This document shows positions 1-64,000 of a stretch of DNA of 64,000 bases, one piece after another (the stretch's first letter is position 1; each line of letters opens with the position of its first letter). Under the pieces are notes generated by a model. That model made no database searches. It saw only the letters and a program-made list of their open reading frames with translations, and was not told where the DNA came from. The stretch is from Tamaricihabitans halophyticus (GTDB lineage Bacteria > Actinomycetota > Actinomycetes > Mycobacteriales > Pseudonocardiaceae). A program made the position numbers and the translations under genes. The stretch spans positions 1,116,001 through 1,180,000 of the forward strand of contig NZ_SLXQ01000001.1 in NCBI RefSeq assembly GCF_004340875.1, written 5' to 3'.

Positions 1-227
1 GATTCCTCGCCCTGCGCGATACCGCGTTCACCAACCCGGAGTCACACTTCCACCACTACGCGAGCCTGCCGGATTCGCGGGCAAGGGCCGAGGCCGCCCG
101 CCTGTGGTGGGAGATCAACCACCCGAACCTGGTGCAGAACATCCTGCCGACCAGGCCGAGGGCGACGCTCGTACTGCGCAAGGACGCCGACCACGGCATC
201 AGCAGGGTGCGGCTGCGCAAGCTCTAG
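1..227 (+). CDS. coaA: Type I pantothenate kinase, C-terminal fragment
   Basis: The reading frame is open from the window edge and ends with TAG at 225-227. The last 74 residues match the C-terminus of bacterial type I pantothenate kinase: an [12 protein letters not shown] stretch, then [20 protein letters not shown], then a final RVRLRKL. CoaA phosphorylates pantothenate in the first committed step of coenzyme A synthesis in the cytoplasm. The P-loop half lies outside the window. The last six codons recur once, 169 bp downstream (379-396), which is unusual and is reported as a finding. Confidence 0.93.
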
Positions 228-396
228 AGCTTGTGGGCCCTCGCCGGCCGGCGCAATCCTGGAAAACCGCGCCGAGCGAGCATGTGTCACGCTCAGCCAC
301 CGCAAGATCCCTAAAGAACGCGGTCAGGTGTACCCCGGCGACCGCACCCCGCACCAACGCCTTCTCTTCAACAGGGCGCGGTTGCGCAAGCTCTAG
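210..396 (+). repeat. Direct repeat of the coaA 3' end
   Basis: Positions 210-227 (the last five sense codons and stop of coaA) and 379-396 are identical at 17 of 18 bases. The second copy also reads RLRKL-stop. The 151 bp between them carry one copy of the 26-nt interspersed palindrome (299-324). A duplicated gene tail flanking inserted DNA can be left by an insertion or integration event; chance is a weaker explanation. Confidence 0.6.
299..324. repeat. 26-nt interspersed palindrome, copy 1
   Basis: Starts ACCGCAAGAT and ends AACGCGGT with CCCTAAAG between. It lies between the convergent ends of coaA and the S15-type hydrolase. Same length and near-same sequence as five other copies in the window. 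Confidence 0.85.
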
Positions 397-402
397 ACAG
401 CA

Positions 403-2046
403 CTACGACTGCGCCACCCGCAAGCTCGCCGGCGCGCTGTTCGGCGATTCGAAGATCACCGTGCTGCCCTGCTCGCTTTCGCTGCCGTAGCGCGCGTCCA
501 TGGTGTCCACCACCAGCGTGAGTTGGTGTCCAGCCGGCACTTTCCAGGCAATCGAGTTCAGCTCCAGGTCGATCTCCCGCGGCTGGCCGGGCGTCGCATC
601 CCGCAGGGTCATCGGCGCGTGCGTGATCAGCGAGCCCTTCCCGTGCGGCCCGGTGTCGTAGAGGTAGGCGACCAGGGTGGTGTTCGGCGCGCTCGGTGTG
701 ACGGCCGCACGCAACCGTGGGCTACCGGTCACCATGGTGTCTTGCGCAAACGCTTGCCCCGACCATACGGCCGCGCGGGAGCGGTCAATCAGCGGGGTAG
801 CGACGCCCACGGGCAGCTTCAGGTAACCCTGTAGTGCCCCGCTGAGGATCATGACACCGCTGTTCGCGATGGTGTCCTTGCCCGCCTGGATGGTGCGCTG
901 CCAGCCGCTCGCGGGCTGCTCTCCGAGTTCCTGCTCGCCGAGGTAATAGCGCTTTTCCGGCTGCTGCGCGGCGGCCCAGTCCGGGTAGCCCTCCCAATCT
1001 GGGTAGCTCTGCCAGCCTTGCTCGTTGACCGCCTTGAGCCGTACGGGTTCTTCCTTGTCAATCCCGTTCTGCTCGTCGCGCAGGTAGCGATCGAACCACC
1101 TGGTGGTATCCGCCCAGATCTCGTTGGGCAGCCCGAACAAGCCAGTCAGCTCCAGGGTGGCATGGTCACCAGGGCTGAACATCAGCCGCTTGGGTACCTC
1201 GAGCCGTTCGTAGAAGTCGGCGTACTGGTTGGGCGCGAAGATGCCGTCCTGCCAGGCGTTGGCCAGCATGACCGCGGGCCGGTTCGCGTTCAGCTCGGCG
1301 ACCTTGGTGGACGCGGAACGCTCCGGGGCGGCTTTCAGCGCCTCCTCGATATCGCCCGCGCGGTAATCCGCCTCGAGTTTGCGCAGCATCGGGCTCGGCC
1401 GCCCAGTGATCTTGCCCAACGCGAGCAGGGCTTCAATGGACTGCGTGGTCAGCGTTTCGTTCCGGTAGAGCGATTCGGTGAGGTCGGCCCAACCACTCAG
1501 TGCGGACACGGCGCGTACCCGATTGTCCTCGGCGGCGGTGAGCAGGCTGAGGCCCGCGCCGTAGGAGACACCGGCCATGCCGACGCGCGCCGGATCAGCC
1601 GGCAGGTTCGCCAGACCCCAGTCGATCACCTTGCGCGCATCGGACACATCCGAAGGACCAGCCACCTCGATCCCGCCGCCGGAGGTCCAGAACCCCCTGG
1701 CGGCGTAGCTGATCACCGCGTAGTCACCGGAACCAGCGAGCCGCAGCGCGGCGCCGACGTATTCCACGCTCGGCATGCCCCAGCTGCCCGGCATCACGAG
1801 TAGCGGATGCGGGCCAGGGGTTTTCGGCGTGACCGTGACCCCGCTCAGGCTGATCCCGTCATGCCCTGGGATGCGCTCGTAGCTGATGTCGACGCCCTGT
1901 GCGGCCGCCTGCTCGGCGAATTCGGCGGGCGCCGCGCCGGGGGTTTCGCCCGGCCGCGCCGCCGATTCGGTGGCTTGCGCGGGGACGGTGCCCAATCCAA
2001 GCAGTGCTGCCAAGACCAGTAGTGCGACCGCTCGTAAAGCCCGCAT
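403..2046 (-). CDS. Secreted CocE/NonD (S15-type) alpha/beta hydrolase
   Basis: A 547-residue exported hydrolase. Residues 1-25 form a signal peptide (hydrophobic VALLVLAALLGLG, cleavage near AQA). An alpha/beta-hydrolase core follows. The nucleophile elbow GVSYGAG puts the serine at about residue 161, and an Asp in WQDGIF and a His in PGDHAT complete a likely triad. The C-terminal 200 residues form a beta-rich domain like that of the X-Pro dipeptidyl-peptidase/CocE family. This family includes peptidases, cocaine-type esterases and acyl hydrolases, so the substrate cannot be named. It is monocistronic, convergent with coaA and divergent from the response regulator. Confidence 0.85.
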   Translation of the reverse strand: MRALRAVALLVLAALLGLGTVPAQATESAARPGETPGAAPAEFAEQAAAQGVDISYERIPGHDGISLSGVTVTPKTPGPHPLLVMPGSWGMPSVEYVGAALRLAGSGDYAVISYAARGFWTSGGGIEVAGPSDVSDARKVIDWGLANLPADPARVGMAGVSYGAGLSLLTAAEDNRVRAVSALSGWADLTESLYRNETLTTQSIEALLALGKITGRPSPMLRKLEADYRAGDIEEALKAAPERSASTKVAELNANRPAVMLANAWQDGIFAPNQYADFYERLEVPKRLMFSPGDHATLELTGLFGLPNEIWADTTRWFDRYLRDEQNGIDKEEPVRLKAVNEQGWQSYPDWEGYPDWAAAQQPEKRYYLGEQELGEQPASGWQRTIQAGKDTIANSGVMILSGALQGYLKLPVGVATPLIDRSRAAVWSGQAFAQDTMVTGSPRLRAAVTPSAPNTTLVAYLYDTGPHGKGSLITHAPMTLRDATPGQPREIDLELNSIAWKVPAGHQLTLVVDTMDARYGSESEQGSTVIFESPNSAPASLRVAQS

Positions 2047-2177
2047 CTCGCCCTCCGCTGGCTGTCCTTTTTTGGCTACCCGTTAGTAGATACCGGACAG
2101 TAGCCTGTGTTGTGATCCAGAGCATCCCCCATCCGTAGGACACTCGCGCGCGAGCGGCGGCGCAGTACCGTGAGGTT

Positions 2178-2825
2178 GTGCCGATCCGTGTGCTCCTCGT
2201 CGACGACCATGAGCTGGTGCGGCGCGGCCTGCGGGACGTGCTGGACACCGAGCGGGATATCCGCGTGGTCGCCGAGGCCGCCGGGGTGGGTGAGGCGCTT
2301 GCCCAGGCGAACGCGAACCCGGTGGATGTGGCGGTGGTGGATGTCCGGCTGCCGGATGGGGACGGTGTCGCGCTGTGCCGCGAACTGCGTGCCGGTTCGC
2401 CAGCGCCGGCCTGCCTGGTACTTACCGCGTTCGATGACGAGGAGGCCGTGGTCGGGGCGATCATGGCGGGTGCGGCGGGGTATCTGCTGAAGCAGGTACG
2501 CGGGCAGGACCTGGTGACCGCGGTACGGGAGGTCGCCGCCGGCAGATCGTTGCTCGATCCGGCCACGACGACACGGGTGCTCGACCGGCTGCGCAACGCT
2601 GATAACCAGGATGCGCTCGCCCAGCTGAGCGAACGCGAGCGCGCGGTGCTCGAGCTGATCGGCGAAGGGCACTCCAACCGGGAGATCGCCGAGCGGCTGT
2701 TTCTCGCGGAGAAGACCGTCAAGAACTACGTGACCTCGGTGCTCGCCAAACTGGGGATGCAACGGCGCACGCAGGCGGCCGCATGGCTGGCGCGGCGCGC
2801 GCACGAACGCCGACACAACGCTTGA
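2178..2825 (+). CDS. NarL/LuxR response regulator, DevR/DosR-like
   Basis: A 215-residue two-component regulator. The receiver domain (1-120) has acidic residues D9/D10, phospho-acceptor D55 (VVDVRLPD), a Thr in VLTAFD and Lys in YLLKQVRG. The LuxR-type HTH (about 148-208) contains SNREIAERLFLAEKTVKNYV. The VDDHE start, the VRLPDG loop and FLAEKTVKNYV followed by LAKLGMQRRTQAA are very like mycobacterial DosR (DevR), the hypoxia/NO response regulator. A GAF-type kinase sits 4 kb downstream beside cydABDC, and a DosR-type box precedes cydA, so that is the probable partner and target. Kinase and regulator are not adjacent. Start ATG/GTG choice: GTG at 2178. Confidence 0.9.
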   Translation: MPIRVLLVDDHELVRRGLRDVLDTERDIRVVAEAAGVGEALAQANANPVDVAVVDVRLPDGDGVALCRELRAGSPAPACLVLTAFDDEEAVVGAIMAGAAGYLLKQVRGQDLVTAVREVAAGRSLLDPATTTRVLDRLRNADNQDALAQLSERERAVLELIGEGHSNREIAERLFLAEKTVKNYVTSVLAKLGMQRRTQAAAWLARRAHERRHNA

Positions 2826-2846
2826 TACCGCGCAGCGTGCACGGAG

Positions 2847-2872
2847 ACCGCAATCTTTAGGGATCTTGCGGT
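2847..2872. repeat. 26-nt interspersed palindrome, copy 2
   Basis: Lies 21 bp past the stop of the DevR-like gene, in inverse orientation to copy 1. Its arms ACCGCAA and TTGCGGT pair perfectly over 7 bp, so it can form a hairpin with a 12-nt loop. Confidence 0.85.
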
Positions 2873-2950
2873 TGTGGGGCGGCCGCTTGTGCGCATGGGG
2901 CATAAAGTTGTGGGGTGCGGGACATAGGGCGCTCGGCGGGGGAACGTATA

Positions 2951-2961
2951 CCCCCCCCCCC
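2951..2961 (+). repeat. Run of 11 C just upstream of a gene start
   Basis: Eleven consecutive C residues, ending 17 bp before the GTG start at 2979. This is a slippage-prone tract, placed in the 5' untranslated region of the GT-B-like gene. Confidence 0.9.
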
Positions 2962-2978
2962 AACGTTTTTGGCGGAAC

Positions 2979-4598
2979 GTGCTGCTCGATGAGCGGCTAC
3001 GCCCGTGGCGCACGGTTGATTTCACCCGCCGCGTGCTTGTGCTCGCCCGCACCGTCACCACGCTGACCCGCTGCCTGGACATCCTGGCGCTGCTGCACGA
3101 CGATCCGCGCCTGCAGGTGTTGTTCAGCTATGACCAGGACCATCCGGCGCGGTTGGGCACCGGTGTCGCGGAGTATCTTGCGGCGCTGGATGCCCCGGTG
3201 ATCAGCTGGGCGCAGGCCCGCGCGCACCGGTTCGATCTGATCATCGCGGCCAGCGAGAACGATCAACTGGCCGAATTGGACGGACCGATTCTGCTGCTGC
3301 CGCACGGGATCGGTTTCCAGAAGTACTACCCGGACACCTCGGTGATCGCGGGCATGGACCCGGCGCGGCTACTCCACGAGGGCAACGTGCTGCCGGCCGC
3401 GATCGCGCTTTCCCACCACGATCAGCTGAACCAGCTGCGCGCCAGCTGTCCGCAAGCTACCGCCGCGGGCACGGTGATCGGCGACCCGGCACTTGACCGG
3501 CTACTCGCTTCGCGCCGGCATACCGGGGTGTTCCGCGATCGGCTCGGTACCGGCGAGCGCAAGCTGGTGGTACTGGCGACAACCTGGGGACCGGATTCAC
3601 TACTGGGTAGTTGGCCGGAACTGCCGGAGCGGCTGCTCGCCGAACTACCTGCCGATGAGTACGCTGTGGCGGCGATTCTGCATCCGGGTATCGCCGCCGC
3701 GCACGGCGGTTGGCAGCTGCGGTCCTGGTTCGCCGGCGCCAGCGCGGCAGGGCTCCTCCTGGCTGGTCCGGACGAGTGGCAGGCGATCCTGTTGGCAGCG
3801 CACTGTGCCATTGTGGATGGTGGCTCGCTCGCGCTGTACGCGGCGGCACTGGATATCCCGCTGTTACTCGGCGCGGAGAACGCGAACACGGTCGCCGGTT
3901 CGCCAATGGCGGAGCTGGCGGCGTGCGCTCCGTGGCTACGCGGCGCCGATCCGCTTGCTGGGCAGCTCGGCGCGGTGGTGCATAACCATCCGGCACGGGC
4001 TTACTGGCCCATCGTCAAGCAGGCGGCCGCGTATGCCGGCGAGTCGGCCCCATTACTTCGCGCGTTGCTTTACCGCCTCGTTGGCCTGTCCGAACCGGAC
4101 ACTCCGGCGGAGTTCGAACCGGTGTCACCGGTGGCCGCCAGCCCGGCCGAGCCGGTGAGCTATCTGGTTGGCGGCGTACCGGGTCCCGAAGGTGTTGCCA
4201 TTACTCGCTTTCCCGCCAACACCCGGAGTTCCACCAGACCACCGGTGGATTACCGGCATCTGACCGCGGCGATGGACCGGGCCGGGCTGGCGGCGCTGGA
4301 GGCAGCCAGCGTGCTGTATCTACCTGTCGATGCGGCGTGGCCGGATCGGGCGCACCGCGCGCTGCGCGAGTGGCCGCACGCGAGGCTGGTCGCGCAGCGC
4401 CGCTCCGATCGGGATTGTGTGGTGTACGCACGGGACGGTACGGAGCTGGTGCTGAGCGCGGCGGGTTCCGGCTTCGACCCGTTGGTGCTTGCCTCGCTCG
4501 GCTACGTGCGATTGGCCGAGCGCGGTGCTGTCCCACCAAGAGATGAGCTTCGGCTTGCGGAGCGCCGGATTCCGGTCAGTGTTCGGCCAGCGCTTTGA
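2979..4598 (+). CDS. Uncharacterised GT-B-like protein (CDP-glycerol transferase-type fold suspected)
   Basis: A 539-residue cytoplasmic protein without signal peptide or membrane segments. I do not recognise a named family. Residues 15-200 look like the N-terminal half of a GT-B glycosyl or glycerophosphotransferase: alternating strands, LLLPHGIGFQKYYP, then SHHDQLNQL. The second half has a nucleotide-site-like segment, HCAIVDGGSLALYAAALDIP (near 270-290), typical of such folds. Residues about 375-539 are less conserved in appearance. Start GTG 2979 is preceded by GGCGG. The 3' end overlaps the convergent STAND gene by 23 bp. Function is inferred only from fold-like motifs. Confidence 0.6.
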   Translation: MLLDERLRPWRTVDFTRRVLVLARTVTTLTRCLDILALLHDDPRLQVLFSYDQDHPARLGTGVAEYLAALDAPVISWAQARAHRFDLIIAASENDQLAELDGPILLLPHGIGFQKYYPDTSVIAGMDPARLLHEGNVLPAAIALSHHDQLNQLRASCPQATAAGTVIGDPALDRLLASRRHTGVFRDRLGTGERKLVVLATTWGPDSLLGSWPELPERLLAELPADEYAVAAILHPGIAAAHGGWQLRSWFAGASAAGLLLAGPDEWQAILLAAHCAIVDGGSLALYAAALDIPLLLGAENANTVAGSPMAELAACAPWLRGADPLAGQLGAVVHNHPARAYWPIVKQAAAYAGESAPLLRALLYRLVGLSEPDTPAEFEPVSPVAASPAEPVSYLVGGVPGPEGVAITRFPANTRSSTRPPVDYRHLTAAMDRAGLAALEAASVLYLPVDAAWPDRAHRALREWPHARLVAQRRSDRDCVVYARDGTELVLSAAGSGFDPLVLASLGYVRLAERGAVPPRDELRLAERRIPVSVRPAL

Positions 4599-6771
4599 GT
4601 TCGGCGAGGTAGCGGTTCAGCCTTGGCAGTCCGGCACGGATCGCCGCTTCGGCGAGTCCGCCCCAGATGCGGCGCGCCTCGGTAAACTGGCCGGCGGCAC
4701 TGGCCAGCCCGGCGGACAGCTCGGCGATTTCCCATTCGTACTGGGTGTTGCCTTCCCGGGCGAGGATGTCGCGGGCGCGGTTCAGTTCGTACTGTCCCCA
4801 GTCGGGTTGGCCGTTCGCGTCGTGGACCTTGGTGCGCACCATGTGGATCCTGGCGAGGTTGCGGCCCGCCGCCTGCGGTAGCCGCTGCGCCTCGTCGAGC
4901 AGTTCCATGGGCGACCCTCGTTGCTCGACAAGGATATTGGCGAGCATCCGCAGGTGAATCACCAGGGCGGCACCGTCCTGGTCGGCCCGGTCGATGCGCA
5001 CTGCCTCGTTGAGCTGTGCCACGGCTTCCCTGAGATCCGGCGAGTCTGGACTGTCCAGTTTGGCGCGGATCTCTTCGTAGCGCCCGTGGAATTCGTGCAT
5101 GGATGCGCGCAACCGGCGGAAGTTGTCTTCGGGCAACTGGCCGAATTCCTGCCAAGCCAGCTCGAGATTGGTTTTCGCCGAGGCTAGTTCCGCGCGCAGG
5201 AAGAACATCCTGGCCTGCATCGCGTAAGCCCTGGCGAGCATCGCGCGATGCTGATCAGCGGGTTCGCCGGCAAGCAACTGTCGCGCCGATTCGAGCACTA
5301 CTTCGTTCAGCGCCTGATACCAACCATACTGCGCATCGTTGAGTACGCTGATCTCCAGCGCGCCGCCCAGCTGGCATACTTCCAGGTGCATACCCAGTTC
5401 CGCCGCCTTGTGCACGGCGTCGAGTAGCACCCAGCGAATCGAGTCCACAGCGGATTCTGCTACCGGCTGGAACCGTTCCGGATAGAGCCGCAGCCGATCC
5501 GGTTTGCCATGGACGTCGGCGGTGACCGCGCGGTCCCGCAGATGCCCGATCACTCGGCGATAAGCATCGGTACATTGCGCTTGGCCCGGCTCATCGAGCG
5601 TCGCGAGCAGCTGCCCGCGTACCGGTTCGTCCACGCGGAACCATGTGGCGCCAGTCCTGTTGACCAGATGTAGATCCCGCAGCTGGCGCAGGGTTCGGCT
5701 GGTGTCTGCCTCGTCCTGGTTGAGCACAATGCCGGCGAGCTGGTGATCGAAGCCGCGTGCACAGCAGCCGGCGAGCAGCGTGATTGCCTGCCGTAGCCGA
5801 GGATCGATCTTTTCCAGCGACTGGTCGATCGCCGCGCCGAGTACCGCGTCGAGATGCGCCAGGCCACGCTCGCGTAGCCGGTTCACCAGCCGGGCCACTG
5901 GTTCGCTGCCGGTCGTGCCGAGCCGCAGCTCCAGGCCGAGGTACTGGATCGGCTCCGGCAGATAGCCGGCCAGATCGAGCAGCTGGGCCACGGCTGCCGG
6001 TTCCCGCTCCAGCATCGCGCGATCGCGGCAGTGATCCGCGAGCAGCAACCAGGCGCCCTCGGCGTCCATCTCCGCCAGCACCACGCACGTATAGTGCAGC
6101 CGTAGCTCGCCGGTCAGCTGGTCGGTGCAGACGAGCAGTTGGTTAGCCGGATGCGCCGGTTCGAACGGGACGATTTCCTCCATTCCGCGCGCGCCACGCA
6201 GGATGATCAGCACGTTGCCGGCGAGCAGGGCCTTACGGAATTGCAGTTTCAGTTCGGCTGACTTCTCGGCGATATCGGTATCGGCTATCCCGAGCTCGCC
6301 GAGCTGTTCCCGGTATACGCCGGGCCAGTTCACCTCCTCCCCGCCGATGCGGTGCTCGTCGAGGTTGATCTCGAGCACCGCTCGGTGGAATCGCTCCCGG
6401 TGCACCTCGGCGTAGTGACGCGTAAACGCCCCTCGTCCGCTGCCGGAACGGCCGCTGATGATCGTGACGTCGCCGTCCGGGGTCTGGGCGAGTGCGGCCA
6501 TGCGGTCCCGCAATGGGTTGGGCGCGGGGAGAGCGCGCGGATGACGGCTGATCGCGCTGCGCGCGGCGAGCACCTTGCCGAGTTCGGCGGCCCATTCGGG
6601 GTCCTGTTCGGCCAGCTCACGCACCTGCTCGGCAAGCGCCTCCTGGTCCACGGAGGGCTCGCCGCGCTTCGCCCGGAACACTTTGACCAGGCCGTCTTTG
6701 CTTTTCGTGTACAGCTCAGTAAGCATGATGCCGGTCACCTGCGTGAGCATGTCCCGCGTTAGTTCATCCAC
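4576..6771 (-). CDS. STAND/NB-ARC-like protein with TPR C-terminus and degenerate P-loop
   Basis: 731 residues. An N-terminal helical segment (1-75) of the type preceding NTPase domains in actinobacterial NLR-like proteins is followed by an NTPase-like core. The Walker A position reads GRSGSGRGAF (about 107-116): Lys is replaced by Arg and the Ser/Thr by Gly. The Walker B strand NVLIILRGARG (about 190-200) lacks the expected acidic pair. A winged-helix-like region follows (about 300-390), then a helical TPR-like region from about 430 to the end. Classical ATP hydrolysis therefore looks unlikely. STAND proteins act as scaffolding or defence switches; no effector domain is visible. It is divergent from no gene directly and overlaps the GT-B-like gene at the 3' end. 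Confidence 0.7.
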   Translation of the reverse strand: MDELTRDMLTQVTGIMLTELYTKSKDGLVKVFRAKRGEPSVDQEALAEQVRELAEQDPEWAAELGKVLAARSAISRHPRALPAPNPLRDRMAALAQTPDGDVTIISGRSGSGRGAFTRHYAEVHRERFHRAVLEINLDEHRIGGEEVNWPGVYREQLGELGIADTDIAEKSAELKLQFRKALLAGNVLIILRGARGMEEIVPFEPAHPANQLLVCTDQLTGELRLHYTCVVLAEMDAEGAWLLLADHCRDRAMLEREPAAVAQLLDLAGYLPEPIQYLGLELRLGTTGSEPVARLVNRLRERGLAHLDAVLGAAIDQSLEKIDPRLRQAITLLAGCCARGFDHQLAGIVLNQDEADTSRTLRQLRDLHLVNRTGATWFRVDEPVRGQLLATLDEPGQAQCTDAYRRVIGHLRDRAVTADVHGKPDRLRLYPERFQPVAESAVDSIRWVLLDAVHKAAELGMHLEVCQLGGALEISVLNDAQYGWYQALNEVVLESARQLLAGEPADQHRAMLARAYAMQARMFFLRAELASAKTNLELAWQEFGQLPEDNFRRLRASMHEFHGRYEEIRAKLDSPDSPDLREAVAQLNEAVRIDRADQDGAALVIHLRMLANILVEQRGSPMELLDEAQRLPQAAGRNLARIHMVRTKVHDANGQPDWGQYELNRARDILAREGNTQYEWEIAELSAGLASAAGQFTEARRIWGGLAEAAIRAGLPRLNRYLAELKALAEH

Positions 6772-6826
6772 CGCCGCCCCCAGGTTCGCGATACGCCGTC
6801 TAACAAGGTGAGTCGATCACGTCACG

Positions 6827-7999
6827 TCATGCTACCGGGATACGGAAGAGCACGCGGGTGCCCCGGCGGGCCGAGGTGTGCACCTCGCAGTACCCGCCGG
6901 CGGCGGTGGCCCGCTCTTCGAGGTGGGCCAACCCGCGCCGAGTGACACCGCCGGGGATACCGCAGCCGTCGTCGGTCACCTCGAGCGACAACCAGCCATC
7001 CGCGCTACCTATCCGCACCGTGGTGTGTGCCGCACCGGAGTGTCTGACCACATTGGACAGTGATTCGCGGAGCGCGGCACGGGCATGGTCGGCGGACTCC
7101 GCTGGCACGTTCGCCAAGCCGCCGGAGAGCTTGAGGGATGGCGCGTAGCCGAGCAGTTCGCCGGCGACGTCCACCTCGGCATGCGCGGAGGCTGCGAGGT
7201 CGCTTGTGGACGGTTGGCCGCCGGGGTCGGGGTCGCGCAGCGCGCGCACCGTATCGCGGACTTCGGCGATGGTGCCGTCCAGCTGGTCAACGGCGTCGGC
7301 GAGCCGGGCGGAATCCTGCCGGCCGAGCTTGCCGCCGAGTTTTCGGCCGAGCAGATCGAGCTGCACGCCGACCGCGTAGAGCCGCTGCACCAGCACGTCG
7401 TGCAGATCGCGGGCGAGGCGTTCGCGTTCCTCGTAGACCGCGATCCGGCGGCGCGCGGTGGCGCCTTCGGCGAGCACCTGCACCAGCGCTGCCTGGGTGG
7501 CGAAGGCGGTGAGTACTTCCACGCTTGCCGGTTCGAATCCGGCCGCGCCGCGCCTGCGGTACACGGTGAGCGCGCCGAGCCGACGATCCTTGGTGCCGAA
7601 CGGCGCGGCGGCGAACGGCCCGTAGCCACGAAGTTCCTTGGGCACATAGGGAGCGGTGCGCGGATCGGAGGTGAAGTCCTGCACGACCAGCGGCACGCCA
7701 CGGCGGGCCACCCGAGCCGCGGAGGAGCGCGCGGACAGGGTGAGCCCGACCGGATTGCTCGCCGCGTATTCCGGGGCGCCCGCTCCGGCGGTGCCGTGCG
7801 CGGCTTCGACGGTGAGCTGGCCGTCCGCGCCGCTCGCCATCACCAGGCCAAGGTCCGCTTCGGCAAGTTCGGCTGCTTTGCGCACGATCAGTTCGAGTAC
7901 TTCGCCAGGGTCATCCACGGTGAGCGCGGCATTGGCGATCGCGGTGGACGCGCTCAGCGCGCGTGTGGCGAGTGTGGTGTCCATTGTGCTTTCAGGCAT
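6827..7999 (-). CDS. GAF-domain histidine kinase, DevS/DosT- or LuxR-partner type
   Basis: About 390 residues. It contains one GAF domain (about 30-170), then a HisKA_3 dimerisation segment with RLARDLHDVLVQRLYA (phospho-His near 200), then an HATPase domain with N-box ESLSNVVRHS and DDGCGIPGG. This is the architecture of kinases pairing with NarL/DosR regulators. DosS/DosT bear two GAF domains with heme in the first; here only one is seen and heme binding cannot be judged. The ATG at 7999 overlaps the cydDC stop by 8 bp; an ATG at 7984 and an upstream start at 8023 are alternatives. Last gene of the cyd operon; probable partner is the DevR-like regulator at 2178. Confidence 0.87.
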   Translation of the reverse strand: MPESTMDTTLATRALSASTAIANAALTVDDPGEVLELIVRKAAELAEADLGLVMASGADGQLTVEAAHGTAGAGAPEYAASNPVGLTLSARSSAARVARRGVPLVVQDFTSDPRTAPYVPKELRGYGPFAAAPFGTKDRRLGALTVYRRRGAAGFEPASVEVLTAFATQAALVQVLAEGATARRRIAVYEERERLARDLHDVLVQRLYAVGVQLDLLGRKLGGKLGRQDSARLADAVDQLDGTIAEVRDTVRALRDPDPGGQPSTSDLAASAHAEVDVAGELLGYAPSLKLSGGLANVPAESADHARAALRESLSNVVRHSGAAHTTVRIGSADGWLSLEVTDDGCGIPGGVTRRGLAHLEERATAAGGYCEVHTSARRGTRVLFRIPVA

Positions 8000-10900
8000 A
8001 CGCGGGTATGCCGTCCGGGGCAAGGACGACCTGCACCCGGCCGCGGTTGACCTCGATGAGCATCTCGGCTTCGGCTGCTTCCTCGGCGCGATGCGTTACG
8101 TGCAGCACGGTCTTGCCAGCGAACTCGGTGCGCAGCCGGTCCAGTACCGCGCGGGCGGTTGGCCGGTCCAGATGCGCGGTCGGTTCGTCGAGGACCAGCG
8201 CGTCGGCGGTTTTACCGGCAAGTAGTGTGCGGGCGAGGGCGAGCCGGCTGGCTTCGCCGCCGGACAGCGTTGCGCCGCCGGTGCCGACCTGGCGATCTGG
8301 GGACCAGCCGGCGAGCCCGGCCAGCTCCAGTACTTCGGCGAGGTCGGTTTCGCTGGCGTGTGGGTCGGCGAGCTTGAGGTTTTCCCGGATGGTTGTGGAC
8401 ATCAGCTGGGCGTCCTGCGGGCACCAGGCAAAGTGGCCGGGCAGTATGGTGCGACCGTTGTCCGGGGTGAGGAAGCCGAGTAGCAGGGCGAGCAGGGTGG
8501 ATTTGCCTGCGCCGGATGGTCCGACGATGGCCACGTGCGTACCGCGGGGGATATGCAGGGTGACCTCGCGCAACGCGGGGGCGCTCGCGCCCGGCCAGCG
8601 CACGTCCACCTGGTCCAGCCGGATGTCTGCGCTGCTGGTGGCTGGCGCTGGCGGCGGCGGGGTTTCGGTGAGTTCAGCGACGCGGGCGCGGACCGCGCGC
8701 AACTGCTGGTACTGCTGGGCGGCCGGCGGCAGCAGGGCGAGCGTTTCGGCCAGCGCCAGCGGGACGAGTACGGGTAGTGGCGCGAGCACCGGCAGCAGCG
8801 CGCCAGCAGCGACGGCCACGGCCGCCTGGGCCGCGCCGTATACCGCGGCTGCGCCGGTGGCCAGGGTGATCAGGAGTGTGCCGGTGCCCGCGGCGAAGGC
8901 CTGCCGGCGCGCCTGCCTGGCGAGTTCGGCGTCCTCGGCGGCCAACCTGGCGCGCTGCTGCCGGTCGGCGCCGCAGGCGAGCAGTTCGGCTGCCGCGTCC
9001 AGCGAGACGAAGGTGCCGGCGGCAACCCGGATCCGGCCGCGGTCCATGGCGCTGGTTGCTTGCCGTTGCGCCCATACCGCCAGCGCGGGAGCGCCGAGGC
9101 CGGCCACCAGTAAGGCGACCGCCAGCCCGAGCCCGGCGCCGGGTAGCACGATTGCCTGCACCGCGACGGCGGTGAGGCAGACCGCGCCGACCAGGAACGG
9201 TGGGGCAAGCACGCGGGGCACCAGGTCGCGCACCGTGTCCACGTCGGCGGTGAGCCGGCGCAGCCCTTCGCCGCCACGCAGCTGGGTGGTGCGGGCGGGG
9301 CCGAGCCGCACGAGCGCGTCCCATAGTCGCTCGCGTAGCCGACCGGCGATCCGGAACGCGGCATCGTGCACGGCCAGCCGTTCGAGGTAGCGCAGCGCGG
9401 CGCGGGCAAGACCGAAGGTGCGTACCCCGACGACCGCGACGGACAGCGTCAGGATCGGCGGCTGCTCGGAGGCTTTCGCGATCAACCATGCCGAGGTCGC
9501 GGTGAGCGCGATGCCACAGATCAGCGCGGCCGCACCGGCACCGATGCCACCGGCGAGCCGGCGATCGAACAACCCGCGCAACCAGCGGCCGGACGTCCCG
9601 CGATGCGGAGTGCCCGCTGGCGTGGCGCTGCCCCAGTCTGGCGCGGGCGCTGGCGGCTGCTCGGGTGTGGCTTCCGGAGCGCGGTGCGTGGCCAGGACTA
9701 CCGCCGCGCCGGCTGCCGCGGCGCGCTGGATAGCGTCCTGCACCAGCTCCGCGTGCGCCGCATCCAGATGCGCGGTCGGCTCGTCGAGCAGCAGTAGCCA
9801 GGCACCGGTGCGGCAGCGCAGCAGGGCACGGGCGACGGCCAGCCGCTGCCGTTCGCCGGCGGAGAGCTCGCTCACCGGGCGGTCCAGCAGCCCTGCGATA
9901 CCGAGTTCGGTCGCGACGTCGGTCAACAACCGCGGATCACCGGGTTTGCGGTCGGCGAGCGCGAGTTCCAGCTCTGCGCGCGCGGTACCGCCGGCGAACG
10001 CTGGGCGTTGCGGCACCCAGCCAATTCCTTGCCGCCATGTCGACAAATCTATAGTCGATTTATCGATATTGTTCACGGTGATGTTGCCTGAGCTTGGCTG
10101 GACGAAGCCGAGTAGTGCGGCGATGGTGGTGGATTTTCCGCTGCCGCTTGGCGTGTCGAGCAGGTGGATCTCGCCCTTGCTCAGTTCGAAGCTTTCGCCT
10201 GCTGGGGCGGGACCGTCCGCGCGGTCCACGGTGAGTTGCTGGACGCGGAGGGTTTTCCGGCCATGCGGTAGGTCGGTGGTCGGTGGTGGGCCGACGCTGG
10301 TTGGGTTTGCCGCGCCGCGGGCTTGCAGGATTTCGGTGACCCTGCGGACGGCTTCGACGCCGTCTTCGCTGGCGTGGTGTGCGGCGCCGGCGGTGCGCAG
10401 CGGCAGGTAGCACTCGGGGGCGAGGACGAGCGCGGTGAGGCCGATGGCGAGGGTGAGGTCGCCGGTGACCAGTCGCAGTCCGATTCCGACGGCGACCAGT
10501 GCCACGGACAGTGTGGCGGCGAGTTCGAGCACGAAGGCGGAGCTGAACGCGACGCGTAGGTTGGCCATGGTGGTGCGGCGGTACCGTTCGGCTGCTTCCC
10601 TGACGAGCTTGCGTTGCGCGGCCGCGCGCCGGAAGGCGGCGAGTACCGGGAGGCCACGAATGAGTTCGTGCAGGTGCGCGGACAGTCGCTCGGTGTCGTC
10701 GGCGGCGTTGCCTACCCGGTCGGCGGTGTATTTGCCGACGAGGATCGCGAACAGCGGCAGCAGGGGCAGGGTGAGCGCGACGATTCCGGCGGAGAGCGGG
10801 TCGGTGAACAGCAGCACGGCGCCGATGGCTGGCGGCACGATCACACAGGTGACGAGTGCGGGTAGATATTTGGTGAAGTAGGCGTCGAGCGCGTCGAGTC

Positions 10901-11318
10901 CTCGGGTGCACAGCGTGCCGAGTTCGGCTGGTCCGCGGGCGGCGATCCATTCCGGACCGAGTTGGTGTGCGGCGTCCAGCACCTGGCCGCGGAGTTCTTC
11001 TTTCGCGCCGGCGGCTGCGCGGGCGGCTGCGACGTCGACGGCCCAGCCGAGCAGGCCGCGGGCGAGTACCGCACCGGCGGCGATGCCGAGCCTGCTGGCG
11101 TAGTCGGCGCTGCCGGTGGTCACTACTTCGGCGAGCAGCGAGCAGAGTGCGACGGCTTGGACGACGAGGGCAAGGGTGTGCAGCGTGGTGAGCACTCCGA
11201 GCAGGACCAGTGCTCGGCGCGCCGCGCGGGAAAGGTGCGGCAGCGCGCCGAGCGGCCCCCGCCCGGGGCGGGGTTCGGCGGGAAGGTACCGCCCCGGGGA
11301 GTTCTGGGTGCGCCTCAT
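7992..11318 (-). CDS. cydDC: CydDC fused heterodimeric ABC exporter
   Basis: 1108 residues, about the sum of CydD and CydC, so both half-transporters are fused. The first half has six membrane helices (about 30-310) and an ATPase with TPSGSGKSTT and signature LSAGERQ. The second has six helices (about 590-860) and an ATPase with GPSGAGKST and signature LSGGEAS. CydDC exports cysteine/glutathione or transports heme to the periplasmic side and is needed to assemble cytochrome bd. The ATG overlaps the cydB stop in an ATGA, indicating translational coupling. Fused CydDC is usual in many actinomycetes. Confidence 0.95.
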   Translation of the reverse strand: MRRTQNSPGRYLPAEPRPGRGPLGALPHLSRAARRALVLLGVLTTLHTLALVVQAVALCSLLAEVVTTGSADYASRLGIAAGAVLARGLLGWAVDVAAARAAAGAKEELRGQVLDAAHQLGPEWIAARGPAELGTLCTRGLDALDAYFTKYLPALVTCVIVPPAIGAVLLFTDPLSAGIVALTLPLLPLFAILVGKYTADRVGNAADDTERLSAHLHELIRGLPVLAAFRRAAAQRKLVREAAERYRRTTMANLRVAFSSAFVLELAATLSVALVAVGIGLRLVTGDLTLAIGLTALVLAPECYLPLRTAGAAHHASEDGVEAVRRVTEILQARGAANPTSVGPPPTTDLPHGRKTLRVQQLTVDRADGPAPAGESFELSKGEIHLLDTPSGSGKSTTIAALLGFVQPSSGNITVNNIDKSTIDLSTWRQGIGWVPQRPAFAGGTARAELELALADRKPGDPRLLTDVATELGIAGLLDRPVSELSAGERQRLAVARALLRCRTGAWLLLLDEPTAHLDAAHAELVQDAIQRAAAAGAAVVLATHRAPEATPEQPPAPAPDWGSATPAGTPHRGTSGRWLRGLFDRRLAGGIGAGAAALICGIALTATSAWLIAKASEQPPILTLSVAVVGVRTFGLARAALRYLERLAVHDAAFRIAGRLRERLWDALVRLGPARTTQLRGGEGLRRLTADVDTVRDLVPRVLAPPFLVGAVCLTAVAVQAIVLPGAGLGLAVALLVAGLGAPALAVWAQRQATSAMDRGRIRVAAGTFVSLDAAAELLACGADRQQRARLAAEDAELARQARRQAFAAGTGTLLITLATGAAAVYGAAQAAVAVAAGALLPVLAPLPVLVPLALAETLALLPPAAQQYQQLRAVRARVAELTETPPPPAPATSSADIRLDQVDVRWPGASAPALREVTLHIPRGTHVAIVGPSGAGKSTLLALLLGFLTPDNGRTILPGHFAWCPQDAQLMSTTIRENLKLADPHASETDLAEVLELAGLAGWSPDRQVGTGGATLSGGEASRLALARTLLAGKTADALVLDEPTAHLDRPTARAVLDRLRTEFAGKTVLHVTHRAEEAAEAEMLIEVNRGRVQVVLAPDGIPAYA

Positions 11319-12322
11319 GGCACGTGCACCGGCGGGATGTGGCTGGTGCTGATGCGTTTCCGGAATACCCAGTAGGTCCAGCCCTGGTAGACCAGCACCG
11401 CGGGTGCGCCGAAGGCGGCTACCCAGGTCATCACGGTCAGCGTGTAGTCGCCGGATGCGGTGTCGGCGATGGACAGCGAGAAGTTCGGGTCCACCGTGGA
11501 CGGCAGGACGTTCGGGTAGAGCGCGCCGAACAGTGCGACGACGGTGGCGGCGATGGCGACGCCCATTGCGGCGAAGGCTTGGCCTTCGCGGTCGGCGAGC
11601 AGCCGGAGGTAGCCGAGCGCGGCGGCGAGCAGTACGAGGCCGAGCGGTATCCAGGACCAGGCGGAGCCGACCCGTAGCTGTACGAGCAGCAGTAGCGCGA
11701 CGAGTGGGGTGAGCGCGATCGGGGCAATGCGCAGGGTTAGCTGACGTGCGCGGGCGTGTAGTTCGCCGGCGGTTTTCAGGGTGATGAAGATGCCACCGTG
11801 CACAATGGAGAAACCGGCGACGGCGAGCGCGCCGATCAGGGTTTCCCAGCCGAACGCGGCGAAGGCGGAGCCGACCCGGTCACCGGCGGCGTCCAGCGGT
11901 AGTCCGAGCACGTTCCAGGAGAGCAGTAGGCCGATGCCGAGTGCGGGGATGACCGAGCCGGCGAGGATGACGCGGTCCCAGTTGCGTCGCCAGCGATCCG
12001 AGTCCACTTTGCCGCGGTACTCGAAGGCGACGCCTCGACCGATCAGCCCGGCCAGGATGAGCAACAGTGGCAGGTACGCCGAGGAGAACAGTGAGGCGTA
12101 CCACCCTGGGAATGCGGCGAAAGTGGCTCCCGCGGCGACGATCAGCCACACCTCGTTGCCGTCCCACACTGGGCCGATCGTGTTCACCAGCACCCGGCGT
12201 TCGGTGTCCGTGCGGCCCAACCGGTGCAGCAGCATGCCTACACCAAAGTCGAAGCCTTCCAGGAAAAGGTAGCCGAGCCACAGGAAGGCGATAATGCAGA
12301 ACCAGATGGTCGCGAGGTCCAT
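11315..12322 (-). CDS. cydB: Cytochrome bd oxidase subunit II
   Basis: 335 residues, eight to nine membrane helices. The start MDLATIWFCIIAFLWLGY and the stretch FLEGFDFGVG are diagnostic of CydB, as is GPVWDGNEVWL. With CydA it forms the high-affinity quinol oxidase that works at low oxygen. ATG 12322 is chosen: it begins the conserved helix and has GGGGGT upstream, whereas the longer frame adds a non-conserved basic leader. It is separated from cydA by 224 bp, unusually far for cydAB, and overlaps cydDC by 4 bp. Confidence 0.96.
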   Translation of the reverse strand: MDLATIWFCIIAFLWLGYLFLEGFDFGVGMLLHRLGRTDTERRVLVNTIGPVWDGNEVWLIVAAGATFAAFPGWYASLFSSAYLPLLLILAGLIGRGVAFEYRGKVDSDRWRRNWDRVILAGSVIPALGIGLLLSWNVLGLPLDAAGDRVGSAFAAFGWETLIGALAVAGFSIVHGGIFITLKTAGELHARARQLTLRIAPIALTPLVALLLLVQLRVGSAWSWIPLGLVLLAAALGYLRLLADREGQAFAAMGVAIAATVVALFGALYPNVLPSTVDPNFSLSIADTASGDYTLTVMTWVAAFGAPAVLVYQGWTYWVFRKRISTSHIPPVHVP

Positions 12323-12371
12323 TAGCACCGACCCCCGACATCCTGGTGGACAGCGCGGAAAGCGCGACCAC

Positions 12372-12413
12372 TTATCCACAGATTCCCTAGTTGTCCACAA
12401 TTCCTGTGCACAA
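12372..12413 (+). promoter_or_regulatory. DnaA-box-like cluster between cydA and cydB
   Basis: TTATCCACA (12372-12380) and TTGTCCACA (12391-12399) are exact matches to the Escherichia and Streptomyces forms of the DnaA box. TGTGCACAA (12405-12413) is a one-mismatch box on the other strand. The second and third also form an imperfect inverted repeat, so a transcription-factor operator is an alternative reading. Confidence 0.45.
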
Positions 12414-12546
12414 CTCCCCCGCGAGCCCCACAACAACTAGACTGGGCGTGGGGTCGCCCCCCGGAGAGGGTGGGGGATGTGGTGTTGCGCGAGAACGAGG
12501 TTTGCGGTGCCACCACGCTGAGGTTGGTCATCGTGCTGCCTCCAAC

Positions 12547-14046
12547 TCAGTAGGCGAACGTGAGCTTGTCGCTCGGCTCATCGGGATCCTTGGGTTTCTC
12601 CGGCGGCATAACGCCTTCCACTCCAGCTCGGGCGTATCTGCGCAACAGGAAGAACTCCACCACCGCAAGTCCGCCATACAGCGCGGTCAGCACGATCAAC
12701 GAGGTCAGTACCTCGCCGACAGTCAGACCCGAGACGCCTTGCGCGGTGTACATCCACACTCCATCCACACCGGACGGATTCGGGTTGGGCACCACCACGA
12801 ACGGTTGACGCCCCATCTCGGTGAAGATCCAACCGAAGCTGTTCGCCAGGAACGGGGTGGCGATGCCGGCCAGCGCGAGCCGGGGGAACCACTTCGTGCG
12901 CGGCACGCGCCCCTTCCTCGTGACCCACAGCACGAAGGCGGCGGCACCGGCCGCGAGCGCACCGAACCCGATCATCAAGCGGAATCCCCAGTACGTCACC
13001 GGCAAGTTCGGCACATAGTCCACTGGCTGCCCGGCAAGCTCGCCCAACCTCGGATCGTCCGGGTAATGCGTGCCGTACTTCTCGCCGTACTCCTCCCGCA
13101 GATCCTCGATACCCTTCACCTCGGTGGTGAAGTCGTTGTGCGCCAAGAAAGAAAGCAGCGCGGGCACGGTGAGCGATTTGACGCTCTCACAGTCCGGCTG
13201 CGACACGTCGCCGTAGGCGAACACCGAGAACGAGGCCGGTTGCTCGGTGTGACACAACGCCTCGGCCGCGGCCATCTTCATCGGCTGCTGCTCGAACATC
13301 AGCTTGCCCTGGAAATCGCCGCTGATCGCCACCCCAAGGAAAGCGACCAAACCAACCCAGCCACCGAGCCGCAGCGAACCCCGCCACACCTCACGGTCCG
13401 CCGGATCGCCGGTGTTGTCCCGGTGCTTACGCCATAGATGCCAGGCCGCGATGCCCACCAGGAATGCGCCGCCGACCGCGAACGCGCCCGCGATCGCATG
13501 CGGGAAAGCCGCCAGCACCGTGCTGTTGCCGAACACCGCCCAGATCGACGTCAGCCGGGGCTGACCATCCACGATTTCCGCGCCGACCGGATGTTGCATC
13601 CACGAGTTAGCGGCCAGAATGAAGTACGCCGAGGCGATCGTGGCCAGCGAGAATGCCCAGATGCACGCCAGATGCACCCGTTTGGACAATCGATCCCAGC
13701 CGAAGATCCACAATCCGAGGAAAGTGGATTCCACGAAAAACGCGACCAGCCCTTCCATTGCCAGTGGCGCACCGAACACGTCCCCGACGAACCGCGAATA
13801 CGCGCTCCAGGACATGCCGAACTGGAATTCCTGAACAATCCCGGTCACCACGCCCATGGCAAAGTTGACCAGCATCAACTTTCCCCAGAACTTGGTCATC
13901 CGGAGATACTTCAGCTTCCCGGTTCGCACCCACGCCGTCTGCATTCCGGCGACGAGCACGCCGAGGCCGATGGTCAGCGGGACCATCAGAAAGTGGTAGA
14001 CGGTGGTGATGCCGAACTGCCACCGCGCGAGATCGAGCACGTCCAC
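12547..14046 (-). CDS. cydA: Cytochrome bd oxidase subunit I
   Basis: 499 residues with nine membrane helices. It starts MDVLDLARWQFGITTVYH, where H18 is the expected heme b595 ligand; a His in FPHAIAGAF (near 185) and a Met late in the protein would bind heme b558. The Q-loop motif appears as SGDFQGKLMFEQQPMKMAAAE. The Q loop is of the short type. The GTG start at 14046 has no clear ribosome site, and a second in-frame GTG lies two codons in. A DosR-type palindrome lies 61 bp upstream, suggesting induction by the DevR-like regulator under low oxygen. Confidence 0.96.
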   Translation of the reverse strand: MDVLDLARWQFGITTVYHFLMVPLTIGLGVLVAGMQTAWVRTGKLKYLRMTKFWGKLMLVNFAMGVVTGIVQEFQFGMSWSAYSRFVGDVFGAPLAMEGLVAFFVESTFLGLWIFGWDRLSKRVHLACIWAFSLATIASAYFILAANSWMQHPVGAEIVDGQPRLTSIWAVFGNSTVLAAFPHAIAGAFAVGGAFLVGIAAWHLWRKHRDNTGDPADREVWRGSLRLGGWVGLVAFLGVAISGDFQGKLMFEQQPMKMAAAEALCHTEQPASFSVFAYGDVSQPDCESVKSLTVPALLSFLAHNDFTTEVKGIEDLREEYGEKYGTHYPDDPRLGELAGQPVDYVPNLPVTYWGFRLMIGFGALAAGAAAFVLWVTRKGRVPRTKWFPRLALAGIATPFLANSFGWIFTEMGRQPFVVVPNPNPSGVDGVWMYTAQGVSGLTVGEVLTSLIVLTALYGGLAVVEFFLLRRYARAGVEGVMPPEKPKDPDEPSDKLTFAY

Positions 14047-14106
14047 GTAATCGATCTTGCGTGGCCGCCGGGGTGCTCCGGTAGGTACCGCCGTCCCGAC
14101 CCCGAT

Positions 14107-14120
14107 GGGACCTAAGTCCC
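14107..14120 (-). promoter_or_regulatory. DosR/DevR-type box upstream of cydA
   Basis: GGGACCTAAGTCCC: perfect 5-bp inverted arms with a 4-bp centre. It matches the core of the mycobacterial DosR consensus (GGGAC, TWWA, GTCCC) at 13 of 14 positions. It is intergenic, between the IclR gene stop (14125) and the cydA start (14046), in an activator-compatible position. Confidence 0.75.
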
Positions 14121-14124
14121 GCCT

Positions 14125-14775
14125 TCAGCGCAGGGTGGCGGCGACCGAAGTAGCCGCACGTACCAACTGCGGCCCCACACTTTCCGCGTGCAGCTCGGCG
14201 AAGCTGAGCATGCCGACACAGGCACGCACCCCTGGCACGCCACGCACCGGCGCGGCCAGCTCGGCGGTGCCCACCTCCAGCTCACCGCGGGCCGCCACCC
14301 ACGGTGGACCGTCCTCGGCGAGCTGGAGCGCCCGCCCGGTCGCGCCACGATCGATCGGCTGCCGGCTGCCCACCCGATACCCGACGTGCAGCACGGTCCA
14401 CGATGGCTCAACAACCGCGACCACCTGCGACTCCGCGCCCTCGGCGAGGCTCAGAAAAGCCGTCGCGCCCACCGACTCGGCGAGCTCCCGCAAGATCGGC
14501 AACACCGCGACCCGCAGTTGCGGCAGCACTCTGCCGGCGAGCACGAGCAGGCCGGCCCCGAGTCGCACCCGGGTACCGTCCCGCCACAACAGCCCGCGCT
14601 CCACCAACGGCACCAGCAGCCGGTACACGGCCGCCCGGCTCACCCCGACCGCCGTGGCCAGCTCGCTGATCCCCACCGAATCGGTCTCGGCGTCCGCAAC
14701 GGCCTGCAGCAGCGCCAAACCGCGCTGCAGGGTCAGCGAGCTCTCCCCGGTCGCGGCCGACCTACCCGTCGGCAC
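14125..14775 (-). CDS. IclR-family transcriptional regulator
   Basis: 216 residues. The N-terminal winged helix (about 12-75) includes GISELATAVGVSRAAVYRLLVPLVERGLL. A GAF-like IclR effector domain follows (about 85-210). It is slightly shorter than the usual 250 residues. It lies 15 bp downstream of the unknown protein at 14791 in the same direction and probably forms a two-gene unit with it. The effector is unknown. Confidence 0.9.
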   Translation of the reverse strand: MPTGRSAATGESSLTLQRGLALLQAVADAETDSVGISELATAVGVSRAAVYRLLVPLVERGLLWRDGTRVRLGAGLLVLAGRVLPQLRVAVLPILRELAESVGATAFLSLAEGAESQVVAVVEPSWTVLHVGYRVGSRQPIDRGATGRALQLAEDGPPWVAARGELEVGTAELAAPVRGVPGVRACVGMLSFAELHAESVGPQLVRAATSVAATLR

Positions 14776-14790
14776 GCCGGGCCACCAGGG

Positions 14791-15669
14791 TCACAGCAAG
14801 CCCAACTCCTCAAGATCCGTGAGCGGGCTGGCCAGTGAGCCGGAACCGAATGAGGCACACAGGCCACGCACCGCACGCGCGGCCGCGTCGGTAAGCGCTC
14901 CCGCTTCCTTGGCCAGCGCGGCGGCATCCGTGCTCGCCAGCGCCTCCCGGACATCCTGCCCCGCCAATGTGCGCGCGGCGGCGACCAGGAGGTTCACGAA
15001 TCCGTGGTGGGTGAACCCGCTGTCCGGATCGACGTGCCGCACCGCGCGGTGCAAACCGGACGTCGCCTTGAACGAGGCACCATTGCTCCCGCTGACCACG
15101 GAAAGGAAGTCCGCGATCTCGTCCACGCTCGGGAAGTTCTCCGTGTTCGCACCACCACACCGGATCTTCGGCCAGCTCCCGTGCTCGACGACGCGGCGCA
15201 CCCCGTCCAGCCATTCGGCGCCCCCGCGTCGCGGTTCCACCACGCGGATCACGTCCTCCGGCACGAACTCGGAGACCCGTTCCAGCCACACCTCGTCCAC
15301 ATCGGAGGGCGCCGGCATCTCGACCATGCGCAACGCGAGCAGCTCGGTCCGGGATTCCACGATCGAGATCGCCTTCGGCACGCCACCGAGTCCGGTATCG
15401 ATCACCAGGGACAGCGCGATCGGCTTCACCGGCTTCGCCTTGATCAGCTCGGTGATCAACTCCGGTAACCGGGAAGCAGGGCAGAGGAACAAGCTGTAGA
15501 CACCGGCACGCTCGCTGGCGCGAGCCTGTAGGTGCGCTTCGATCGCGTCCGACATCGACGCGTTGGTCGGGGGGAACAGTGCGGCATCGTCGACGAGGCG
15601 CGCTAGCAGGGGTGGAACACCACGGGGCCCTGGGGGATGTAGTTCGGCAGCGCTTGACACGGCTGACAC
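14791..15669 (-). CDS. Conserved protein of unknown function (292 aa)
   Basis: No signal peptide or membrane segment. I recognise the type only as a conserved, unnamed actinobacterial family. The N-terminus PPLLARLVDDAALFPPTNASM is characteristic, followed by a central strand pattern like a TIM barrel and two striking motifs: KIRCGG (near 170) and FKATSGLHRAVRH...GFTHHGFVNLL (near 200-230). The His- and Lys-rich motifs could form an active site. It is transcribed ahead of the IclR regulator, which may control it. Confidence 0.7.
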   Translation of the reverse strand: MSAVSSAAELHPPGPRGVPPLLARLVDDAALFPPTNASMSDAIEAHLQARASERAGVYSLFLCPASRLPELITELIKAKPVKPIALSLVIDTGLGGVPKAISIVESRTELLALRMVEMPAPSDVDEVWLERVSEFVPEDVIRVVEPRRGGAEWLDGVRRVVEHGSWPKIRCGGANTENFPSVDEIADFLSVVSGSNGASFKATSGLHRAVRHVDPDSGFTHHGFVNLLVAAARTLAGQDVREALASTDAAALAKEAGALTDAAARAVRGLCASFGSGSLASPLTDLEELGLL

Positions 15670-15701
15670 GCTAATAGTTTACCTGTGATTGAACAAAGAT
15701 G

Positions 15702-15717
15702 TCCGATAAACGGACGT
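15702..15717. promoter_or_regulatory. Palindrome upstream of the 292-aa protein gene
   Basis: TGTCCGATAAACGGACG forms an inverted repeat (GTCCG...CGGAC, 6-bp centre) about 35 bp upstream of the start of the minus-strand gene. It is a candidate operator, possibly for the co-transcribed IclR protein; no consensus supports it. Confidence 0.4.
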
Positions 15718-15877
15718 ACGGCAAGTCGTCGCACCGGCCGTGACCGGCCAAGGAAATCCGCTCACGAACTTCGACCTGCCACTGGTTACCCACTGCCCTA
15801 CATGGCACGCTCAGCGTGAGCGAGTAGTTGCCGTGACACCAAGGTCCCCCGCCGGAGGTCTTCCGCTCGCGTACACA

Positions 15878-15896
15878 GGAGGTTAGGCTTACCTAA
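15878..15896 (+). promoter_or_regulatory. IdeR/DmdR iron box
   Basis: The 19-bp GGAGGTTAGGCTTACCTAA matches the IdeR/DtxR consensus TWAGGTTAGSCTWACCTWA at 17 positions. It ends 14 bp before the start codon and abuts the AGGAGG ribosome site, so bound IdeR would block transcription when iron is plentiful. Confidence 0.88.
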
Positions 15897-15910
15897 GTAG
15901 GAGGTGAGTG

Positions 15911-16702
15911 GTGAGCGAACCCGAGGTATGCGCTGGACGGCGCCCGCCGGCGCCCACACCGGCCGAACGGGCCCGCACGATTGCCGCCAGGGGCGGCAAG
16001 GCCACCCTGCTGCCATGGGTCGGGTATGGGACCGAAGGCAACCGGGTCCTTCCGTTGTTGCATCACGTACACGCCGATGGCACGACCAGCCTGCTGCTCG
16101 ACGACAAGCATCCGCTTGTGGAGAGCGCCTGGCTGGCGCCACGCGACGAGCTGACCGTGATGCTGGAGCTTGCCGATCCCGCCCCGGTGCCGCTGCGCGA
16201 GCCGGTTCGCGGGCTGCTGTGGATCACCGGCTGGTTGCGGCCGCTCGAACCAACCGCGGCAAGGCAGCGGGCCGTCGAACTCGCCAAGGACCGCCCTGAT
16301 CCTCGGCTGCTGGACATCGGCTACGGCTCCACGTTGCTGCGGCTCAGCCCAGCCTCACTGGTGCTCGCTGACGCCGAAGGCACCCAGTCGATGCGCCCGG
16401 CCACCTTCGCCGAAGCCGTGCCAGACCCGTTCCACAGCTACGAGAACGGCTGGTTGCGGCACCTCGAGCTGTCCCACCCCGATGTGGTCGGCCTGCTGGC
16501 CAAGCACCTGCCGGAACGGCTGCGCGGTGGGCATATCCGCCCGCTGGGCCTCGACCGGTTCGGGCTCCGGCTACGCGTGGAGATGCTCGGCGACGATCAC
16601 GACGTGCGGCTCGCGTTCTCCCGCACCGTGCACACCCAGGAGGAGCTGGCAGCCGAGCTGCGCCAGCTGCTCGGCTGCCCGTTCCTGGCACACGCCAAAT
16701 AG
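15911..16702 (+). CDS. DUF2470 heme-/flavin-type protein under iron control
   Basis: 263 residues, soluble. The N-terminal half resembles the FMN-binding split-barrel of pyridoxamine-phosphate-oxidase-like proteins (LLLDDKHPLVESAWLAPRDELTVMLELA, then GLLWITGWLRP). The C-terminal part resembles DUF2470 (SYENGWLRHLELSHPDVVGLLAKHLP and GLDRFGLRLRVEM). Such proteins occur with heme-degradation and iron-uptake genes (HugZ/HutZ-like). AGGAGG at 15899-15904 is 6 nt before GTG 15911, preferred over GTG 15908. The iron box upstream implies iron-starvation expression. Confidence 0.82.
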   Translation: MSEPEVCAGRRPPAPTPAERARTIAARGGKATLLPWVGYGTEGNRVLPLLHHVHADGTTSLLLDDKHPLVESAWLAPRDELTVMLELADPAPVPLREPVRGLLWITGWLRPLEPTAARQRAVELAKDRPDPRLLDIGYGSTLLRLSPASLVLADAEGTQSMRPATFAEAVPDPFHSYENGWLRHLELSHPDVVGLLAKHLPERLRGGHIRPLGLDRFGLRLRVEMLGDDHDVRLAFSRTVHTQEELAAELRQLLGCPFLAHAK

Positions 16703-16745
16703 TCCATGAATTCCGAATGATCCAGGAACCCAAATAGTCTGAAAC

Positions 16746-16780
16746 GCAGAACGGCGGCGCAGGAAGCGCCGCCGTTCTGC
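16746..16780. terminator. Bidirectional stem-loop terminator
   Basis: A perfect 15-bp GC-rich stem (GCAGAACGGCGGCGC and its complement) with a 5-nt loop, between the convergent DUF2470 and BCCT genes. Confidence 0.85.
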
Positions 16781-16796
16781 CGCTAACTACGGTCCA

Positions 16797-18491
16797 CTAG
16801 CTCGAGCTGTGCCGCCCGCTGCCGGAACCGCCGTTCGCTGGGGCATCGTCGGCATTCGGCTCGACGAGCCCCTCGTCGATCAGGCTCTCCGTGACGTGCT
16901 CGGTGAGCTCCTGCCGTTGCATGCGCCGCTGGATGCGGAGCATCGTCTTGCGTTCTCGGCTGAGCTCCTTGTAGATCGACACGCACATGAACACGATCAC
17001 GACACTGAATGGCAGCGCGATCACGATCGCCATGGTTTGCAGCGCGACGAGACCGCCGGCGAGCAGCAGTGCGATCGCCACCGCGCCCTCCATGACCGAC
17101 CAGAACACTCGGCTCCACGTCGGCGGTTCGGTGTTACCACCCGAGGCCAGCATGTCGATCACCAGCGAACCGGAGTCCGAAGAGGTGACGAAGAACAGCC
17201 CGATCAGGATGATAGTGCCGCCGACGACAAACGTGCCCGCCGGTAGATCGCCGAGTAGTCCGAACAGCGAGCCTTCCGGATCCACGGAGCCGTCCGAAGA
17301 GATCAGCCCGCCTTCGCCGAACAGCTCGCGGGCCAGCGCGCTGCCGCCGAACACGGTGAACCAGAGCAGGCCAACCACGGTCGGCACGCCGAGCACACCG
17401 GCGACGAACTCGCGAATGGTCCGACCACGGGAAATCCGGGCGATGAACACACCGACGAAGGGCGCCCAGGAGATCCACCAACCCCAGTAATACGTGGCGT
17501 TCGCACCCTGCCACGCGACGCCGTCATCACCTTGCATCGCAGTGGTGTCGAAGCTCAGCTGCAGGATGTTCTGCAGGTAGAGCCCGAAGGTCTGCACCGA
17601 CTCCCGGAAGATGAACAGCGTCGGGCCGGTGATCAGTACGAAGATCATCAACGCGCCAGCCATGCTGATGTTGATGTTCGACAGCCACTTGATGCCCTTC
17701 TTCACCCCGGTGACCACCGAGAAGATGGCGAAACAGGTGATCACGCCGATCAGGATGATGTAGACCAGGTTGCTCGGTTCCTGGATGATGTCCAGGAAGG
17801 TCAGACCGGCGGTAATCTGCAGCACGCCGAGACCGAGCGAGGTGGCGACACCGAACAGGGTGCCGACGATCGCCGCAATATCAATCAGATCGCCGAGCCA
17901 ACCCTTGACCCGGTTGCCAAGCAGCGGTTGCAGCGTCCACCGGATCGAGATAGACCGCTTCTTCCGGTGCACCATGTAGGCGACCGCAAGGCCAACGACC
18001 ACGTAAATCGCCCACGGGTGCAGCCCCCAGTGCAGGATCGTCTGCACCAACGACTCTTGGGCGTTCTCCTCCGGCGTGCCTTGTCCGGCCCCGGGCTTCG
18101 GGTCAGCGAAATGACCGAGCGGCTCGGCGACACCGTAGAACACCAGGCCGATTCCCATACCGGCGGCGAACAGCATCGCGAACCAGGAACCCCGACTGAA
18201 CTCGGGTTCCTCATCGTCCGGGCCGAGCTTGATATCCCCGAAATGTCCGATCCCCAGCCATAGTGAGAACACCACGAAGCTGGTCACGATCAGGGTGTAG
18301 TACCAGCCGAAGTAGCCGACCACACGGTCCTGGATCGAAAGAATGATCTCCTCGGCCGTCGCCGGCATGGACACCGCGAACACCACGAACGCCAGGACAA
18401 TTATCCCCGCCGGGTAGAACACCCGGGGCGCGATCGCGCCCCCGCGTGGTTCTGCCCCGGCGCGTGGCTTGTCGTCTGGCTTAGTTGCCAC
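16797..18491 (-). CDS. BCCT-family betaine/carnitine/choline transporter
   Basis: 564 residues with twelve predicted membrane helices. The glycine-rich segment GMGIGLVFYGVAEPL (about 112-125) corresponds to the GMGIG substrate loop of BetP. Aromatic residues of the substrate box appear later, as in YYWGWWISWAPFVGVFIARISRG. The charged C-terminal tail (about 510-564) could sense osmotic stress as in BetP. Uptake of glycine betaine or a related compatible solute coupled to Na+ is likely. It ends at the strong terminator. Confidence 0.92.
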   Translation of the reverse strand: MATKPDDKPRAGAEPRGGAIAPRVFYPAGIIVLAFVVFAVSMPATAEEIILSIQDRVVGYFGWYYTLIVTSFVVFSLWLGIGHFGDIKLGPDDEEPEFSRGSWFAMLFAAGMGIGLVFYGVAEPLGHFADPKPGAGQGTPEENAQESLVQTILHWGLHPWAIYVVVGLAVAYMVHRKKRSISIRWTLQPLLGNRVKGWLGDLIDIAAIVGTLFGVATSLGLGVLQITAGLTFLDIIQEPSNLVYIILIGVITCFAIFSVVTGVKKGIKWLSNINISMAGALMIFVLITGPTLFIFRESVQTFGLYLQNILQLSFDTTAMQGDDGVAWQGANATYYWGWWISWAPFVGVFIARISRGRTIREFVAGVLGVPTVVGLLWFTVFGGSALARELFGEGGLISSDGSVDPEGSLFGLLGDLPAGTFVVGGTIILIGLFFVTSSDSGSLVIDMLASGGNTEPPTWSRVFWSVMEGAVAIALLLAGGLVALQTMAIVIALPFSVVIVFMCVSIYKELSRERKTMLRIQRRMQRQELTEHVTESLIDEGLVEPNADDAPANGGSGSGRHSSS

Positions 18492-18851
18492 TGGACAGCG
18501 CCTCCCTTACGCAGATCCCTACAGAATGTCGTCGGGCAGTCTTTCGTGAACGGTCAAACAGACACAAGTGGGCGGAACGGCGATAATCGCCGATAGCTTG
18601 CTGAGGTGGACAACCAGCGGCACCCAATCGCTCGGATAAACGCAGAGTTACGAGGGTTCTCGACATCGAAAACATTGCTCCCGGTGCTCGGGTCTCATAT
18701 ACATAACAAATGCTCAGCCGGTGAGTTGCGCCTCAGTGAAACACCGCGGGGCAACGACCGCTCACGTTCCGCGAATGGTCCATCCGGACGAGTGCACGGA
18801 AACTGTCCGACAATCCGGCGCCGCCCGATCCGGCACCGGTAGCGTTCGGCC
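18492..18851. other. 360-bp divergent intergenic region
   Basis: No gene seen. It carries the promoters of the BCCT transporter and CPBP protease genes. The only clear structure is the 15-bp palindrome CGGCGATAATCGCCG at 18578-18592, about 87 bp upstream of the transporter start, a candidate operator. The AT-rich stretch near 18697-18712 could hold a promoter. Confidence 0.5.
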
Positions 18852-19664
18852 GTGACCTCCCGCCTGCGCGCCTGGCTCGCTCCCGAGCGGCCAGTCGAAC
18901 CAGCCACCCTTGAAGATCCGCGCGAGCGCCGCGCGATCTACTTGGAGCTAGTGATCGTTTTCACCATCACGCTCGGACTGTCCGGACTGAGCAGTGTCGT
19001 GTCACTTGTGGACTCGCTACTGCGCACCGAGGCGCTCAACGAGCAAAGCGTGGCGATCAACAGGCCGGGCGCGACACTCAGCATCCTGGATCTGTTCAGT
19101 CAACTGCTCTCCGCGCTGCGCCTGTTCGCCTGGGGCGCACTCGCGGTCTACCTGCTCTGGCGCTCCGGAATCGGGCTGGCGAAAATCGGTCTCGGTCGCA
19201 TCAGGATCGGCAGGGATGCCGCCGCGGGTGTCGGATTCGCCGCCTTGATTGGGATTCCCGGCCTCGCGTTCTACCTGATCGCCTGGCAAACCGGATTCAA
19301 CCTCGCCGTCCAACCCTCCACTTTGGATGAATCATGGTGGCGACCGATAACGTTGAGCGTCTCGGCGGCCGGTAATGCCTGGGCGGAACAGGCACTGGTG
19401 GTCGGCTACCTGCTCACCCGGCTGCGCCAGCTTGGTTGGCGAGAGAACACGGCGCTACTGTTCGCCGCGATACTCCGCGGTTCGTACCACCTGTACCAGG
19501 GTTTCGGCGGGTTCATCGGCAACATGATCATGGGATTGGTCTTCGGCCGCGTGTGGCAGCGCACCAACCGGTTGTGGCCGCTGGTCATCGCGCACACCCT
19601 GCTGGACTTCATCGCCTTCGTGGGTTACTCGCTGCTTCGGGACAACATCAGCTGGCTCCCCTAG
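18852..19664 (+). CDS. CPBP-family intramembrane metalloprotease
   Basis: 270 residues, seven to eight membrane helices. The C-terminal CPBP (Abi/CAAX) domain shows motif 1 as WAEQALVVGYLLTRL (normally EExxxR, here EQ, so one Glu is changed), motif 2 GSYHLYQG and motif 3 HTLLDF. The active site should face into the membrane. The family processes prenylated or small peptides, or handles bacteriocin immunity; the substrate here is unknown. GTG start at 18852. Confidence 0.85.
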   Translation: MTSRLRAWLAPERPVEPATLEDPRERRAIYLELVIVFTITLGLSGLSSVVSLVDSLLRTEALNEQSVAINRPGATLSILDLFSQLLSALRLFAWGALAVYLLWRSGIGLAKIGLGRIRIGRDAAAGVGFAALIGIPGLAFYLIAWQTGFNLAVQPSTLDESWWRPITLSVSAAGNAWAEQALVVGYLLTRLRQLGWRENTALLFAAILRGSYHLYQGFGGFIGNMIMGLVFGRVWQRTNRLWPLVIAHTLLDFIAFVGYSLLRDNISWLP

Positions 19665-19677
19665 CCGGCTAGACAGA

Positions 19678-19716
19678 GATAGACCTAGATAGCGATAGAC
19701 CTAGATAGCGATAGAC
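19678..19716. repeat. 16-bp tandem repeat at convergent gene ends
   Basis: Two perfect copies of GATAGACCTAGATAGC (19678-19693, 19694-19709) and a partial third (GATAGAC). The array fills the gap between the CPBP and DM13 genes and encodes the last residues and stop of the DM13 protein, creating TAG codons on both strands. Confidence 0.9.
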
Positions 19717-20258
19717 GCAGTACCGAAGGCCACGTTGAACCTGTCGCACCAGAGAACCGCGCTGCGCATATCTCCGATCCGCGCGCCCTCTGGCAACGCA
19801 TAGTTCTGGTCGCCGTGCGTCGCCTTCATCTTGCCAAGCGGAATGTAGCGGCCGTCGTCATAACTGCCCCATTCACCGCCCGACTCCTGATCACTGAGCC
19901 ATACGTGCACATCCGGGCCATCCGAGGTGGCGAGCCCCTCCAGCCGCAGCACCCGCGTCCCGTCGGGAAGTTCCAGTAACCGGGCGGTGCCGCTCGTGGC
20001 GTGCTCGCCGTCCTCGAACTGGCCGCGCGCCAACTCGTGTGGTCGCGCAGGGGTGTTTGTCGGCTGCGCCGTGCCTGATGACTGGGTTACCCCTGGCGAC
20101 GAGGTAGATTCTGGCGCCGCGCCTGGCAGCTCCTCGTGCACGGTACTGCTGGTGAACGCCTTCCACGGCTGAAACGCCCATAGCCCGCCAGCCAATAGCA
20201 CCGCGACCAGTGCGGTAATTGTCCAGGTCCACGGCGAGCGGACGATCTTGCTGGGCAC
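19701..20258 (-). CDS. Membrane-anchored DM13-domain protein
   Basis: 185 residues. A single membrane segment near the N-terminus (about 9-29) is followed by a Ser/Thr/Pro-rich linker and a C-terminal DM13 domain (about 80-185): [37 protein letters not shown], and [10 protein letters not shown] with a Cys in VLWCDRF. DM13 is an extracytoplasmic fold proposed to have redox or electron-transfer roles. GTG 20258 is chosen because AGGAGG lies 5 nt upstream. Divergent from arginine deiminase, with 130 bp between. Confidence 0.88.
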
Positions 20259-20388
20259 GGTTACCTCCTGGTGTTGGCGGCCAACGCAACCATTGGAACG
20301 AAGTAACCGGATAAAACGGTACCAACCTGCCAATTACCGAACTCTTACGTCGCCACGGCTGGCCCGCGACCAAGTAAGCTGCGACGTC

Positions 20389-21636
20389 GTGTACACCGAT
20401 TCGGCGAGTACCGCCCCGCCAACGAAGCCAAGGGTGGACAGTGAAGTCGGCAAGCTGCGCACGGTGCTGCTGCACCGGCCAGGCGCGGAACTGAAACGGC
20501 TTACTCCGCGCAATAACGACAAACTGCTCTTCGACGGCGTGCCGTGGGTGGACCGCGCGCAAGCGGAGCACGACGCCTTCGCCGAGGTGCTGCGTGGCCG
20601 TGACGTGGAAGTGCTGCTGCTCGCGGACGTCCTACGCGAAGCGCTCGACGACTCCCGCGCGCACAGCGCCGGTGTCACCACCGCGGTGGACGAGCGCAAG
20701 CTTGGCACCCAGCTCGCCGACGCGCTGCGCTCCTATCTATCCACAGTGGATCCCGCCGGTCTTGCGGATGTGCTCACCGCGGGGCTCACCTTCGAGGAAC
20801 TTCCGGTCGCCGAGGGCGCTTCGCTGGTACGCCGGATGCACCACGCGCACGATTTCGCCATCGATCCACTGCCCAATCTGCTGTTCACCAGGGACTCCTC
20901 GGCGTGGATCGCTGATCGTGTCGCGATCGCCTCGCTTTCGATGCCGGCACGGCGCAGGGAAACCAGCGTGCTGGACCTGATTTACGCGTATCACCCGCGA
21001 TTTCGCGCGAGCGCCCGCGCCTACGGCGCGCATTCCGCACCCGTCGAGGGTGGTGACGTGCTGCTGCTCGCGCCCGGGGTACTTGCCATTGGCGTCGGCG
21101 AGCGCACCACTCCGGCCGGTGCCGAATCACTCGCTCGCTCGGCCTTTGCCGAAGGGCTCGCGCATACCGTGCTAGCCGTGCCGATCGCGCAGGATCGCGC
21201 GACCATGCACCTGGACACGGTGTGCACGATGGTCGATAGCGACGCGGTGGTGATGTACCCGGCGATCCGCGATTCGCTAACCGCCTTCACACTGCGACCG
21301 CAGGATGACACCGTCGCGGTAAGCGGGCCAGCGCCGTTCCTTGAAGCCGCGGCGAACGCGATGGGAATCGACCGGCTCCGGGTGATCGATACCGGGCTTG
21401 ACCCGGTCACCGCCGAACGCGAGCAATGGGATGACGGGAACAACACGCTGGCGCTGGCGCCCGGTGTGGTGGTCGCGTACGAGCGGAACGCGGAAACCAA
21501 CGCACGACTGGCACACGCCGGTATCGAGGTACTGCCGATCGCCGGTTCCGAACTCGGTTCCGGGCGTGGCGGGCCGCGCTGTATGTCCTGCCCGATCATC
21601 AGGGACGGCGACCAATTCACCGCGACAAGCGATTAG
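20389..21636 (+). CDS. arcA: Arginine deiminase
   Basis: 415 residues, normal for ArcA. It hydrolyses arginine to citrulline and ammonia. Seen: [17 protein letters not shown] at the start, [12 protein letters not shown] (substrate Asp), [11 protein letters not shown] (catalytic His) and the C-terminal [10 protein letters not shown] with the nucleophilic Cys near 398. The frame extends upstream to 20248, but GTG 20389 gives the usual N-terminus; no strong ribosome site is visible. No arcB, arcC or arcD neighbour, so a full ADI pathway is not encoded here. Confidence 0.93.
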
Positions 21637-21651
21637 GAATACCTAACCTAA
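21633..21651 (+). promoter_or_regulatory. IdeR box 1 upstream of ferritin
   Basis: TTAGGAATACCTAACCTAA matches the iron-box consensus at 15 of 19 positions. It overlaps the arcA stop codon. Confidence 0.75.
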
Positions 21652-21657
21652 TAATTG

Positions 21658-21676
21658 TTTTAGAAGCCTAATCTAA
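21658..21676 (+). promoter_or_regulatory. IdeR box 2 upstream of ferritin
   Basis: TTTTAGAAGCCTAATCTAA matches at about 13 of 19 positions, 25 bp after box 1. Tandem boxes well upstream of the start resemble the arrangement at mycobacterial bfrB, where IdeR activates. Confidence 0.6.
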
Positions 21677-21747
21677 GCAATTTCACGAAAGGTTGATAAG
21701 GCTTTCCTAGCTGGAAATCGCCGCACTGGCAAGCGTATCTTTGAATT

Positions 21748-22296
21748 ATGTCGACGAGCACGAAGAAACCGCATTCCAAGTTCACCGAGTTGCTGCACAC
21801 CCAGGTGCGCAACGAGTTCAACGCCTCACAGCAGTACATCGCGCTTGCCGTGTGGTTCGACAAGGAAGACCTGCCCCAGCTTGCCAAGTTCTTCTACGCG
21901 CAAGCCCTGGAAGAGCGCAATCACGCAATGATCATCGTCCAGTACCTGATGGACAATGATCAGCCAGTGAACATCCCGTCGATCGACGAGGTGCGCAATG
22001 ACTTCAGCAAGGCAGCGGAACTTGTCGAGCTGGCACTGAAGCAGGAAAAGGAGGTCACCTCCGATATCACCACGCTCGCCAAGGCCGCGCGGGACGAGGA
22101 TGACTACCAGGGCGAGCAGTTCATGCAATGGTTCCTGAAGGAACAGGTTGAGGAAGTGTCCTCAATGTCCACTTTGCTGAACGTGATCAAGCGCTCGAAT
22201 GGCAATCTGTTCGACGTCGAGGCCCATCTGGTTCGCGAAGGCGGCGGCGAGGGCGCCGACCCGACCATGCCGCGCGTCGCTGGCGGCGCGGTGTAA
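21748..22296 (+). CDS. bfrB: Ferritin
   Basis: 182 residues, four-helix bundle. The ferroxidase ligands are visible: Glu in RNEFNASQQY, EERNHA (Glu and His), Glu/Gln in FLKEQVEE. It lacks the heme-binding Met pattern of bacterioferritin, so it is a non-heme ferritin of the BfrB type. It oxidises and stores iron in a 24-mer. No ribosome site precedes ATG 21748, and TATCTT lies just upstream, so a leaderless mRNA is possible. Two iron boxes 70-115 bp upstream suggest IdeR control. Confidence 0.93.
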   Translation: MSTSTKKPHSKFTELLHTQVRNEFNASQQYIALAVWFDKEDLPQLAKFFYAQALEERNHAMIIVQYLMDNDQPVNIPSIDEVRNDFSKAAELVELALKQEKEVTSDITTLAKAARDEDDYQGEQFMQWFLKEQVEEVSSMSTLLNVIKRSNGNLFDVEAHLVREGGGEGADPTMPRVAGGAV

Positions 22297-22324
22297 GTAC
22301 CGCACCCACCCCGGTCCCCAGAAT

Positions 22325-22359
22325 CGACGGGCGGATCCGAACTCCGGGTCCGCCCGTCG
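22325..22359. terminator. Stem-loop terminator after ferritin gene
   Basis: 14-bp GC-rich stem (CGACGGGCGGATCC with one G-T wobble in the partner) and a 7-nt loop, 29 bp after the ferritin stop. It may serve both convergent genes. Confidence 0.8.
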
Positions 22360-22372
22360 CCTGCGCTCCGCG

Positions 22373-22398
22373 ACCGCATTCTTCAGGGATCTTGCGGT
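22373..22398. repeat. 26-nt interspersed palindrome, copy 3
   Basis: Directly abuts the TAA stop (22399-22401) of the minus-strand gene. Ends ACCGCATTCT and ATCTTGCGGT. Confidence 0.85.
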
Positions 22399-23229
22399 TT
22401 AACAAGCAGAGCTGCTCAGCGCCAACCGCACACTGACGACCGAACCATCCGGTCCGTCGAACTGGAAGGTGTACATCCCACTGGTGTTGCCTGGCACCGT
22501 GGCGGACGCGGTACTGCCCTGGTCAGCCAGCCCCGGGTAGGCATCCACTACCTGCTGCTTGGCAGAGCCGACACCGACACCCTCTGGCGTTCGATTCCCC
22601 GGCCCCGCGGTGATCGCCTGAAGCCCGCCGCTGGTCATGGCCACACTTGCCCCGGAGTCGCCATACACCGAGTAGGTCTGGCAGCCAGCGCCCGGTGGTT
22701 GCGCATCCGGGCCGAGATGCCCAGTCTCGATAGCCGCCTCCGCCGTCATCCCGAGCTGCAACGAACCGAGCCCCGTGGGGCCAATCGCGGTATTCGCCGA
22801 TAGCGGAAGGCCGAGCACCCTGGCGCTCGGGCCGGGAGACCGCGTTTCGGTGGTGCTCGTGGCCGGCGGTGGCTGCTCGGGTTCCGCTGGCGGCTCCGGT
22901 GCTTCGCTGGTCGGGGGCGGCGGCTCCGGCGGGCTCGAATCCTTCGTCGAGCTGGTCGGTTTCGAGCTGGAGCTGGTGGCCACCGGGCCCAACCCGCTCG
23001 GCGGCTGCTGGTCTGACCCCTGGTTCGCGGTCAGCGTGAACCCGACGACCAGTACGGCGGCCACCGCGGAGGCCCCCGCCACGCCGCTGAGCATGGCCCG
23101 GCGCCGGCGGATCCGCTTCACCCCGGCAAGCACCGCCATATCGGCGTCCGGACGCGCGGGCAGGGCGAGCCGGTCATCCTCGAACAGCCGGTGCAACTCC
23201 TGATCGAGTTCGTCATCGGTGAAGCTCAT
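22399..23229 (-). CDS. Membrane-anchored proline-rich protein paired with a sigma factor
   Basis: 276 residues. A short acidic cytoplasmic part (1-45, FTDDELDQELHRLFEDDRL) is followed by one membrane segment (about 46-67), a Pro/Ser/Thr-rich spacer (70-130) and an extracellular domain with a likely Cys pair (GCQTYSVYG, C-terminal SSSAC). Its ATG overlaps the sigma-factor stop in ATGA, so the two are translationally coupled. The layout suggests an anti-sigma factor or sensor, but no zinc motif is present, so this role is inferred from position. Confidence 0.75.
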   Translation of the reverse strand: MSFTDDELDQELHRLFEDDRLALPARPDADMAVLAGVKRIRRRRAMLSGVAGASAVAAVLVVGFTLTANQGSDQQPPSGLGPVATSSSSKPTSSTKDSSPPEPPPPTSEAPEPPAEPEQPPPATSTTETRSPGPSARVLGLPLSANTAIGPTGLGSLQLGMTAEAAIETGHLGPDAQPPGAGCQTYSVYGDSGASVAMTSGGLQAITAGPGNRTPEGVGVGSAKQQVVDAYPGLADQGSTASATVPGNTSGMYTFQFDGPDGSVVSVRLALSSSAC

Positions 23230-23825
23230 TGCTCGCCCCTCCCCTCGTAATGTCCGTCCAGCTTGACGCGTAACGAACCCATCGCCTTGCTTGCCTGGCT
23301 CTTGACCGTGCCCTGGCTCACCCCGAGCGATTCGGCGATCTCCGCCTCGGAAAGCCCCTCGTAGTAACGAAGCACCACGACCGCGCGTTGCCTCGGCGGT
23401 AGCTCACGTAGCGCCTGCCAGAGCGGTTCGTTCTCGAACGAGTCGGGGCTCTGTGGCCCCACGGCGTCCGGAATATCCGCGACCAGGTTCTCCTTGCGGG
23501 TGCGCCGCCAGCGGGAGATATGCGCGTTGGCCATCGACCGGCGGATATAGGCGAGCGGATCGCCGGTTTTGCGCTGCACCATGGTCCACCGGGAGCCGAC
23601 CTTCTCCAGCACCGTCTGCACCAGATCGGCGGCGTCATGCGGATTACCGGTCAGCGCATGCCCGTAGCGCAGCAGTCCAGGTAGGGCGGTCCGGACAAAC
23701 TCGCCGAAATCCGCCACCTCACCCACCTGGTACCCCCTGACCAGCGCACACTCGGGCCCTTCGACACCGCCGTCCACGGCACGCGTCAGTTTGCCCGCCG
23801 GCGCGGCCGGCTGTGCCATCAGCAC
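23226..23825 (-). CDS. SigE-family ECF RNA polymerase sigma factor
   Basis: About 199 residues. Region 2 (DFGEFVRTALPGLLRYGHALTGNPHDAADLVQTVLEKV) and region 4 (LPPRQRAVVVLRYYEGLSEAEIAESLGVSQGTVKSQASKAM) are both clear. It matches the Streptomyces-type SigE-family (ECF50-like) sigma factors. GTG 23825 is chosen because AGGAGGGAGG ends 8 nt upstream; ATG 23819 is an alternative. The next gene probably encodes its regulator. Confidence 0.9.
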   Translation of the reverse strand: MLMAQPAAPAGKLTRAVDGGVEGPECALVRGYQVGEVADFGEFVRTALPGLLRYGHALTGNPHDAADLVQTVLEKVGSRWTMVQRKTGDPLAYIRRSMANAHISRWRRTRKENLVADIPDAVGPQSPDSFENEPLWQALRELPPRQRAVVVLRYYEGLSEAEIAESLGVSQGTVKSQASKAMGSLRVKLDGHYEGRGEQ

Positions 23826-24002
23826 TCCGTGGACCTCCCTCCTGCCGGTGTCGGTGCGCTCGTCTGCGTTATGCACGCACCAACTGACAGAGGGGTTGCC
23901 TGTTACTCGGCACACAGCGTAACGGCTTACCGTGAACGCCGGGCAACGAACGGCGCAGGCCTTTACCCGGTCGAGTCAACCCAACGCTCGACCAGACCAG
24001 CT

Positions 24003-24971
24003 TTAGCGGATGGTGATCTGCCTGCCGATCAGGCCGTCCCGCGCGCGCCGCTCGGCACCGCTGAGTGGTTCCTGTTCCAGCGAGGCCAGCGCGGTCTCCA
24101 GCCGCTCGCCCAGCTCCGTCGCGGGCTGCGTCCACTCCCGTGGATGCGACTCACGATCCAGATCCCAAACCGGAACAAGCAGACCGTGTGCGCGGAACGA
24201 GCCCGCGTACCGCGAGCCCTCCCCGAGGTCCAGCTCGCCCCGGGCGGAGAGCCGCGCCAGCGCGGGCAGCAGTCGCTCCTCTGGTTCAGCCCGCGTCCAC
24301 CGCAGATGCGCCTTCTCTCCCGCGTCGACCCAGTACGCGCCCGGTGCGAGGCGTTCGGTGGGCATGATGGCCGAGTTCGCGCGTTCGAGGGACATCGCGA
24401 CGTCCCCGGTTGCCTCGGTATCGGCCGGTATCCACCAGGAGAAGTCGGTATGCAACTCGGGTTCGAGCTGCAGGTTCGGATCGATCAGATCCTGCAGGCG
24501 CTCGATGTCCGGGGTAGCCGCGTCGGGATCCGCGGTTTCCGGGCCGACCACTGGAAGTACCGCGCCGAGCTCGGCATCGAGTGCCCAGCGGATCGCCCGC
24601 GCGAGGTCCCTGCTGATGTCCGAGGAGCGCGTCTGTACCTGCATGCCGACGAACACCGAACCATCGGAGCGGACCAGCGCGGCCGCCGCCATGGGCAGCA
24701 CGGTCGCCAGGGTGATCTCCCGTTCGGCTGACACGGTCAGCGGCAGCGGCGCGGTCGCCGAAGGTACGAACTCGCGCAGTGCGACGAGTTCACACTCGGC
24801 AGCAAGACCGTCGAACGGACGGGCCACTGGTACGTCGACGACACCACCAGCGACGCCATGACAGGCCTTGTACCGCTTGCCCGAGCCGCAGGGGCATGGC
24901 TGGCGGGGATTCGGCCCATCACCGGCCTTGGCAGCTTGGCCCTTTCGCTTGACCGCCGTCCGCTTGGCCAC
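24003..24971 (-). CDS. SEC-C motif DUF5926 protein
   Basis: 322 residues, soluble. A basic N-terminus leads into a SEC-C zinc motif, QPCPCGSGKRYKACHG (about 25-41), as at the end of SecA. The remainder is the DUF5926 region found across actinobacteria (WALDAELGAVLPVVGPE, then DFSWWIPADTEATGDVA). Function unknown; SEC-C motifs bind zinc and often ribosomes or SecB. GTG 24971 is chosen because GAGGAG lies 5 nt upstream. Confidence 0.85.
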   Translation of the reverse strand: MAKRTAVKRKGQAAKAGDGPNPRQPCPCGSGKRYKACHGVAGGVVDVPVARPFDGLAAECELVALREFVPSATAPLPLTVSAEREITLATVLPMAAAALVRSDGSVFVGMQVQTRSSDISRDLARAIRWALDAELGAVLPVVGPETADPDAATPDIERLQDLIDPNLQLEPELHTDFSWWIPADTEATGDVAMSLERANSAIMPTERLAPGAYWVDAGEKAHLRWTRAEPEERLLPALARLSARGELDLGEGSRYAGSFRAHGLLVPVWDLDRESHPREWTQPATELGERLETALASLEQEPLSGAERRARDGLIGRQITIR

Positions 24972-25072
24972 CGCGTACTCCTCGTGCGTCATCGTCGGGT
25001 TACTAGCTGGGTCGATTTACCAGCTGGGTCCGGTCTGCTAGCTGGCCGCGAGCCTAACAGTGCGCCGCCGCA

Positions 25073-25861
25073 TCACTCGGCGCGCAACACTTCCCTGGCG
25101 CGCGCTGGTCGGTTCGTAGCGAGATAGCGCACGCCGAGCCGCTGGCACAACGCGATATCCGCCGGCTCGTCCACCGTCCAGCAGTAGGTCGGATTGCCCC
25201 GCTGTGCCGCCCTTGCCACATAGTCCGGGTCCGTGCGGAGCAACCGGATCCCCGGGCCGGCGATATCCGCGTAGCCGGGCAGTTCACCATCTTTTCGACC
25301 GGGCGCGCGTGGCGCGAACAGCAGCACAGTGGGCACCGCGGGGGCCAGTTGTTTGCACCTGCGGACAGCGCGCTGGGAAAACGACATCAGCACCACCTTG
25401 GAGTCCGAAGTGGACTCTGGGCGGGCCAGGCCGAAGCGCTCGAGTAGCGCGACAAGTTTCGCTTCCACCAGCCCTGCCTGCCGCACCGGATGTTTGGTCT
25501 CCACGAACAGTGTCGTGTTCGGCCGTGCGGTGGTCAGGTCAAGTAGCGCTTCCAGGGTAAGCACGCCGGGCGGCGCACCGGCGCCGTTCTGATGCCAACC
25601 AGCGAAGTCCAGTTCGGACAGTTGGTCGAGCGTGTAGTCGCTGACCAGGCCGACACCGTTGGAGGTGCGGTTGATCCGGCGGTCGTGCACACAGACCAGG
25701 TGACCATCCTTGGTCAGCCGGACGTCACATTCCAGGCCGTCCGCGCCCTGTTCGAGGGCGAGTTCATAGGCACCCATGGTGTGTTCGGCTCGATCCGCCG
25801 AGGCCCCACGGTGCGCGATCACTTCGGGCAGCACACCGCGATCATGCCAGGCAGACACCAC
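25073..25861 (-). CDS. Cytosolic glycerophosphodiester phosphodiesterase
   Basis: 262 residues, TIM-barrel GDPD. It has AHRGAS near residue 17 (catalytic His), EHTMGAYELALEQGADGLECDVRLTKDGHLVCVHD with the Glu, Asp and second His, and ETKHP. It hydrolyses glycerophosphodiesters to glycerol-3-phosphate and an alcohol. No signal peptide. A second, secreted GDPD lies 2 kb away (27165-28277), so the P450 is flanked by two GDPDs. Confidence 0.92.
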   Translation of the reverse strand: MVSAWHDRGVLPEVIAHRGASADRAEHTMGAYELALEQGADGLECDVRLTKDGHLVCVHDRRINRTSNGVGLVSDYTLDQLSELDFAGWHQNGAGAPPGVLTLEALLDLTTARPNTTLFVETKHPVRQAGLVEAKLVALLERFGLARPESTSDSKVVLMSFSQRAVRRCKQLAPAVPTVLLFAPRAPGRKDGELPGYADIAGPGIRLLRTDPDYVARAAQRGNPTYCWTVDEPADIALCQRLGVRYLATNRPARAREVLRAE

Positions 25862-25882
25862 ACCACATGGGCGCGGGAAGGG

Positions 25883-25891
25883 TTGTCCACA
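25883..25891 (+). promoter_or_regulatory. DnaA-box-like TTGTCCACA
   Basis: An exact Streptomyces-type DnaA box in the intergenic region between GDPD and P450 genes. A weaker CGATCCACA lies at 25902-25910. May be chance. Confidence 0.3.
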
Positions 25892-25962
25892 GGGCGGCTA
25901 ACGATCCACAGGACGGAAAACAAGGCCTTTCAACTTCGGTCTTGCTCACTAGAGTCGGATGC

Positions 25963-27177
25963 ATGCCCGAACCAACCGATCTCTTCGACCCAGCGGATCT
26001 CGATTTTCTCGCCGACCCTTACCCGACCTTCGCGCGGTTACGTGCCGAAGGCGAGGTGCACTGGCATGGTCGGCTCCAGCTCGCGATCACCACATCCCAT
26101 GCGGCCGCTTCGGCGGTACTCCGACATCGCGGACTCGGCCGGCTCTGGCAGGACGCCACACCGCTCGACCGGTTCGTTTCGTTCAACCTGCTGCATCGCA
26201 ACTCGCTGCTGGAGAACGAACCGCCGGCGCACGGCAGGTTGCGCCGGTTGATCGCGGCCGCCTTCACCAGGGGACACGTCGAACGACTACGTCCCACGGT
26301 GGCGAAGGTGGCCGAAGGGATGGTGGACGAACTCGCCGAAACGAGCGCCGCGCACGGGCAAGCTGATCTGCTCGCCACCTTGGCCCAACCCCTGCCGATC
26401 GCGGTGATCACCGAACTTCTCGGTGTCCCTCGCTCGGATGGTCCTCGGCTGGTCGAGTTGTCCAATGCGATCGTCAAGATGTACGAGTACGGGCTCGCGG
26501 AGGAGCGCAAGGCCGAAGCCGAGCGCGCGGCCGAGGAGTTCGTCGAGTACCTCCGCCGGCAGGTCACCGAACGGCGGGCGAGCCCTCGGGAGGATCTACT
26601 CAGCGATCTGGTGGCGGTGCGCGATACCGATGGCACCCGCCTCACCGAGGACGAGCTGGTGGCCACGGCGGTCCTGGTGCTGATGGCCGGGCATGAGGCG
26701 AGCGTGAACGTACTTGGCAACGGGATGCGCGCGTTACTCGAGGAACCCGCGCAATGGCAGCGGCTCACCAAGGACCCGGCGCTGGTCGAATCGGCGGCCG
26801 AAGAGCTGATCCGCTTCGATGCACCACTGCAATTGTTCGAGCGCACCGCGACCGAGCCGGTAGAGATCGCCGGCTACCGGCTGGCCGAGGGGGACAAGAT
26901 CGCGGCGCTGCTTGGCGCGGCGGCAAGGGATCCCACGGTGTTCACCGACCCGGATCTGCTGGACATCGGCCGCTCACCAAACCCGCATCTCGGCTTCGGC
27001 GGCGGGATCCACTACTGCGTGGGAGCCCCGCTTGCCCGGTTGGAGATCACCGCCGCGCTCACCGCGCTCGCGACGCGGGCACCCGGGCTGGCGTTGGCCG
27101 CCACACCTCGGCGACGCCCGGAGTTCGTCATTCGCGGACTGCGAGATCTGCCCGTCCGGGTCGATCAGCGCGGGTAG
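25963..27177 (+). CDS. Cytochrome P450
   Basis: 404 residues. I-helix LMAGHEASVN, the K-helix ExxR as EELIR, and heme loop GFGGGIHYCVG with Cys352 as ligand. The I-helix acid-alcohol pair appears as Glu-Ala-Ser. It resembles soluble actinobacterial class I P450s that oxidise small molecules; no ferredoxin gene is adjacent. ATG 25963 is chosen over the longer frame because MPEPTDLFDPADLDFLADPYP is the usual N-terminus. Its 3' end overlaps the secreted GDPD gene by 13 bp. Confidence 0.94.
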   Translation: MPEPTDLFDPADLDFLADPYPTFARLRAEGEVHWHGRLQLAITTSHAAASAVLRHRGLGRLWQDATPLDRFVSFNLLHRNSLLENEPPAHGRLRRLIAAAFTRGHVERLRPTVAKVAEGMVDELAETSAAHGQADLLATLAQPLPIAVITELLGVPRSDGPRLVELSNAIVKMYEYGLAEERKAEAERAAEEFVEYLRRQVTERRASPREDLLSDLVAVRDTDGTRLTEDELVATAVLVLMAGHEASVNVLGNGMRALLEEPAQWQRLTKDPALVESAAEELIRFDAPLQLFERTATEPVEIAGYRLAEGDKIAALLGAAARDPTVFTDPDLLDIGRSPNPHLGFGGGIHYCVGAPLARLEITAALTALATRAPGLALAATPRRRPEFVIRGLRDLPVRVDQRG

Positions 27178-28277
27178 GCCCGGGGTAGCCGCATCCCGCG
27201 TTCGGCGAGCAGGTCACGGAGCCGGTTCGGGTAGTCGGTGATGATGCCGTCCACCCCGAGGTCGAGCAGGTGCGTCATGGTGGGCTTGTCGTTGACCGTC
27301 CACGGCACCACCCGCAGGCCAGCCGCCTGTGCCTCGGCGACCAGTTCGGCAGTGGTGAACGGTTGGTAGTCCGGATCGGTGATCGCGCCGTCCTGCGGGT
27401 TGCCATGCACGGGCGACAGCGCGGCGGCGCCGAACGAGCGCACCGCTTTGACGGGGCTGCCGGCGAAGTCGTCGATGTCCAACCCGCCGAGCCACGGCGA
27501 CTTACCTGACTGGCCGACTTCAAGGAACTCCGGCTGGGTCAGTGCGACCAGTGGGATCAGTGGCTGCCGTTGCCGCATCAGCATGAGCGCGCCCCAGTCG
27601 AAGCTCTGCACGGTGACATTCGGCAGGAATCCGGAGCGTTCGATTTCCCTGGCGGCAACCGCCACGAACTGCTCGCGTGGCGCGGTCTCCTCCGGCGCCG
27701 CGGCTTCGACCTTCGTTTCGATGTTGAACCGGATTCCCCAGGCGCGATGCTGTCTGGCCAGCGTGAAGACCTCGCGGAGCGTGGGCATCCGCGCGCCAGG
27801 GTCGAGCTCCTGGTCGGGGTGGCTGGGGTGACGCTGGGAACCGCAGTCCAGGGTGCGCACCTGCGCGAAGGTCAGATCCTTGATGTACTTGCCGGCATAG
27901 GGGAACTGCGGGTCGCCCGGCCGCACCGGCGTGGTGTCCCGGCATTTGCTCGGGTCGATCTGCCGGTCGTGGGTGACCACGTCCCGACCGTCCGCGGTGA
28001 TCTGGATGTCCAGCTCCAATGTGGTCACCCCGAGTTCGAGCGCCTTCGCGAACGCGGCAAGGGTGCCCTCCACGGTGAGTCCGAGTCCGCCGCGATGCGC
28101 CTGTAGGTCGAACTTGGGCGGGATCGGCGGGATGGGCAAGGCCGTCGTTTCCCGCGCGGTTGTCGCTGGCTGGGTTGTCGTGGGATGGGTTGTCGTGGGA
28201 TGGCCAGCGGCGACTGGTTGGGCCAGCAGCAACCCCGCCAGAACGAGCACGGCAAGCCGGATCGCGGTGCGCAGCAT
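27165..28277 (-). CDS. Secreted glycerophosphodiester phosphodiesterase
   Basis: 370 residues. The signal peptide occupies 1-24 (LAVLVLAGLLLAQPVAAG), followed by a Thr/Pro-rich linker and a GDPD barrel with LQAHRGGLGLTVEGT, LELDIQITADGRDVVTHDRQID, FNIETKVE and a C-terminal DGIITDYPNRL. It probably releases glycerol-3-phosphate from extracellular phosphodiesters or teichoic-acid-like polymers. GGAGG lies 7 nt upstream of ATG 28277. Confidence 0.92.
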   Translation of the reverse strand: MLRTAIRLAVLVLAGLLLAQPVAAGHPTTTHPTTTQPATTARETTALPIPPIPPKFDLQAHRGGLGLTVEGTLAAFAKALELGVTTLELDIQITADGRDVVTHDRQIDPSKCRDTTPVRPGDPQFPYAGKYIKDLTFAQVRTLDCGSQRHPSHPDQELDPGARMPTLREVFTLARQHRAWGIRFNIETKVEAAAPEETAPREQFVAVAAREIERSGFLPNVTVQSFDWGALMLMRQRQPLIPLVALTQPEFLEVGQSGKSPWLGGLDIDDFAGSPVKAVRSFGAAALSPVHGNPQDGAITDPDYQPFTTAELVAEAQAAGLRVVPWTVNDKPTMTHLLDLGVDGIITDYPNRLRDLLAERGMRLPRAYPR

Positions 28278-28379
28278 GGTGATCCTCCGACTCAGGACAC
28301 TTGGTGACGTCCGGCAGCCTGCCAGCGCAATATGTCCATCACCCAGGGGAGGTATGGCCGATGAGTTAATCGCGCATGA

Positions 28380-29591
28380 TCAACGGGCGGCGCCGACCGG
28401 CCGTTCCGTGCGGAGTTCTGGTTCCGGGGCACCGTGCACCGCGATGACCCGCAGTTGCTTCACCTTGCGCCCGGAAAGCGGCGTGAGCAGTTCGGTGAAC
28501 CGGCGGATCACGACCAGGGTGAACACCGCCAGTGCGGCGGCCGCGAGGTAGGTGAGCGCGGTCAGCCAAACCCCGTCGGCCATGGCCTGTACTCCGTCGC
28601 GCTGCCGCCACAGCAGCGTGATTCCGGCCAGTAGGCCGCTCGCTGCCCAGGCCGCCCACCAGTAGTACACCATCCGGCTCGGGCGGGGTCGCTGCGTTGC
28701 CGGACGGCGCAGCGCGGCGTGCTCGATCTCGGCGATGATCGGCCCGGCGAGCACCAGGTTCACCCCGGGCACCAGCAGGCCGACCACGACCTGCCAGGTT
28801 GGTCGCGCGGGCTTGGTTTCGGCGTGCTCGGTTGCGGCCGCGCGCATCGCGAAAAGCCAGGTCATCCCGACCACCAGGACGAAAACCCAGATCGCGATGT
28901 TCAACAGCGCGGCAATCAGCACGGTCGTGTCGGAGGCAATCACCGTGGTGTTGGACAGCGCGCCGCCGCGACTCTGCACCAGCAGGATGTATCGCCAGAT
29001 CTCCGCGGCGGCGCCGAACAGCGCAAGCAGCGCGTACAGCAGCAGCGCGGTGGTCGCGGGCGCAGCGAGCATCCTGGCGCGCGCTCGCGGCGATACGGTG
29101 CCGGTCGCGGTGCCCGGCACCGAGGTCGGCCAGCGCCAGGTCAGGTTCGGAAAGCCCCAGCGCGGGATGGCCGGATATGCCGGTGGTCCCTGGTACGGCT
29201 GGTGGTTCCGCGTGGACTCACTCTGCTGCCGGCGTGGCAACAGAGGCGGCGTGGCCACCCAGTGCACCCGTGACCGCACCGGTCCGGCCGGCTTGGGCGC
29301 GGTCCGGGCAGCTGGGTGTCCCGGACCGGCCGACCCGTTCGCTGGCCCACCGTTTGGCCACGGTGCCACCGGTTGGGGTGCCGCCGGTTGGGGTCCCGTC
29401 TGATGGGGTCCCGGTTGTGGAGGGCCCGGTTGATGAGGGCCGGGTTGTGGAGGACCGGGTTGATACGGGCCGGTGTGATGGGGGCCCGTCGGGTAAGGCC
29501 CGGTCGCGGGTACCTGCGCGGGTGGCCGCCCCGCCGGCCACGCCCATGGCCCGGGCGCGGAGCGTTGCTGCTGCGGCCACTGCGGGTGCAC
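28380..29591 (-). CDS. DUF4328 membrane protein with proline-rich N-terminus
   Basis: 403 residues. Residues 1-110 are Pro/Gln/Gly-rich with tandem PGPxQPGPHQ units; a basic segment follows, then four to five membrane helices (about 185-380) of the DUF4328 type (PTWQVVVGLLVPGVNLVLAGPIIAEIEH). Function unknown. GTG 29591 starts 2 bp after the rhodanese stop, so the two are in an operon and the longer frame that overlaps rhodanese is rejected. Confidence 0.82.
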   Translation of the reverse strand: MHPQWPQQQRSAPGPWAWPAGRPPAQVPATGPYPTGPHHTGPYQPGPPQPGPHQPGPPQPGPHQTGPQPAAPQPVAPWPNGGPANGSAGPGHPAARTAPKPAGPVRSRVHWVATPPLLPRRQQSESTRNHQPYQGPPAYPAIPRWGFPNLTWRWPTSVPGTATGTVSPRARARMLAAPATTALLLYALLALFGAAAEIWRYILLVQSRGGALSNTTVIASDTTVLIAALLNIAIWVFVLVVGMTWLFAMRAAATEHAETKPARPTWQVVVGLLVPGVNLVLAGPIIAEIEHAALRRPATQRPRPSRMVYYWWAAWAASGLLAGITLLWRQRDGVQAMADGVWLTALTYLAAAALAVFTLVVIRRFTELLTPLSGRKVKQLRVIAVHGAPEPELRTERPVGAAR

Positions 29592-29593
29592 GG

Positions 29594-29929
29594 TCAGAGG
29601 ACCTCGGCCGCACTTCCGGCACGTTCGCCGATGAGCTGCTTGCCCTCGGCATGCCAGGACCGCATCCCGCCGGAAACGTTGATCGCTTCCCAACCGTTCG
29701 CGTTCAGGAACGCGGCGGCCCGCGAGGAACGTCCACCGCTGCGGCACACCAGGTAGAGCGCATCGGCTTCGGGCAGATCACCGAGCCGGTCGGGTAGCTC
29801 GCCAAGCGGGATATGCACGGCGCCGGGGGCATGCCCAGCGTCCCATTCGTCCTGCTCACGGACATCAATCAGGGTTGCCTCGGGCGGGAGCTCGGCAACC
29901 GACACGTTTGGTACCTGCTGTGGATCCAC
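29594..29929 (-). CDS. Single-domain rhodanese
   Basis: 111 residues. One rhodanese domain with the active-site loop CRSGGRS and the LIDVREQDEWDAGHAPGAVHIPL motif. It transfers sulfane sulfur to thiophilic acceptors, likely in sulfur trafficking or persulfide handling. First gene of a two-gene unit with the DUF4328 protein. Confidence 0.93.
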   Translation of the reverse strand: MDPQQVPNVSVAELPPEATLIDVREQDEWDAGHAPGAVHIPLGELPDRLGDLPEADALYLVCRSGGRSSRAAAFLNANGWEAINVSGGMRSWHAEGKQLIGERAGSAAEVL

Positions 29930-29993
29930 ACGACGATGCTGCCATGCCGGCCCGTTACCTCACCATGAAGCCAGCCGTAACCAGCCGCCACTA

Positions 29994-30019
29994 ACCGCAA
30001 GAATCCGTAAGAACGCGGT
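29994..30019. repeat. 26-nt interspersed palindrome, copy 4
   Basis: Its last base is the first of the complement of the MerR gene stop (30019-30021). Slightly diverged: AATCCGT replaces ATCCCTA in the centre. Confidence 0.8.
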
Positions 30020-30750
30020 CACGGAGCGGCGTCGTCGATGATGTCGGCGAGCGTGGCGGTTGCTCTGATCAGGGCGACGGCCCGTTTCCCGATCGCCGCC
30101 AACCGACGGTTGAGCACGACCAACGGCTCGTCGACGGCACCGAGCTCGCTGATCGCGGCGAGCGCGTTTCGGACGTCCGGAATCCGGTAACCAGCTGCGC
30201 GCAGGGCGACCGCGATCCGCGCCGCGCGGATGTCGTCGAGGTGGTATCGCCGGGCCGTGCCCGCACGGGTCGCGATCCGTTCCGGCCGCAGCAGCCCAGC
30301 GTCCTCCCAGAACCGGAGGGTGGACGGCCGCAGGCCGAGCGCGCCGGACAGCTCGGTGATCGTCATCGCGTCGGTTTCCCTCGGCCCGTCTTCGATACTC
30401 GCTTCCGTTTGGATGGCCTGTAAGGCTGCCCGTGCGGCAAGCGCCTGGGCACGCTCCTGGTTCAGCTGGGCTGGCAGATCGCAGACCAGGGCAGCGGCCT
30501 CCGCGAGGGCCAACCGCCGGATCGTGGTCATCGTGTCGCGGGCAGCGACTGGACCTACCGCGTAGCTGAGGTCGCGGTAGGCGTGCAGGTCACGGACATG
30601 TTCTTCAGCGAACTGGCGGTATCCGTTTGCCGCTCGGACCGCCCGCCCGAGGACACCGAGCCGTTCCAGGTCACGGATCTGCTGGGCCGAGTAGCCAGTT
30701 GCACTGGCCACCGCCGCGACGGTCATGCCGGGTGCCGCCGGCTCATCCAT
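30019..30750 (-). CDS. MerR-family regulator with two HTH domains
   Basis: 243 residues. A first MerR HTH at about 7-62 (MTVAAVASATGYSAQQIRDLERLGVL) and a second at about 111-180 (MTITELSGALGLRPSTLRFWEDAGLL, then RYHLDDIRAARI) are joined by an alanine-rich helical linker. Most MerR proteins carry one HTH and act as dimers. No metal-binding Cys is seen. ATG 30750 has GGAGGG 7 nt upstream. It is divergent, with 41 bp between, from the DUF6194 gene it probably controls. Confidence 0.88.
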   Translation of the reverse strand: MDEPAAPGMTVAAVASATGYSAQQIRDLERLGVLGRAVRAANGYRQFAEEHVRDLHAYRDLSYAVGPVAARDTMTTIRRLALAEAAALVCDLPAQLNQERAQALAARAALQAIQTEASIEDGPRETDAMTITELSGALGLRPSTLRFWEDAGLLRPERIATRAGTARRYHLDDIRAARIAVALRAAGYRIPDVRNALAAISELGAVDEPLVVLNRRLAAIGKRAVALIRATATLADIIDDAAP

Positions 30751-30791
30751 CGACAAACCCTCCACAAGCACTTCAACCGCACACTTGAACT

Positions 30792-31262
30792 ATGAGTATG
30801 GACCAGATGCTGACAACGATCCGTGCCCTCGACGGTGTGTTCGAGCTCGCGCCCACCGAAGGAAGCGAGTTTCCCGAGGTCGCTTGGGGTGACCACTTCT
30901 TCTACTACGCCAAGGACAACCAGCTGCCGCAGCGCGAGCAGCCGTACGCCACGATCATCACGAAGAACTACCTCGACGACAGCGGAAGTGGCCTGGACCA
31001 GCCAGACCGTTGGCGACTCAACATCCACGTCGGGCGGACGGCCTACACCGAGCTGATCGGCACCGAACCGGCGGTACCGGCCGAGGGCACCGTCGACTAC
31101 GCCGCGGTCGACACCGTGCTGCCCCATCCGCTCTACGCCAGGCAGGGCTGGATCGCGATCGTCAACCCTGGCGAGCGGACCTGGGAGCTAGCCGTAACCC
31201 AGGTCGGCGAAGCGCATGAGGCGGCCCGAAGGCGTGCGACCAAACGGCGGCCAACCGAGTAG
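30792..31262 (+). CDS. DUF6194 family protein
   Basis: 156 residues, soluble. Features: LDGVFELAPTEGSEFPEVAWGDHFFYY, PYATIITKNYLDD, RLNIHVGRTAYTELIG and LPHPLYARQGWIAIVNPG. This is the DUF6194 pattern, related to YjbR-type folds and frequent next to MerR or TetR regulators. Function unknown. ATG 30792 follows a very short leader from the shared divergent promoter. Confidence 0.82.
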   Translation: MSMDQMLTTIRALDGVFELAPTEGSEFPEVAWGDHFFYYAKDNQLPQREQPYATIITKNYLDDSGSGLDQPDRWRLNIHVGRTAYTELIGTEPAVPAEGTVDYAAVDTVLPHPLYARQGWIAIVNPGERTWELAVTQVGEAHEAARRRATKRRPTE

Positions 31263-31303
31263 CCACGACCAACCGAGTAGCTGGCGAGATCGGCGAGGAA
31301 CGA

Positions 31304-33103
31304 CTACCTCCGGTGCTTTCCACTGCCGAGCCGGAGGCGTTCCTCGCCCTTACCGAATTTGGCCACATCGCGGTCCTGGATGAAACCAAGCGGGTCCGGC
31401 GCGTGCATCCGCAGGATCACCCGGTTCACATCGTCCGGAATCCGGCGCGCGGTCGCCTTGCTGACCAGAACCGTCACCAGGAACGCCACCGGCACGGTGA
31501 CCAGTGCCGGCTGCTCCACAAGTGGTGGCGCCCAGTTCCCGGTGTAACCGCTGACGATATCCGTCACGAAGGCGGCAAGCACCAGACCGCCACCGATGAT
31601 CATCCCTGCCGCCGCGCCGATACCGGTCAGCTTCCGCCACCAAATCCCCAACACCAGCACCGGGCAGAACGTCGAGGCGGCAAGCGCGAACGTCATCCCC
31701 ACGCTCAGCGAGATGTCGCCGGGTCGCAGCCAGATCGCCAGCACCAACGGCACGATCCCGGCGATCACCGTGGCGATCCGGAAATCACGCACCCTGCCGC
31801 GCAGCACGTCGGTGGACAGCACGCCGGACAAGCTGACCAGCAACCCCGATGAGGTGGACAGGAACGCGGCGAACGCACCAGCCGCGGTCACCGCGCCAAG
31901 GATCTGTCCACCTATCCCCGGCAGCATCGCATCCGGCAGCAACAACACGGCGGCGTCCGTCTCCCCGGTGACAAGCAGTTCCGGCGTGTACAACCGGGAA
32001 AGCGCACCGAGTAACACCGGGAACAGATAGAACAGGCCGAGTAGCAGCAGCACATGCATCGTGGTGCGGCGCGCGGACTTCCCACTCGGGTTGGTGTAGA
32101 ACCGCACCAGCACATGCGGCAAACCCATGGTGCCGAGGAAAGTCGCCAGAATCAGCGAGTACGTCGTGAACATCTGCGGGGCACCGCCATCCCCCGCGCG
32201 CAACCATTCGGAGTTGTACACCGGCGAGCCGGCGACGACCGGTACCGGATCGCCCGCGTCGAACCGAATCGACGTACCTTCGGGGAAATCCTGCTCGCCC
32301 CGCAGATACATGTGCGTAGGGCCGTCCGCCGGTTCCGCATCGCTGACCGAACCGTCCACCCATACCCACGCCGGCTCGCCAAAGTCGAGGGTGACCGGGG
32401 TGGTGATATCGACCGTGGTGTCCTTGCTGAACGTGGGCGAGGTCGGCTGGCTCAACGAATCCCGTGGCACTGTCGAATCCCCGCCGCCAAGGAACACCGC
32501 GCAGAGCACGAAGGTCGGCACGGCGATCGCGAAGAGCTTGAGCCAGTACTGGAACGCCTGCACCACGGTGATCGCGCGCATTCCGCCACCGAAGACATTG
32601 ATCACCACGACCAGCGTGACCAGCACCGCGCCGATCCACGCTGGCGCCGGCATGATCGCCATCAGCGCCAGGCCCGCACCCTGCAACTGCGGCAAGAGGT
32701 ACAGCGTCCCGATAACCAGCACGAACCCGGTGGCAACCCGGCGCAGGCCCCGCGAGGAGAGTCGAGCCTCGACGAAATCCGGCAGCGAGTACGCGCCGGA
32801 GCGACGCAGCGGCGCGGCCACGAACAGCATCAGCGCCAGATAACCGGCGGTGAACCCGATCGGGTACCACAGGGCGTCCGCACCGTCTTTCAGGATCAGG
32901 CCGGTAACACCGAGAAACGACGCGCCGGAAAGATACTCGCCGGACACCGCGGCGGCATTGCGCCTTGACCGCACGGTCCGCCGCGCGACCAGGAAATCCT
33001 GGGTCGTACTCGCCAGCCGCGAGCTTCTATGTCCAATGTAGAACGTAGCGAGCCCGACAGCCAGAATGCCGCCAATCGCCCACGCGTTCAGTACCGGACC
33101 CAC
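31304..33103 (-). CDS. Sodium:solute symporter (MctC/ActP-type monocarboxylate permease)
   Basis: 599 residues with thirteen to fourteen membrane helices. The SSS signature is seen as SGEYLSGASFLGVTGLILKDGADALWYPIGFTAGYLALML and GTLYLLPQLQGAGLALM. A large hydrophilic insertion (about 210-310) lies between helices. The family imports acetate, pyruvate or propionate with Na+ or H+. GTG 33103 starts 4 bp after the stop of the upstream membrane protein. It is the last gene of the operon LytS-S49-LytTR-membrane protein-symporter. Confidence 0.9.
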   Translation of the reverse strand: MGPVLNAWAIGGILAVGLATFYIGHRSSRLASTTQDFLVARRTVRSRRNAAAVSGEYLSGASFLGVTGLILKDGADALWYPIGFTAGYLALMLFVAAPLRRSGAYSLPDFVEARLSSRGLRRVATGFVLVIGTLYLLPQLQGAGLALMAIMPAPAWIGAVLVTLVVVINVFGGGMRAITVVQAFQYWLKLFAIAVPTFVLCAVFLGGGDSTVPRDSLSQPTSPTFSKDTTVDITTPVTLDFGEPAWVWVDGSVSDAEPADGPTHMYLRGEQDFPEGTSIRFDAGDPVPVVAGSPVYNSEWLRAGDGGAPQMFTTYSLILATFLGTMGLPHVLVRFYTNPSGKSARRTTMHVLLLLGLFYLFPVLLGALSRLYTPELLVTGETDAAVLLLPDAMLPGIGGQILGAVTAAGAFAAFLSTSSGLLVSLSGVLSTDVLRGRVRDFRIATVIAGIVPLVLAIWLRPGDISLSVGMTFALAASTFCPVLVLGIWWRKLTGIGAAAGMIIGGGLVLAAFVTDIVSGYTGNWAPPLVEQPALVTVPVAFLVTVLVSKATARRIPDDVNRVILRMHAPDPLGFIQDRDVAKFGKGEERLRLGSGKHRR

Positions 33104-33107
33104 ACCC

Positions 33108-33773
33108 TTAGTTCTCCACCATGTCCACGAAATCTCGTTCGTGCCGTTCCGCCCTGCGGTTGTACCAGAGCCCGACACTTACCAGCAGAGGAAAGGGTAG
33201 AACGCCGAGCAGCAGCCATGGCACGGGCACACCAACAACCTTCGCCTGGGTGATGGCCGGCGCCAGATAGAACACCAGGGGTAGCGCGCCAAGCAGCACG
33301 ATCACCAGTGCGGCGAACGCGAGTGCGAGCCGCAACTGGATGCGCACCAGGTCCTTGATCAGCCATTCCCCGAAGGTGGTCTGCTGTTCGAGCTCGCTGA
33401 CCGTGCGCAACGCGGTGACCGGGGCCCTCGGGTCGGCGAGCACCACCCGTTTGCGCCGGGGCGGTTTACGGGACTCGGCTTGCCCGTCCCGGTTGTCCTG
33501 CTCCGCGCGCACCCCCTTGCCCGCGGTATGCGCCCGCGAGCCAGATGTCTTGGCGCCCAGCTGATACGGATCAACCTGGTCCGGGTTGGCCTTGCGCCGG
33601 CCAGCCCTGCGCCGCCCCTTTCGCTTGTCCTGCCTGGCGGTATCGGTCGCCGGTTGGTTGGCTGGCGACTGTTGCGGGGTGTTGCCGAACTGATCAGCGT
33701 CGCTCGCCGGCCATCGTGGCTGCTTGCCCTGCTCGTCGCGGCGCCCCGGCTGGCCTCCGCTTGCCGAGCTCAT
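33108..33773 (-). CDS. Small membrane protein associated with the symporter
   Basis: 221 residues. A long basic, low-complexity N-terminus (1-105, with KGRRRAGRRK) leads to two membrane helices (about 143-164 and 176-198) and a charged tail RRAERHERDFVDMVEN. The helical part resembles the DUF485-type subunit found before acetate symporters, but the basic extension is additional. ATGA overlap with the LytTR gene upstream; 4 bp to the symporter. Likely accessory subunit, inferred from context. Confidence 0.75.
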   Translation of the reverse strand: MSSASGGQPGRRDEQGKQPRWPASDADQFGNTPQQSPANQPATDTARQDKRKGRRRAGRRKANPDQVDPYQLGAKTSGSRAHTAGKGVRAEQDNRDGQAESRKPPRRKRVVLADPRAPVTALRTVSELEQQTTFGEWLIKDLVRIQLRLALAFAALVIVLLGALPLVFYLAPAITQAKVVGVPVPWLLLGVLPFPLLVSVGLWYNRRAERHERDFVDMVEN

Positions 33774-34609
33774 CCGCCGTAGCCGTTCCTCGACGAGCCG
33801 GTGAGGCGATCCTTGAGTTCCCTGGTGTGCCGCCGGCTGACCGGCAGTTCCTTATGCTCCGGGCCGACGATCACGGTATAGCCGGAGGCACCCATCCGCA
33901 GCTCGCTGATCAGCTGCACGGCCACCAGGTAGGACCGGTGGATGCGCACGAACCCCGCCGGCGACCAGCGCTCCTCCAACTGTGCGAGCGGGATGCGAAC
34001 CAGGTGACTGTTGCCGTCCGTGGTGAACAATCGCGCGTAATCGCCCTGGGCTTCTACCCACTGCACGTTTGCCCGCTGGATCAGCTTGGTGGTGCCGGCC
34101 AGCTCGACCGGGATCACTTCCTCCTCGCTCGCCTCGGCCGGCGATGGCCGTTCCGGGGCTGGCTGCGAGCTGTCCAGCCGCTCGATAACCCGCTCCACGG
34201 CCGTGTTCAGCCGCCGTTGTTCACAAGGCTTGAGCAGGTAATCCACCGCACCGAGCTCGAAGGCGTCGACCGCTTGGTCGTTGTGCCCGGTGACGAACAC
34301 CAGCGCGGGCGCGGGCTGCATCGCGGCGATCACCCTGGCCATCTCGATCCCGGAGAGCCCCGGCATGCGCAGATCGGCGAACACCGCGTCCACCGGTGGC
34401 AGCCCACGCTCCTTGCGGTCCCGCAGGATCGGATCGCTGCCGCCGAGTACCCGCAGCGCTTCCGAGGCGTCGACCGCTTTGAAGATCGTGCGGACGTGCG
34501 GGTTGTTGTCCAGGCGCTCGTACAAAATCTCCATGCCTGGGAGCTCGTCGTCTACCGCGAGGACGACAAGCTGCCTGGTGTTGTCATGGGTACTCACTGT
34601 GACATGCAT
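33770..34609 (-). CDS. LytTR-family response regulator
   Basis: 279 residues. Receiver domain (14-130) with VDDE, phospho-Asp in FADLRMPGLSG (near 88) and Lys in DYLLKPCEQ. The LytTR DNA-binding domain is at about 168-268 (WVEAQGDYARLFT, LVRIPLAQLEERW, FVRIHRSYLV). It pairs with the LytS-type kinase at 35485-36996. BtsSR and YpdAB, LytS/LytTR pairs of Escherichia coli, sense pyruvate and switch on transporters, a fitting parallel for the symporter here. GTG 34597 is an alternative start. Confidence 0.92.
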   Translation of the reverse strand: MHVTVSTHDNTRQLVVLAVDDELPGMEILYERLDNNPHVRTIFKAVDASEALRVLGGSDPILRDRKERGLPPVDAVFADLRMPGLSGIEMARVIAAMQPAPALVFVTGHNDQAVDAFELGAVDYLLKPCEQRRLNTAVERVIERLDSSQPAPERPSPAEASEEEVIPVELAGTTKLIQRANVQWVEAQGDYARLFTTDGNSHLVRIPLAQLEERWSPAGFVRIHRSYLVAVQLISELRMGASGYTVIVGPEHKELPVSRRHTRELKDRLTGSSRNGYGG

Positions 34610-34661
34610 CCTGCCTATCGCCGGACCAACTGTCTAGTCACCCAGGCGGACGCAGCCCCGG

Positions 34662-35531
34662 TCACAGACCGAAACGGGACCAGGCGGCGCGCTGTTCAAG
34701 TGCCGTTATCGCCGCGCCCAACCGCTCACCGGCAAATGTACCCATACCGCCGCCCGGCGCGAAGCCGAGCTTGGCGAGCAGCGGTCGCTTGGGTTCGGCG
34801 GTAACCACTTCGGCCTCCGGGAAACGGGTGGCGACCACCTCGCGCAGCGTGCCGAGCCCATCGAGCAGACCAAGCTCGAGCGCCCTTGCGCCGGTCCACA
34901 CTTCCCCGGTGAACAGCTGCTCGTCGGCGGCAAGCTGATCGCCCCGGCGCTCCCGCACCCAGTCCACGAACACCTCGTGCACCTGTGACTGCATCCCTTC
35001 CAGCCAGGCCACGTCCTCGGCCTTCTCCGGCTGGAACGGATCGAGCCGGTGCTTGTGCTCACCCGCGGTGTAGACCCTGCGCTCCACGCCGAGCCGGTCG
35101 ATCAGCCCGCTCAGCCCGAAGCTCGAGCTGATCACCCCGATCGAACCGACCATCGAACTGCGATGCGCGTAGATCTCGTCGGCCGCACATGCCAGGTAGT
35201 ACCCGCCGGAGGCGGCCAGGTCCTCGCAGAACGCGAGCACCGGCACCTGGCGTTTGCCGGCCAGCTGCCGGATGCGTTCGGCGATCATCGCGGACTGGGT
35301 TGCCGCCCCGCCCGGCGAGTTGATCGACAGCGCCACGGCAACCAGCCGGTCCCGGTCGAAGGCCGAGGTCAGCGCGGTTTCCACGGCGGCGAGGTTGACC
35401 ACACCGCGCGCCAGTGGAGACTGCGTCGGGGTGATCATGCCGTGCAGTTTGACCACGGCGACCACCGGAGCGTTGCCGCCCCGGTCACCGATCTTCGGCA
35501 GGCGGGCGGTGAGCTTCTCGGTAACGTTCAT
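34662..35531 (-). CDS. S49-family (SppA-like) peptidase
   Basis: 289 residues. One S49 domain: VAVVKLHGMITP, VALSINSPGGAATQSAMIAERI, and YAHRSSMVGSIGV with the catalytic Ser in GSIGV, then YTAGEHKHRLDPF with the catalytic Lys. No N-terminal membrane anchor, so it is a short, soluble or peripheral form. ATG 35531 is preferred; it lies 47 bp inside the C-terminus of the histidine kinase gene, a long coupling overlap. Signal-peptide or membrane-peptide clearance is the known role. Confidence 0.85.
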   Translation of the reverse strand: MNVTEKLTARLPKIGDRGGNAPVVAVVKLHGMITPTQSPLARGVVNLAAVETALTSAFDRDRLVAVALSINSPGGAATQSAMIAERIRQLAGKRQVPVLAFCEDLAASGGYYLACAADEIYAHRSSMVGSIGVISSSFGLSGLIDRLGVERRVYTAGEHKHRLDPFQPEKAEDVAWLEGMQSQVHEVFVDWVRERRGDQLAADEQLFTGEVWTGARALELGLLDGLGTLREVVATRFPEAEVVTAEPKRPLLAKLGFAPGGGMGTFAGERLGAAITALEQRAAWSRFGL

Positions 35532-36996
35532 GTTCGGTAACCCTAAATGCGCGGGACATGTCCGAGCGGGGACGGGCGTGCGCGGGCGCGCCAGTCGGCT
35601 GCTGGCCGTCCTGGCCGGCGGGCGGGGTTGCGCGCTGCGCGGTCGACACCGGCTGCCGCGCTCTCGGTGGTTGCGCGGGCTGGCCCGGTTGCCCTTGCGG
35701 AGTTGATTGCGCTGGCTGAGCCGATTGCGCTGGTTGTTCGGGGCTGGCCGGATCCACGTCCGCATCGGTTTTGGACTGCTCGTCCTCCACGTAGCCGGGC
35801 AGCTTTGGGCGCACCCCGCGCGCCCATTTCGGCACCCGCATGGTGACCTTCATGCCCGCGTCCGGCGCGGTTTCCACGGTCAGCGCGTACTCGTCGCCGA
35901 ACACCGAGCGCATCCGCTGGTTGATATTGCCGATCCCGACATGCGCGCCGGTCTTGTGGGAATCCCGCAGATCGGCGAACAGCCGGTCCGGATCCATCCC
36001 GATCCCGTCGTCCTCCACGATGATCAGCGCCTCGTTGCCGTTGTCCTGCGCGATCACGCTGACCGTGCCGCCGTTCGGCCGGCCGGCGATCCCGTGCCTT
36101 ACCGCGTTTTCCACCAACGGCTGAACCACAAGGAAGGGCACCACGACGGAGAGCACTTCCGGGGCGATCTTCAACCGCACCCCGAGTTTTCCGCTGAACC
36201 GCGCGGTTTCGATGGTCAGGTACCTGTCGATATTGCGCAGCTCGTCGGAGAGCGTGGTGAACATTCCGGAGCTGCGGAACGAGTACCTGGTGAAGTCGGC
36301 GAACTCCTGCAGCAGATCCCGTGCGTGCTCCGGATCGGTGCGGATCGTCCAGGAGATCGTGTTCAGCGCGTTGTACAGGAAGTGTGGGGAAATCTGCGCC
36401 CGCAGCGCCTTGATCTCGGCCTGGGCAAGCTGCTGTTTCGATTTGTCCAGCCTGGCCAGCTCGAGCTGGATGCAGACGAACCGTACCGCGCCGTCCACGA
36501 TCTTGGTGATCTTGCGTTTCGCGTTCCCGCCGGCGACCACCACCAGCACGCCTTCGGTCAGCCCGTCCACGATCAGCGGCGTGATCACGGCGATCCGCAT
36601 GGGGCAGGTCCCCCGGTGGTGGCAGGGCAGATCCTCGTGCTGCACCACTTCCCTGCGGTCGTTGTCGATCGCCTCGCTGATCGCGTCCTGCAGGTCCATG
36701 TAGTGCTCGTTGGCCTCGCCGTCCCAGGAAAGCAGCGTGCCCTGGGCGTCGGTGATCCCGACGGCCACGCATTTCAGCATGTCAAGCAGGTGCTGGCTGG
36801 CCCGATCGGCGCCGTCCAGGGTCAGCCCGTCCCGCAGGTCGGGCATGGCCATGGACATCCGCTGCAGCGCCTCGAGTACCGCTTCGTCGACACGGTTCGC
36901 CGAGCGCCGGGCGCGCTGCAACGCCCACACCAGTAGAACCACCACGACCAGCAGGATCGCGATGGCTCCGCCGAGGAGCACACGCTCGGTCACCAC
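35485..36996 (-). CDS. LytS-type sensor histidine kinase
   Basis: 503 residues. One N-terminal membrane helix (about 5-25), then a GAF/PAS-like sensor (about 65-185, with the Cys-rich HHRGTCPMRIAVITPL that could bind a cofactor or metal), the PF06580 kinase core with QISPHFLYNALNTISW, and HATPase with PLVENAVRHG and EDDGIGMDP. The last 90 residues form a Pro/Gln-rich tail, which overlaps the S49 gene start. GTG 36996 has GGAG 6 nt upstream. It signals to the LytTR regulator. Confidence 0.9.
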   Translation of the reverse strand: MVTERVLLGGAIAILLVVVVLLVWALQRARRSANRVDEAVLEALQRMSMAMPDLRDGLTLDGADRASQHLLDMLKCVAVGITDAQGTLLSWDGEANEHYMDLQDAISEAIDNDRREVVQHEDLPCHHRGTCPMRIAVITPLIVDGLTEGVLVVVAGGNAKRKITKIVDGAVRFVCIQLELARLDKSKQQLAQAEIKALRAQISPHFLYNALNTISWTIRTDPEHARDLLQEFADFTRYSFRSSGMFTTLSDELRNIDRYLTIETARFSGKLGVRLKIAPEVLSVVVPFLVVQPLVENAVRHGIAGRPNGGTVSVIAQDNGNEALIIVEDDGIGMDPDRLFADLRDSHKTGAHVGIGNINQRMRSVFGDEYALTVETAPDAGMKVTMRVPKWARGVRPKLPGYVEDEQSKTDADVDPASPEQPAQSAQPAQSTPQGQPGQPAQPPRARQPVSTAQRATPPAGQDGQQPTGAPAHARPRSDMSRAFRVTEHERYREAHRPPAEDR

Positions 36997-37116
36997 ACCA
37001 TGCTCCGTCCTCGCTACCCCAACCCGCAAGCGCGGGATGGCGATCATTTCACCCTGCGACCAGTATCCCGTACCCGGTTCACCGCCTGCGAAGATCCACT
37101 GTGGACCTAGCTGAGG

Positions 37117-37980
37117 CTATTTGATCAGCCGGGAAAGCCGCCGGTCAGCAAGGGGTTTACCACCGGTCTGGCAGGTCGCGCAGTACTGGAAGGCCTTATC
37201 CGCGAAGGAAACCTCACGCACCGTGTCAGCACATACCGGACAGGGCAGGCCGGTGCGCGCGTGCACCCGCAGCCCGGAGCGCTTCTCGCCCTTCAAGCGA
37301 GCCGCGTCCTGGCCAACCGATCGCCGCACCGCGTCGGTCAGGATCTCGTGCAGCGCCTCGTGCAGGCGATCCACCGCCTCCTCAGCCAGCTTGCCAGCGA
37401 CCGCGAAGGGCGAGAGCCGGGCAAGGTGCAGCACCTCGTCGGAGTACGCATTGCCCACGCCGGCTAGCACCGACTGGTCGGTGAGCAGCCATTTCAGCCG
37501 TTCCGTGCGACCCTGCAGCAGTACGCCCAAGCCGGCCCTGTCCACCGTCAGCGCATCAGGGCCGAGCCTGGCGATGCTGGCCACCTCGGTTGGATCGTGC
37601 ACCAGCCACACCGCGAGACCCTTCTTGGTGCCCGCCTCGGTGAGGTCGAAGCCAGGACCTTCCCCCGGTGGGCCGAGATGCATCCGCAGCGCGAGCGGAC
37701 CGCGCCCCTGTTTGGGCGGCGCCGCCGCGAGGGTGTCCGACCAGCGCAGCCATCCTGCTCTGGCCAGATGCACGATGAAGTGCAGGTCCGCGCAAACCAG
37801 GTCCAGATGCTTGCCATGCCGCGAAACAGCGGTCACCTCACGACCGTGCAACTCTGTCCACTGCGGACTGTAGGTCTTCAGCACGCTGAGCGAGGCGATA
37901 TCCACCCTGGCCACCGTCCGGCCGATCGCGTGCGTGCGCAGGTGATGCGCGAGCGCTTCGACTTCTGGGAGTTCCGGCAC
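37117..37980 (-). CDS. Fpg/Nei-family DNA glycosylase
   Basis: 287 residues. PELPEVE start with Pro2 (Schiff-base nucleophile) and Glu3, then Lys in HGKHLDL, and H2TH domain with LTDQSVLAGVGNAYSDEVL. The C-terminal zinc finger reads CPVC...CATC. It excises oxidised bases. The GTG start gives Pro2 after Met removal. Closest to actinobacterial Nei2/Fpg paralogs, so 8-oxoG versus pyrimidine preference is open. Confidence 0.95.
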   Translation of the reverse strand: MPELPEVEALAHHLRTHAIGRTVARVDIASLSVLKTYSPQWTELHGREVTAVSRHGKHLDLVCADLHFIVHLARAGWLRWSDTLAAAPPKQGRGPLALRMHLGPPGEGPGFDLTEAGTKKGLAVWLVHDPTEVASIARLGPDALTVDRAGLGVLLQGRTERLKWLLTDQSVLAGVGNAYSDEVLHLARLSPFAVAGKLAEEAVDRLHEALHEILTDAVRRSVGQDAARLKGEKRSGLRVHARTGLPCPVCADTVREVSFADKAFQYCATCQTGGKPLADRRLSRLIK

Positions 37981-38007
37981 TCGTCCAGTGTGCCCCGTTC
38001 AGCCAGG

Positions 38008-38445
38008 TCAATCTACTGGTTGCAGCGGACCCTCGAAATCAGGCAGCGAATGCTTCTCGATACTGCGTGCGATCCGGCTCATCTCGCCACGCACGTAGAA
38101 CAGCCCGCGCACGGTGCCGACCCAGCGCTCCGCCGGCAGTTCGCCGCTGTCCCCCTCGGTTTCCGCGACGACCGTCCACGGCCGCCGCCATGCCCAGCGC
38201 AGCGGGAAGAACAGCACCAGCAGTAACAGGCCCCAGAACACCCAGGCCGGCACTTGCACACCGCCGGGGGTCCACAGCAACAACACCACGCCAAGCAGCA
38301 CGATCAGACAGAGCATGAACACGCCGGGCGTGTACCGCGCGGCGAGATCGTGCTCGAAATCGTTGGCGGTAACCGGCTCGGCCCACTCCATCTGGCCACG
38401 TACATTCCACTCACGACCGTCCGCACCCGTTACGGCCCGGTTCAT
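38008..38445 (-). CDS. Conserved actinobacterial two-helix membrane protein
   Basis: 145 residues. An N-terminal soluble part (TGADGREWNVRGQMEWAEPV) precedes two membrane helices (about 42-58 and 66-83) and a conserved tail (RRPWTVVAETEGDSGELPAERWVGTVRGLFYVRGEMSRIARSI). I know it only as a conserved family of unknown function. ATG 38445 has GGAGG 5 nt upstream; the codon before it is TTG. Confidence 0.8.
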   Translation of the reverse strand: MNRAVTGADGREWNVRGQMEWAEPVTANDFEHDLAARYTPGVFMLCLIVLLGVVLLLWTPGGVQVPAWVFWGLLLLVLFFPLRWAWRRPWTVVAETEGDSGELPAERWVGTVRGLFYVRGEMSRIARSIEKHSLPDFEGPLQPVD

Positions 38446-38562
38446 CAACGCCTCCAGTCACCGCGTTTTCGCCTCACCGAGTGCACAACCCGCCTGCGCG
38501 GACGGCCACTGCGCGTGCCCCGCAACGGTACCGTGCCGGCCACGCCGCATGCGAGCGTGGAT

Positions 38563-40152
38563 TTACCGTGGCAAGCAGTCAACCGGTGGATACCACTCCC
38601 ATGGCTGGCCCGGGTACCACGGTGGAGGGAGACACGGCGGACGAGGCGGCGGGTTTATTACCGTCGGTGATGTTGGCGTCGTTGGCGTGGTCGTCGCTGG
38701 CGGCTCGCTGGTGCTCGGCGGCTCGCTACTGGGTGGCTCGATACTGGGAAAGTCAGTACTGGGCAGCTCACTGCTGGGTACCTCGGAGCTGGGTAGTTCT
38801 GAACTGGGTAGTTCCGGGCTCGGTTCGGACAATGTGCTGGACAACGTTGATCTGCTCGACTCGACCGAATCATCCAATGGCGTATCGAGTCGCGCATCCG
38901 GCCGCTCGCCCTGCCCATCGGGTTCGGCCGGCGCCTGCTGCGCACCCGAAGGCACTGGCGGCCGCGCCGATTCCGATTGCTCCCGCTCGGCCGACGACCC
39001 GGATGGCTCCGGCGGTTCGGCAGGCGGTGGCGAAATCGGCCGAGTCTCCGTCGGCGGCCGCACGGCGTCACCAGAAGGTGGCCCTGGCGTCGTGGTGACC
39101 ACGGTGAGCCGATCGGTCGGACTGCCCGGTAGCTGAAACGCGGTGTTCGAGCCGTCGTCGGTAAACGGAACCGCGCTGAGCCCCACGGCACCAACCACCG
39201 CGCCCGAGGCCAGCGCCATCCCGACCTTCATCCTGGCGCCGGCGAACGCGCCATGCACGAGCGCACCAAAACCGGACGAAGCGCCCGCCTGCTGCACCGC
39301 GAGCGCACCCAACGCGGCCGGCACCAGCAGCGCGCCCGCATGCGCGCGCAGCGCGAAACACACATCGCGCAGCTCGTCATGGCTGCTCTGGCAGGTGACA
39401 CAGCTCGCGAGATGCTCCCGCACCCTGCGTTCCTCCCCGCCACGCAACGTTCCCGCCGTATAAGCGCCCAGCTTGGCCACGGTGGACCGGCAGTCGTGCG
39501 GACCAGCGTGCCGCGAAAGGTGCGCCTGCAGGTACGCGGCCCGCAAACCCTGCCGCGCCCGCCTGGCCAACGCTGCCGTCGCATTCACCGAAAGGCCGAA
39601 CCGGGAGGCGACCACGGCCGGGCGCTCGCCCTCCACCTCCACATGCCACAACACGCTGCGCCAACGTTCCGGCAAGCTGGTGAACGCGGTAGTGATCAGC
39701 TTCTGCTCGGCACTGCGACCGGACGTATCGCCGCCGACACCGACCCGTCTGCTCAACTCGTCATCGGTGACCGGCACATCCCTGCGCTGCAACCACCACT
39801 CCGCGGCCACCCGCCGCGCGACCGTCAACAGATAGGCGCGGACATGTTCCGTCGGACCCGAACCCCTGCGCAAGGCCTGTAGCACCCGAAAGAACGTTTC
39901 CGCGGTGAGATCCTCAGCCTCGGCCCGGTCCGTGGTCAGACTGCCCGCGAACCGCCGCACCGCGTCCGCGTGCTGCGCGAACAACTCGCCGTACGCGGCA
40001 TCGTGACCAGCCCGGATCCTGCGCAATAAGGCGGTGTCGTCGCCGGCGGCACGCTGTCGACCGAGCAACCTGCGCCCAAGGTGGCCAGCACGTCCCCCAT
40101 GGTCGTCCACCCCAGGCACCTCCACATTCGACCCGTAGTCCAGCCGAGCCAC
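38563..40152 (-). CDS. ECF sigma factor fused to a membrane zinc anti-sigma domain
   Basis: 529 residues. Region 2 (about 46-112: YGELFAQHADAVRRFAGSLTTDRAEAEDLTAETFFRVLQ) and region 4 (about 150-205) are followed by an anti-sigma ZAS segment with H247-x3-C251-x2-C254 and a membrane helix (about 309-328). The 185-residue tail is Ser/Pro/Glu-rich with PSSEL-like repeats and ends with a Trp/Pro/Cys-rich stretch. Sigma and anti-sigma are normally separate; such fusions are known (ECF52/53-like groups). Release by proteolysis is likely but not shown. GTG start at 40152. Confidence 0.9.
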   Translation of the reverse strand: MARLDYGSNVEVPGVDDHGGRAGHLGRRLLGRQRAAGDDTALLRRIRAGHDAAYGELFAQHADAVRRFAGSLTTDRAEAEDLTAETFFRVLQALRRGSGPTEHVRAYLLTVARRVAAEWWLQRRDVPVTDDELSRRVGVGGDTSGRSAEQKLITTAFTSLPERWRSVLWHVEVEGERPAVVASRFGLSVNATAALARRARQGLRAAYLQAHLSRHAGPHDCRSTVAKLGAYTAGTLRGGEERRVREHLASCVTCQSSHDELRDVCFALRAHAGALLVPAALGALAVQQAGASSGFGALVHGAFAGARMKVGMALASGAVVGAVGLSAVPFTDDGSNTAFQLPGSPTDRLTVVTTTPGPPSGDAVRPPTETRPISPPPAEPPEPSGSSAEREQSESARPPVPSGAQQAPAEPDGQGERPDARLDTPLDDSVESSRSTLSSTLSEPSPELPSSELPSSEVPSSELPSTDFPSIEPPSSEPPSTSEPPATTTPTTPTSPTVINPPPRPPCLPPPWYPGQPWEWYPPVDCLPR

Positions 40153-40299
40153 GCCGTCCCACCCTGCGTCAAGCGGATGAACTGCACGTTTCGCGCGGCT
40201 TGCGAGACCGAGTCACACCCTACGGAGCCCCGTGCCAGCTCGTCACCCCAACGGTATAGACTTCCCCGCAAGACGCCAATCCACGATTGGGTTGTGCGT

Positions 40300-40372
40300 G
40301 CGGACGTAGCGCAGCTGGTAGCGCATCACCTTGCCAAGGTGAGGGTCGCGGGTTCGAGTCCCGTCGTCCGCT
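40300..40372 (+). tRNA. tRNA-Gly (GCC)
   Basis: A 73-nt cloverleaf. Acceptor stem GCGGACG pairs with CGTCCGC at the 3' end, anticodon stem TCACC/GGTGA encloses TTGCCAA (anticodon GCC), and the T arm has GGTTCGAGTCC. CC follows; the final A of CCA is not encoded. Located between the sigma-fusion gene (divergent) and the lipoprotein gene. Confidence 0.95.
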
Positions 40373-40429
40373 CCGAGATCGATGACGTGTGCTCACGGGG
40401 TGCGTTCGCCCTATCTCTCCGCAATGAGA

Positions 40430-40450
40430 TTGGGGGAGTGACTCCCCCAA
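40430..40450. terminator. Palindromic hairpin after tRNA-Gly
   Basis: TTGGGGGAGT and ACTCCCCCAA are perfect complements separated by one base. It is 57 bp past the tRNA and followed by ACCCCCT. Likely terminator, or a genomic repeat. Confidence 0.6.
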
Positions 40451-40480
40451 ACCCCCTACGGCGCGAATCGTCGCGTTCGC

Positions 40481-40646
40481 GACATGGTCACCTTACGTCA
40501 TGTACCGGGCTCGCTCGCCGCTTCGCGGCTCGCATTGTGCGGAGGCGTGTTTGTTGCGTTGGCGATGTGGTCGCCTTGCGTCGTGTGCGGGGCTTGCTCG
40601 CCGCTTTGCGGCTTGCTTCGTGCAGGTGCGTGCGGGTTTGTGGCGG
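40481..40646. repeat. 83-bp diverged tandem duplication
   Basis: 40481-40563 and 40564-40646 align without gaps. For example, the second copy has GGGCTTGCTCGCCGCTTTGC where the first has GGGCTCGCTCGCCGCTTCGC. Most differences are transitions. The region lies between tRNA-Gly and the lipoprotein gene end; no convincing gene is present. Confidence 0.8.
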
Positions 40647-40651
40647 CGGGA

Positions 40652-41866
40652 CTAGTTGGGGTTTAGGGCGGGGTAGATCTGCCAGGCGCTCAGGGGGGTG
40701 TCCTGGCTGATGCCGAAGCCGTTGCCGACCGCGCGCATGGGGACGGGAAGGTCCTCGCCCTGCTGCTCGCCGGTACCCAGGTCAAAGACCCGGCCGGCCC
40801 CGTCAGCCGCCGCGCCGTAGACGTGGGTATCGGTGGCACCGGTGACCGTGCCATCCGGGCCAAGGGCTTTGCGGACCTTGTCCAGCGGCACCTGAGCCCC
40901 CGTGCTCGGATCCAGACCAAACGGGGCGTACGGCTTACCGTCGCGCTCCGCGAGCCCGCAAACGGCCAGCCGATCGCCCTGGCCCACACAGCCGCCACCA
41001 ACCGGGCGCACCTCGCGCACCTCGCCGGTCCCGATATCCACCACCACGCTGAACGACTCCGCCGAGGCGAACACCGCGGTCTGCTGGTTCGCATACACCA
41101 GGCGCGTTTCACTGGTCGACCAATCGTGGTTACCCACAGTGCGCGGGAGCGTCCAGCGCGGCTCCCCCGTCTCCGCGTCCAACGCCGCATACCGCGCGTT
41201 CGGTACCGCACGCTTGCCGAGCACCACCTCATCGGTTGCCCCGGCCGCGCCGAAATCGGGTTCCCGCCAGATCGTTTCGCCAGTCGTCGAATCCAGCATC
41301 ACCGAGGCGTAGGAAACCTCCGCGACCGCGTCGTACACCCGAACCGCGACACCCGCCGAGCTCGCCGCCACCACCAGCGAGGCCGCGGCCGTGGCATCCT
41401 TCGGCACATTCCCGTCCAGCTCGCCCTGCCACCAGGGCTCGCCAGTCGAACCGCGCAGCGCGGCCACCCCGACCTTGTTCTTCGGATCCGACCAGCCGGT
41501 AAACACCACAGGCTCGTTGCGGCCAAGCAGCACCGGACTGGAACCAGGCACCGGTGGCGCGAAACCGTCCACCCCGCGCCGCTCCTCGAGTTCACTCGAC
41601 CGCCACAAACCGCGGCCGTTACGGCCATCTACCGCGCGAACCCCGTCAATATCCGAGCTGAACACCACATCGCCGACCACATCGGCCCTGCCCGTACCGC
41701 GCAACGTGGGGTACTCGGTGAACCGCACCGGGTCCTGCGCGAGCGTCCACTGTGCACGAAAGTCTGTCTGCTGGGCCGCGACGGTGTCCTGCTCGGGCGC
41801 GGAACAACCGGCGACGATGAGCAACGAAGCCACCGCCGCGCACGTAGCTGCCGGTTTACCGAGCAT
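40652..41866 (-). CDS. Lipoprotein with PQQ-type beta-propeller
   Basis: 404 residues. A lipobox at VAGC (Cys near 19) after a short hydrophobic region; then repeated blades: FSSDIDGVRAVDGRNGRGLWRSSE, ALRGSTGEPWWQGELDG, MLDSTTGETIWREPD and ALDAETGEPRWTLP. This resembles BamB-like or quinoprotein-type propellers, exported and anchored. No dehydrogenase catalytic residues were noted, so a sensor or scaffold role is more likely. ATG 41866 has GGGGGAAAG just upstream. Divergent from the methyltransferase. Confidence 0.88.
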   Translation of the reverse strand: MLGKPAATCAAVASLLIVAGCSAPEQDTVAAQQTDFRAQWTLAQDPVRFTEYPTLRGTGRADVVGDVVFSSDIDGVRAVDGRNGRGLWRSSELEERRGVDGFAPPVPGSSPVLLGRNEPVVFTGWSDPKNKVGVAALRGSTGEPWWQGELDGNVPKDATAAASLVVAASSAGVAVRVYDAVAEVSYASVMLDSTTGETIWREPDFGAAGATDEVVLGKRAVPNARYAALDAETGEPRWTLPRTVGNHDWSTSETRLVYANQQTAVFASAESFSVVVDIGTGEVREVRPVGGGCVGQGDRLAVCGLAERDGKPYAPFGLDPSTGAQVPLDKVRKALGPDGTVTGATDTHVYGAAADGAGRVFDLGTGEQQGEDLPVPMRAVGNGFGISQDTPLSAWQIYPALNPN

Positions 41867-41957
41867 CTTTCCCCCGTGGGAGCGACTTTCCATCCGTTTG
41901 CCGCACAGTACCCCTGGCGCCACTCGTGCCGAACGGCGACTAGTGGTAAGTAGAGGT

Positions 41958-43055
41958 ATGGGCGAGGACCGGTTGCGCACGACCTGGGAAAAACTGGGCG
42001 AAACCGACCCGCTGTGGGCGGTGCTCTCACATCCGCAGCGTCGCGGTGGCCGGTGGCAGCCCGAAGAGTTCTTCGCGCACGGCCAAGACACGATAAAGCG
42101 GACGGTCGCCGCGCTGGCCGAACGCGGACTGCGGCTCGGCCAGCGCGTACTCGACTTCGGCTGCGGCGTCGGCCGGTTGAGCAACGCACTCACCGCCTAC
42201 GCCGAGGAAGTCACCGGCGTGGACATCGCCGAATCCATGATCGAACTCGCGAAGGAGTACAACCAGCACGGTGACCGGATACGCTTCGTGCACTATCCCG
42301 GCGGCGCCCTCCCCTTCCCGGACGCCAGCTTCGACAGCGCGATCAGTTTGCTTGTGCTGCAACACGCACCACCGGAAACCCAGCTTGCCGCACTACTCGA
42401 ACTACGCAGGGTTGTTCGACCAGGCGGCGTGATCCTCGTGCAGATCCCCGGCCTGCCAAGCTCACCAGCCGAACTATCCGAAGACGCCTATATCGCGCGG
42501 CTGAGTCCCAAGCTGGTGCCCGAACAACTCGAGACCGGGCAGTCCCAGCTGCTACGCATCGCGGTCACCAACGACGGCGAGCACTCGTGGCGGACCGGCC
42601 ACCGGATCCGGCTGGGCAACCACTGGATGGCCAACGACCGGATGTTGATCGAGGACGATGGTCGAGCCGATCTGCCAACCGCACTGGCCGGCGGGACAAC
42701 GGCGGAGGTGGAGCTGCTGGTGACCGCGCCAGTCGAACCAGGTGACTATCAACTCGAACTCGATCTGGTGCGCGAGGACGTCTGCTGGTTCGCGAACAAA
42801 GGCTCCCCAACGCTGCGCTTACCCGTTCGAGTGACGGAACAATCCGCTCGCTCGCCTGCACCGGCGCCACCACCGCCTGAGCCGGCCGTCGCGGATGAGT
42901 CCGGAATCGAGATGCACGGGCTGCGCACCGAGCTCGTCCGCGAACTGTTCAACCACTGTGACTGCCACGTCGTTGATGCCGTACCGGACCGGCTGGCCGG
43001 CGAAGAATGGGACAGCTACACCTACTACGTGCGGCGCGGACATGCCCGGCTGTAG
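41958..43055 (+). CDS. SAM-dependent methyltransferase with Ig-like C-terminal domain
   Basis: 365 residues. Class I methyltransferase (about 20-175) with VLDFGCGVGRLSNAL and GVDIAESMIELAKEYN, then SLLVLQHAP. The C-terminal part (about 195-290: RIAVTNDGEHSWRTG...VTAPVEPGDYQLELDLV) is a beta-sandwich like those found with Wzt-type carbohydrate-binding or NEW3 domains. This combination suggests methylation of a glycan or sugar-linked substrate. A Pro-rich linker precedes the last 60 residues. ATG 41958; the longer upstream frame opposes the lipoprotein gene and is rejected. Confidence 0.85.
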   Translation: MGEDRLRTTWEKLGETDPLWAVLSHPQRRGGRWQPEEFFAHGQDTIKRTVAALAERGLRLGQRVLDFGCGVGRLSNALTAYAEEVTGVDIAESMIELAKEYNQHGDRIRFVHYPGGALPFPDASFDSAISLLVLQHAPPETQLAALLELRRVVRPGGVILVQIPGLPSSPAELSEDAYIARLSPKLVPEQLETGQSQLLRIAVTNDGEHSWRTGHRIRLGNHWMANDRMLIEDDGRADLPTALAGGTTAEVELLVTAPVEPGDYQLELDLVREDVCWFANKGSPTLRLPVRVTEQSARSPAPAPPPPEPAVADESGIEMHGLRTELVRELFNHCDCHVVDAVPDRLAGEEWDSYTYYVRRGHARL

Positions 43056-43071
43056 TGACCGCCACCTCCAT

Positions 43072-44637
43072 TTAGGACCGGAAGAGCACGGTTTTCAGTG
43101 CCCCGGCCAGATCGGTCGCCGTGCCATCGTCCACCGAACGCCATGCGACGAACCGGTCCGGCCGCACCAGCGTGGCACCCGCAGGCGACAGCCCGTAGGC
43201 GGTACGCCAATCACCGTCCGGCAACAGTACGGCAGTAAGCGGAACCCCGAGCTGTTCCGCCGCCGACTCGGCGGCGCGCTGCCACGCCGGATTAGCGGTC
43301 AGCAACACGAACCCCTTGCCGAAATGGTCCATTGTGGAGACATCTTCGGTCAACCAGACATGCGGCGCCCGCGAACCTGGCCGGCCGAACGACGTGGCCG
43401 GATCCTCGACCAGCGCGCCATCCTCAGTAGAATCCGGGACCACCGCACCCGCCGCGCAACGGTAACCGAACAGTGTCCACTCGGCAGGCAGGATCTCGTC
43501 CTCCGTGCCATCGGCCAGTTCCGGCTTCGAGCGAGCGATCATATTGGCGTACTGCTGACCGGCGATCAGCTCGCCATACGGCCGACGCTCGGTATCGTGA
43601 CTGTCCAGTAATCCGGCGCCGGCCCAACCAGCGACCACCCCGGCAAGTTTCCACGCAAGATGGAAACCGTCCAGGATCGCGGTATTACCGCCCTGCCCAC
43701 CGTGCGGCGGCATCGTTTGCGCGGCGTCGCCAACCAGGTGAACCCGCCCCTCGCTCAGCCGATCCGCGACCCGATGCGCCAACCCAGTGGAAGCTCTGGA
43801 CAGAATCCGGACGGGAAGGTCCGGAATCCCTACCGCTAGCCGGATCTGCTCGACACAATCATCGTCCGAAAAGGACTCGAAGCGTTCGGCGGAGGCCACC
43901 TCGTGCCCGAACATCACCGCGTACCGCCCGGGGTCGTCGGTGGATACGAACGCCCCGCCGCCACCGTCCATCTCCGGGTTCTGCAGGTAGAACAGCGCGA
44001 ACTCGCGCCCTTCAAGCAGGTCACCGAGCTCGGCTTCGAATACCACGCTGTGCGAATGGTTGAGCTCGCCACGGCCATGTGTGCCGATGCCCAGACTTTC
44101 CCTGATGGCGCCCCGCCAACCATCCGCGGCGACCAGGTAATCCGCCCGCACCGTGCGCTGGGCGCCATCCGCCTGGCGAAGCACCGCCGTCACCCCGTCG
44201 GCGTCCTGCGTCACCGACTCCACCAGCGTCTCGAATCGCACCTCCACACCCAGTTCGCGAGCCCGGCCAAGGAGGATCGGCTCGGCGCGTTCCTGGCTAG
44301 CCATGGCCATCCGCTCACGGGTGAGATGACTGAAATCCGGCCACTTCTCACCAAGAATCTCGTGGAAGCGACGGCCGGCGACGCTTTCCGCGATCACGAT
44401 CGGCATACCGAGGTCAACGTCATAGCCGGCGTCCCGCACCTGGTCCGCAACACCCGCGATGCGTAGCGCCTCCATCGTGTGCCAGGACTGCCCACGCGCC
44501 TTCGGTTGGTTCGACGTCCCCGGATGCCGTTCCACCAGCAACGCCGGCACGCCGTGCAGGCCGAGAAACATCGCCGTGGCCGCCCCGGCCAACCCAGCGC
44601 CGACGATCAACACCGGCACTCGCTCATCGATTCGCAT
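43072..44637 (-). CDS. FAD-dependent aromatic monooxygenase
   Basis: 521 residues, UbiH/PheA-type group A flavoprotein. FAD motif VLIVGAGLAGAATAMFLG, DG motif AADGWRGAIRESL, and second FAD contact GRVHLVGDAAQTMPPHGGQGGNTAILDG. A C-terminal thioredoxin-like domain (about 410-521) lacks the redox Cys pair, as usual. It hydroxylates polyketide-like or phenolic substrates. Divergent from a TetR regulator with four operator half-overlaps between, so probably repressed by it until its substrate or a drug-like ligand appears. Confidence 0.92.
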   Translation of the reverse strand: MRIDERVPVLIVGAGLAGAATAMFLGLHGVPALLVERHPGTSNQPKARGQSWHTMEALRIAGVADQVRDAGYDVDLGMPIVIAESVAGRRFHEILGEKWPDFSHLTRERMAMASQERAEPILLGRARELGVEVRFETLVESVTQDADGVTAVLRQADGAQRTVRADYLVAADGWRGAIRESLGIGTHGRGELNHSHSVVFEAELGDLLEGREFALFYLQNPEMDGGGGAFVSTDDPGRYAVMFGHEVASAERFESFSDDDCVEQIRLAVGIPDLPVRILSRASTGLAHRVADRLSEGRVHLVGDAAQTMPPHGGQGGNTAILDGFHLAWKLAGVVAGWAGAGLLDSHDTERRPYGELIAGQQYANMIARSKPELADGTEDEILPAEWTLFGYRCAAGAVVPDSTEDGALVEDPATSFGRPGSRAPHVWLTEDVSTMDHFGKGFVLLTANPAWQRAAESAAEQLGVPLTAVLLPDGDWRTAYGLSPAGATLVRPDRFVAWRSVDDGTATDLAGALKTVLFRS

Positions 44638-44668
44638 AACAACCCCTTAACCCAGGTAGATCCCGTTT

Positions 44669-44736
44669 CGAACACCGTTCTACTCGCGAACAGTGTTCGT
44701 GTCAAGAACAGTGTTCGTCATGAGGTACAGTGTTCG
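44669..44736. promoter_or_regulatory. Four-copy TetR operator array
   Basis: Sites at 44669-44681, 44687-44699, 44705-44717 and 44724-44736 share the motif CGAACAnTGTTCG (CGAACACCGTTCT, CGAACAGTGTTCG, AGAACAGTGTTCG, GGTACAGTGTTCG). Their spacing is 18, 18 and 19 bp. They fill the whole interval between the divergent monooxygenase and TetR genes. Confidence 0.85.
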
Positions 44737-44740
44737 GGTG
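44726..44740 (+). promoter_or_regulatory. Leaderless promoter of the tetR gene
   Basis: TACAGT (44726-44731) fits an actinobacterial -10 element (TAnnnT). It lies 6 nt before GTG 44738, the ideal spacing for a leaderless mRNA, and falls inside operator 4. Confidence 0.6.
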
Positions 44741-45460
44741 AGCTCGGAGCCGGTTCCGCCCCCGCCGTGGCGGCGCAGCGCAAACAAATCCGCTCGCCCG
44801 CACCTCAGCGTGGCCACGATCGTGGCTGCCGCGTTGCGCGTGATGGACGCGGAAGGGCTGGATGCGGTGAGCATGCGAAGGGTCGCGCAGGACCTGGGCA
44901 CCGGCGCCGCCTCGCTATACGCGCATGTGCGGAACAAGCAGGAGCTGCACGAGTTGATCCTGGAGGAGGTGTTCCGCGGCCTGGAGGTGCCGACGCCCGA
45001 TCCGCGGCGCTGGCAGGAACAGCTCAAGGAACTGATCGGCCAGACCACGCGAATCATGCTGGCGCGGCCGGGCACGGCACAGATCTCGTTGCAGACGATG
45101 ATTCCGATGCGACCGGGCACGCTGGCCGCGATGGATGCGACGCTGGGCATCTTGCGCTGCGCGGGCATCCCAGATCAGATCGCCGACTACGCGGCCGATG
45201 CCCTCGCCCTCTACGGCACGGCCTACGCCTACGAAGCCAGCCTGTGGCCGAGCAGCGAAGCGGGGCAGGCCGAAGCTCGGCGACGGATCACTGAGATCGA
45301 GGAGTATCTGAGCACACTGCCCGCGGATCGCTTCCCGCATCTGCTGGCGATGATGCGGCGCCCGTTCCACGAGGAAAACGGGTCGGAACGCTTCGAGTTC
45401 GCGCTGGATATCTTCATCGCTGGGCTAGCGAAATACGCCGACCCCGGGCTGACCGAATAG
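44738..45460 (+). CDS. TetR-family repressor
   Basis: 240 residues. An HTH at about 20-70 (SVATIVAAALRVMDAEGLDAVSMRRVAQDLGTGAASLYAHVRNKQEL) and a TetR_C ligand domain. GTG 44738 is preferred: it follows the -10 element directly and keeps operator 4 outside the coding region, though ATG 44720 is in frame. It presumably represses both itself and the divergent FAD monooxygenase. Confidence 0.9.
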   Translation: MSSEPVPPPPWRRSANKSARPHLSVATIVAAALRVMDAEGLDAVSMRRVAQDLGTGAASLYAHVRNKQELHELILEEVFRGLEVPTPDPRRWQEQLKELIGQTTRIMLARPGTAQISLQTMIPMRPGTLAAMDATLGILRCAGIPDQIADYAADALALYGTAYAYEASLWPSSEAGQAEARRRITEIEEYLSTLPADRFPHLLAMMRRPFHEENGSERFEFALDIFIAGLAKYADPGLTE

Positions 45461-45551
45461 CTACATATCGGCAATATGCACGGATCGCGGTTGCCCGATT
45501 ACGCCTTATTACGATCTGAGCAAGCTATCTCACGTTTCGCCCATTTGCCGT

Positions 45552-45570
45552 AACGATCCACAAGATCGTT
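45552..45570. promoter_or_regulatory. Inverted repeat between tetR and the MmpS-like gene
   Basis: AACGATC and GATCGTT with a 5-nt centre form a perfect 7-bp inverted repeat, 53 bp before the ATG of the next gene. Candidate operator or weak terminator; the strand of action is undetermined. Confidence 0.4.
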
Positions 45571-45622
45571 TCGAGATTCAGGCGTCCGCCGTTTCCCAAC
45601 TCGCGACGAATCGGGAGTAGTG

Positions 45623-46219
45623 ATGCCAGCTTCTGCGCGCGCTGAGCATCCGCACCGGGACCCTGCGGCGATCTTCACGGCATTCGCCTGGGCCGCGTTC
45701 GCCTGTGGAATGGTCGGCGCGGTAGGGGCACCACTGCTTTCCCTGTGGATCTGGCCGGTGATCGTCGCCGGGCTGGGGATCGTGCTGGGGATCATCGCCG
45801 CGTTCGGCGCCGAACGGGTCCTTGCGCTGCTCAGCGTGGGTCTGTGCGTGGTTGGCATCGTGTTCAGCATTCTGATCCGTAGCTCCGCACCGTTCAATGC
45901 GGTCACGATGAGTGCGGAACTGAACGAACGGCTCACCCAGGCCGCCGCCGACGAGGGTTTTACCGTGACCTATGAGTTGATCACTGACGTTCCGCGGATC
46001 ACGGCGGTGAGTTACCGGGACGCGGACGGCGAGGTCCAGCAGCGCGACAATGTGTCCGCGCCGTGGTCCGTTTCGCTGCACACCAATGATTTCACGAACA
46101 CCCAGTTCGGACTCATTGGTGATGTCCGGGAGAATGCGGAAATCACCTGCCGAGTGTTGCTTGAGGACAGGCTTATTACGGAGCGCACCGGTACCGGTTC
46201 TGCCCGCTGCGCGGCGTGA
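45623..46219 (+). CDS. MmpS-like membrane protein
   Basis: 198 residues. Three membrane helices occupy about 16-80. The extracellular beta-rich part (about 100-198) has the MmpS-type pattern VTYELITDVPRITAVSYRDADGEVQQRDNVSAPWSVSL. In mycobacteria MmpS partners with MmpL lipid exporters, but no MmpL gene is nearby. ATG 45623 has GGGAG 5 nt upstream. Three bp from the convergent XRE gene. Confidence 0.8.
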   Translation: MPASARAEHPHRDPAAIFTAFAWAAFACGMVGAVGAPLLSLWIWPVIVAGLGIVLGIIAAFGAERVLALLSVGLCVVGIVFSILIRSSAPFNAVTMSAELNERLTQAAADEGFTVTYELITDVPRITAVSYRDADGEVQQRDNVSAPWSVSLHTNDFTNTQFGLIGDVRENAEITCRVLLEDRLITERTGTGSARCAA

Positions 46220-46222
46220 AGA

Positions 46223-46465
46223 TCAGATATGGCCCATCGCCTGTAGCAAAGTGGACAGCATCGGCTCGACCGGGCTCGTTCGCCCTTCTTCGAACGCGAT
46301 GACCTCGGTTTCGGGTACGCCAGCGGTTTCCGCGAGATGGGTGCGGGACCAGCCTTTCTCGGTGCGAGCCACCTCGATGAGCCGGCCACAGTCCTCGGCG
46401 TCGATCCGCGCCTGATCGGCATCGGCCGCGCTGTTCCCAGCGAACTCGTCCAGATTCTGCGACAT
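46223..46465 (-). CDS. Small XRE-family HTH protein
   Basis: 80 residues. One lambda-repressor-like HTH (about 28-78: LIEVARTEKGWSRTHLAETAGVPETEVIAFEEGRTSP). Acidic N-terminus. AAGAAGG lies upstream of ATG 46465. No cognate toxin is adjacent, so antitoxin function is not supported. Confidence 0.82.
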   Translation of the reverse strand: MSQNLDEFAGNSAADADQARIDAEDCGRLIEVARTEKGWSRTHLAETAGVPETEVIAFEEGRTSPVEPMLSTLLQAMGHI

Positions 46466-46539
46466 CAGTTACCTTCTTTGGTCAGCGTCGTCGCCGCCAC
46501 GCTACCAAGCGCGGCGGTCATATGGCCGTTCTCCGCCTA

Positions 46540-46565
46540 ACCGCAATCTTGAGGAATCTTGCGGT
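46540..46565. repeat. 26-nt interspersed palindrome, copy 5
   Basis: Its last base coincides with the first of the HD-protein gene stop complement (46565-46567). Arms ACCGCAA and TTGCGGT are perfect; the centre reads TCTTGAGGAATC. Confidence 0.85.
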
Positions 46566-47614
46566 CACGGGGACGTCACGCCTTCCGGTTTGCCAACCAA
46601 GTTGGCTGACATCCGCTGCTGCGGCGGCAGGATTCGGCAGCCCCATGGCATCGCGGGCAGTTCGGCGAAGGCGGGGTGAGTGGCGGCCAGCGGGCGCCCT
46701 TCGACAAGCGGCATATCGAGGTAGAGGCGGTCGACGGTGTAGCCGATGCCGTCAGATGTGGCGTCCAGCTCGGCGGTCGGCCAGGCCGGATCGCGCCGCA
46801 GCGCGCGGGCCGCGGCGGCGGTGGTCGGATCGGTGAGCAGCAGCGCCCAGAACTCGTCATCGGCCATGGCCGCGATCTCACCGCGCCGTGCCGCCGTGGC
46901 GTCGGCGAGCAGCATCGCAGCGAGGTGTCGCACCACACCGTTGGGCACGGCGTTGATCGTGGAGCACAGCCAGCGGGCCTCACCGGCGACAAGCTCGGCA
47001 AGGTACTGGCCGGTGTCCCGATCAGTGCTCACCGCGCCGTCGATCAGCTCGATGCGAGCCAGTGTGTGCGGCGGCGCCCGCCGGGTGCGGCCGTGGGCTC
47101 GACCGCTACGCACCAGCGATTCGAAGTGATCCAACTTGAGCGCACCCGGCCCGCCGCGCAGCACCGAGGCGCGTTCACCGGTTTCGAAGGCAATAACGTC
47201 CTCGTGGTCGAGGCCGTGGTCGGCCAGCAGCGCGGCAAAGTCGGCGATGCGTTGCGCGCCAAGCTGGTGATGGTCCAATCCGGACACGCCTTCGAAGGTG
47301 TGGCTCAGCGGTAGATGTCCGACGTCATGCAGCAGGGCCGCCGCCCTGGCGGTGTGGTCGTTCGGGGCGAAATGCGCGGTCAACGCCAGCAGGCCAAGCG
47401 AGTGTTCCAGCCGCGTGTAGGACTGGGTTGTGGCGATCGATGCCGCGCCAGCGTGGGCGATGAGCCCGAGCCGCCGCACCCACCACGACCGCAACAGCTC
47501 CTGTTCGAGACTGCTCAGCTCGACGTCCACTCGCCACAACGGATCTCGATACAGCCCGCCGGCGCCCAACACGTCGGCAACCGCCGGCGCAACGTCTTCC
47601 GATGGAGAAACCAC
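46565..47614 (-). CDS. HD-domain phosphohydrolase
   Basis: 349 residues. HD superfamily motifs in order: [33 protein letters not shown]. This is the SAMHD1/dGTPase-like group (YdfE/YfbR-type neighbours), with H, HD and D metal ligands. Substrate could be dNTP or another nucleotide. GTG 47614. Not obviously co-transcribed with a neighbour. Confidence 0.88.
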
Positions 47615-47694
47615 GAGTCGGACAGTAACCCGCCCTTCGAGGCTCCGAAGAACGCCGGGATCAAACAGTGATCGGGCCGTCGTGAACCCCGGTG

Positions 47695-48360
<666 letters not shown>

Positions 48361-48406
48361 ACCACCACTCTACGACCGCGCGCGCCCGCTGCCCACGATC
48401 CGAACG

Positions 48407-49330
48407 TCACCGAGGCACGAGCAACACCCATACCGGTCCAGGGGCGAGTGGCAACGCCTCGCCGGAGTCCGTCGTGAACCGGGTGGCATCCACCGGCCTC
48501 GCCCGCTCCCAGCGGGCCGGATAGCGCTTGCCGTCCCGCAGCACCACCGCCGCCCCGGACCCCACCGTGGTCGCCACCGGCGAAGTGCTCGCCGCCCCGT
48601 CCCGGCGAACCAGCCCGGTGCGCACCGGCACCCGTTGCACGATCACGTTCGCCGCGCGCGCCTGTGCCTGCCCGTTGCGGTTAATCGACCAGTGCCCCGC
48701 ATCCGGCAACCAGCGAAACGCGTAGCGCGCCGCCGGATAGTCGACCGCATCCGTAGCCACCTCACGTCCCCCTTCCGGCGCGGAACCTCGCTGCCAAGCC
48801 GGCGAGTCACCCTTCCGTTCGGGTAACGAACCGGGGCGCAGGAACAAGTTATGCGGAGCTGGCCTGCCTGCCGCGCGGAAGTACGCGCCAGGTGACTGGC
48901 TCGGCCCGGCGAGCACCAACGACGAACTCCGGAGCAGCCCCGCGAGTTCCGGCGCTGCCCCGGAATAGGCGAACACCGGCCGGTCGTATCCGGCGAACAG
49001 CTGCACGTCGGTTTCCCGTGCGCTGCGCACCGGACCGACGACATTCGGCAGCTCGCCGGTGAACACCGCGGCAAGGCGGGTCAGCCCACCCTCGACCGGT
49101 TCCACATACACGGTGTCGGCGGCAGCCAGACCACGCTGCGGCATGGCTTCACCAACGTTGTCGATCTTGACGAGCAGCGCGCCGGTTAGTTCCGGCAAAA
49201 CCGGCTCAGGTGCGGGCAGCTCACCACCGGGCGGCGACTCCTCATTCGAGGGCAGCAGCCATACCGCGAGCAACACGACGACCCCGGCGAGGACCGCCGC
49301 GACGACCGCGTCCCACTTGCGCAGCTGCAC
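48407..49330 (-). CDS. DUF3048 (YerB-like) membrane-anchored protein
   Basis: 307 residues. N-terminal membrane helix (about 8-27), then the DUF3048 pattern: LLVKIDNVGEAMPQRGLAAADTVYVEPVEGGLTRLAAVFTGELPNVVGPVRSARETDVQLFAGYDRPVFAYSG, and a second half with APHNLFLRPGSLPER. YerB family, extracytoplasmic, function unclear. GTG start at 49330. Confidence 0.9.
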   Translation of the reverse strand: MQLRKWDAVVAAVLAGVVVLLAVWLLPSNEESPPGGELPAPEPVLPELTGALLVKIDNVGEAMPQRGLAAADTVYVEPVEGGLTRLAAVFTGELPNVVGPVRSARETDVQLFAGYDRPVFAYSGAAPELAGLLRSSSLVLAGPSQSPGAYFRAAGRPAPHNLFLRPGSLPERKGDSPAWQRGSAPEGGREVATDAVDYPAARYAFRWLPDAGHWSINRNGQAQARAANVIVQRVPVRTGLVRRDGAASTSPVATTVGSGAAVVLRDGKRYPARWERARPVDATRFTTDSGEALPLAPGPVWVLLVPR

Positions 49331-49387
49331 ACCTTGCTAACGCCGTAGGCGATCCCCTGGTTGCGCCGCGACGCGCTCGGGAGGCAA

Positions 49388-50038
49388 CTATCCGGTTACC
49401 ATGCTGCGCTGCCAGGCGGTGAAGCCGCCGGCCAACGGTCGTGCCGAGTAGCCGAAGTCGCGAAGTAGCCGCACCGCTTTCGGGGAAACCACGCAGTACG
49501 GCCCCTGGCAGTAGGCGATCACCTTGCCGCCCGTCGGCAGTTCGGCTAGCCGATCCGCCAGCTGCTCGAACGGTACCGAGACCGCGCCGGGCACATGCCC
49601 GTCCGCGTAGTCCGCCGCGGAGCGCACATCCAGCAGCAGGGTCCCCGGATCGTCCAGCCGGCGCTTCAACTCGGCCACACTGACCGGCCAGAGTTCGGCC
49701 GGATCACCGAGGTGCGCGGCCACCGCATCGCGTAGGTCCGCCAGCCGCCCTTCGGCGAATTCCTCGAACACGCCAAGGAATCGCGAGATCTCCGGATCGG
49801 CCAACCGGTAGTACATCCGGGTGCCGTCCCTGCGCACCGCGACCAGATTCGCCGCGCGCAACTGCTGCAACTGCGCCGAGGTGTTCTTCAGCCCGACCCC
49901 AGCACGCCCTGCCAGCTCCTCCACGGTCTGTTCCCGCTGCTCGAGCAGATGAAGCAGGCGCAACCGGGCCGGGTTGCTCAACGCCTTGCCCATTCGCGCC
50001 AGCTGCGCGTAGATCGGCTGCTCGGTGAACGCACCCAT
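49388..50038 (-). CDS. ArsR-family regulator fused to rhodanese
   Basis: 216 residues. N-terminal ArsR winged helix (about 8-95: NPARLRLLHLLEQREQTVEELAGRAGVGLKNTSAQLQQL) and C-terminal rhodanese (about 120-212) with LLLDVRSAADYADGHVPGAVSVPFEQL and active loop CQGPYC. A regulator carrying its own sulfur-transfer domain suggests it senses persulfide or another sulfane-sulfur species. It overlaps the MBL gene by 1 bp (TGATG), so the two are coupled. Confidence 0.9.
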   Translation of the reverse strand: MGAFTEQPIYAQLARMGKALSNPARLRLLHLLEQREQTVEELAGRAGVGLKNTSAQLQQLRAANLVAVRRDGTRMYYRLADPEISRFLGVFEEFAEGRLADLRDAVAAHLGDPAELWPVSVAELKRRLDDPGTLLLDVRSAADYADGHVPGAVSVPFEQLADRLAELPTGGKVIAYCQGPYCVVSPKAVRLLRDFGYSARPLAGGFTAWQRSMVTG

Positions 50039-50880
50039 CAGCCGAGCGCCACATCGCCGCGCAGGAACTGGATGTAGCGCTCCGCGCTGCGCTCAACCAC
50101 GTGGTTGGCGCCCGACCGCAGCACCGGATCCCACCAGCCCGCATAGATCCGGTCGAACCGGTACGGCCGCAGCGCCCGCACGACCTGTCGCACCTCGCGT
50201 TCCGGCAACGGAAGTCGGTTCGGCGCGCTCCACATGAAGGTCACCCGATCCTCCCCGGGGGTGACCAGCAACGTATCGCCGACAAGCAGCACGCCTTGCC
50301 CGTCCGCGCCGTCCGCCCAGTGCAGTGCGGCGCTGCCGGGGAAATGCCCGCCGCACTGCACGAGCGTCACGCCGGGCACGACCTCGGCGACGCCGGACCA
50401 GGTACGTACCGAGGGGTCCGGCCGGTTCAACCAGTGCGCGTCCGCCTCGGGCAGCAGGATTGGCGCGTCGAAGGCGTGGCTGTAGTCCACGATGGCGCCA
50501 TACATATGCGGGTGGCTGGCGCTGACCGTATGCACCCCACCGAGCGCGCGCAGTTCTTCGAGCACCTTGTCGTCGAGGTAGCCGGGCGGATCCCAGAGCA
50601 CATTGCCCTGCGGGGTGCACACCAGCATGCCGCGCTGACCAACGCCGAGCGGCTCGGTCAGCCCGATGCCGAACAGGCCGGGCTCCACCTGCCGCACCTC
50701 GGTCCGATAGCCGGCTTCGGCCAGCTCCGCCATGGTGGTCCAGCGCTGCCCGGTTGGCGGCACCCACTGCCGCTCATCCGTACACAGCACACAGCTGGAC
50801 GGCGGCGTTTCGGCCGCGGCGTAATGGTTGCCACAGGTCGGGCAGATCCATACCGGTGTGTCTTTGGATTGACCAGACAT
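50038..50880 (-). CDS. MBL-fold hydrolase with rubredoxin-like zinc ribbon
   Basis: 280 residues. A CPTC...CVLC zinc-ribbon/rubredoxin segment (about 13-35) precedes a metallo-beta-lactamase fold: VSASHPHMYGAIVDYS, CGGHFPGSA, LLVGDTLLVTPGED. The classic HxHxDH is seen only as SHPHMYG, so metal ligation differs from canonical enzymes. It is probably a sulfur- or redox-linked hydrolase, given the coupled ArsR-rhodanese gene. ATG 50880 has GGAGGGGG just upstream. The upstream intergenic region has an AT-rich stretch and a plus-strand TTGACA. Confidence 0.85.
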   Translation of the reverse strand: MSGQSKDTPVWICPTCGNHYAAAETPPSSCVLCTDERQWVPPTGQRWTTMAELAEAGYRTEVRQVEPGLFGIGLTEPLGVGQRGMLVCTPQGNVLWDPPGYLDDKVLEELRALGGVHTVSASHPHMYGAIVDYSHAFDAPILLPEADAHWLNRPDPSVRTWSGVAEVVPGVTLVQCGGHFPGSAALHWADGADGQGVLLVGDTLLVTPGEDRVTFMWSAPNRLPLPEREVRQVVRALRPYRFDRIYAGWWDPVLRSGANHVVERSAERYIQFLRGDVALG

Positions 50881-51043
50881 ACGCCCCCTCCTTGAGCCTG
50901 GTTGACACCAATATTCCAATGGACTTTAGAACTTTAGTTTATGGCGGCGTGCGCGCTTTGTCACAGCAGATCGGTCGAGAATCCGAAAAATCTCCGGACC
51001 AAATGCCACAAGGTGATACGGCGCGGTTGGCGTATCAAGCACC

Positions 51044-51685
51044 ATGGAGCGCGTGCGGGGAATGGGTCGAAGGGCAGCTGTGGCCGGCACGCTGCTCCTG
51101 CTGGTGGGTATCGCGGCGGGTGGCTATGCGGCCTGGGGTGATGGTTCGGACCCGATTCTGGCCGAGTACCACGTCACCGAACCTGATCTGGACCCGCGCC
51201 GCCCCGAGCCGATCACGCCACCAGATCCGCTGGTCACCCCGCAGGGGAAGGTCGTACAGGACGAAACCGGCCGGCCGCCGGTGTTTCTGGACGGCGGGGC
51301 GCTCACCGAAGCCGAACTTCGCCTGCTGGTGCGCGCCGGCACCGCCCAGATCCAGACGATCATCACCCGCGACCATGGCCTGACCAGAGCGGTCTGGCGA
51401 TTCACGGTGCGCGACAGCAGCTCACCGGAGCGGGTCCGGGACCTGCTCGACGAGCATTACGACAAGGGCGGCTATCACCCGAGCTCGACCCAGGAAGGCG
51501 GAGTCCTGGTCCGGCATATCGCTGATCCCGCTGATCAGCGCGGTGTCTCCGCCTACCGCGCGCACTACGTACGCGGACGCGATGTGCTCAGGGTGGAGTC
51601 CTACGGCCGGCAGGGTTCCACCGTTGGCGAGGCCTTCTACCAGCTTCTGCGCGCCCAGACCAAGCAGTTCCCCGCGGATCGCTGA
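51044..51685 (+). CDS. Secreted or anchored protein of unknown function
   Basis: 213 residues. An N-terminal membrane helix (about 9-29, AAVAGTLLLLVGIAAGGYAA), then a Pro-rich stretch and a soluble alpha/beta domain (about 80-213; ITRDHGLTRAVWRFTVRDSSSPERVRDLLDEHYDKGGYH). I do not recognise the family. First gene of the glycan block; its TGA overlaps the next ATG by 1 bp, so it is likely an operon member. Confidence 0.7.
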   Translation: MERVRGMGRRAAVAGTLLLLVGIAAGGYAAWGDGSDPILAEYHVTEPDLDPRRPEPITPPDPLVTPQGKVVQDETGRPPVFLDGGALTEAELRLLVRAGTAQIQTIITRDHGLTRAVWRFTVRDSSSPERVRDLLDEHYDKGGYHPSSTQEGGVLVRHIADPADQRGVSAYRAHYVRGRDVLRVESYGRQGSTVGEAFYQLLRAQTKQFPADR

Positions 51686-52758
51686 TGGCCCCTCCGGCGA
51701 CCGAAACGGTTCCCCGGCTTCGCCCGGTAGCGCAAGAACCCGCGGTGACGTTGCTGCGCGCGGCGGCCGCGGTGCTGCTCTGTTATGCATATCTGATCGG
51801 GCTGTGGATAACTGAGCACGATCGCTACCTCGGCCTGGTCGATGTCCTGCGGCGCTGGGTGAACCAGCCTTTCGGGTTGGGCGAGGATTTCGGCGGCTTC
51901 GCGAGCATGCTGCTGCTCGCCGTCTCGGGCTACCTCGCGGCGCACTCAACCGGCGCTCGGCTCGCCAGGTTGCTCGCCCCGGTACCGATCGCCGCGCTGC
52001 TGGCGGCTGGCCTGCTGGCGCTCGGCGCGCCGGTGTGGACCCAGCCGGACGCGGGCGCGAGCCCCGTTGCCGAACTGGTCGGCGCGGGCCTGCTGGTGGG
52101 GCCGCTGATCCCGGAACTGACCGCGCTGCTGCCGCTTGGCTCGCTGGTGCTGCTGGCCTGCGCCGGAACTCTCGCGGCCGCCGCGACGAACTGGTTGCCG
52201 CGCCGGTTGCGCTGGCTGTCTCCACTACTGCAACTGGCCATCGCCGCAGCCCTGGTCGTGGCCGGCGCGGCGGTCGATGCACTCAGCGCGGTCGCGCTAC
52301 TCGCCTCCTGGTACCCCATGGTGATCGTCGGCCAGGTCATCTACCTGAACCGCGGCCGGGCGTTGCCGGCATGGCTTGCCGTGCTGTACGCCGGCGGCTG
52401 TTGGGCGCTGATCGCGGTCGCTGAACCACTGCTGCCACCGCTGACCGGCTGGTGGTACCCGGTTGCCGCGGCCTTCGCCGGACTACTTGTCGCCGTCACG
52501 GTGCTGATGCAGGGTCGCACCGTGGCAAGCTTCGCGGCCAATCCGGCTATCCGCTGGGCCAGCACCCGCGTATGGCAGCTGGCGCTGCTGATCGGACCGG
52601 TCGGCTGGCCACTGCTCAACGGGCTGGACGCGGCCGGGCTACCCCTTCCGCTGAATATCGCGCTTGCCACAGCTGGTCTCGTCATCGCGGCCGAGTTGCT
52701 GTACTGGTTGTTGTACTTCGCGTGGTTGACGGTTGGACGGCGGTGGGAGCCGGCATGA
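51685..52758 (+). CDS. Multi-pass membrane protein, acyltransferase-like
   Basis: 357 residues with about ten membrane helices, beginning after a short cytoplasmic stretch. It resembles the membrane region of the acyltransferase 3 (OafA) family but I see no clear N-terminal R-x10-H motif, so it may be a degenerate relative or a transporter-like partner. Neighbour of a clear acyltransferase 3 gene. Stop overlaps the start of a 27-codon frame (52755) in ATGA. Confidence 0.65.
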   Translation: MAPPATETVPRLRPVAQEPAVTLLRAAAAVLLCYAYLIGLWITEHDRYLGLVDVLRRWVNQPFGLGEDFGGFASMLLLAVSGYLAAHSTGARLARLLAPVPIAALLAAGLLALGAPVWTQPDAGASPVAELVGAGLLVGPLIPELTALLPLGSLVLLACAGTLAAAATNWLPRRLRWLSPLLQLAIAAALVVAGAAVDALSAVALLASWYPMVIVGQVIYLNRGRALPAWLAVLYAGGCWALIAVAEPLLPPLTGWWYPVAAAFAGLLVAVTVLMQGRTVASFAANPAIRWASTRVWQLALLIGPVGWPLLNGLDAAGLPLPLNIALATAGLVIAAELLYWLLYFAWLTVGRRWEPA

Positions 52759-52838
52759 GCGAAGCTTGCGAGCGAATCGTGGATGTCGTGCGCCAAAGGG
52801 ATTGGGCACTGTCTCGCGGGAGCGAGGCGATCGCATGA
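52755..52838 (+). CDS. 27-codon small ORF bridging two operon genes
   Basis: ATG 52755-TGA 52838 encodes MSEACERIVDVVRQRDWALS followed by RGSEAIA. Its start overlaps the previous stop and its stop overlaps the next start, both in ATGA. Its sequence is short and rich in GCGAGC-type repeats, so it may be a filler rather than a real peptide gene. Confidence 0.4.
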   Translation: MSEACERIVDVVRQRDWALSRGSEAIA

Positions 52839-54178
52839 GTACCCGGTCTGAGCTGACCACCGACGCCGACCAAACAACGACCGCGCCGATACCGGTGATC
52901 CGCCCTTCGCCCGTCCCACGTGTGCAAACCGGTCCTGCGAAAGCTCCAACAAAACGCGGCCGAGCAGCGCGCGAGCGGGTGGAGCGCGGCAGTCACTATA
53001 TGCACGGCCTGGACCTGATGCGGGTGATCTGCTCGATCGCCGTGGTCTACAACCACATCGCGAACTGGGCCCGGTTGAACGACGAGGGCTTCCTGGTCTC
53101 CGCCGCCGTGGAGGGCGGCATCATCGGACCGCTGCATCTGAACGCGCTGGCCGGCTTTGTCGGCGTCGGCGCGTTCCTACTGATCAGCGGCGTGGTGGTA
53201 ACCCACGTGGCGTTCGCCGAAGGGCCAGGGCAGTTCCTCGCCCGACGTGGAGTGCGGCTGCTGCCCGCCCTCTGGGTGGCGGTGTTGTTCGCCTGGGTGC
53301 TGGTGACAACTGGACTGCTCAGCGCGGCGGGGGATCCGGACGCGAACGATCTGTGGAAAAACGCGCTGCTGCTGAACTTCAGCCTGGCGGATTCGGCATC
53401 GGTGCTCGGCGTGACCTGGACGCTGGTCATCCAGGTGGTGTTCTGGACGTTCCTCGCCCTGTGTATCCCGCTGCTACGCCGCTGGCCGTGGCTGCCGCCA
53501 GCGATCGCGGCTTGCGGTATCTCGCTGCTGCTCTCCTATACGCACACCATTACCGGCACCGGCATGCACCAGTTGCGCATGATCGCGACGTTCCTGCCCG
53601 TCGCCTTCATCGGGCTGCTGGTGTCACTGGTCCGCAAGCGCAAGCTCAGCCCACTCGCCGGCATCGCGCTCGGCGCCGTGTTTTTCTGGCTCGGCGTGCG
53701 CGCGGTGCTGACCTGGGAGGACACCCCGAACGGGGAAGGCTATGCGCGCACCCTGCTGCTGCTGGTGTTGGTGCTGCTGCTGTGCAGCAAGGCCAACGGT
53801 CGGATCGCCCGCGCGCGCTGGGTCAAGGTGTTCGCCAGCCGCACCTACGTGATTTACCTGCTACACGTGCCGCTGGCGTTTCCGGTGCTCACGCTGCTCA
53901 CTCCGGTGCTCGGATTCGGCTTTGCGGTACTGGTGGCGCTATTGTCCATCGCGGTGGGTACGGAATTGACGTACCGCTTTGTGGAGAAGCCGGCCGCGGA
54001 CGCCTATCGTCGCTGGGAACAGCGGCGAAAATTGGCGAAAAGCAAGCGTCGTGCCGGCATGGGCGGGCACAATGGGCCTACTGTGGCGCCATCGGCTGGG
54101 GACAGTCACCCACCCGGAACGCCAGGGCACCCGCCAACCGAACATCCTCCAAACGGAAAGCCTGGAGCATCGCGATGA
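52835..54178 (+). CDS. Acyltransferase 3 family (OafA/YrhL-like) membrane protein
   Basis: 447 residues, ten membrane helices. A basic N-terminal cytoplasmic region (1-50) is followed by YMHGLDLMRVICSIAVVYNHIANW, matching the R-x10-H acyltransferase 3 signature. Late helices: FASRTYVIYLLHVPLAFPV and LTYRFVEKPAADAY. C-terminal tail Pro/Gly/His-rich. It O-acetylates or acylates glycans at the membrane. ATGA overlaps at both ends bind it to the operon. Confidence 0.93.
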   Translation: MSTRSELTTDADQTTTAPIPVIRPSPVPRVQTGPAKAPTKRGRAARERVERGSHYMHGLDLMRVICSIAVVYNHIANWARLNDEGFLVSAAVEGGIIGPLHLNALAGFVGVGAFLLISGVVVTHVAFAEGPGQFLARRGVRLLPALWVAVLFAWVLVTTGLLSAAGDPDANDLWKNALLLNFSLADSASVLGVTWTLVIQVVFWTFLALCIPLLRRWPWLPPAIAACGISLLLSYTHTITGTGMHQLRMIATFLPVAFIGLLVSLVRKRKLSPLAGIALGAVFFWLGVRAVLTWEDTPNGEGYARTLLLLVLVLLLCSKANGRIARARWVKVFASRTYVIYLLHVPLAFPVLTLLTPVLGFGFAVLVALLSIAVGTELTYRFVEKPAADAYRRWEQRRKLAKSKRRAGMGGHNGPTVAPSAGDSHPPGTPGHPPTEHPPNGKPGASR

Positions 54179-55416
54179 GCTGGCAGGAGCAGCTGCGCCA
54201 GTTGGACACCGAACTGGCACACGGCCGGATCAGCGCGGATGATCACCGCAAGCAGCGGGATGAACTACTCGCGGAGGCCTCGGCGAGCGCGCCGGCCAAG
54301 AACCGGCCGGCGTCCGTGGATGAGCGGCTGCGCTGGCGCAGTTCGAATCCCGGCGCGCAACCCCGCGCCGACAGCACTACTGGCCACACACAGCCGGCGA
54401 GCGGCCAGCCTGGCGCACCGGACTGGCCGGCCGATGCCCCCACTGATTGGCCGGAAACCGCGGCTACTGACTGGCCAACGGAGTCCGCGCCGGCACGCAC
54501 GTCGAAGGTTCCGCAGGCGCTGCTGCAGCCGCCGATCGCGGACCCGTACGCCGATCCGCCGACTCGCCCGCATGTCCCTACGCCGGGAGACAAGCTGGCG
54601 GAACCAGTCAGTCCCAGTCAGCCCAGTCCCGGTCAGCCCAGTCCCAGCCAACCCAGCCCAGGACCGCCAGCACAGCCGGGTGGTGGGCTGCCTCCGCTGG
54701 CCGGTCCGGCACCGGTTCCCATGCCATCGGCGGCCGGCAAGCCACTCGCCGACGATGCGGAGCTAACGCGCAAACCGCGCGTCGACCGGCGCGGTCGGCT
54801 GCTCTATGGCGGAGTGGCCGCCGGGCTGGTGCTCGCCCTGGTCGCGGTCGGGATCTGGCTTTCCGGCGACCCAGCGGAACCGACCGCCGCAAACGATCAA
54901 GTGGCGGCGAACCAGCAGCAGGCCCCCGGCCCGGCGAACGAGCTTGACAGTTTGATGCCGGCACTGCCTGGCGTGGCCAACGAGAACAACTCCTCCGTCA
55001 CCGTCGAAAAAGGACGACAACTCGGGCTCTACACCAAAGAGGAAGCGACCATCCTCGAGGAGAACAACGTGTCCGGGGTGACCTATCGGGGGTCGGCGAA
55101 CGAGGGGATCGGCTACGCGATCCTGGTCGCGGAGAACGAGGACGACGCGGGCGCCAAGCAGACCACGCAGGCCCTGCACGACGAGCTGGTCCGAACCGGG
55201 TTCGAGCCAGGACCGGAGGTTCCCCGGGAGCCCGACCTGCGGGTGCTGAAGCGGCTCAGCGAGCAGTCCAATACCTACCGGGTGGTCTACCAGTCCGGGG
55301 ACTACACGGTCCGGATGGGTCTGGCCCAGATGCCCGCGGCGCAGGAATCGGCGCTCGCTACGGAGTTCGAGCAGATGATAGGCACGGTGCTGGAAAAGTT
55401 CCCGACCCGGCAATGA
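54175..55416 (+). CDS. SHOCT-like/proline-rich/membrane protein A
   Basis: 413 residues. N-terminal helix (WQEQLRQLDTELAHGRISADDHRKQRDELL, SHOCT-like), long Pro/Gln/Ser linker with PSPGQPSPSQPSPGPP repeats (about 50-190), one membrane helix (about 215-236) and an extracellular domain (about 260-413: VTVEKGRQLGLYTKEEATILEENNVSGVTYRG). It is a paralog of the gene at 58277. ATGA overlap with the acyltransferase gene. Function unknown; could be a membrane scaffold or regulator for the glycan machinery. Confidence 0.8.
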   Translation: MSWQEQLRQLDTELAHGRISADDHRKQRDELLAEASASAPAKNRPASVDERLRWRSSNPGAQPRADSTTGHTQPASGQPGAPDWPADAPTDWPETAATDWPTESAPARTSKVPQALLQPPIADPYADPPTRPHVPTPGDKLAEPVSPSQPSPGQPSPSQPSPGPPAQPGGGLPPLAGPAPVPMPSAAGKPLADDAELTRKPRVDRRGRLLYGGVAAGLVLALVAVGIWLSGDPAEPTAANDQVAANQQQAPGPANELDSLMPALPGVANENNSSVTVEKGRQLGLYTKEEATILEENNVSGVTYRGSANEGIGYAILVAENEDDAGAKQTTQALHDELVRTGFEPGPEVPREPDLRVLKRLSEQSNTYRVVYQSGDYTVRMGLAQMPAAQESALATEFEQMIGTVLEKFPTRQ

Positions 55417-55420
55417 CACT

Positions 55421-58078
55421 ATGAGTGTCATGCACCTGGGTTGCACCATTACTCGCGAGGCCGAGCTCCCGCGTGCGCGGGTGCTCGCGGACAGCTACCT
55501 GCGCGCGCATCCGGATCACGAGTTCGTAATCGCCGTGCTGGACGCGCCACGGGGCACCCCCGAGCGCACTGCGGGCGGCGTGCGGATTCTCGGGCCCGGC
55601 GAGTTCGGCGTGGACACCGACACGTATCTGCGGCTGGCTACCGGCTACCGGCCGGCCGAGCTTACGTCCGCGGTAAAGCCGTTGTTGCTACGTCACCTGC
55701 GCGGCGAGGCTGAGCTGGTCTGCTACCTGGATCAGCGGATGTGGGTTGCCGCCGCCCTGCCCGAGTTGCCCGAGCTGACCGCCCGGCACGGGATCGTGGT
55801 CACCCCATACTTCACCCGGCGGCTTCCCGCCGACTACGCCGAGTTCGACGAGGCCGCGTTGGTTGGTTCGGGACAGTTGAGCCCGGCACTGGTCGCGGTC
55901 GGCGCGGGCGGTGACGAGTTGCTTGCCGCCTGGGCGCTGGCGGCAACGCGATTCACGTTGACCGCGCCGGATTCCCCACAGTGGCCGGAGCAAACCTGGT
56001 TTGACCGCTACCTGCCGAGTTACGGTGCGCATGTCTGGCTGGACGAGTCGGTGCATATCGCGTGCTGGAACGCCGCGCAGCGCGCGGAAAGCGAACCGCG
56101 ACTGGTGAATTTCCTTGGCTACGACCCGGATTCGCCGTACCTGCTTTCCACCTACTGCCAGCGGCGACCGTCCGCGTTGCTCTCCGAGCTACCGGCGCTG
56201 CATGCGGTGGCCGATGCTTACGGCACGGCGCTGCGCGCTGCCGGCCGGCCGGTCGAGTCCGCTCCGTCCTGGTTGGATGAACTGCCCGATGGCACGCCGC
56301 TGGATCCGGTGTTGCGCAACCTGTTCCGGGTCACCTGGCAGCGCTACACCGAGACGATTGAGCGGGACCGGAACTGGCCGGATGTACCGCCACCGGCGCA
56401 TGCTTTCGCCAATGGTGGCGCGGATTTCCGCGAATGGCTTGCCAGTCCCGCGGAGCATGCCCAGTCGCGTGCCGGGTTGAACCGCTGGGCGATGGTGCTC
56501 TACGAGTCCAGGGTGGACCTTCAACTGGCCTTCGCGTTGCCGACCACGAGGGACGCCGAGAGTTTCCGGGAGTGGTGCCGGAACAACGCCGTCGCCGATG
56601 GGCTGCTCGCCGAGTGGGCGGCGCCGAGTGAGCCCGAGGCGCCGCGTAGTCCGGATACCGCCTTCGGGGTCAACCTGCTCGGGCATCTCACCGCCGAACT
56701 CGGTGTCGGTGAGCTCGGCCGCACGCTGCATACCGCGATCACCCGCGCCGAGCTACCGAGCGCGAGCGTCGTGGAAGATCAGCTGATCGCCAACCGTGCT
56801 GGGCACCAGGTGCCGGCCGATGCGGGTGCGCCGCGCTTCGGGGTCACCGTGGTCGCGGTGAACGCTGATCTGACCGAGAAGGTCGCCGACCAGTACCCGG
56901 AGGCGCTGCGTGACAGGTACGTGATCGGCGTGTGGTCCTGGGAACTGGACGAGTTCCCCGAGTCCATGCACCACGCCTTCGATCTGGTCGACGAGGTCTG
57001 GACCATCAGCGAGTTCTGCCGGCAGGCGATCGCGAAACACACCGACAAGCCGGTGCGGGTGTTCCCCATCCCGGTTCGTGCGTCCACTGTCGACGATCAG
57101 CGGCGCGAGCCGGGAAAACCACCGCGATTCCTGTTCGCTTTCGACTACAACAGCATCGCCGAGCGCAAGAACCCATGGGCGGTCATCGAGGCGTTTCAGC
57201 GGGCGTTTCCCGAGGGCGAACCGGCCGAGCTGGTACTCAAGACGATCAACGCCGATCGGGCCGTCGCCGAGGCGGAACGGTTGCGGGCGCTGGCGCATGC
57301 GGACCCCAGGATCACTCTTTTGGAGCAGTACCTGGACACCGCCGAGTTGGCCGAGCTGTACGCGGGCGCGGATTGTTACATCTCACTGCACCGCAGTGAG
57401 GGTTTCGGGTTCACCGTGGCCGAGGCGATCGCGCACGGCCTGCCGGTGATCTGCACGGACTACTCGGGGACCAGCGAGTTCGTGCCGAGCGACGCCGCGT
57501 GGTTGATTGGCCACACGATGGTTGAGGTCGGCCCCGGGCTGGCGCCCTACCCCGCGCGGGCCAGGTGGGCCGAACCCGATGTGACCGCCGCGGCCGAGGC
57601 GCTGCGCGCGGTGGCGGCCGATCCTGCTGCCGCGGCGGATCGTGGTCGGATCGCCAGGGAAACGGTGCTGCGGGCGCGGTCCATGGACGCCGCGGCCGAC
57701 TGGGTGGCTGAGCAGCTGACCAGGGCACATGCCGACTGGTTGGCCAACGGCGGGCCGGCGGCCGCTACCCAGGAGGAGGCCGAGGAGCCAGCGACTTCGG
57801 GCGAGTTGGATGAGCCACTTGCCCGGCTACGGGCGGCGCGGGAGGCACTGCGGTGGCGCGCCGAAGCGGACACTCCTTCGCGGATCCCCGGCGCACCGTT
57901 GTTGCGCAAAGCGGTACTACGTGCGCTCGATCACTATGACGCACACAATCGGCGCGTGCTCAATTCCGTGCTGGATGGCGTAGAAAGCGCGTTTACCCAG
58001 GTCGTTGCGCAGGTCGCGGAGTTGCAGGCACGATTGGATGAAAATGCGCCCGGGAGTCGTTCTGACACGCAACGCTAA
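55421..58078 (+). CDS. Large two-domain glycosyltransferase (GT4 C-terminal)
   Basis: 885 residues. The N-terminal region (1-220) resembles a nucleotide-sugar transferase fold of GT8-like type: MHLGCTITREAELPRARVLADSYL, then ELVCYLDQRMWV. C-terminal GT4/GT-B (about 410-770) with NLLGHLTAELGVGELGRTLHTAI, YVIGVWSWELDEFPE, FAFDYNSIAERKNPWAVIEAF and EX7E motif EGFGFTVAEA near 660. Helical tail at 770-885. It starts 4 bp after protein A stops; an internal ATG at 55430 is also possible. Builds or extends a surface polysaccharide by inference. Confidence 0.88.
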   Translation: MSVMHLGCTITREAELPRARVLADSYLRAHPDHEFVIAVLDAPRGTPERTAGGVRILGPGEFGVDTDTYLRLATGYRPAELTSAVKPLLLRHLRGEAELVCYLDQRMWVAAALPELPELTARHGIVVTPYFTRRLPADYAEFDEAALVGSGQLSPALVAVGAGGDELLAAWALAATRFTLTAPDSPQWPEQTWFDRYLPSYGAHVWLDESVHIACWNAAQRAESEPRLVNFLGYDPDSPYLLSTYCQRRPSALLSELPALHAVADAYGTALRAAGRPVESAPSWLDELPDGTPLDPVLRNLFRVTWQRYTETIERDRNWPDVPPPAHAFANGGADFREWLASPAEHAQSRAGLNRWAMVLYESRVDLQLAFALPTTRDAESFREWCRNNAVADGLLAEWAAPSEPEAPRSPDTAFGVNLLGHLTAELGVGELGRTLHTAITRAELPSASVVEDQLIANRAGHQVPADAGAPRFGVTVVAVNADLTEKVADQYPEALRDRYVIGVWSWELDEFPESMHHAFDLVDEVWTISEFCRQAIAKHTDKPVRVFPIPVRASTVDDQRREPGKPPRFLFAFDYNSIAERKNPWAVIEAFQRAFPEGEPAELVLKTINADRAVAEAERLRALAHADPRITLLEQYLDTAELAELYAGADCYISLHRSEGFGFTVAEAIAHGLPVICTDYSGTSEFVPSDAAWLIGHTMVEVGPGLAPYPARARWAEPDVTAAAEALRAVAADPAAAADRGRIARETVLRARSMDAAADWVAEQLTRAHADWLANGGPAAATQEEAEEPATSGELDEPLARLRAAREALRWRAEADTPSRIPGAPLLRKAVLRALDHYDAHNRRVLNSVLDGVESAFTQVVAQVAELQARLDENAPGSRSDTQR

Positions 58079-58276
58079 TCCGGGTGCCGCCGATAACCCG
58101 ATCGTGGGGCGGGAATAAGTTACGACTTAGCACGCGATAACCACTATGGCCGTGATTGCGTGCAAAATGTGCATAACTCGCCCGATTGGTGCACAGCTCA
58201 GCGTGTTCCGGGCAGGACATAGCTCACCGGTATTGCGAAGATGGGTACGGCTACGGACCCGAAAGGGGGTGCCAGG

Positions 58277-59791
58277 GTGACCTGGCAGGAGGAACTGCGG
58301 AAGCTGGATGAAGAGCTAGCCGCAGGGCGAATCGCGGCGGACGACTACCGAGTCCGACGGGATCAGGTGCTCTCCTCCGCGGTGGCGCCCGGCGAGCAGG
58401 GGCAACAGCCCGCGGAGCCCGGCGGTCAACCGCACCCCAACCAGCCGCCCCAGGGACAACCACCCCAAGGACAACCACCCCAAGGACAACCACCCCAAGG
58501 ACAACCACCGCAGGGACAGCCGCCACACGGCGGGCAGCCACCGTTCGGGCAGCAGGGCCAGCCGGCGCCTGGTCAGCCGGCCGCGCAGCCCCCGCAGGCC
58601 GGACAAGCTCCACAGGGAGGCGCAGCGCCGGATTCGACGCAGATCATCTCGGCGATCCCTGCCGCCGAGACGTCAGGACAACAACCACCTGGTCAGCAGC
58701 CACCGGCGGGTCCACCTCAGCAGGGCAATGACGCTGCCGAGCGGACCCAGGCGGTTCCACCGGGTTGGCAGCGCGGCGGGGCCGAACCGGAGCGCACCCA
58801 GGCGGTGCAGCCAGGTCAGCAGCCACTACCGCCGTACGGCCAGCAGCCGGGTTCCCCGCCGGCCGGATTCCCAGCGCCGGGCGCTCCTTCTGGTGGATTT
58901 CCCGCGCAGCAGGGGCATCCGGGGCCCGGCTCGCCACCGAGCGGCTTTCCCACGCAGGGACAACAGGGCTACGGCGGTCCGCAGGGTTACCCTGGGCAGG
59001 GGTACAGCCAGCCCGAACACCAGGCGCCGTGGCATACCGAGGACGATGATTCTCCGCCGTGGGGCGGCGATATCCCGCTGATGTCACCAGGGTCCACTTC
59101 AGATTGGGTGAAGCAGGGGCCCGAGGTTTTTGACGAGGATTCGCGGCCGAAAAAGGGCAAGACGATCTTCGCGATTTCCGGCGCCGTGGTACTGCTCGCG
59201 GTGGCGGGGCTGGCCGTGTGGTTCTTCGTGTTGCAGGGTGACGGCGGCGAAGGCGGCGGCGGTGGGGGCGGCGGGCAGGCTTCGCCGAGCCAGAGCCAGG
59301 AACAGCCGGTGCCGTTGAACGAGGTGCTGCCCGATCCACCCGGCCAGGCCGATTCGGATAACGGCACGCTGAAACCACAGGACGCGCGCCAGTCGGGCCG
59401 GATCAACCAGGAAGAGGTCGCGGCGCTCGAAGAGGCCGGGGTCAAGGAGATCCAGTTCAAGGGATCCACCGACGGCGACTTCACCTACCAGGCGATGGCG
59501 TTCGAAACCGCGGACAAGCAGGCTGCGGACAAGTTGGCGCAGTCGCTGTATGAGACGGCGAAGAAGTCCGGGATGGTCGATGGCTCCAAGGGTGAGCGGT
59601 TGCCGCAAGAGGTTGAGGTAACGCAGCAGAGCCAGTTCCCGAAGAGCGGCGCGTACCAGCTGGTCTACGCCGCGGACGACCGGGTGATCCGGGTGCTCGT
59701 TGAGCAGGAACCGATCGGCGATGACGACAAGGAACTGATCGGCAAGTTCCAGACCTACACGATTTCCGCAGCGGAGAACGTCGCGAAGTAA
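58277..59791 (+). CDS. SHOCT-like/proline-rich/membrane protein B
   Basis: 504 residues. Same plan as protein A: N-terminal WQEELRKLDEELAAGRIAADDYRVRRDQVL, a very long Pro/Gln/Gly-rich region (about 35-260) with five PQGQP units encoded by a 15-bp tandem repeat (58448-58522), one membrane helix (about 293-315) and an extracellular domain (about 370-504, with GRINQEEVAALEEAGVKEIQFKG). GTG 58277 chosen; GGGGG lies upstream. It begins after a 198-bp gap that likely holds its own promoter. Confidence 0.82.
   Translation: MTWQEELRKLDEELAAGRIAADDYRVRRDQVLSSAVAPGEQGQQPAEPGGQPHPNQPPQGQPPQGQPPQGQPPQGQPPQGQPPHGGQPPFGQQGQPAPGQPAAQPPQAGQAPQGGAAPDSTQIISAIPAAETSGQQPPGQQPPAGPPQQGNDAAERTQAVPPGWQRGGAEPERTQAVQPGQQPLPPYGQQPGSPPAGFPAPGAPSGGFPAQQGHPGPGSPPSGFPTQGQQGYGGPQGYPGQGYSQPEHQAPWHTEDDDSPPWGGDIPLMSPGSTSDWVKQGPEVFDEDSRPKKGKTIFAISGAVVLLAVAGLAVWFFVLQGDGGEGGGGGGGGQASPSQSQEQPVPLNEVLPDPPGQADSDNGTLKPQDARQSGRINQEEVAALEEAGVKEIQFKGSTDGDFTYQAMAFETADKQAADKLAQSLYETAKKSGMVDGSKGERLPQEVEVTQQSQFPKSGAYQLVYAADDRVIRVLVEQEPIGDDDKELIGKFQTYTISAAENVAK
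58448..58522 (+). repeat. 15-bp tandem minisatellite in protein B gene
   Basis: Five units of CCCCAAGGACAACCA encoding PQGQP; units 2-4 are identical, units 1 and 5 diverge. They use CAA, GGA and CCA, codons otherwise scarce here. Confidence 0.9.
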
Positions 59792-59801
59792 CGCTGGCCG
59801 T

Positions 59802-59830
59802 CCGTGGGCCGCGCCGCACGCGGTCCACGG
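59802..59830 (+). terminator. Stem-loop terminator after protein B
   Basis: CCGTGGGCCGCG and CGCGGTCCACGG pair over 12 bp (one G-T wobble) around a 5-nt loop, 10 bp after the stop. Confidence 0.75.
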
Positions 59831-59861
59831 GTGGCAAGGCGCGCGGCGATCCGCGCGGCGG

Positions 59862-59878
59862 GATAATCTTGGGCGATG
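59862..59878 (+). promoter_or_regulatory. Leaderless promoter for the methyltransferase/GT2 fusion
   Basis: GATAATCT: TAATCT (59864-59869) is a -10 match followed by 6 nt and ATG 59876. No ribosome site is present, so a leaderless mRNA is likely. Confidence 0.6.
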
Positions 59879-62800
59879 GATTACGCGGACGGTGCCGAAG
59901 CCGATGTGCTCCGGATCCTGGCCGAGCCGGGCGATTCGCGTGCTGGCGCCGCCCGGCTACACGAGGCCAGTTGGGACGGCCCGGCGTTGGCGTATCACTT
60001 CGCGCCGCAGCGCGCCGCGTTGCTCGCCCCGCTGAACATCACGGCCGGTCTACGGGTACTCGATGTCGGCTGCGGCAGCGGCCCGCTGACCAGGGCGCTC
60101 GGCGACCTTGGCGCGCAGGTCGTCGGCGTCGAGGGCGTCCCGGCGCGGGCCAAAGCGGCCGAGTTGCGCTGTCGCGGCTTGGACAACGTGCGCATCGAAC
60201 AGGGCGCACTGCCGGAAGCGCTGCGTACGATCGCGCCACCCGTAGCGGCAAAGCCCGGCAAGTCCGCGAAACCTGTCGCCCCCACCCCGTACAGTAAAAA
60301 ACAAGGGGACCCCCTTCGTACGAATGGCACGTTCGATCTGGCGCTGTTGTGCGGGGTGTTGGAGTACAGCGCGACTTACGGGGTTGGCCCGCGCGAGTTG
60401 CTGGCCGAGGTCGCGGCTTCCCTTACCGAGCACGGGGTTCTCGCGCTTGCCGTGGAAAACCAGCTTGGTCTTGGTTACCTGCTCGGCCGCCCGGAAGATC
60501 ACCACGGCGGCCCGTGGCTTGGCCCGGTCGACTACCCGGGTCGCAGCACCCGAACCTGGACAAGGCACACACTGTCCACAATGCTCACTGATGCTGGGCT
60601 TGGCGCCCAGCGGTGGCTATTGCCTTACCCGGATTACAAGCTGCCGAGGGCAATCCTGGATGCTGCCCTGCTCGATTGGCCCGATGGGCCGGAAATCGCC
60701 GACAAGTTGGTTCGCGATCCGTTGCTCGGCGCCTTCGGGGATACGCACGCCACGGTGCCCACCCGCCAGGCGCATCGGCTCGCCCTAGCCGAGGGTTTCG
60801 GCGCCGCGATCGCCCCGGCGTTTCTGGTACTCGCCGCCCGCGACGAGGATGCGCTGCGCGCGGCCAGTTCCGCGGCACTCGGCTGGTTGGTCACGGACGC
60901 CCGGCGCGCCCGCTGGCGGCGCCGCCGCGAGCTACGAATCGATGCCGGCGAAGCCAACCTGCATACCGTACGCGGCGAGGAAAGCACCGATGGCTGGCTC
61001 AGCCAGCGGCATATCGCGCGGGAGCCGGTACTGCCCGGCGAGAGCCTGGACGCCGCCCTGCTGGCGGCACTACGCGAACCCGATCTGGACGCCGCGCGGG
61101 AACTGCTCAGCAGCTGGCGAACACACTGCACGGCCGACGCGCGGGAGCTACGCGGCAGCGACCTGCGCCACCCCTACCTGCCCGGCGACGCGCACGTGCC
61201 CGTGTTGCCAGCCGACTGCCTCGATGTGCACCCAGGCAACCTGATCCGGCAACCAGACGGCGGGCTGGTAAGGATCGACCGGGAGTGGCATGCCGGCACC
61301 GGCGTCGATGCCGAGCTGGTGCTGCTGCGCGGCCTCTGGGATTTCGCCCGAGAAATGCACGCTGCCGGCGAACCACACCCCTGGCACGCCGAACTCACTC
61401 CGCGCCAGCTGGTGCACGAGCTTGCCGGGCTTGCTGGGCTGTCCGACCAGCGCTGGCTGGAACTGGTGGACGCGGAAGCCGCGCTGCAGAAACTCGTGCT
61501 CGGCAAGCCACGCGCGCGAGCCGCCGCGCAACTGCGGGACAACGCTGCCCAAGCCGGTCGGCCACGGCAGTGGGATCTGCTCGGTGGCGTCGATGAGCTC
61601 GTCCACGCGGCCCGCGCGGCGGAGACCGAACTGCGGACCGAACGGGACCGGCAGCGCGAAACCATCGCCCAGTTGACCGAAGCGCTGACCAACGAGCGAG
61701 AACATGCCGAGCAGCTGAACGCCGAACTCGGCCGCCGTAACGCCGAGGCAACCAAACTGCTCGCTGAACGGGACACCGAGAACGAGCGGCTACGCGGTCG
61801 GATAGCCGAACTGGACACCCGGCTCGGCCTAGCGCTCGGCGAGTTGACGGATTTCCAGCAGGAACGTGCCGCCGAGGATGCCGAGCTCGAACGGGCGAGC
61901 AAGCAGCTGGACGACGCGGATAACCGGTTGCGGAACAGCAAGTCCGCGTTGCAGACCGCGCACCGGCAACTGGCGCTCGCCCGCCGGATTCCCGGTCTGC
62001 GCCGGCTGATCAACCGGCGCGCGGGCGATGAGCTCTTCTACGGAATCTCGCTACCAGACAAACCGATCCACTGTGGACGCGGCCAGCTGATCGAGCTTTC
62101 CGGTTGGGTCGTACACGCCACGGCCCGGGTCCGCGCGGTCACGATCCTGGTCGCCGGTAAGCGGAGTGCCGCGAACCTCGGTGGGCTCCGGCCGGATGTG
62201 GCCGCGAATCTCGCCGAAGACGGACTGCACGCGCAACAGGACTGCGGTGTCTACGCGATGGTCCCGCTGCCGGCGCGGAGCAGCCCGGGCAAGCTCGACC
62301 TCGGTCTTGAGGTGGAGCTGTACGGCGGGCGGCGGATCCGGCGCGAGCTGGGCTCGGTCGAAGTGCTGCCCGAGGCGGCGCTGCGCCCGCTCAGCGTGCG
62401 GTGGCCGGGCAGCGGCCAGCGGGTGGCGGTCTGCATGGCCACATACAACCCGGATCGGACCTATCTGGCCGAGCAGCTGGATTCGCTGCGCGGGCAAACC
62501 CACGACAACTGGGTGTGCATCCTCTGCGACGACGGTTCGAACCCGGCTGGCCGGCGCAACCTCGCCGAGCTGACCGCAGGCGACGACCGGTTCATCCTGG
62601 TGGAAAGCAACGAGAATGTCGGTTTCTACCGGAACTTCGAGCGCGCCCTGGAACGGGTACCCGCGGACGCCGACGCCATTGCACTGTCCGATCAGGACGA
62701 CGTGTGGGATAGCGGGAAGCTGGCAAGGTTGCTCGAGGAGTTCGAGGACCCCGCCGTACAACTGGTCTATTCGGATATGCGGTTGATCAACGAGCACGGC

Positions 62801-63424
62801 ACGGTGCTCAGCGAATCGGCCTGGCCACCGGAGCGCAACCAGTACCACGATCTGGTTTCGATGTTGCTGTTGAACACGGTGACCGGCGCGTCCAGCATGG
62901 TTCGACCAGGCCTGGTGCGCGAGCGGGTACTGCCGTTCCCGCCGGATAACGAGGCGACTTACCACGACCAGTGGATCGCCGCGACCGCGCTGGCCGCAGG
63001 AAAGATCGCGTTCGTCGCCCAGCCGCAGTACTCCTACCGCCAGCACGGGTCCAATGTGACCGGTTGGCAGTTGCCCCAGCTGGATCGCGGATTGCCCAGC
63101 ATCCGAACGCTGTTGGCACTGGCCATCGGAGTTGGCGGGCAGCGCTGGCTACATGGGCTCAGCAAGGCCAAACGTGGCGAGCTGGACCATATCGCGGGAT
63201 ACGAACTGCGCCGGATCGTGCAGTTCGCCAGCCTGCTGCACGCCCGCAATTCCGACAAGCTGGCGCCAGAGCTGGCCAGCGAGCTACGCAAACTCCGCGT
63301 CGCGGACCGAAAACTCGCGCCGCTGGTTGAGTTGGCACTGCGCGCGAAACGAGCCGGGCGCGGCTACACGGCGGGCGCCGAGAAGCGCCTGCTCGCCTCG
63401 GTCATCCGCAACCGCGCCCGCTAA
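59876..63424 (+). CDS. Methyltransferase/coiled-coil/GT2 fusion protein
   Basis: 1182 residues. Class I methyltransferase (about 40-200: VLDVGCGSGPLTRAL, GVEGVPARAKAAEL, LLCGVLEYSATYG). An in-frame insertion (about 130-150) comes from a palindromic DNA element. A region with LDVHPGNLIRQPDGGLVRIDREW (about 450) resembles a kinase-like or phosphotransferase fold. Coiled coil (about 580-705), a beta-rich domain (about 720-835) and GT2 (about 850-1090) with MATYNPDRTYLAEQLDSLRGQT, DDGS, and LSDQDDVWD. It probably modifies and extends a lipid- or glycan-linked chain. Fusion of methyltransferase, coil and GT2 is reminiscent of WbbD/WbdD-type chain regulators. Confidence 0.85.
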   Translation: MDYADGAEADVLRILAEPGDSRAGAARLHEASWDGPALAYHFAPQRAALLAPLNITAGLRVLDVGCGSGPLTRALGDLGAQVVGVEGVPARAKAAELRCRGLDNVRIEQGALPEALRTIAPPVAAKPGKSAKPVAPTPYSKKQGDPLRTNGTFDLALLCGVLEYSATYGVGPRELLAEVAASLTEHGVLALAVENQLGLGYLLGRPEDHHGGPWLGPVDYPGRSTRTWTRHTLSTMLTDAGLGAQRWLLPYPDYKLPRAILDAALLDWPDGPEIADKLVRDPLLGAFGDTHATVPTRQAHRLALAEGFGAAIAPAFLVLAARDEDALRAASSAALGWLVTDARRARWRRRRELRIDAGEANLHTVRGEESTDGWLSQRHIAREPVLPGESLDAALLAALREPDLDAARELLSSWRTHCTADARELRGSDLRHPYLPGDAHVPVLPADCLDVHPGNLIRQPDGGLVRIDREWHAGTGVDAELVLLRGLWDFAREMHAAGEPHPWHAELTPRQLVHELAGLAGLSDQRWLELVDAEAALQKLVLGKPRARAAAQLRDNAAQAGRPRQWDLLGGVDELVHAARAAETELRTERDRQRETIAQLTEALTNEREHAEQLNAELGRRNAEATKLLAERDTENERLRGRIAELDTRLGLALGELTDFQQERAAEDAELERASKQLDDADNRLRNSKSALQTAHRQLALARRIPGLRRLINRRAGDELFYGISLPDKPIHCGRGQLIELSGWVVHATARVRAVTILVAGKRSAANLGGLRPDVAANLAEDGLHAQQDCGVYAMVPLPARSSPGKLDLGLEVELYGGRRIRRELGSVEVLPEAALRPLSVRWPGSGQRVAVCMATYNPDRTYLAEQLDSLRGQTHDNWVCILCDDGSNPAGRRNLAELTAGDDRFILVESNENVGFYRNFERALERVPADADAIALSDQDDVWDSGKLARLLEEFEDPAVQLVYSDMRLINEHGTVLSESAWPPERNQYHDLVSMLLLNTVTGASSMVRPGLVRERVLPFPPDNEATYHDQWIAATALAAGKIAFVAQPQYSYRQHGSNVTGWQLPQLDRGLPSIRTLLALAIGVGGQRWLHGLSKAKRGELDHIAGYELRRIVQFASLLHARNSDKLAPELASELRKLRVADRKLAPLVELALRAKRAGRGYTAGAEKRLLASVIRNRAR
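60288..60322 (+). repeat. Palindromic insertion inside the methyltransferase domain
   Basis: Outer arms CGTAC/GTACG and inner arms AAGGGG/CCCCTT surround an A-rich stretch. AT content is higher than its surroundings. The insert is in frame and encodes PYSKKQGDPLRTNG, which does not look like the family. Confidence 0.6.
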
Positions 63425-63425
63425 C

Positions 63426-63451
63426 CTCGCAAGATCCCTAAAGAATGCGGT
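63426..63451. repeat. 26-nt interspersed palindrome, copy 6
   Basis: Between the convergent ends of the fusion gene and the aminotransferase gene. The last base is the first of the aminotransferase stop complement (63451-63453). First two bases differ (CT for AC). Confidence 0.85.
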
Positions 63452-64000
63452 TATAGGAGCTCGCGGGCGAGTTCGCCGATGATGCGCACGCCGGGCTCGA
63501 TCGCCGCGAACGGGGTCGCCGCGAACCCGATCCGAATAGGACTGCCCTGCGGCGGGTCGCCGAGGTAGCAGATATCCCCTCGCTCGATCAGCACATCCCG
63601 CTCGTCAGCCAGCTCGATCAGCCGCTGGGCGGACAACTCCGGCGGCCCCATCAGCCACAGGCTCACCCCGCCCGGCGGCAACGGTCCCGGCGTCCACGGC
63701 AGGTGTTCCCGCGCCGCGCTACAGGCCAAGGTCCACTTGCGCAGCAACCGGTTCCGGTACCGCCGCAGCGCCCGCCGGTACTCCCCCGAGGAGATCAACA
63801 ACGCCAGCGCCCGCTGTAGCTGCCCCGCTGGATGCCGGTGCTCGTAGCGCCGTACCGTGCGCAGTTCCCGGATCAGCTCAGCCGGCCCCGCCAGATAGCC
63901 AAGCCGCAGCCCAGGCGAGAGGAACTTGGAGAAGGTCCCGGCGTAGACCACATCTCCCGCGGTATCCAATGCCTTCAACGCCGGGGTGGGACTGCCCTGA
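63451..64000 (-). CDS. PLP-dependent aminotransferase, C-terminal part
   Basis: The frame is open to the window edge, so the start is missing. The visible 183 residues include the PLP-lysine segment YAGTFSKFLSPGLRLGYLAGP and a C-terminal PLPPGGVSLWLMGP/IRIGFAATP, as in class I aminotransferases of the MocR/GntR or 2-aminoadipate type. Whether an N-terminal GntR DNA-binding domain is present cannot be seen. A TTG at 63978 is a false start. Confidence 0.88.
   Translation of the reverse strand, partial: QGSPTPALKALDTAGDVVYAGTFSKFLSPGLRLGYLAGPAELIRELRTVRRYEHRHPAGQLQRALALLISSGEYRRALRRYRNRLLRKWTLACSAAREHLPWTPGPLPPGGVSLWLMGPPELSAQRLIELADERDVLIERGDICYLGDPPQGSPIRIGFAATPFAAIEPGVRIIGELARELL

Follow-up and report, generated by a model that had tools for sequence, protein, structure and literature searches.

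Tandem DevR-type boxes before the cytochrome bd operon of Pseudonocardiaceae and their probable reader, a DevR paralogue

The cytochrome bd operon cydABDC of Tamaricihabitans halophyticus is preceded by two tandem DevR-type boxes, and the boxes, their spacing, the promoter layout around them and their association with particular genes recur across the family Pseudonocardiaceae. These features can be read directly from the DNA. We consider it quite probable that a dedicated two-component system of the DevR type uses these boxes as its operator and activates cydABDC; its regulator would be a paralogue of the dormancy regulator DevR.

The analysis started from a window of 64,000 nucleotides, the whole stretch of DNA presented above. 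Sixty-one Pseudonocardiaceae loci were compared: the window, 46 loci (L004-L049) that we take from their genus names to belong to this family, and 14 from further genomes assigned to the same family. The search for CydA relatives also gave 34 loci of other actinobacteria, mostly Micrococcales. A second genome set comprised 90 genomes with a CydA match, our own included, and loci from 59 others (60 loci) were compared.

Boxes and promoter layout before cydA

The distal, strong box 1 (GGGACTTAGGTCCC; 14107-14120, minus strand) lies at -74 to -61 from the cydA GTG, between the stop of an IclR-like gene and the GTG at 14046 on the minus strand. The earlier note had placed a 14-mer matching the DosR core at 13 of 14 positions directly upstream of the cytochrome bd operon, and both statements hold, the position exactly so. 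The plus-strand reading, GGGACCTAAGTCCC, has one mismatch to the core, which we take to be GGGACTTNNGNCCC; on the cydA strand the palindrome, 61-74 bp before cydA, matches at 14 of 14 positions.

The earlier note had described a single box, which is present, but the promoter holds two or three, and the second, at 14084-14097, had been overlooked. This proximal, degenerate box 2 (GGGACGGCGGTACC, minus strand) is offset from box 1 by 23 bp in the downstream direction, adjoins the presumed -35 region and ends at -38 from the GTG. The offset between the boxes is 22-24 bp, about two helical turns, in 59 of the 61 family loci. The best match to box 2 has at most two mismatches in 34 of 61 loci, compared with 1.0% of random places, and one to three mismatches in 50 of 61, compared with 8.3% of random places at three or fewer; the other 11 have four or five. 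A -10-like hexamer, CAAGAT (NANNNT; 14054-14059, minus strand), is found at -13 to -8 from the GTG, and 60 of the 61 promoters have NANNNT here or at most 2 bp away, as opposed to 9.4% of random places. At least two sites are therefore packed together with the proximal one at -35, the position of the latter being deduced from the -10-like element. Because the hexamer sits at -13 to -8, transcription of cydA probably starts at or beside the GTG, and a leaderless mRNA is the simplest reading; an SD-like GGAG precedes cydA in six of the 61 promoters.

The same layout emerges from an information profile of the 48 loci with a box near -72, in which box 1, box 2 (centred near -43) and NANNNT at -13 to -8 stand out, together with a pyrimidine (C or T) at -1 and a GTG that never varies. 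In the other 13 loci the strongest box lies further upstream, at -94 to -96 in 12 and at -127 in L034. All 12 of the former have a degenerate box near -72 with one to three mismatches, and all 12 have another near -49 with one to four mismatches, as the best of seven registers and without a baseline. A third box is found in a Saccharopolyspora-like group.

The earlier note had proposed scanning the genome for the box, and the motif alone proved not to be enriched. Three places in the 6.39 Mb genome fit the core pattern GGGACYTNNGNCCC, in which position 6 is Y (four matches counting strands), against eight in the reversed control, and exact GGGACN4GTCCC also occurs at three places, with a reversed control no lower. 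We therefore rejected genome-wide enrichment as evidence, because the counts are at or near the reversed control. Since the motif alone is at chance level genome-wide, position and conservation carry the case.

Both are strict. Exactly one RGGACN4GTCCY is found 71-127 bp before cydA in all 61 family loci, and the 1.11 Mb of these loci contain only six further matches. By comparison, exact GGGACN4GTCCC was met in 82 of 20,000 random 140-bp draws from L004-L049 and the window, some of these draws being the promoters themselves. Position 6 of the box is most commonly C (49 of 61), with T in seven. One of the six extra matches is a further promoter box (L010), two look like chance (L028 and L036), and three (L012, L048 and L186) precede a cydDC gene that is separated from cydB, by 573, 169 and 1301 bp, respectively, to the start codon chosen by script; the GTG used here lies 12, 12 and 66 bp further. 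Before each of these detached cydDC genes the entire module is repeated, with box 1 at -73, -74 and -72, box 2 at 23 bp, a -10-like element resembling TACCGT or TACGGT, and the GTG. A second module was not found in six of the nine loci in which the cydB-cydDC gap exceeds 90 bp.

No box was found before the kinase gene or the devR gene in the Pseudonocardiaceae loci scanned, and autoregulation through a box at either gene was rejected on this ground. A stricter box, RGGACYWWSGTCCY, occurs at one to four places in seven of nine family genomes and at eight and ten places in the other two (G083 and G076), counts close to the reversed control. The cydA site is among these places in all nine genomes, and those of G083 also include the cydDC copy. 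These counts suggest a system with a very small number of targets; further ones may exist if the regulator accepts weaker sites, beyond the reach of a scan with RGGACYWWSGTCCY. Elsewhere in the window an arginine deiminase gene (20248-21636, plus strand, PF02274) is followed by a ferritin-like gene (21748-22296, plus strand, PF00210), and the 14-mer with up to three mismatches was not found near them.

The palindrome might instead be a chance or structural element, for example a terminator, with cydA under an unrelated factor such as Rex, CRP, FNR or the adjacent IclR protein. Rex acts on cyd genes in Streptomyces. It reportedly acts there on aerobic metabolism genes (PMC5355995), and CRP activates cydAB in M. 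smegmatis in the available text of PMC7739888, which speaks for such factors. The box, however, keeps a fixed distance from cydA and also from detached cydDC, and no run of T follows it. Within 250 bp before cydA in the 61 loci, no conserved site was seen for Rex, CRP, FNR or RegX3-like patterns, the best matches having 3-8 mismatches for Rex, 2-5 for CRP and 2-5 for FNR as raw counts without a chance baseline. Eleven of the 46 loci L004-L049, one of them with only 1 kb of upstream DNA, gave no IclR homologue, and all 11 have the box. Control by an unrelated factor is accordingly barely credible. In the window the IclR-family gene (14125-14775, minus strand) is directly upstream of cydA and runs in the same direction; as a regulator it was rejected, because many relatives have the gene kilobases away from cydA or gave no match to it in the locus.

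The operon, its kinase and the cyd-linked regulator

By Pfam and NCBIfam the operon contains cydA, cydB, cydD and cydC, all on the minus strand: cydA (subunit I, 12547-14046, GTG start, PF01654), cydB (subunit II, 11315-12322, PF02322 and TIGR00203) and cydDC, a fused CydD-CydC ABC exporter (7992-11318, TIGR02857 and TIGR02868). Within the longer ORF 11315-12436 the start of cydB was set at Met 39, the point from which relatives are usually similar. The observation that the operon ends in a GAF histidine kinase is borne out: a GAF-HisKA_3-HATPase kinase (6827-7984, minus strand; ATG at residue 14 of ORF 6827-8023) follows 7 bp after cydDC as the last gene.

This kinase is not DevS, as the earlier note had called it. 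It has a single GAF domain, compared with two in the kinase of the dormancy locus on contig C11 of the same genome, and it gave no match to the haem GAF of DevS/DosT; neither the haem histidine nor the two GAF domains of those sensors are present. We aligned 42 cyd kinases, the window included; 11 of 53 extracted kinases fell outside 370-410 aa and were dropped, and four more were not extracted. The phospho-His column is kept in all 42. The haem-ligating histidine in GAF-A of DevS/DosT is, we assume, that of the HPPM segment; at this column all 42 cyd kinases have Leu, whereas DosT, DevS and the C11 DevS have His. Haem sensing by the cyd kinase was rejected on this column. Some histidine occurs in the GAF region of 31 of the 42 kinases, at no column conserved in 60%. 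The ATPase domain of the window kinase is closest to DosT/DosS. A structure model of the kinase (pLDDT 78.8, pTM 0.49) gave phytochrome and LOV kinases and the ATPase domains of DesK and DosS among the best 50 Foldseek rows, and neither the model nor these rows indicated a GAF ligand. With a non-haem GAF, direct sensing of O2 through haem is unlikely, which leaves a respiratory or redox-linked ligand.

The cyd-linked response regulator is encoded at 2178-2825 on the plus strand and keeps the Asp and the DNA-reading residues of DevR. It had been described as a DevR-like regulator 4 kb away, which is correct for the distance from the end of the kinase gene (4.0 kb) but not from the box, which is about 11.3 kb off. 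Between kinase and devR are two large genes, 2979-4598 (plus strand) and 4576-6771 (minus strand), which overlap tail to tail. Neither has a Pfam or NCBIfam match, and relatives of the two were found only in L020, Amycolatopsis antarctica, among 80 loci (46 + 34). The product of 4576-6771 contains, by eye, a P-loop-like GRSGSGRG.

The regulator is 52.5% identical to M. tuberculosis DevR over 202 aa, and its score to 3c3w is 215.7 bits compared with 296.8 for a protein encoded on contig C11. The C11 gene belongs to the dormancy locus of the genome (L128:7939-12460), with the order DevS-USP-USP-DevR (USP genes by Pfam Usp); its DevS contains two GAF domains and gave matches to 2vzw and 2w3d, both haem GAF structures. 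The window regulator is not the protein closest to M. tuberculosis DevR, and its neighbours are genes other than USP or a two-GAF DevS. To judge from these comparisons, the window regulator is a DevR paralogue and the C11 protein the DevR orthologue. What had been taken for a DevR/DevS pair beside cyd is thus a paralogous pair with a different sensor, and the true DevS-DevR pair is on contig C11.

Regulators of the cyd type form one group of 46 rows from 42 genomes, with an SH-aLRT of 96 in a quick tree and a FastTree support of 0.62; in the quick tree f1_L257, f1_L259 and out_L308 are on very long branches, and five regulator rows were lost from the alignment. The equivalents of D54, K179, K182 and N183 are present in 46 of 46 rows, which marks these proteins as DevR/DosR-type regulators; we take K179, K182 and N183 to be the DNA-reading residues of DevR. 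The group differs from dormancy DevR in having Thr-Ser-Val in place of Ser-Arg-Leu (Thr in all 46 rows, Ser in 42 and Val in 40).

Box, regulator and kinase occur together throughout the family. The regulator gene lies inside the locus, on the strand opposite to cyd, in 33 of the 46 loci L004-L049, and each of the remaining 13 genomes encodes a 73-78% identical regulator elsewhere. Two regulator rows marked with a stop (L313 and L320) are intact frames of 215 and 208 aa. In all 15 further family genomes, our own included, the regulator is on the cydA contig. The kinase is present in 57 of 61 loci, and the other four genomes have it too; its start is no more than 100 bp from the cydDC stop in 48 of the 57, and its distance from cydDC reaches 2.1 kb within loci and about 20 kb in G121. 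In three genomes, G121 (L010), G122 (L015) and G125 (L033), the kinase gene adjoins the regulator gene on the opposite strand, and the two are less than 300 bp apart or overlap by less than that. An insertion has left the G121 pair ~20 kb past cydA on the same contig, and the G125 pair is on a contig other than that of cydA. The G122 pair is also on another contig, which is uninformative, as the cydA contig stops 3.5 kb past cydA.

Since the DNA-reading residues are identical in the cyd-type and dormancy groups, the dormancy DevR of the same genome could bind the boxes as well. If the C11 protein, fired by the haem DevS, were the main reader, cyd would belong to the ordinary DevR regulon and the cyd-linked pair would do some other job. 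We think this unlikely. Exact GGGACN4GTCCC was not found in 20 kb around the C11 DevS-USP-USP-DevR locus, and exact boxes are near chance level genome-wide, unlike what a many-gene dormancy regulon would show. The best argument for the cyd-linked regulator as box reader comes from G104 and G037 (each given as 99% complete), which have only a cyd-type DevR at E ≤ 1e-55, with no dormancy-type DevR at this cut-off, and keep the box. The boxes could conceivably also integrate two inputs, O2/NO through the dormancy pair and the state of the respiratory chain through the cyd-linked pair, if both DevR proteins act on them. The shared reading residues, a palindrome that fits both proteins and the two kinases with different GAF domains agree with such convergence, yet G104 and G037 keep the same promoter without a second DevR at the cut-off, and we regard it as distinctly improbable.

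Boxes before cydA outside the family

In 46 loci of other families, RGGACN4GTCCY occurs within 150 bp before cydA in eight, compared with 0.37% of random stretches, and with at most one mismatch in 18, compared with 2.5%. Among the 34 other-actinobacteria loci a one-mismatch box was found in two (L050 and L060). Some of the cydA boxes outside the family stand in genomes with DevR relatives of another type than the cyd one, which favours the dormancy DevR as reader. Three genomes outside the family (G032, G002 and G018) have the box although no DevR match in them reached E ≤ 1e-48, but in G002 and G018 a divergent DevR-like gene lies beside cyd. A box with at most one mismatch and a DevR-like gene nearby tend to occur together (5 both, 10 box only, 1 gene only, 24 neither; Fisher p=0.02), in a table of related genomes that are not independent and with G042 left out (8,991 bp downstream, against a cut-off of 9,000).

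Five loci with a box or near box, L217 (G002), L230 (G018), L218, L228 and L229, share the layout of the family: a more distantly related DevR-like regulator is encoded on the opposite strand, 6.1-6.6 kb past the cydA start. The box with at most one mismatch is absent from all six loci of family f8, presumably the Mycobacteriaceae, as the DevR rows of G067, G007 and G034 fall beside M. tuberculosis DevR. Half-conserved palindromes, GGGTCATTGGTCCC and AGGCCATTGGTCCC, occupy a fixed place before cydA in L206, L208 and L231 (f15) and in L190-L192 (f16), and are perhaps the site of a diverged reader.

Proposed mechanism, known systems and meaning

In the mechanism that we propose, the kinase encoded by the last gene of the operon would phosphorylate the DevR-family regulator, the gene of which lies close by on the opposite strand. 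Phosphorylated dimers would bind box 1 and, cooperatively, box 2, and the third box in the Saccharopolyspora-like group, and would touch RNA polymerase at the -35 region to activate a leaderless cydABDC-HK transcript. With the kinase inside the operon, activation should raise the level of the kinase itself. The identity of the binding protein, activation as opposed to repression, the phosphotransfer and the signal are what we infer here. Several observations speak against this mechanism: C is commoner than T at position 6 of the box, box 2 is poor in 11 loci, six of the nine wide cydB-cydDC gaps hold no second module, neither the kinase gene nor devR has a box, the kinase gene is sometimes far from cydDC, and G032, G002 and G018 have the box with no close DevR match. 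A broader reading, held tentatively and at rather less than even confidence, is that this is a near single-target DevR-paralogue system throughout the family, that its kinase, which has a non-haem GAF and shares a transcript with the oxidase, responds to the condition of the respiratory chain and not to O2 itself, and that its leaderless tandem-box module was copied before cydDC when the operon split.

Direct DevR control of cytochrome bd had been put forward in the earlier note as a distinct circuit, and this was probably right in kind and wrong in part. The box in 61 of 61 loci, the module before detached cydDC in three loci, and a regulator and kinase in every family genome examined all point to such a circuit; the sensor is not DevS and the regulator not the orthologous DevR.

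The regulon of M. tuberculosis DevR comprises about 50 genes. Like DevR/DosR of that species, the cyd-linked protein is a NarL-type regulator with the same DNA-reading residues and palindromic GGGAC..GTCCC boxes, and, as in the DevR-DevS/DosT system, there appear to be paired P/S sites next to -35 and there is a GAF-HisKA_3 kinase. It differs in belonging to a paralogous clade, in having a kinase with one GAF without the haem His, encoded in the cyd operon, and in having apparently one target operon and no USP neighbours. Phosphorylated full-length M. tuberculosis DevR is described as binding cooperatively to a primary and a secondary site, and the DevR promoters covered in the available text have tandem sites, the start-proximal one overlapping -35 (PMC3029386).

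The remark that mycobacterial cydA is mainly under other regulators agrees with one study of M. smegmatis, in the accessible portion of which CRP is an activator, a devR mutant reportedly shows normal cydA induction (on data not shown in the source), and the DevR regulon of 49 genes does not include cydAB (PMC7739888). The CRP-cydAB case shares the oxidase genes and a respiration-impaired setting with ours; the regulator differs. Like the system described here, OsdR-OsdK of S. coelicolor belongs to the DevR family; its site is a 16-nt palindrome and its stress targets are many. OsdR differs in its reported consensus, AGGGCCGATCGGCCCT, and its broad regulon, and the word 'cytochrome' is absent from the main text of that report, as far as it is available (PMC5069765). 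The genes listed for S. lividans as following OsdR expression include cydA and cydB, and direct targeting is not indicated in the part of the source at hand; this rise of cydA with the OsdR regulon favours the dormancy DevR as reader (PMC6302529). PolS-PolR of Microlunatus phosphovorus is likewise a DevSR-like pair recruited to another metabolic job. PolR, said to be 76% identical to DevR, differs from the cyd-linked regulator in being reported on GTTCAC direct repeats before phosphate/polyphosphate genes, according to the available sections (PMC6754071), so homology alone does not fix specificity. The full-text literature matches listed, with most subscription journals outside their coverage, include no DevR-type regulator acting directly on Pseudonocardiaceae cyd genes.

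The high-affinity, oxygen-using cytochrome bd of these bacteria would thus have its own switch, which is not the control known from mycobacteria. In tuberculosis bacteria DevR has the role of dormancy regulator, and in M. smegmatis, where this was tested, bd is not among the DevR targets. Because the box precedes cydA in several other actinobacterial families, the mycobacterial arrangement, and not the one described here, may be the exception. Across a family of antibiotic-producing soil actinomycetes, a duplicate DevR system appears to have been assigned to the bd oxidase. This would be a clean natural case of a global hypoxia regulator splitting into a one-operon switch, and it would offer a small, testable promoter for asking which signal a haem-free GAF kinase reads.
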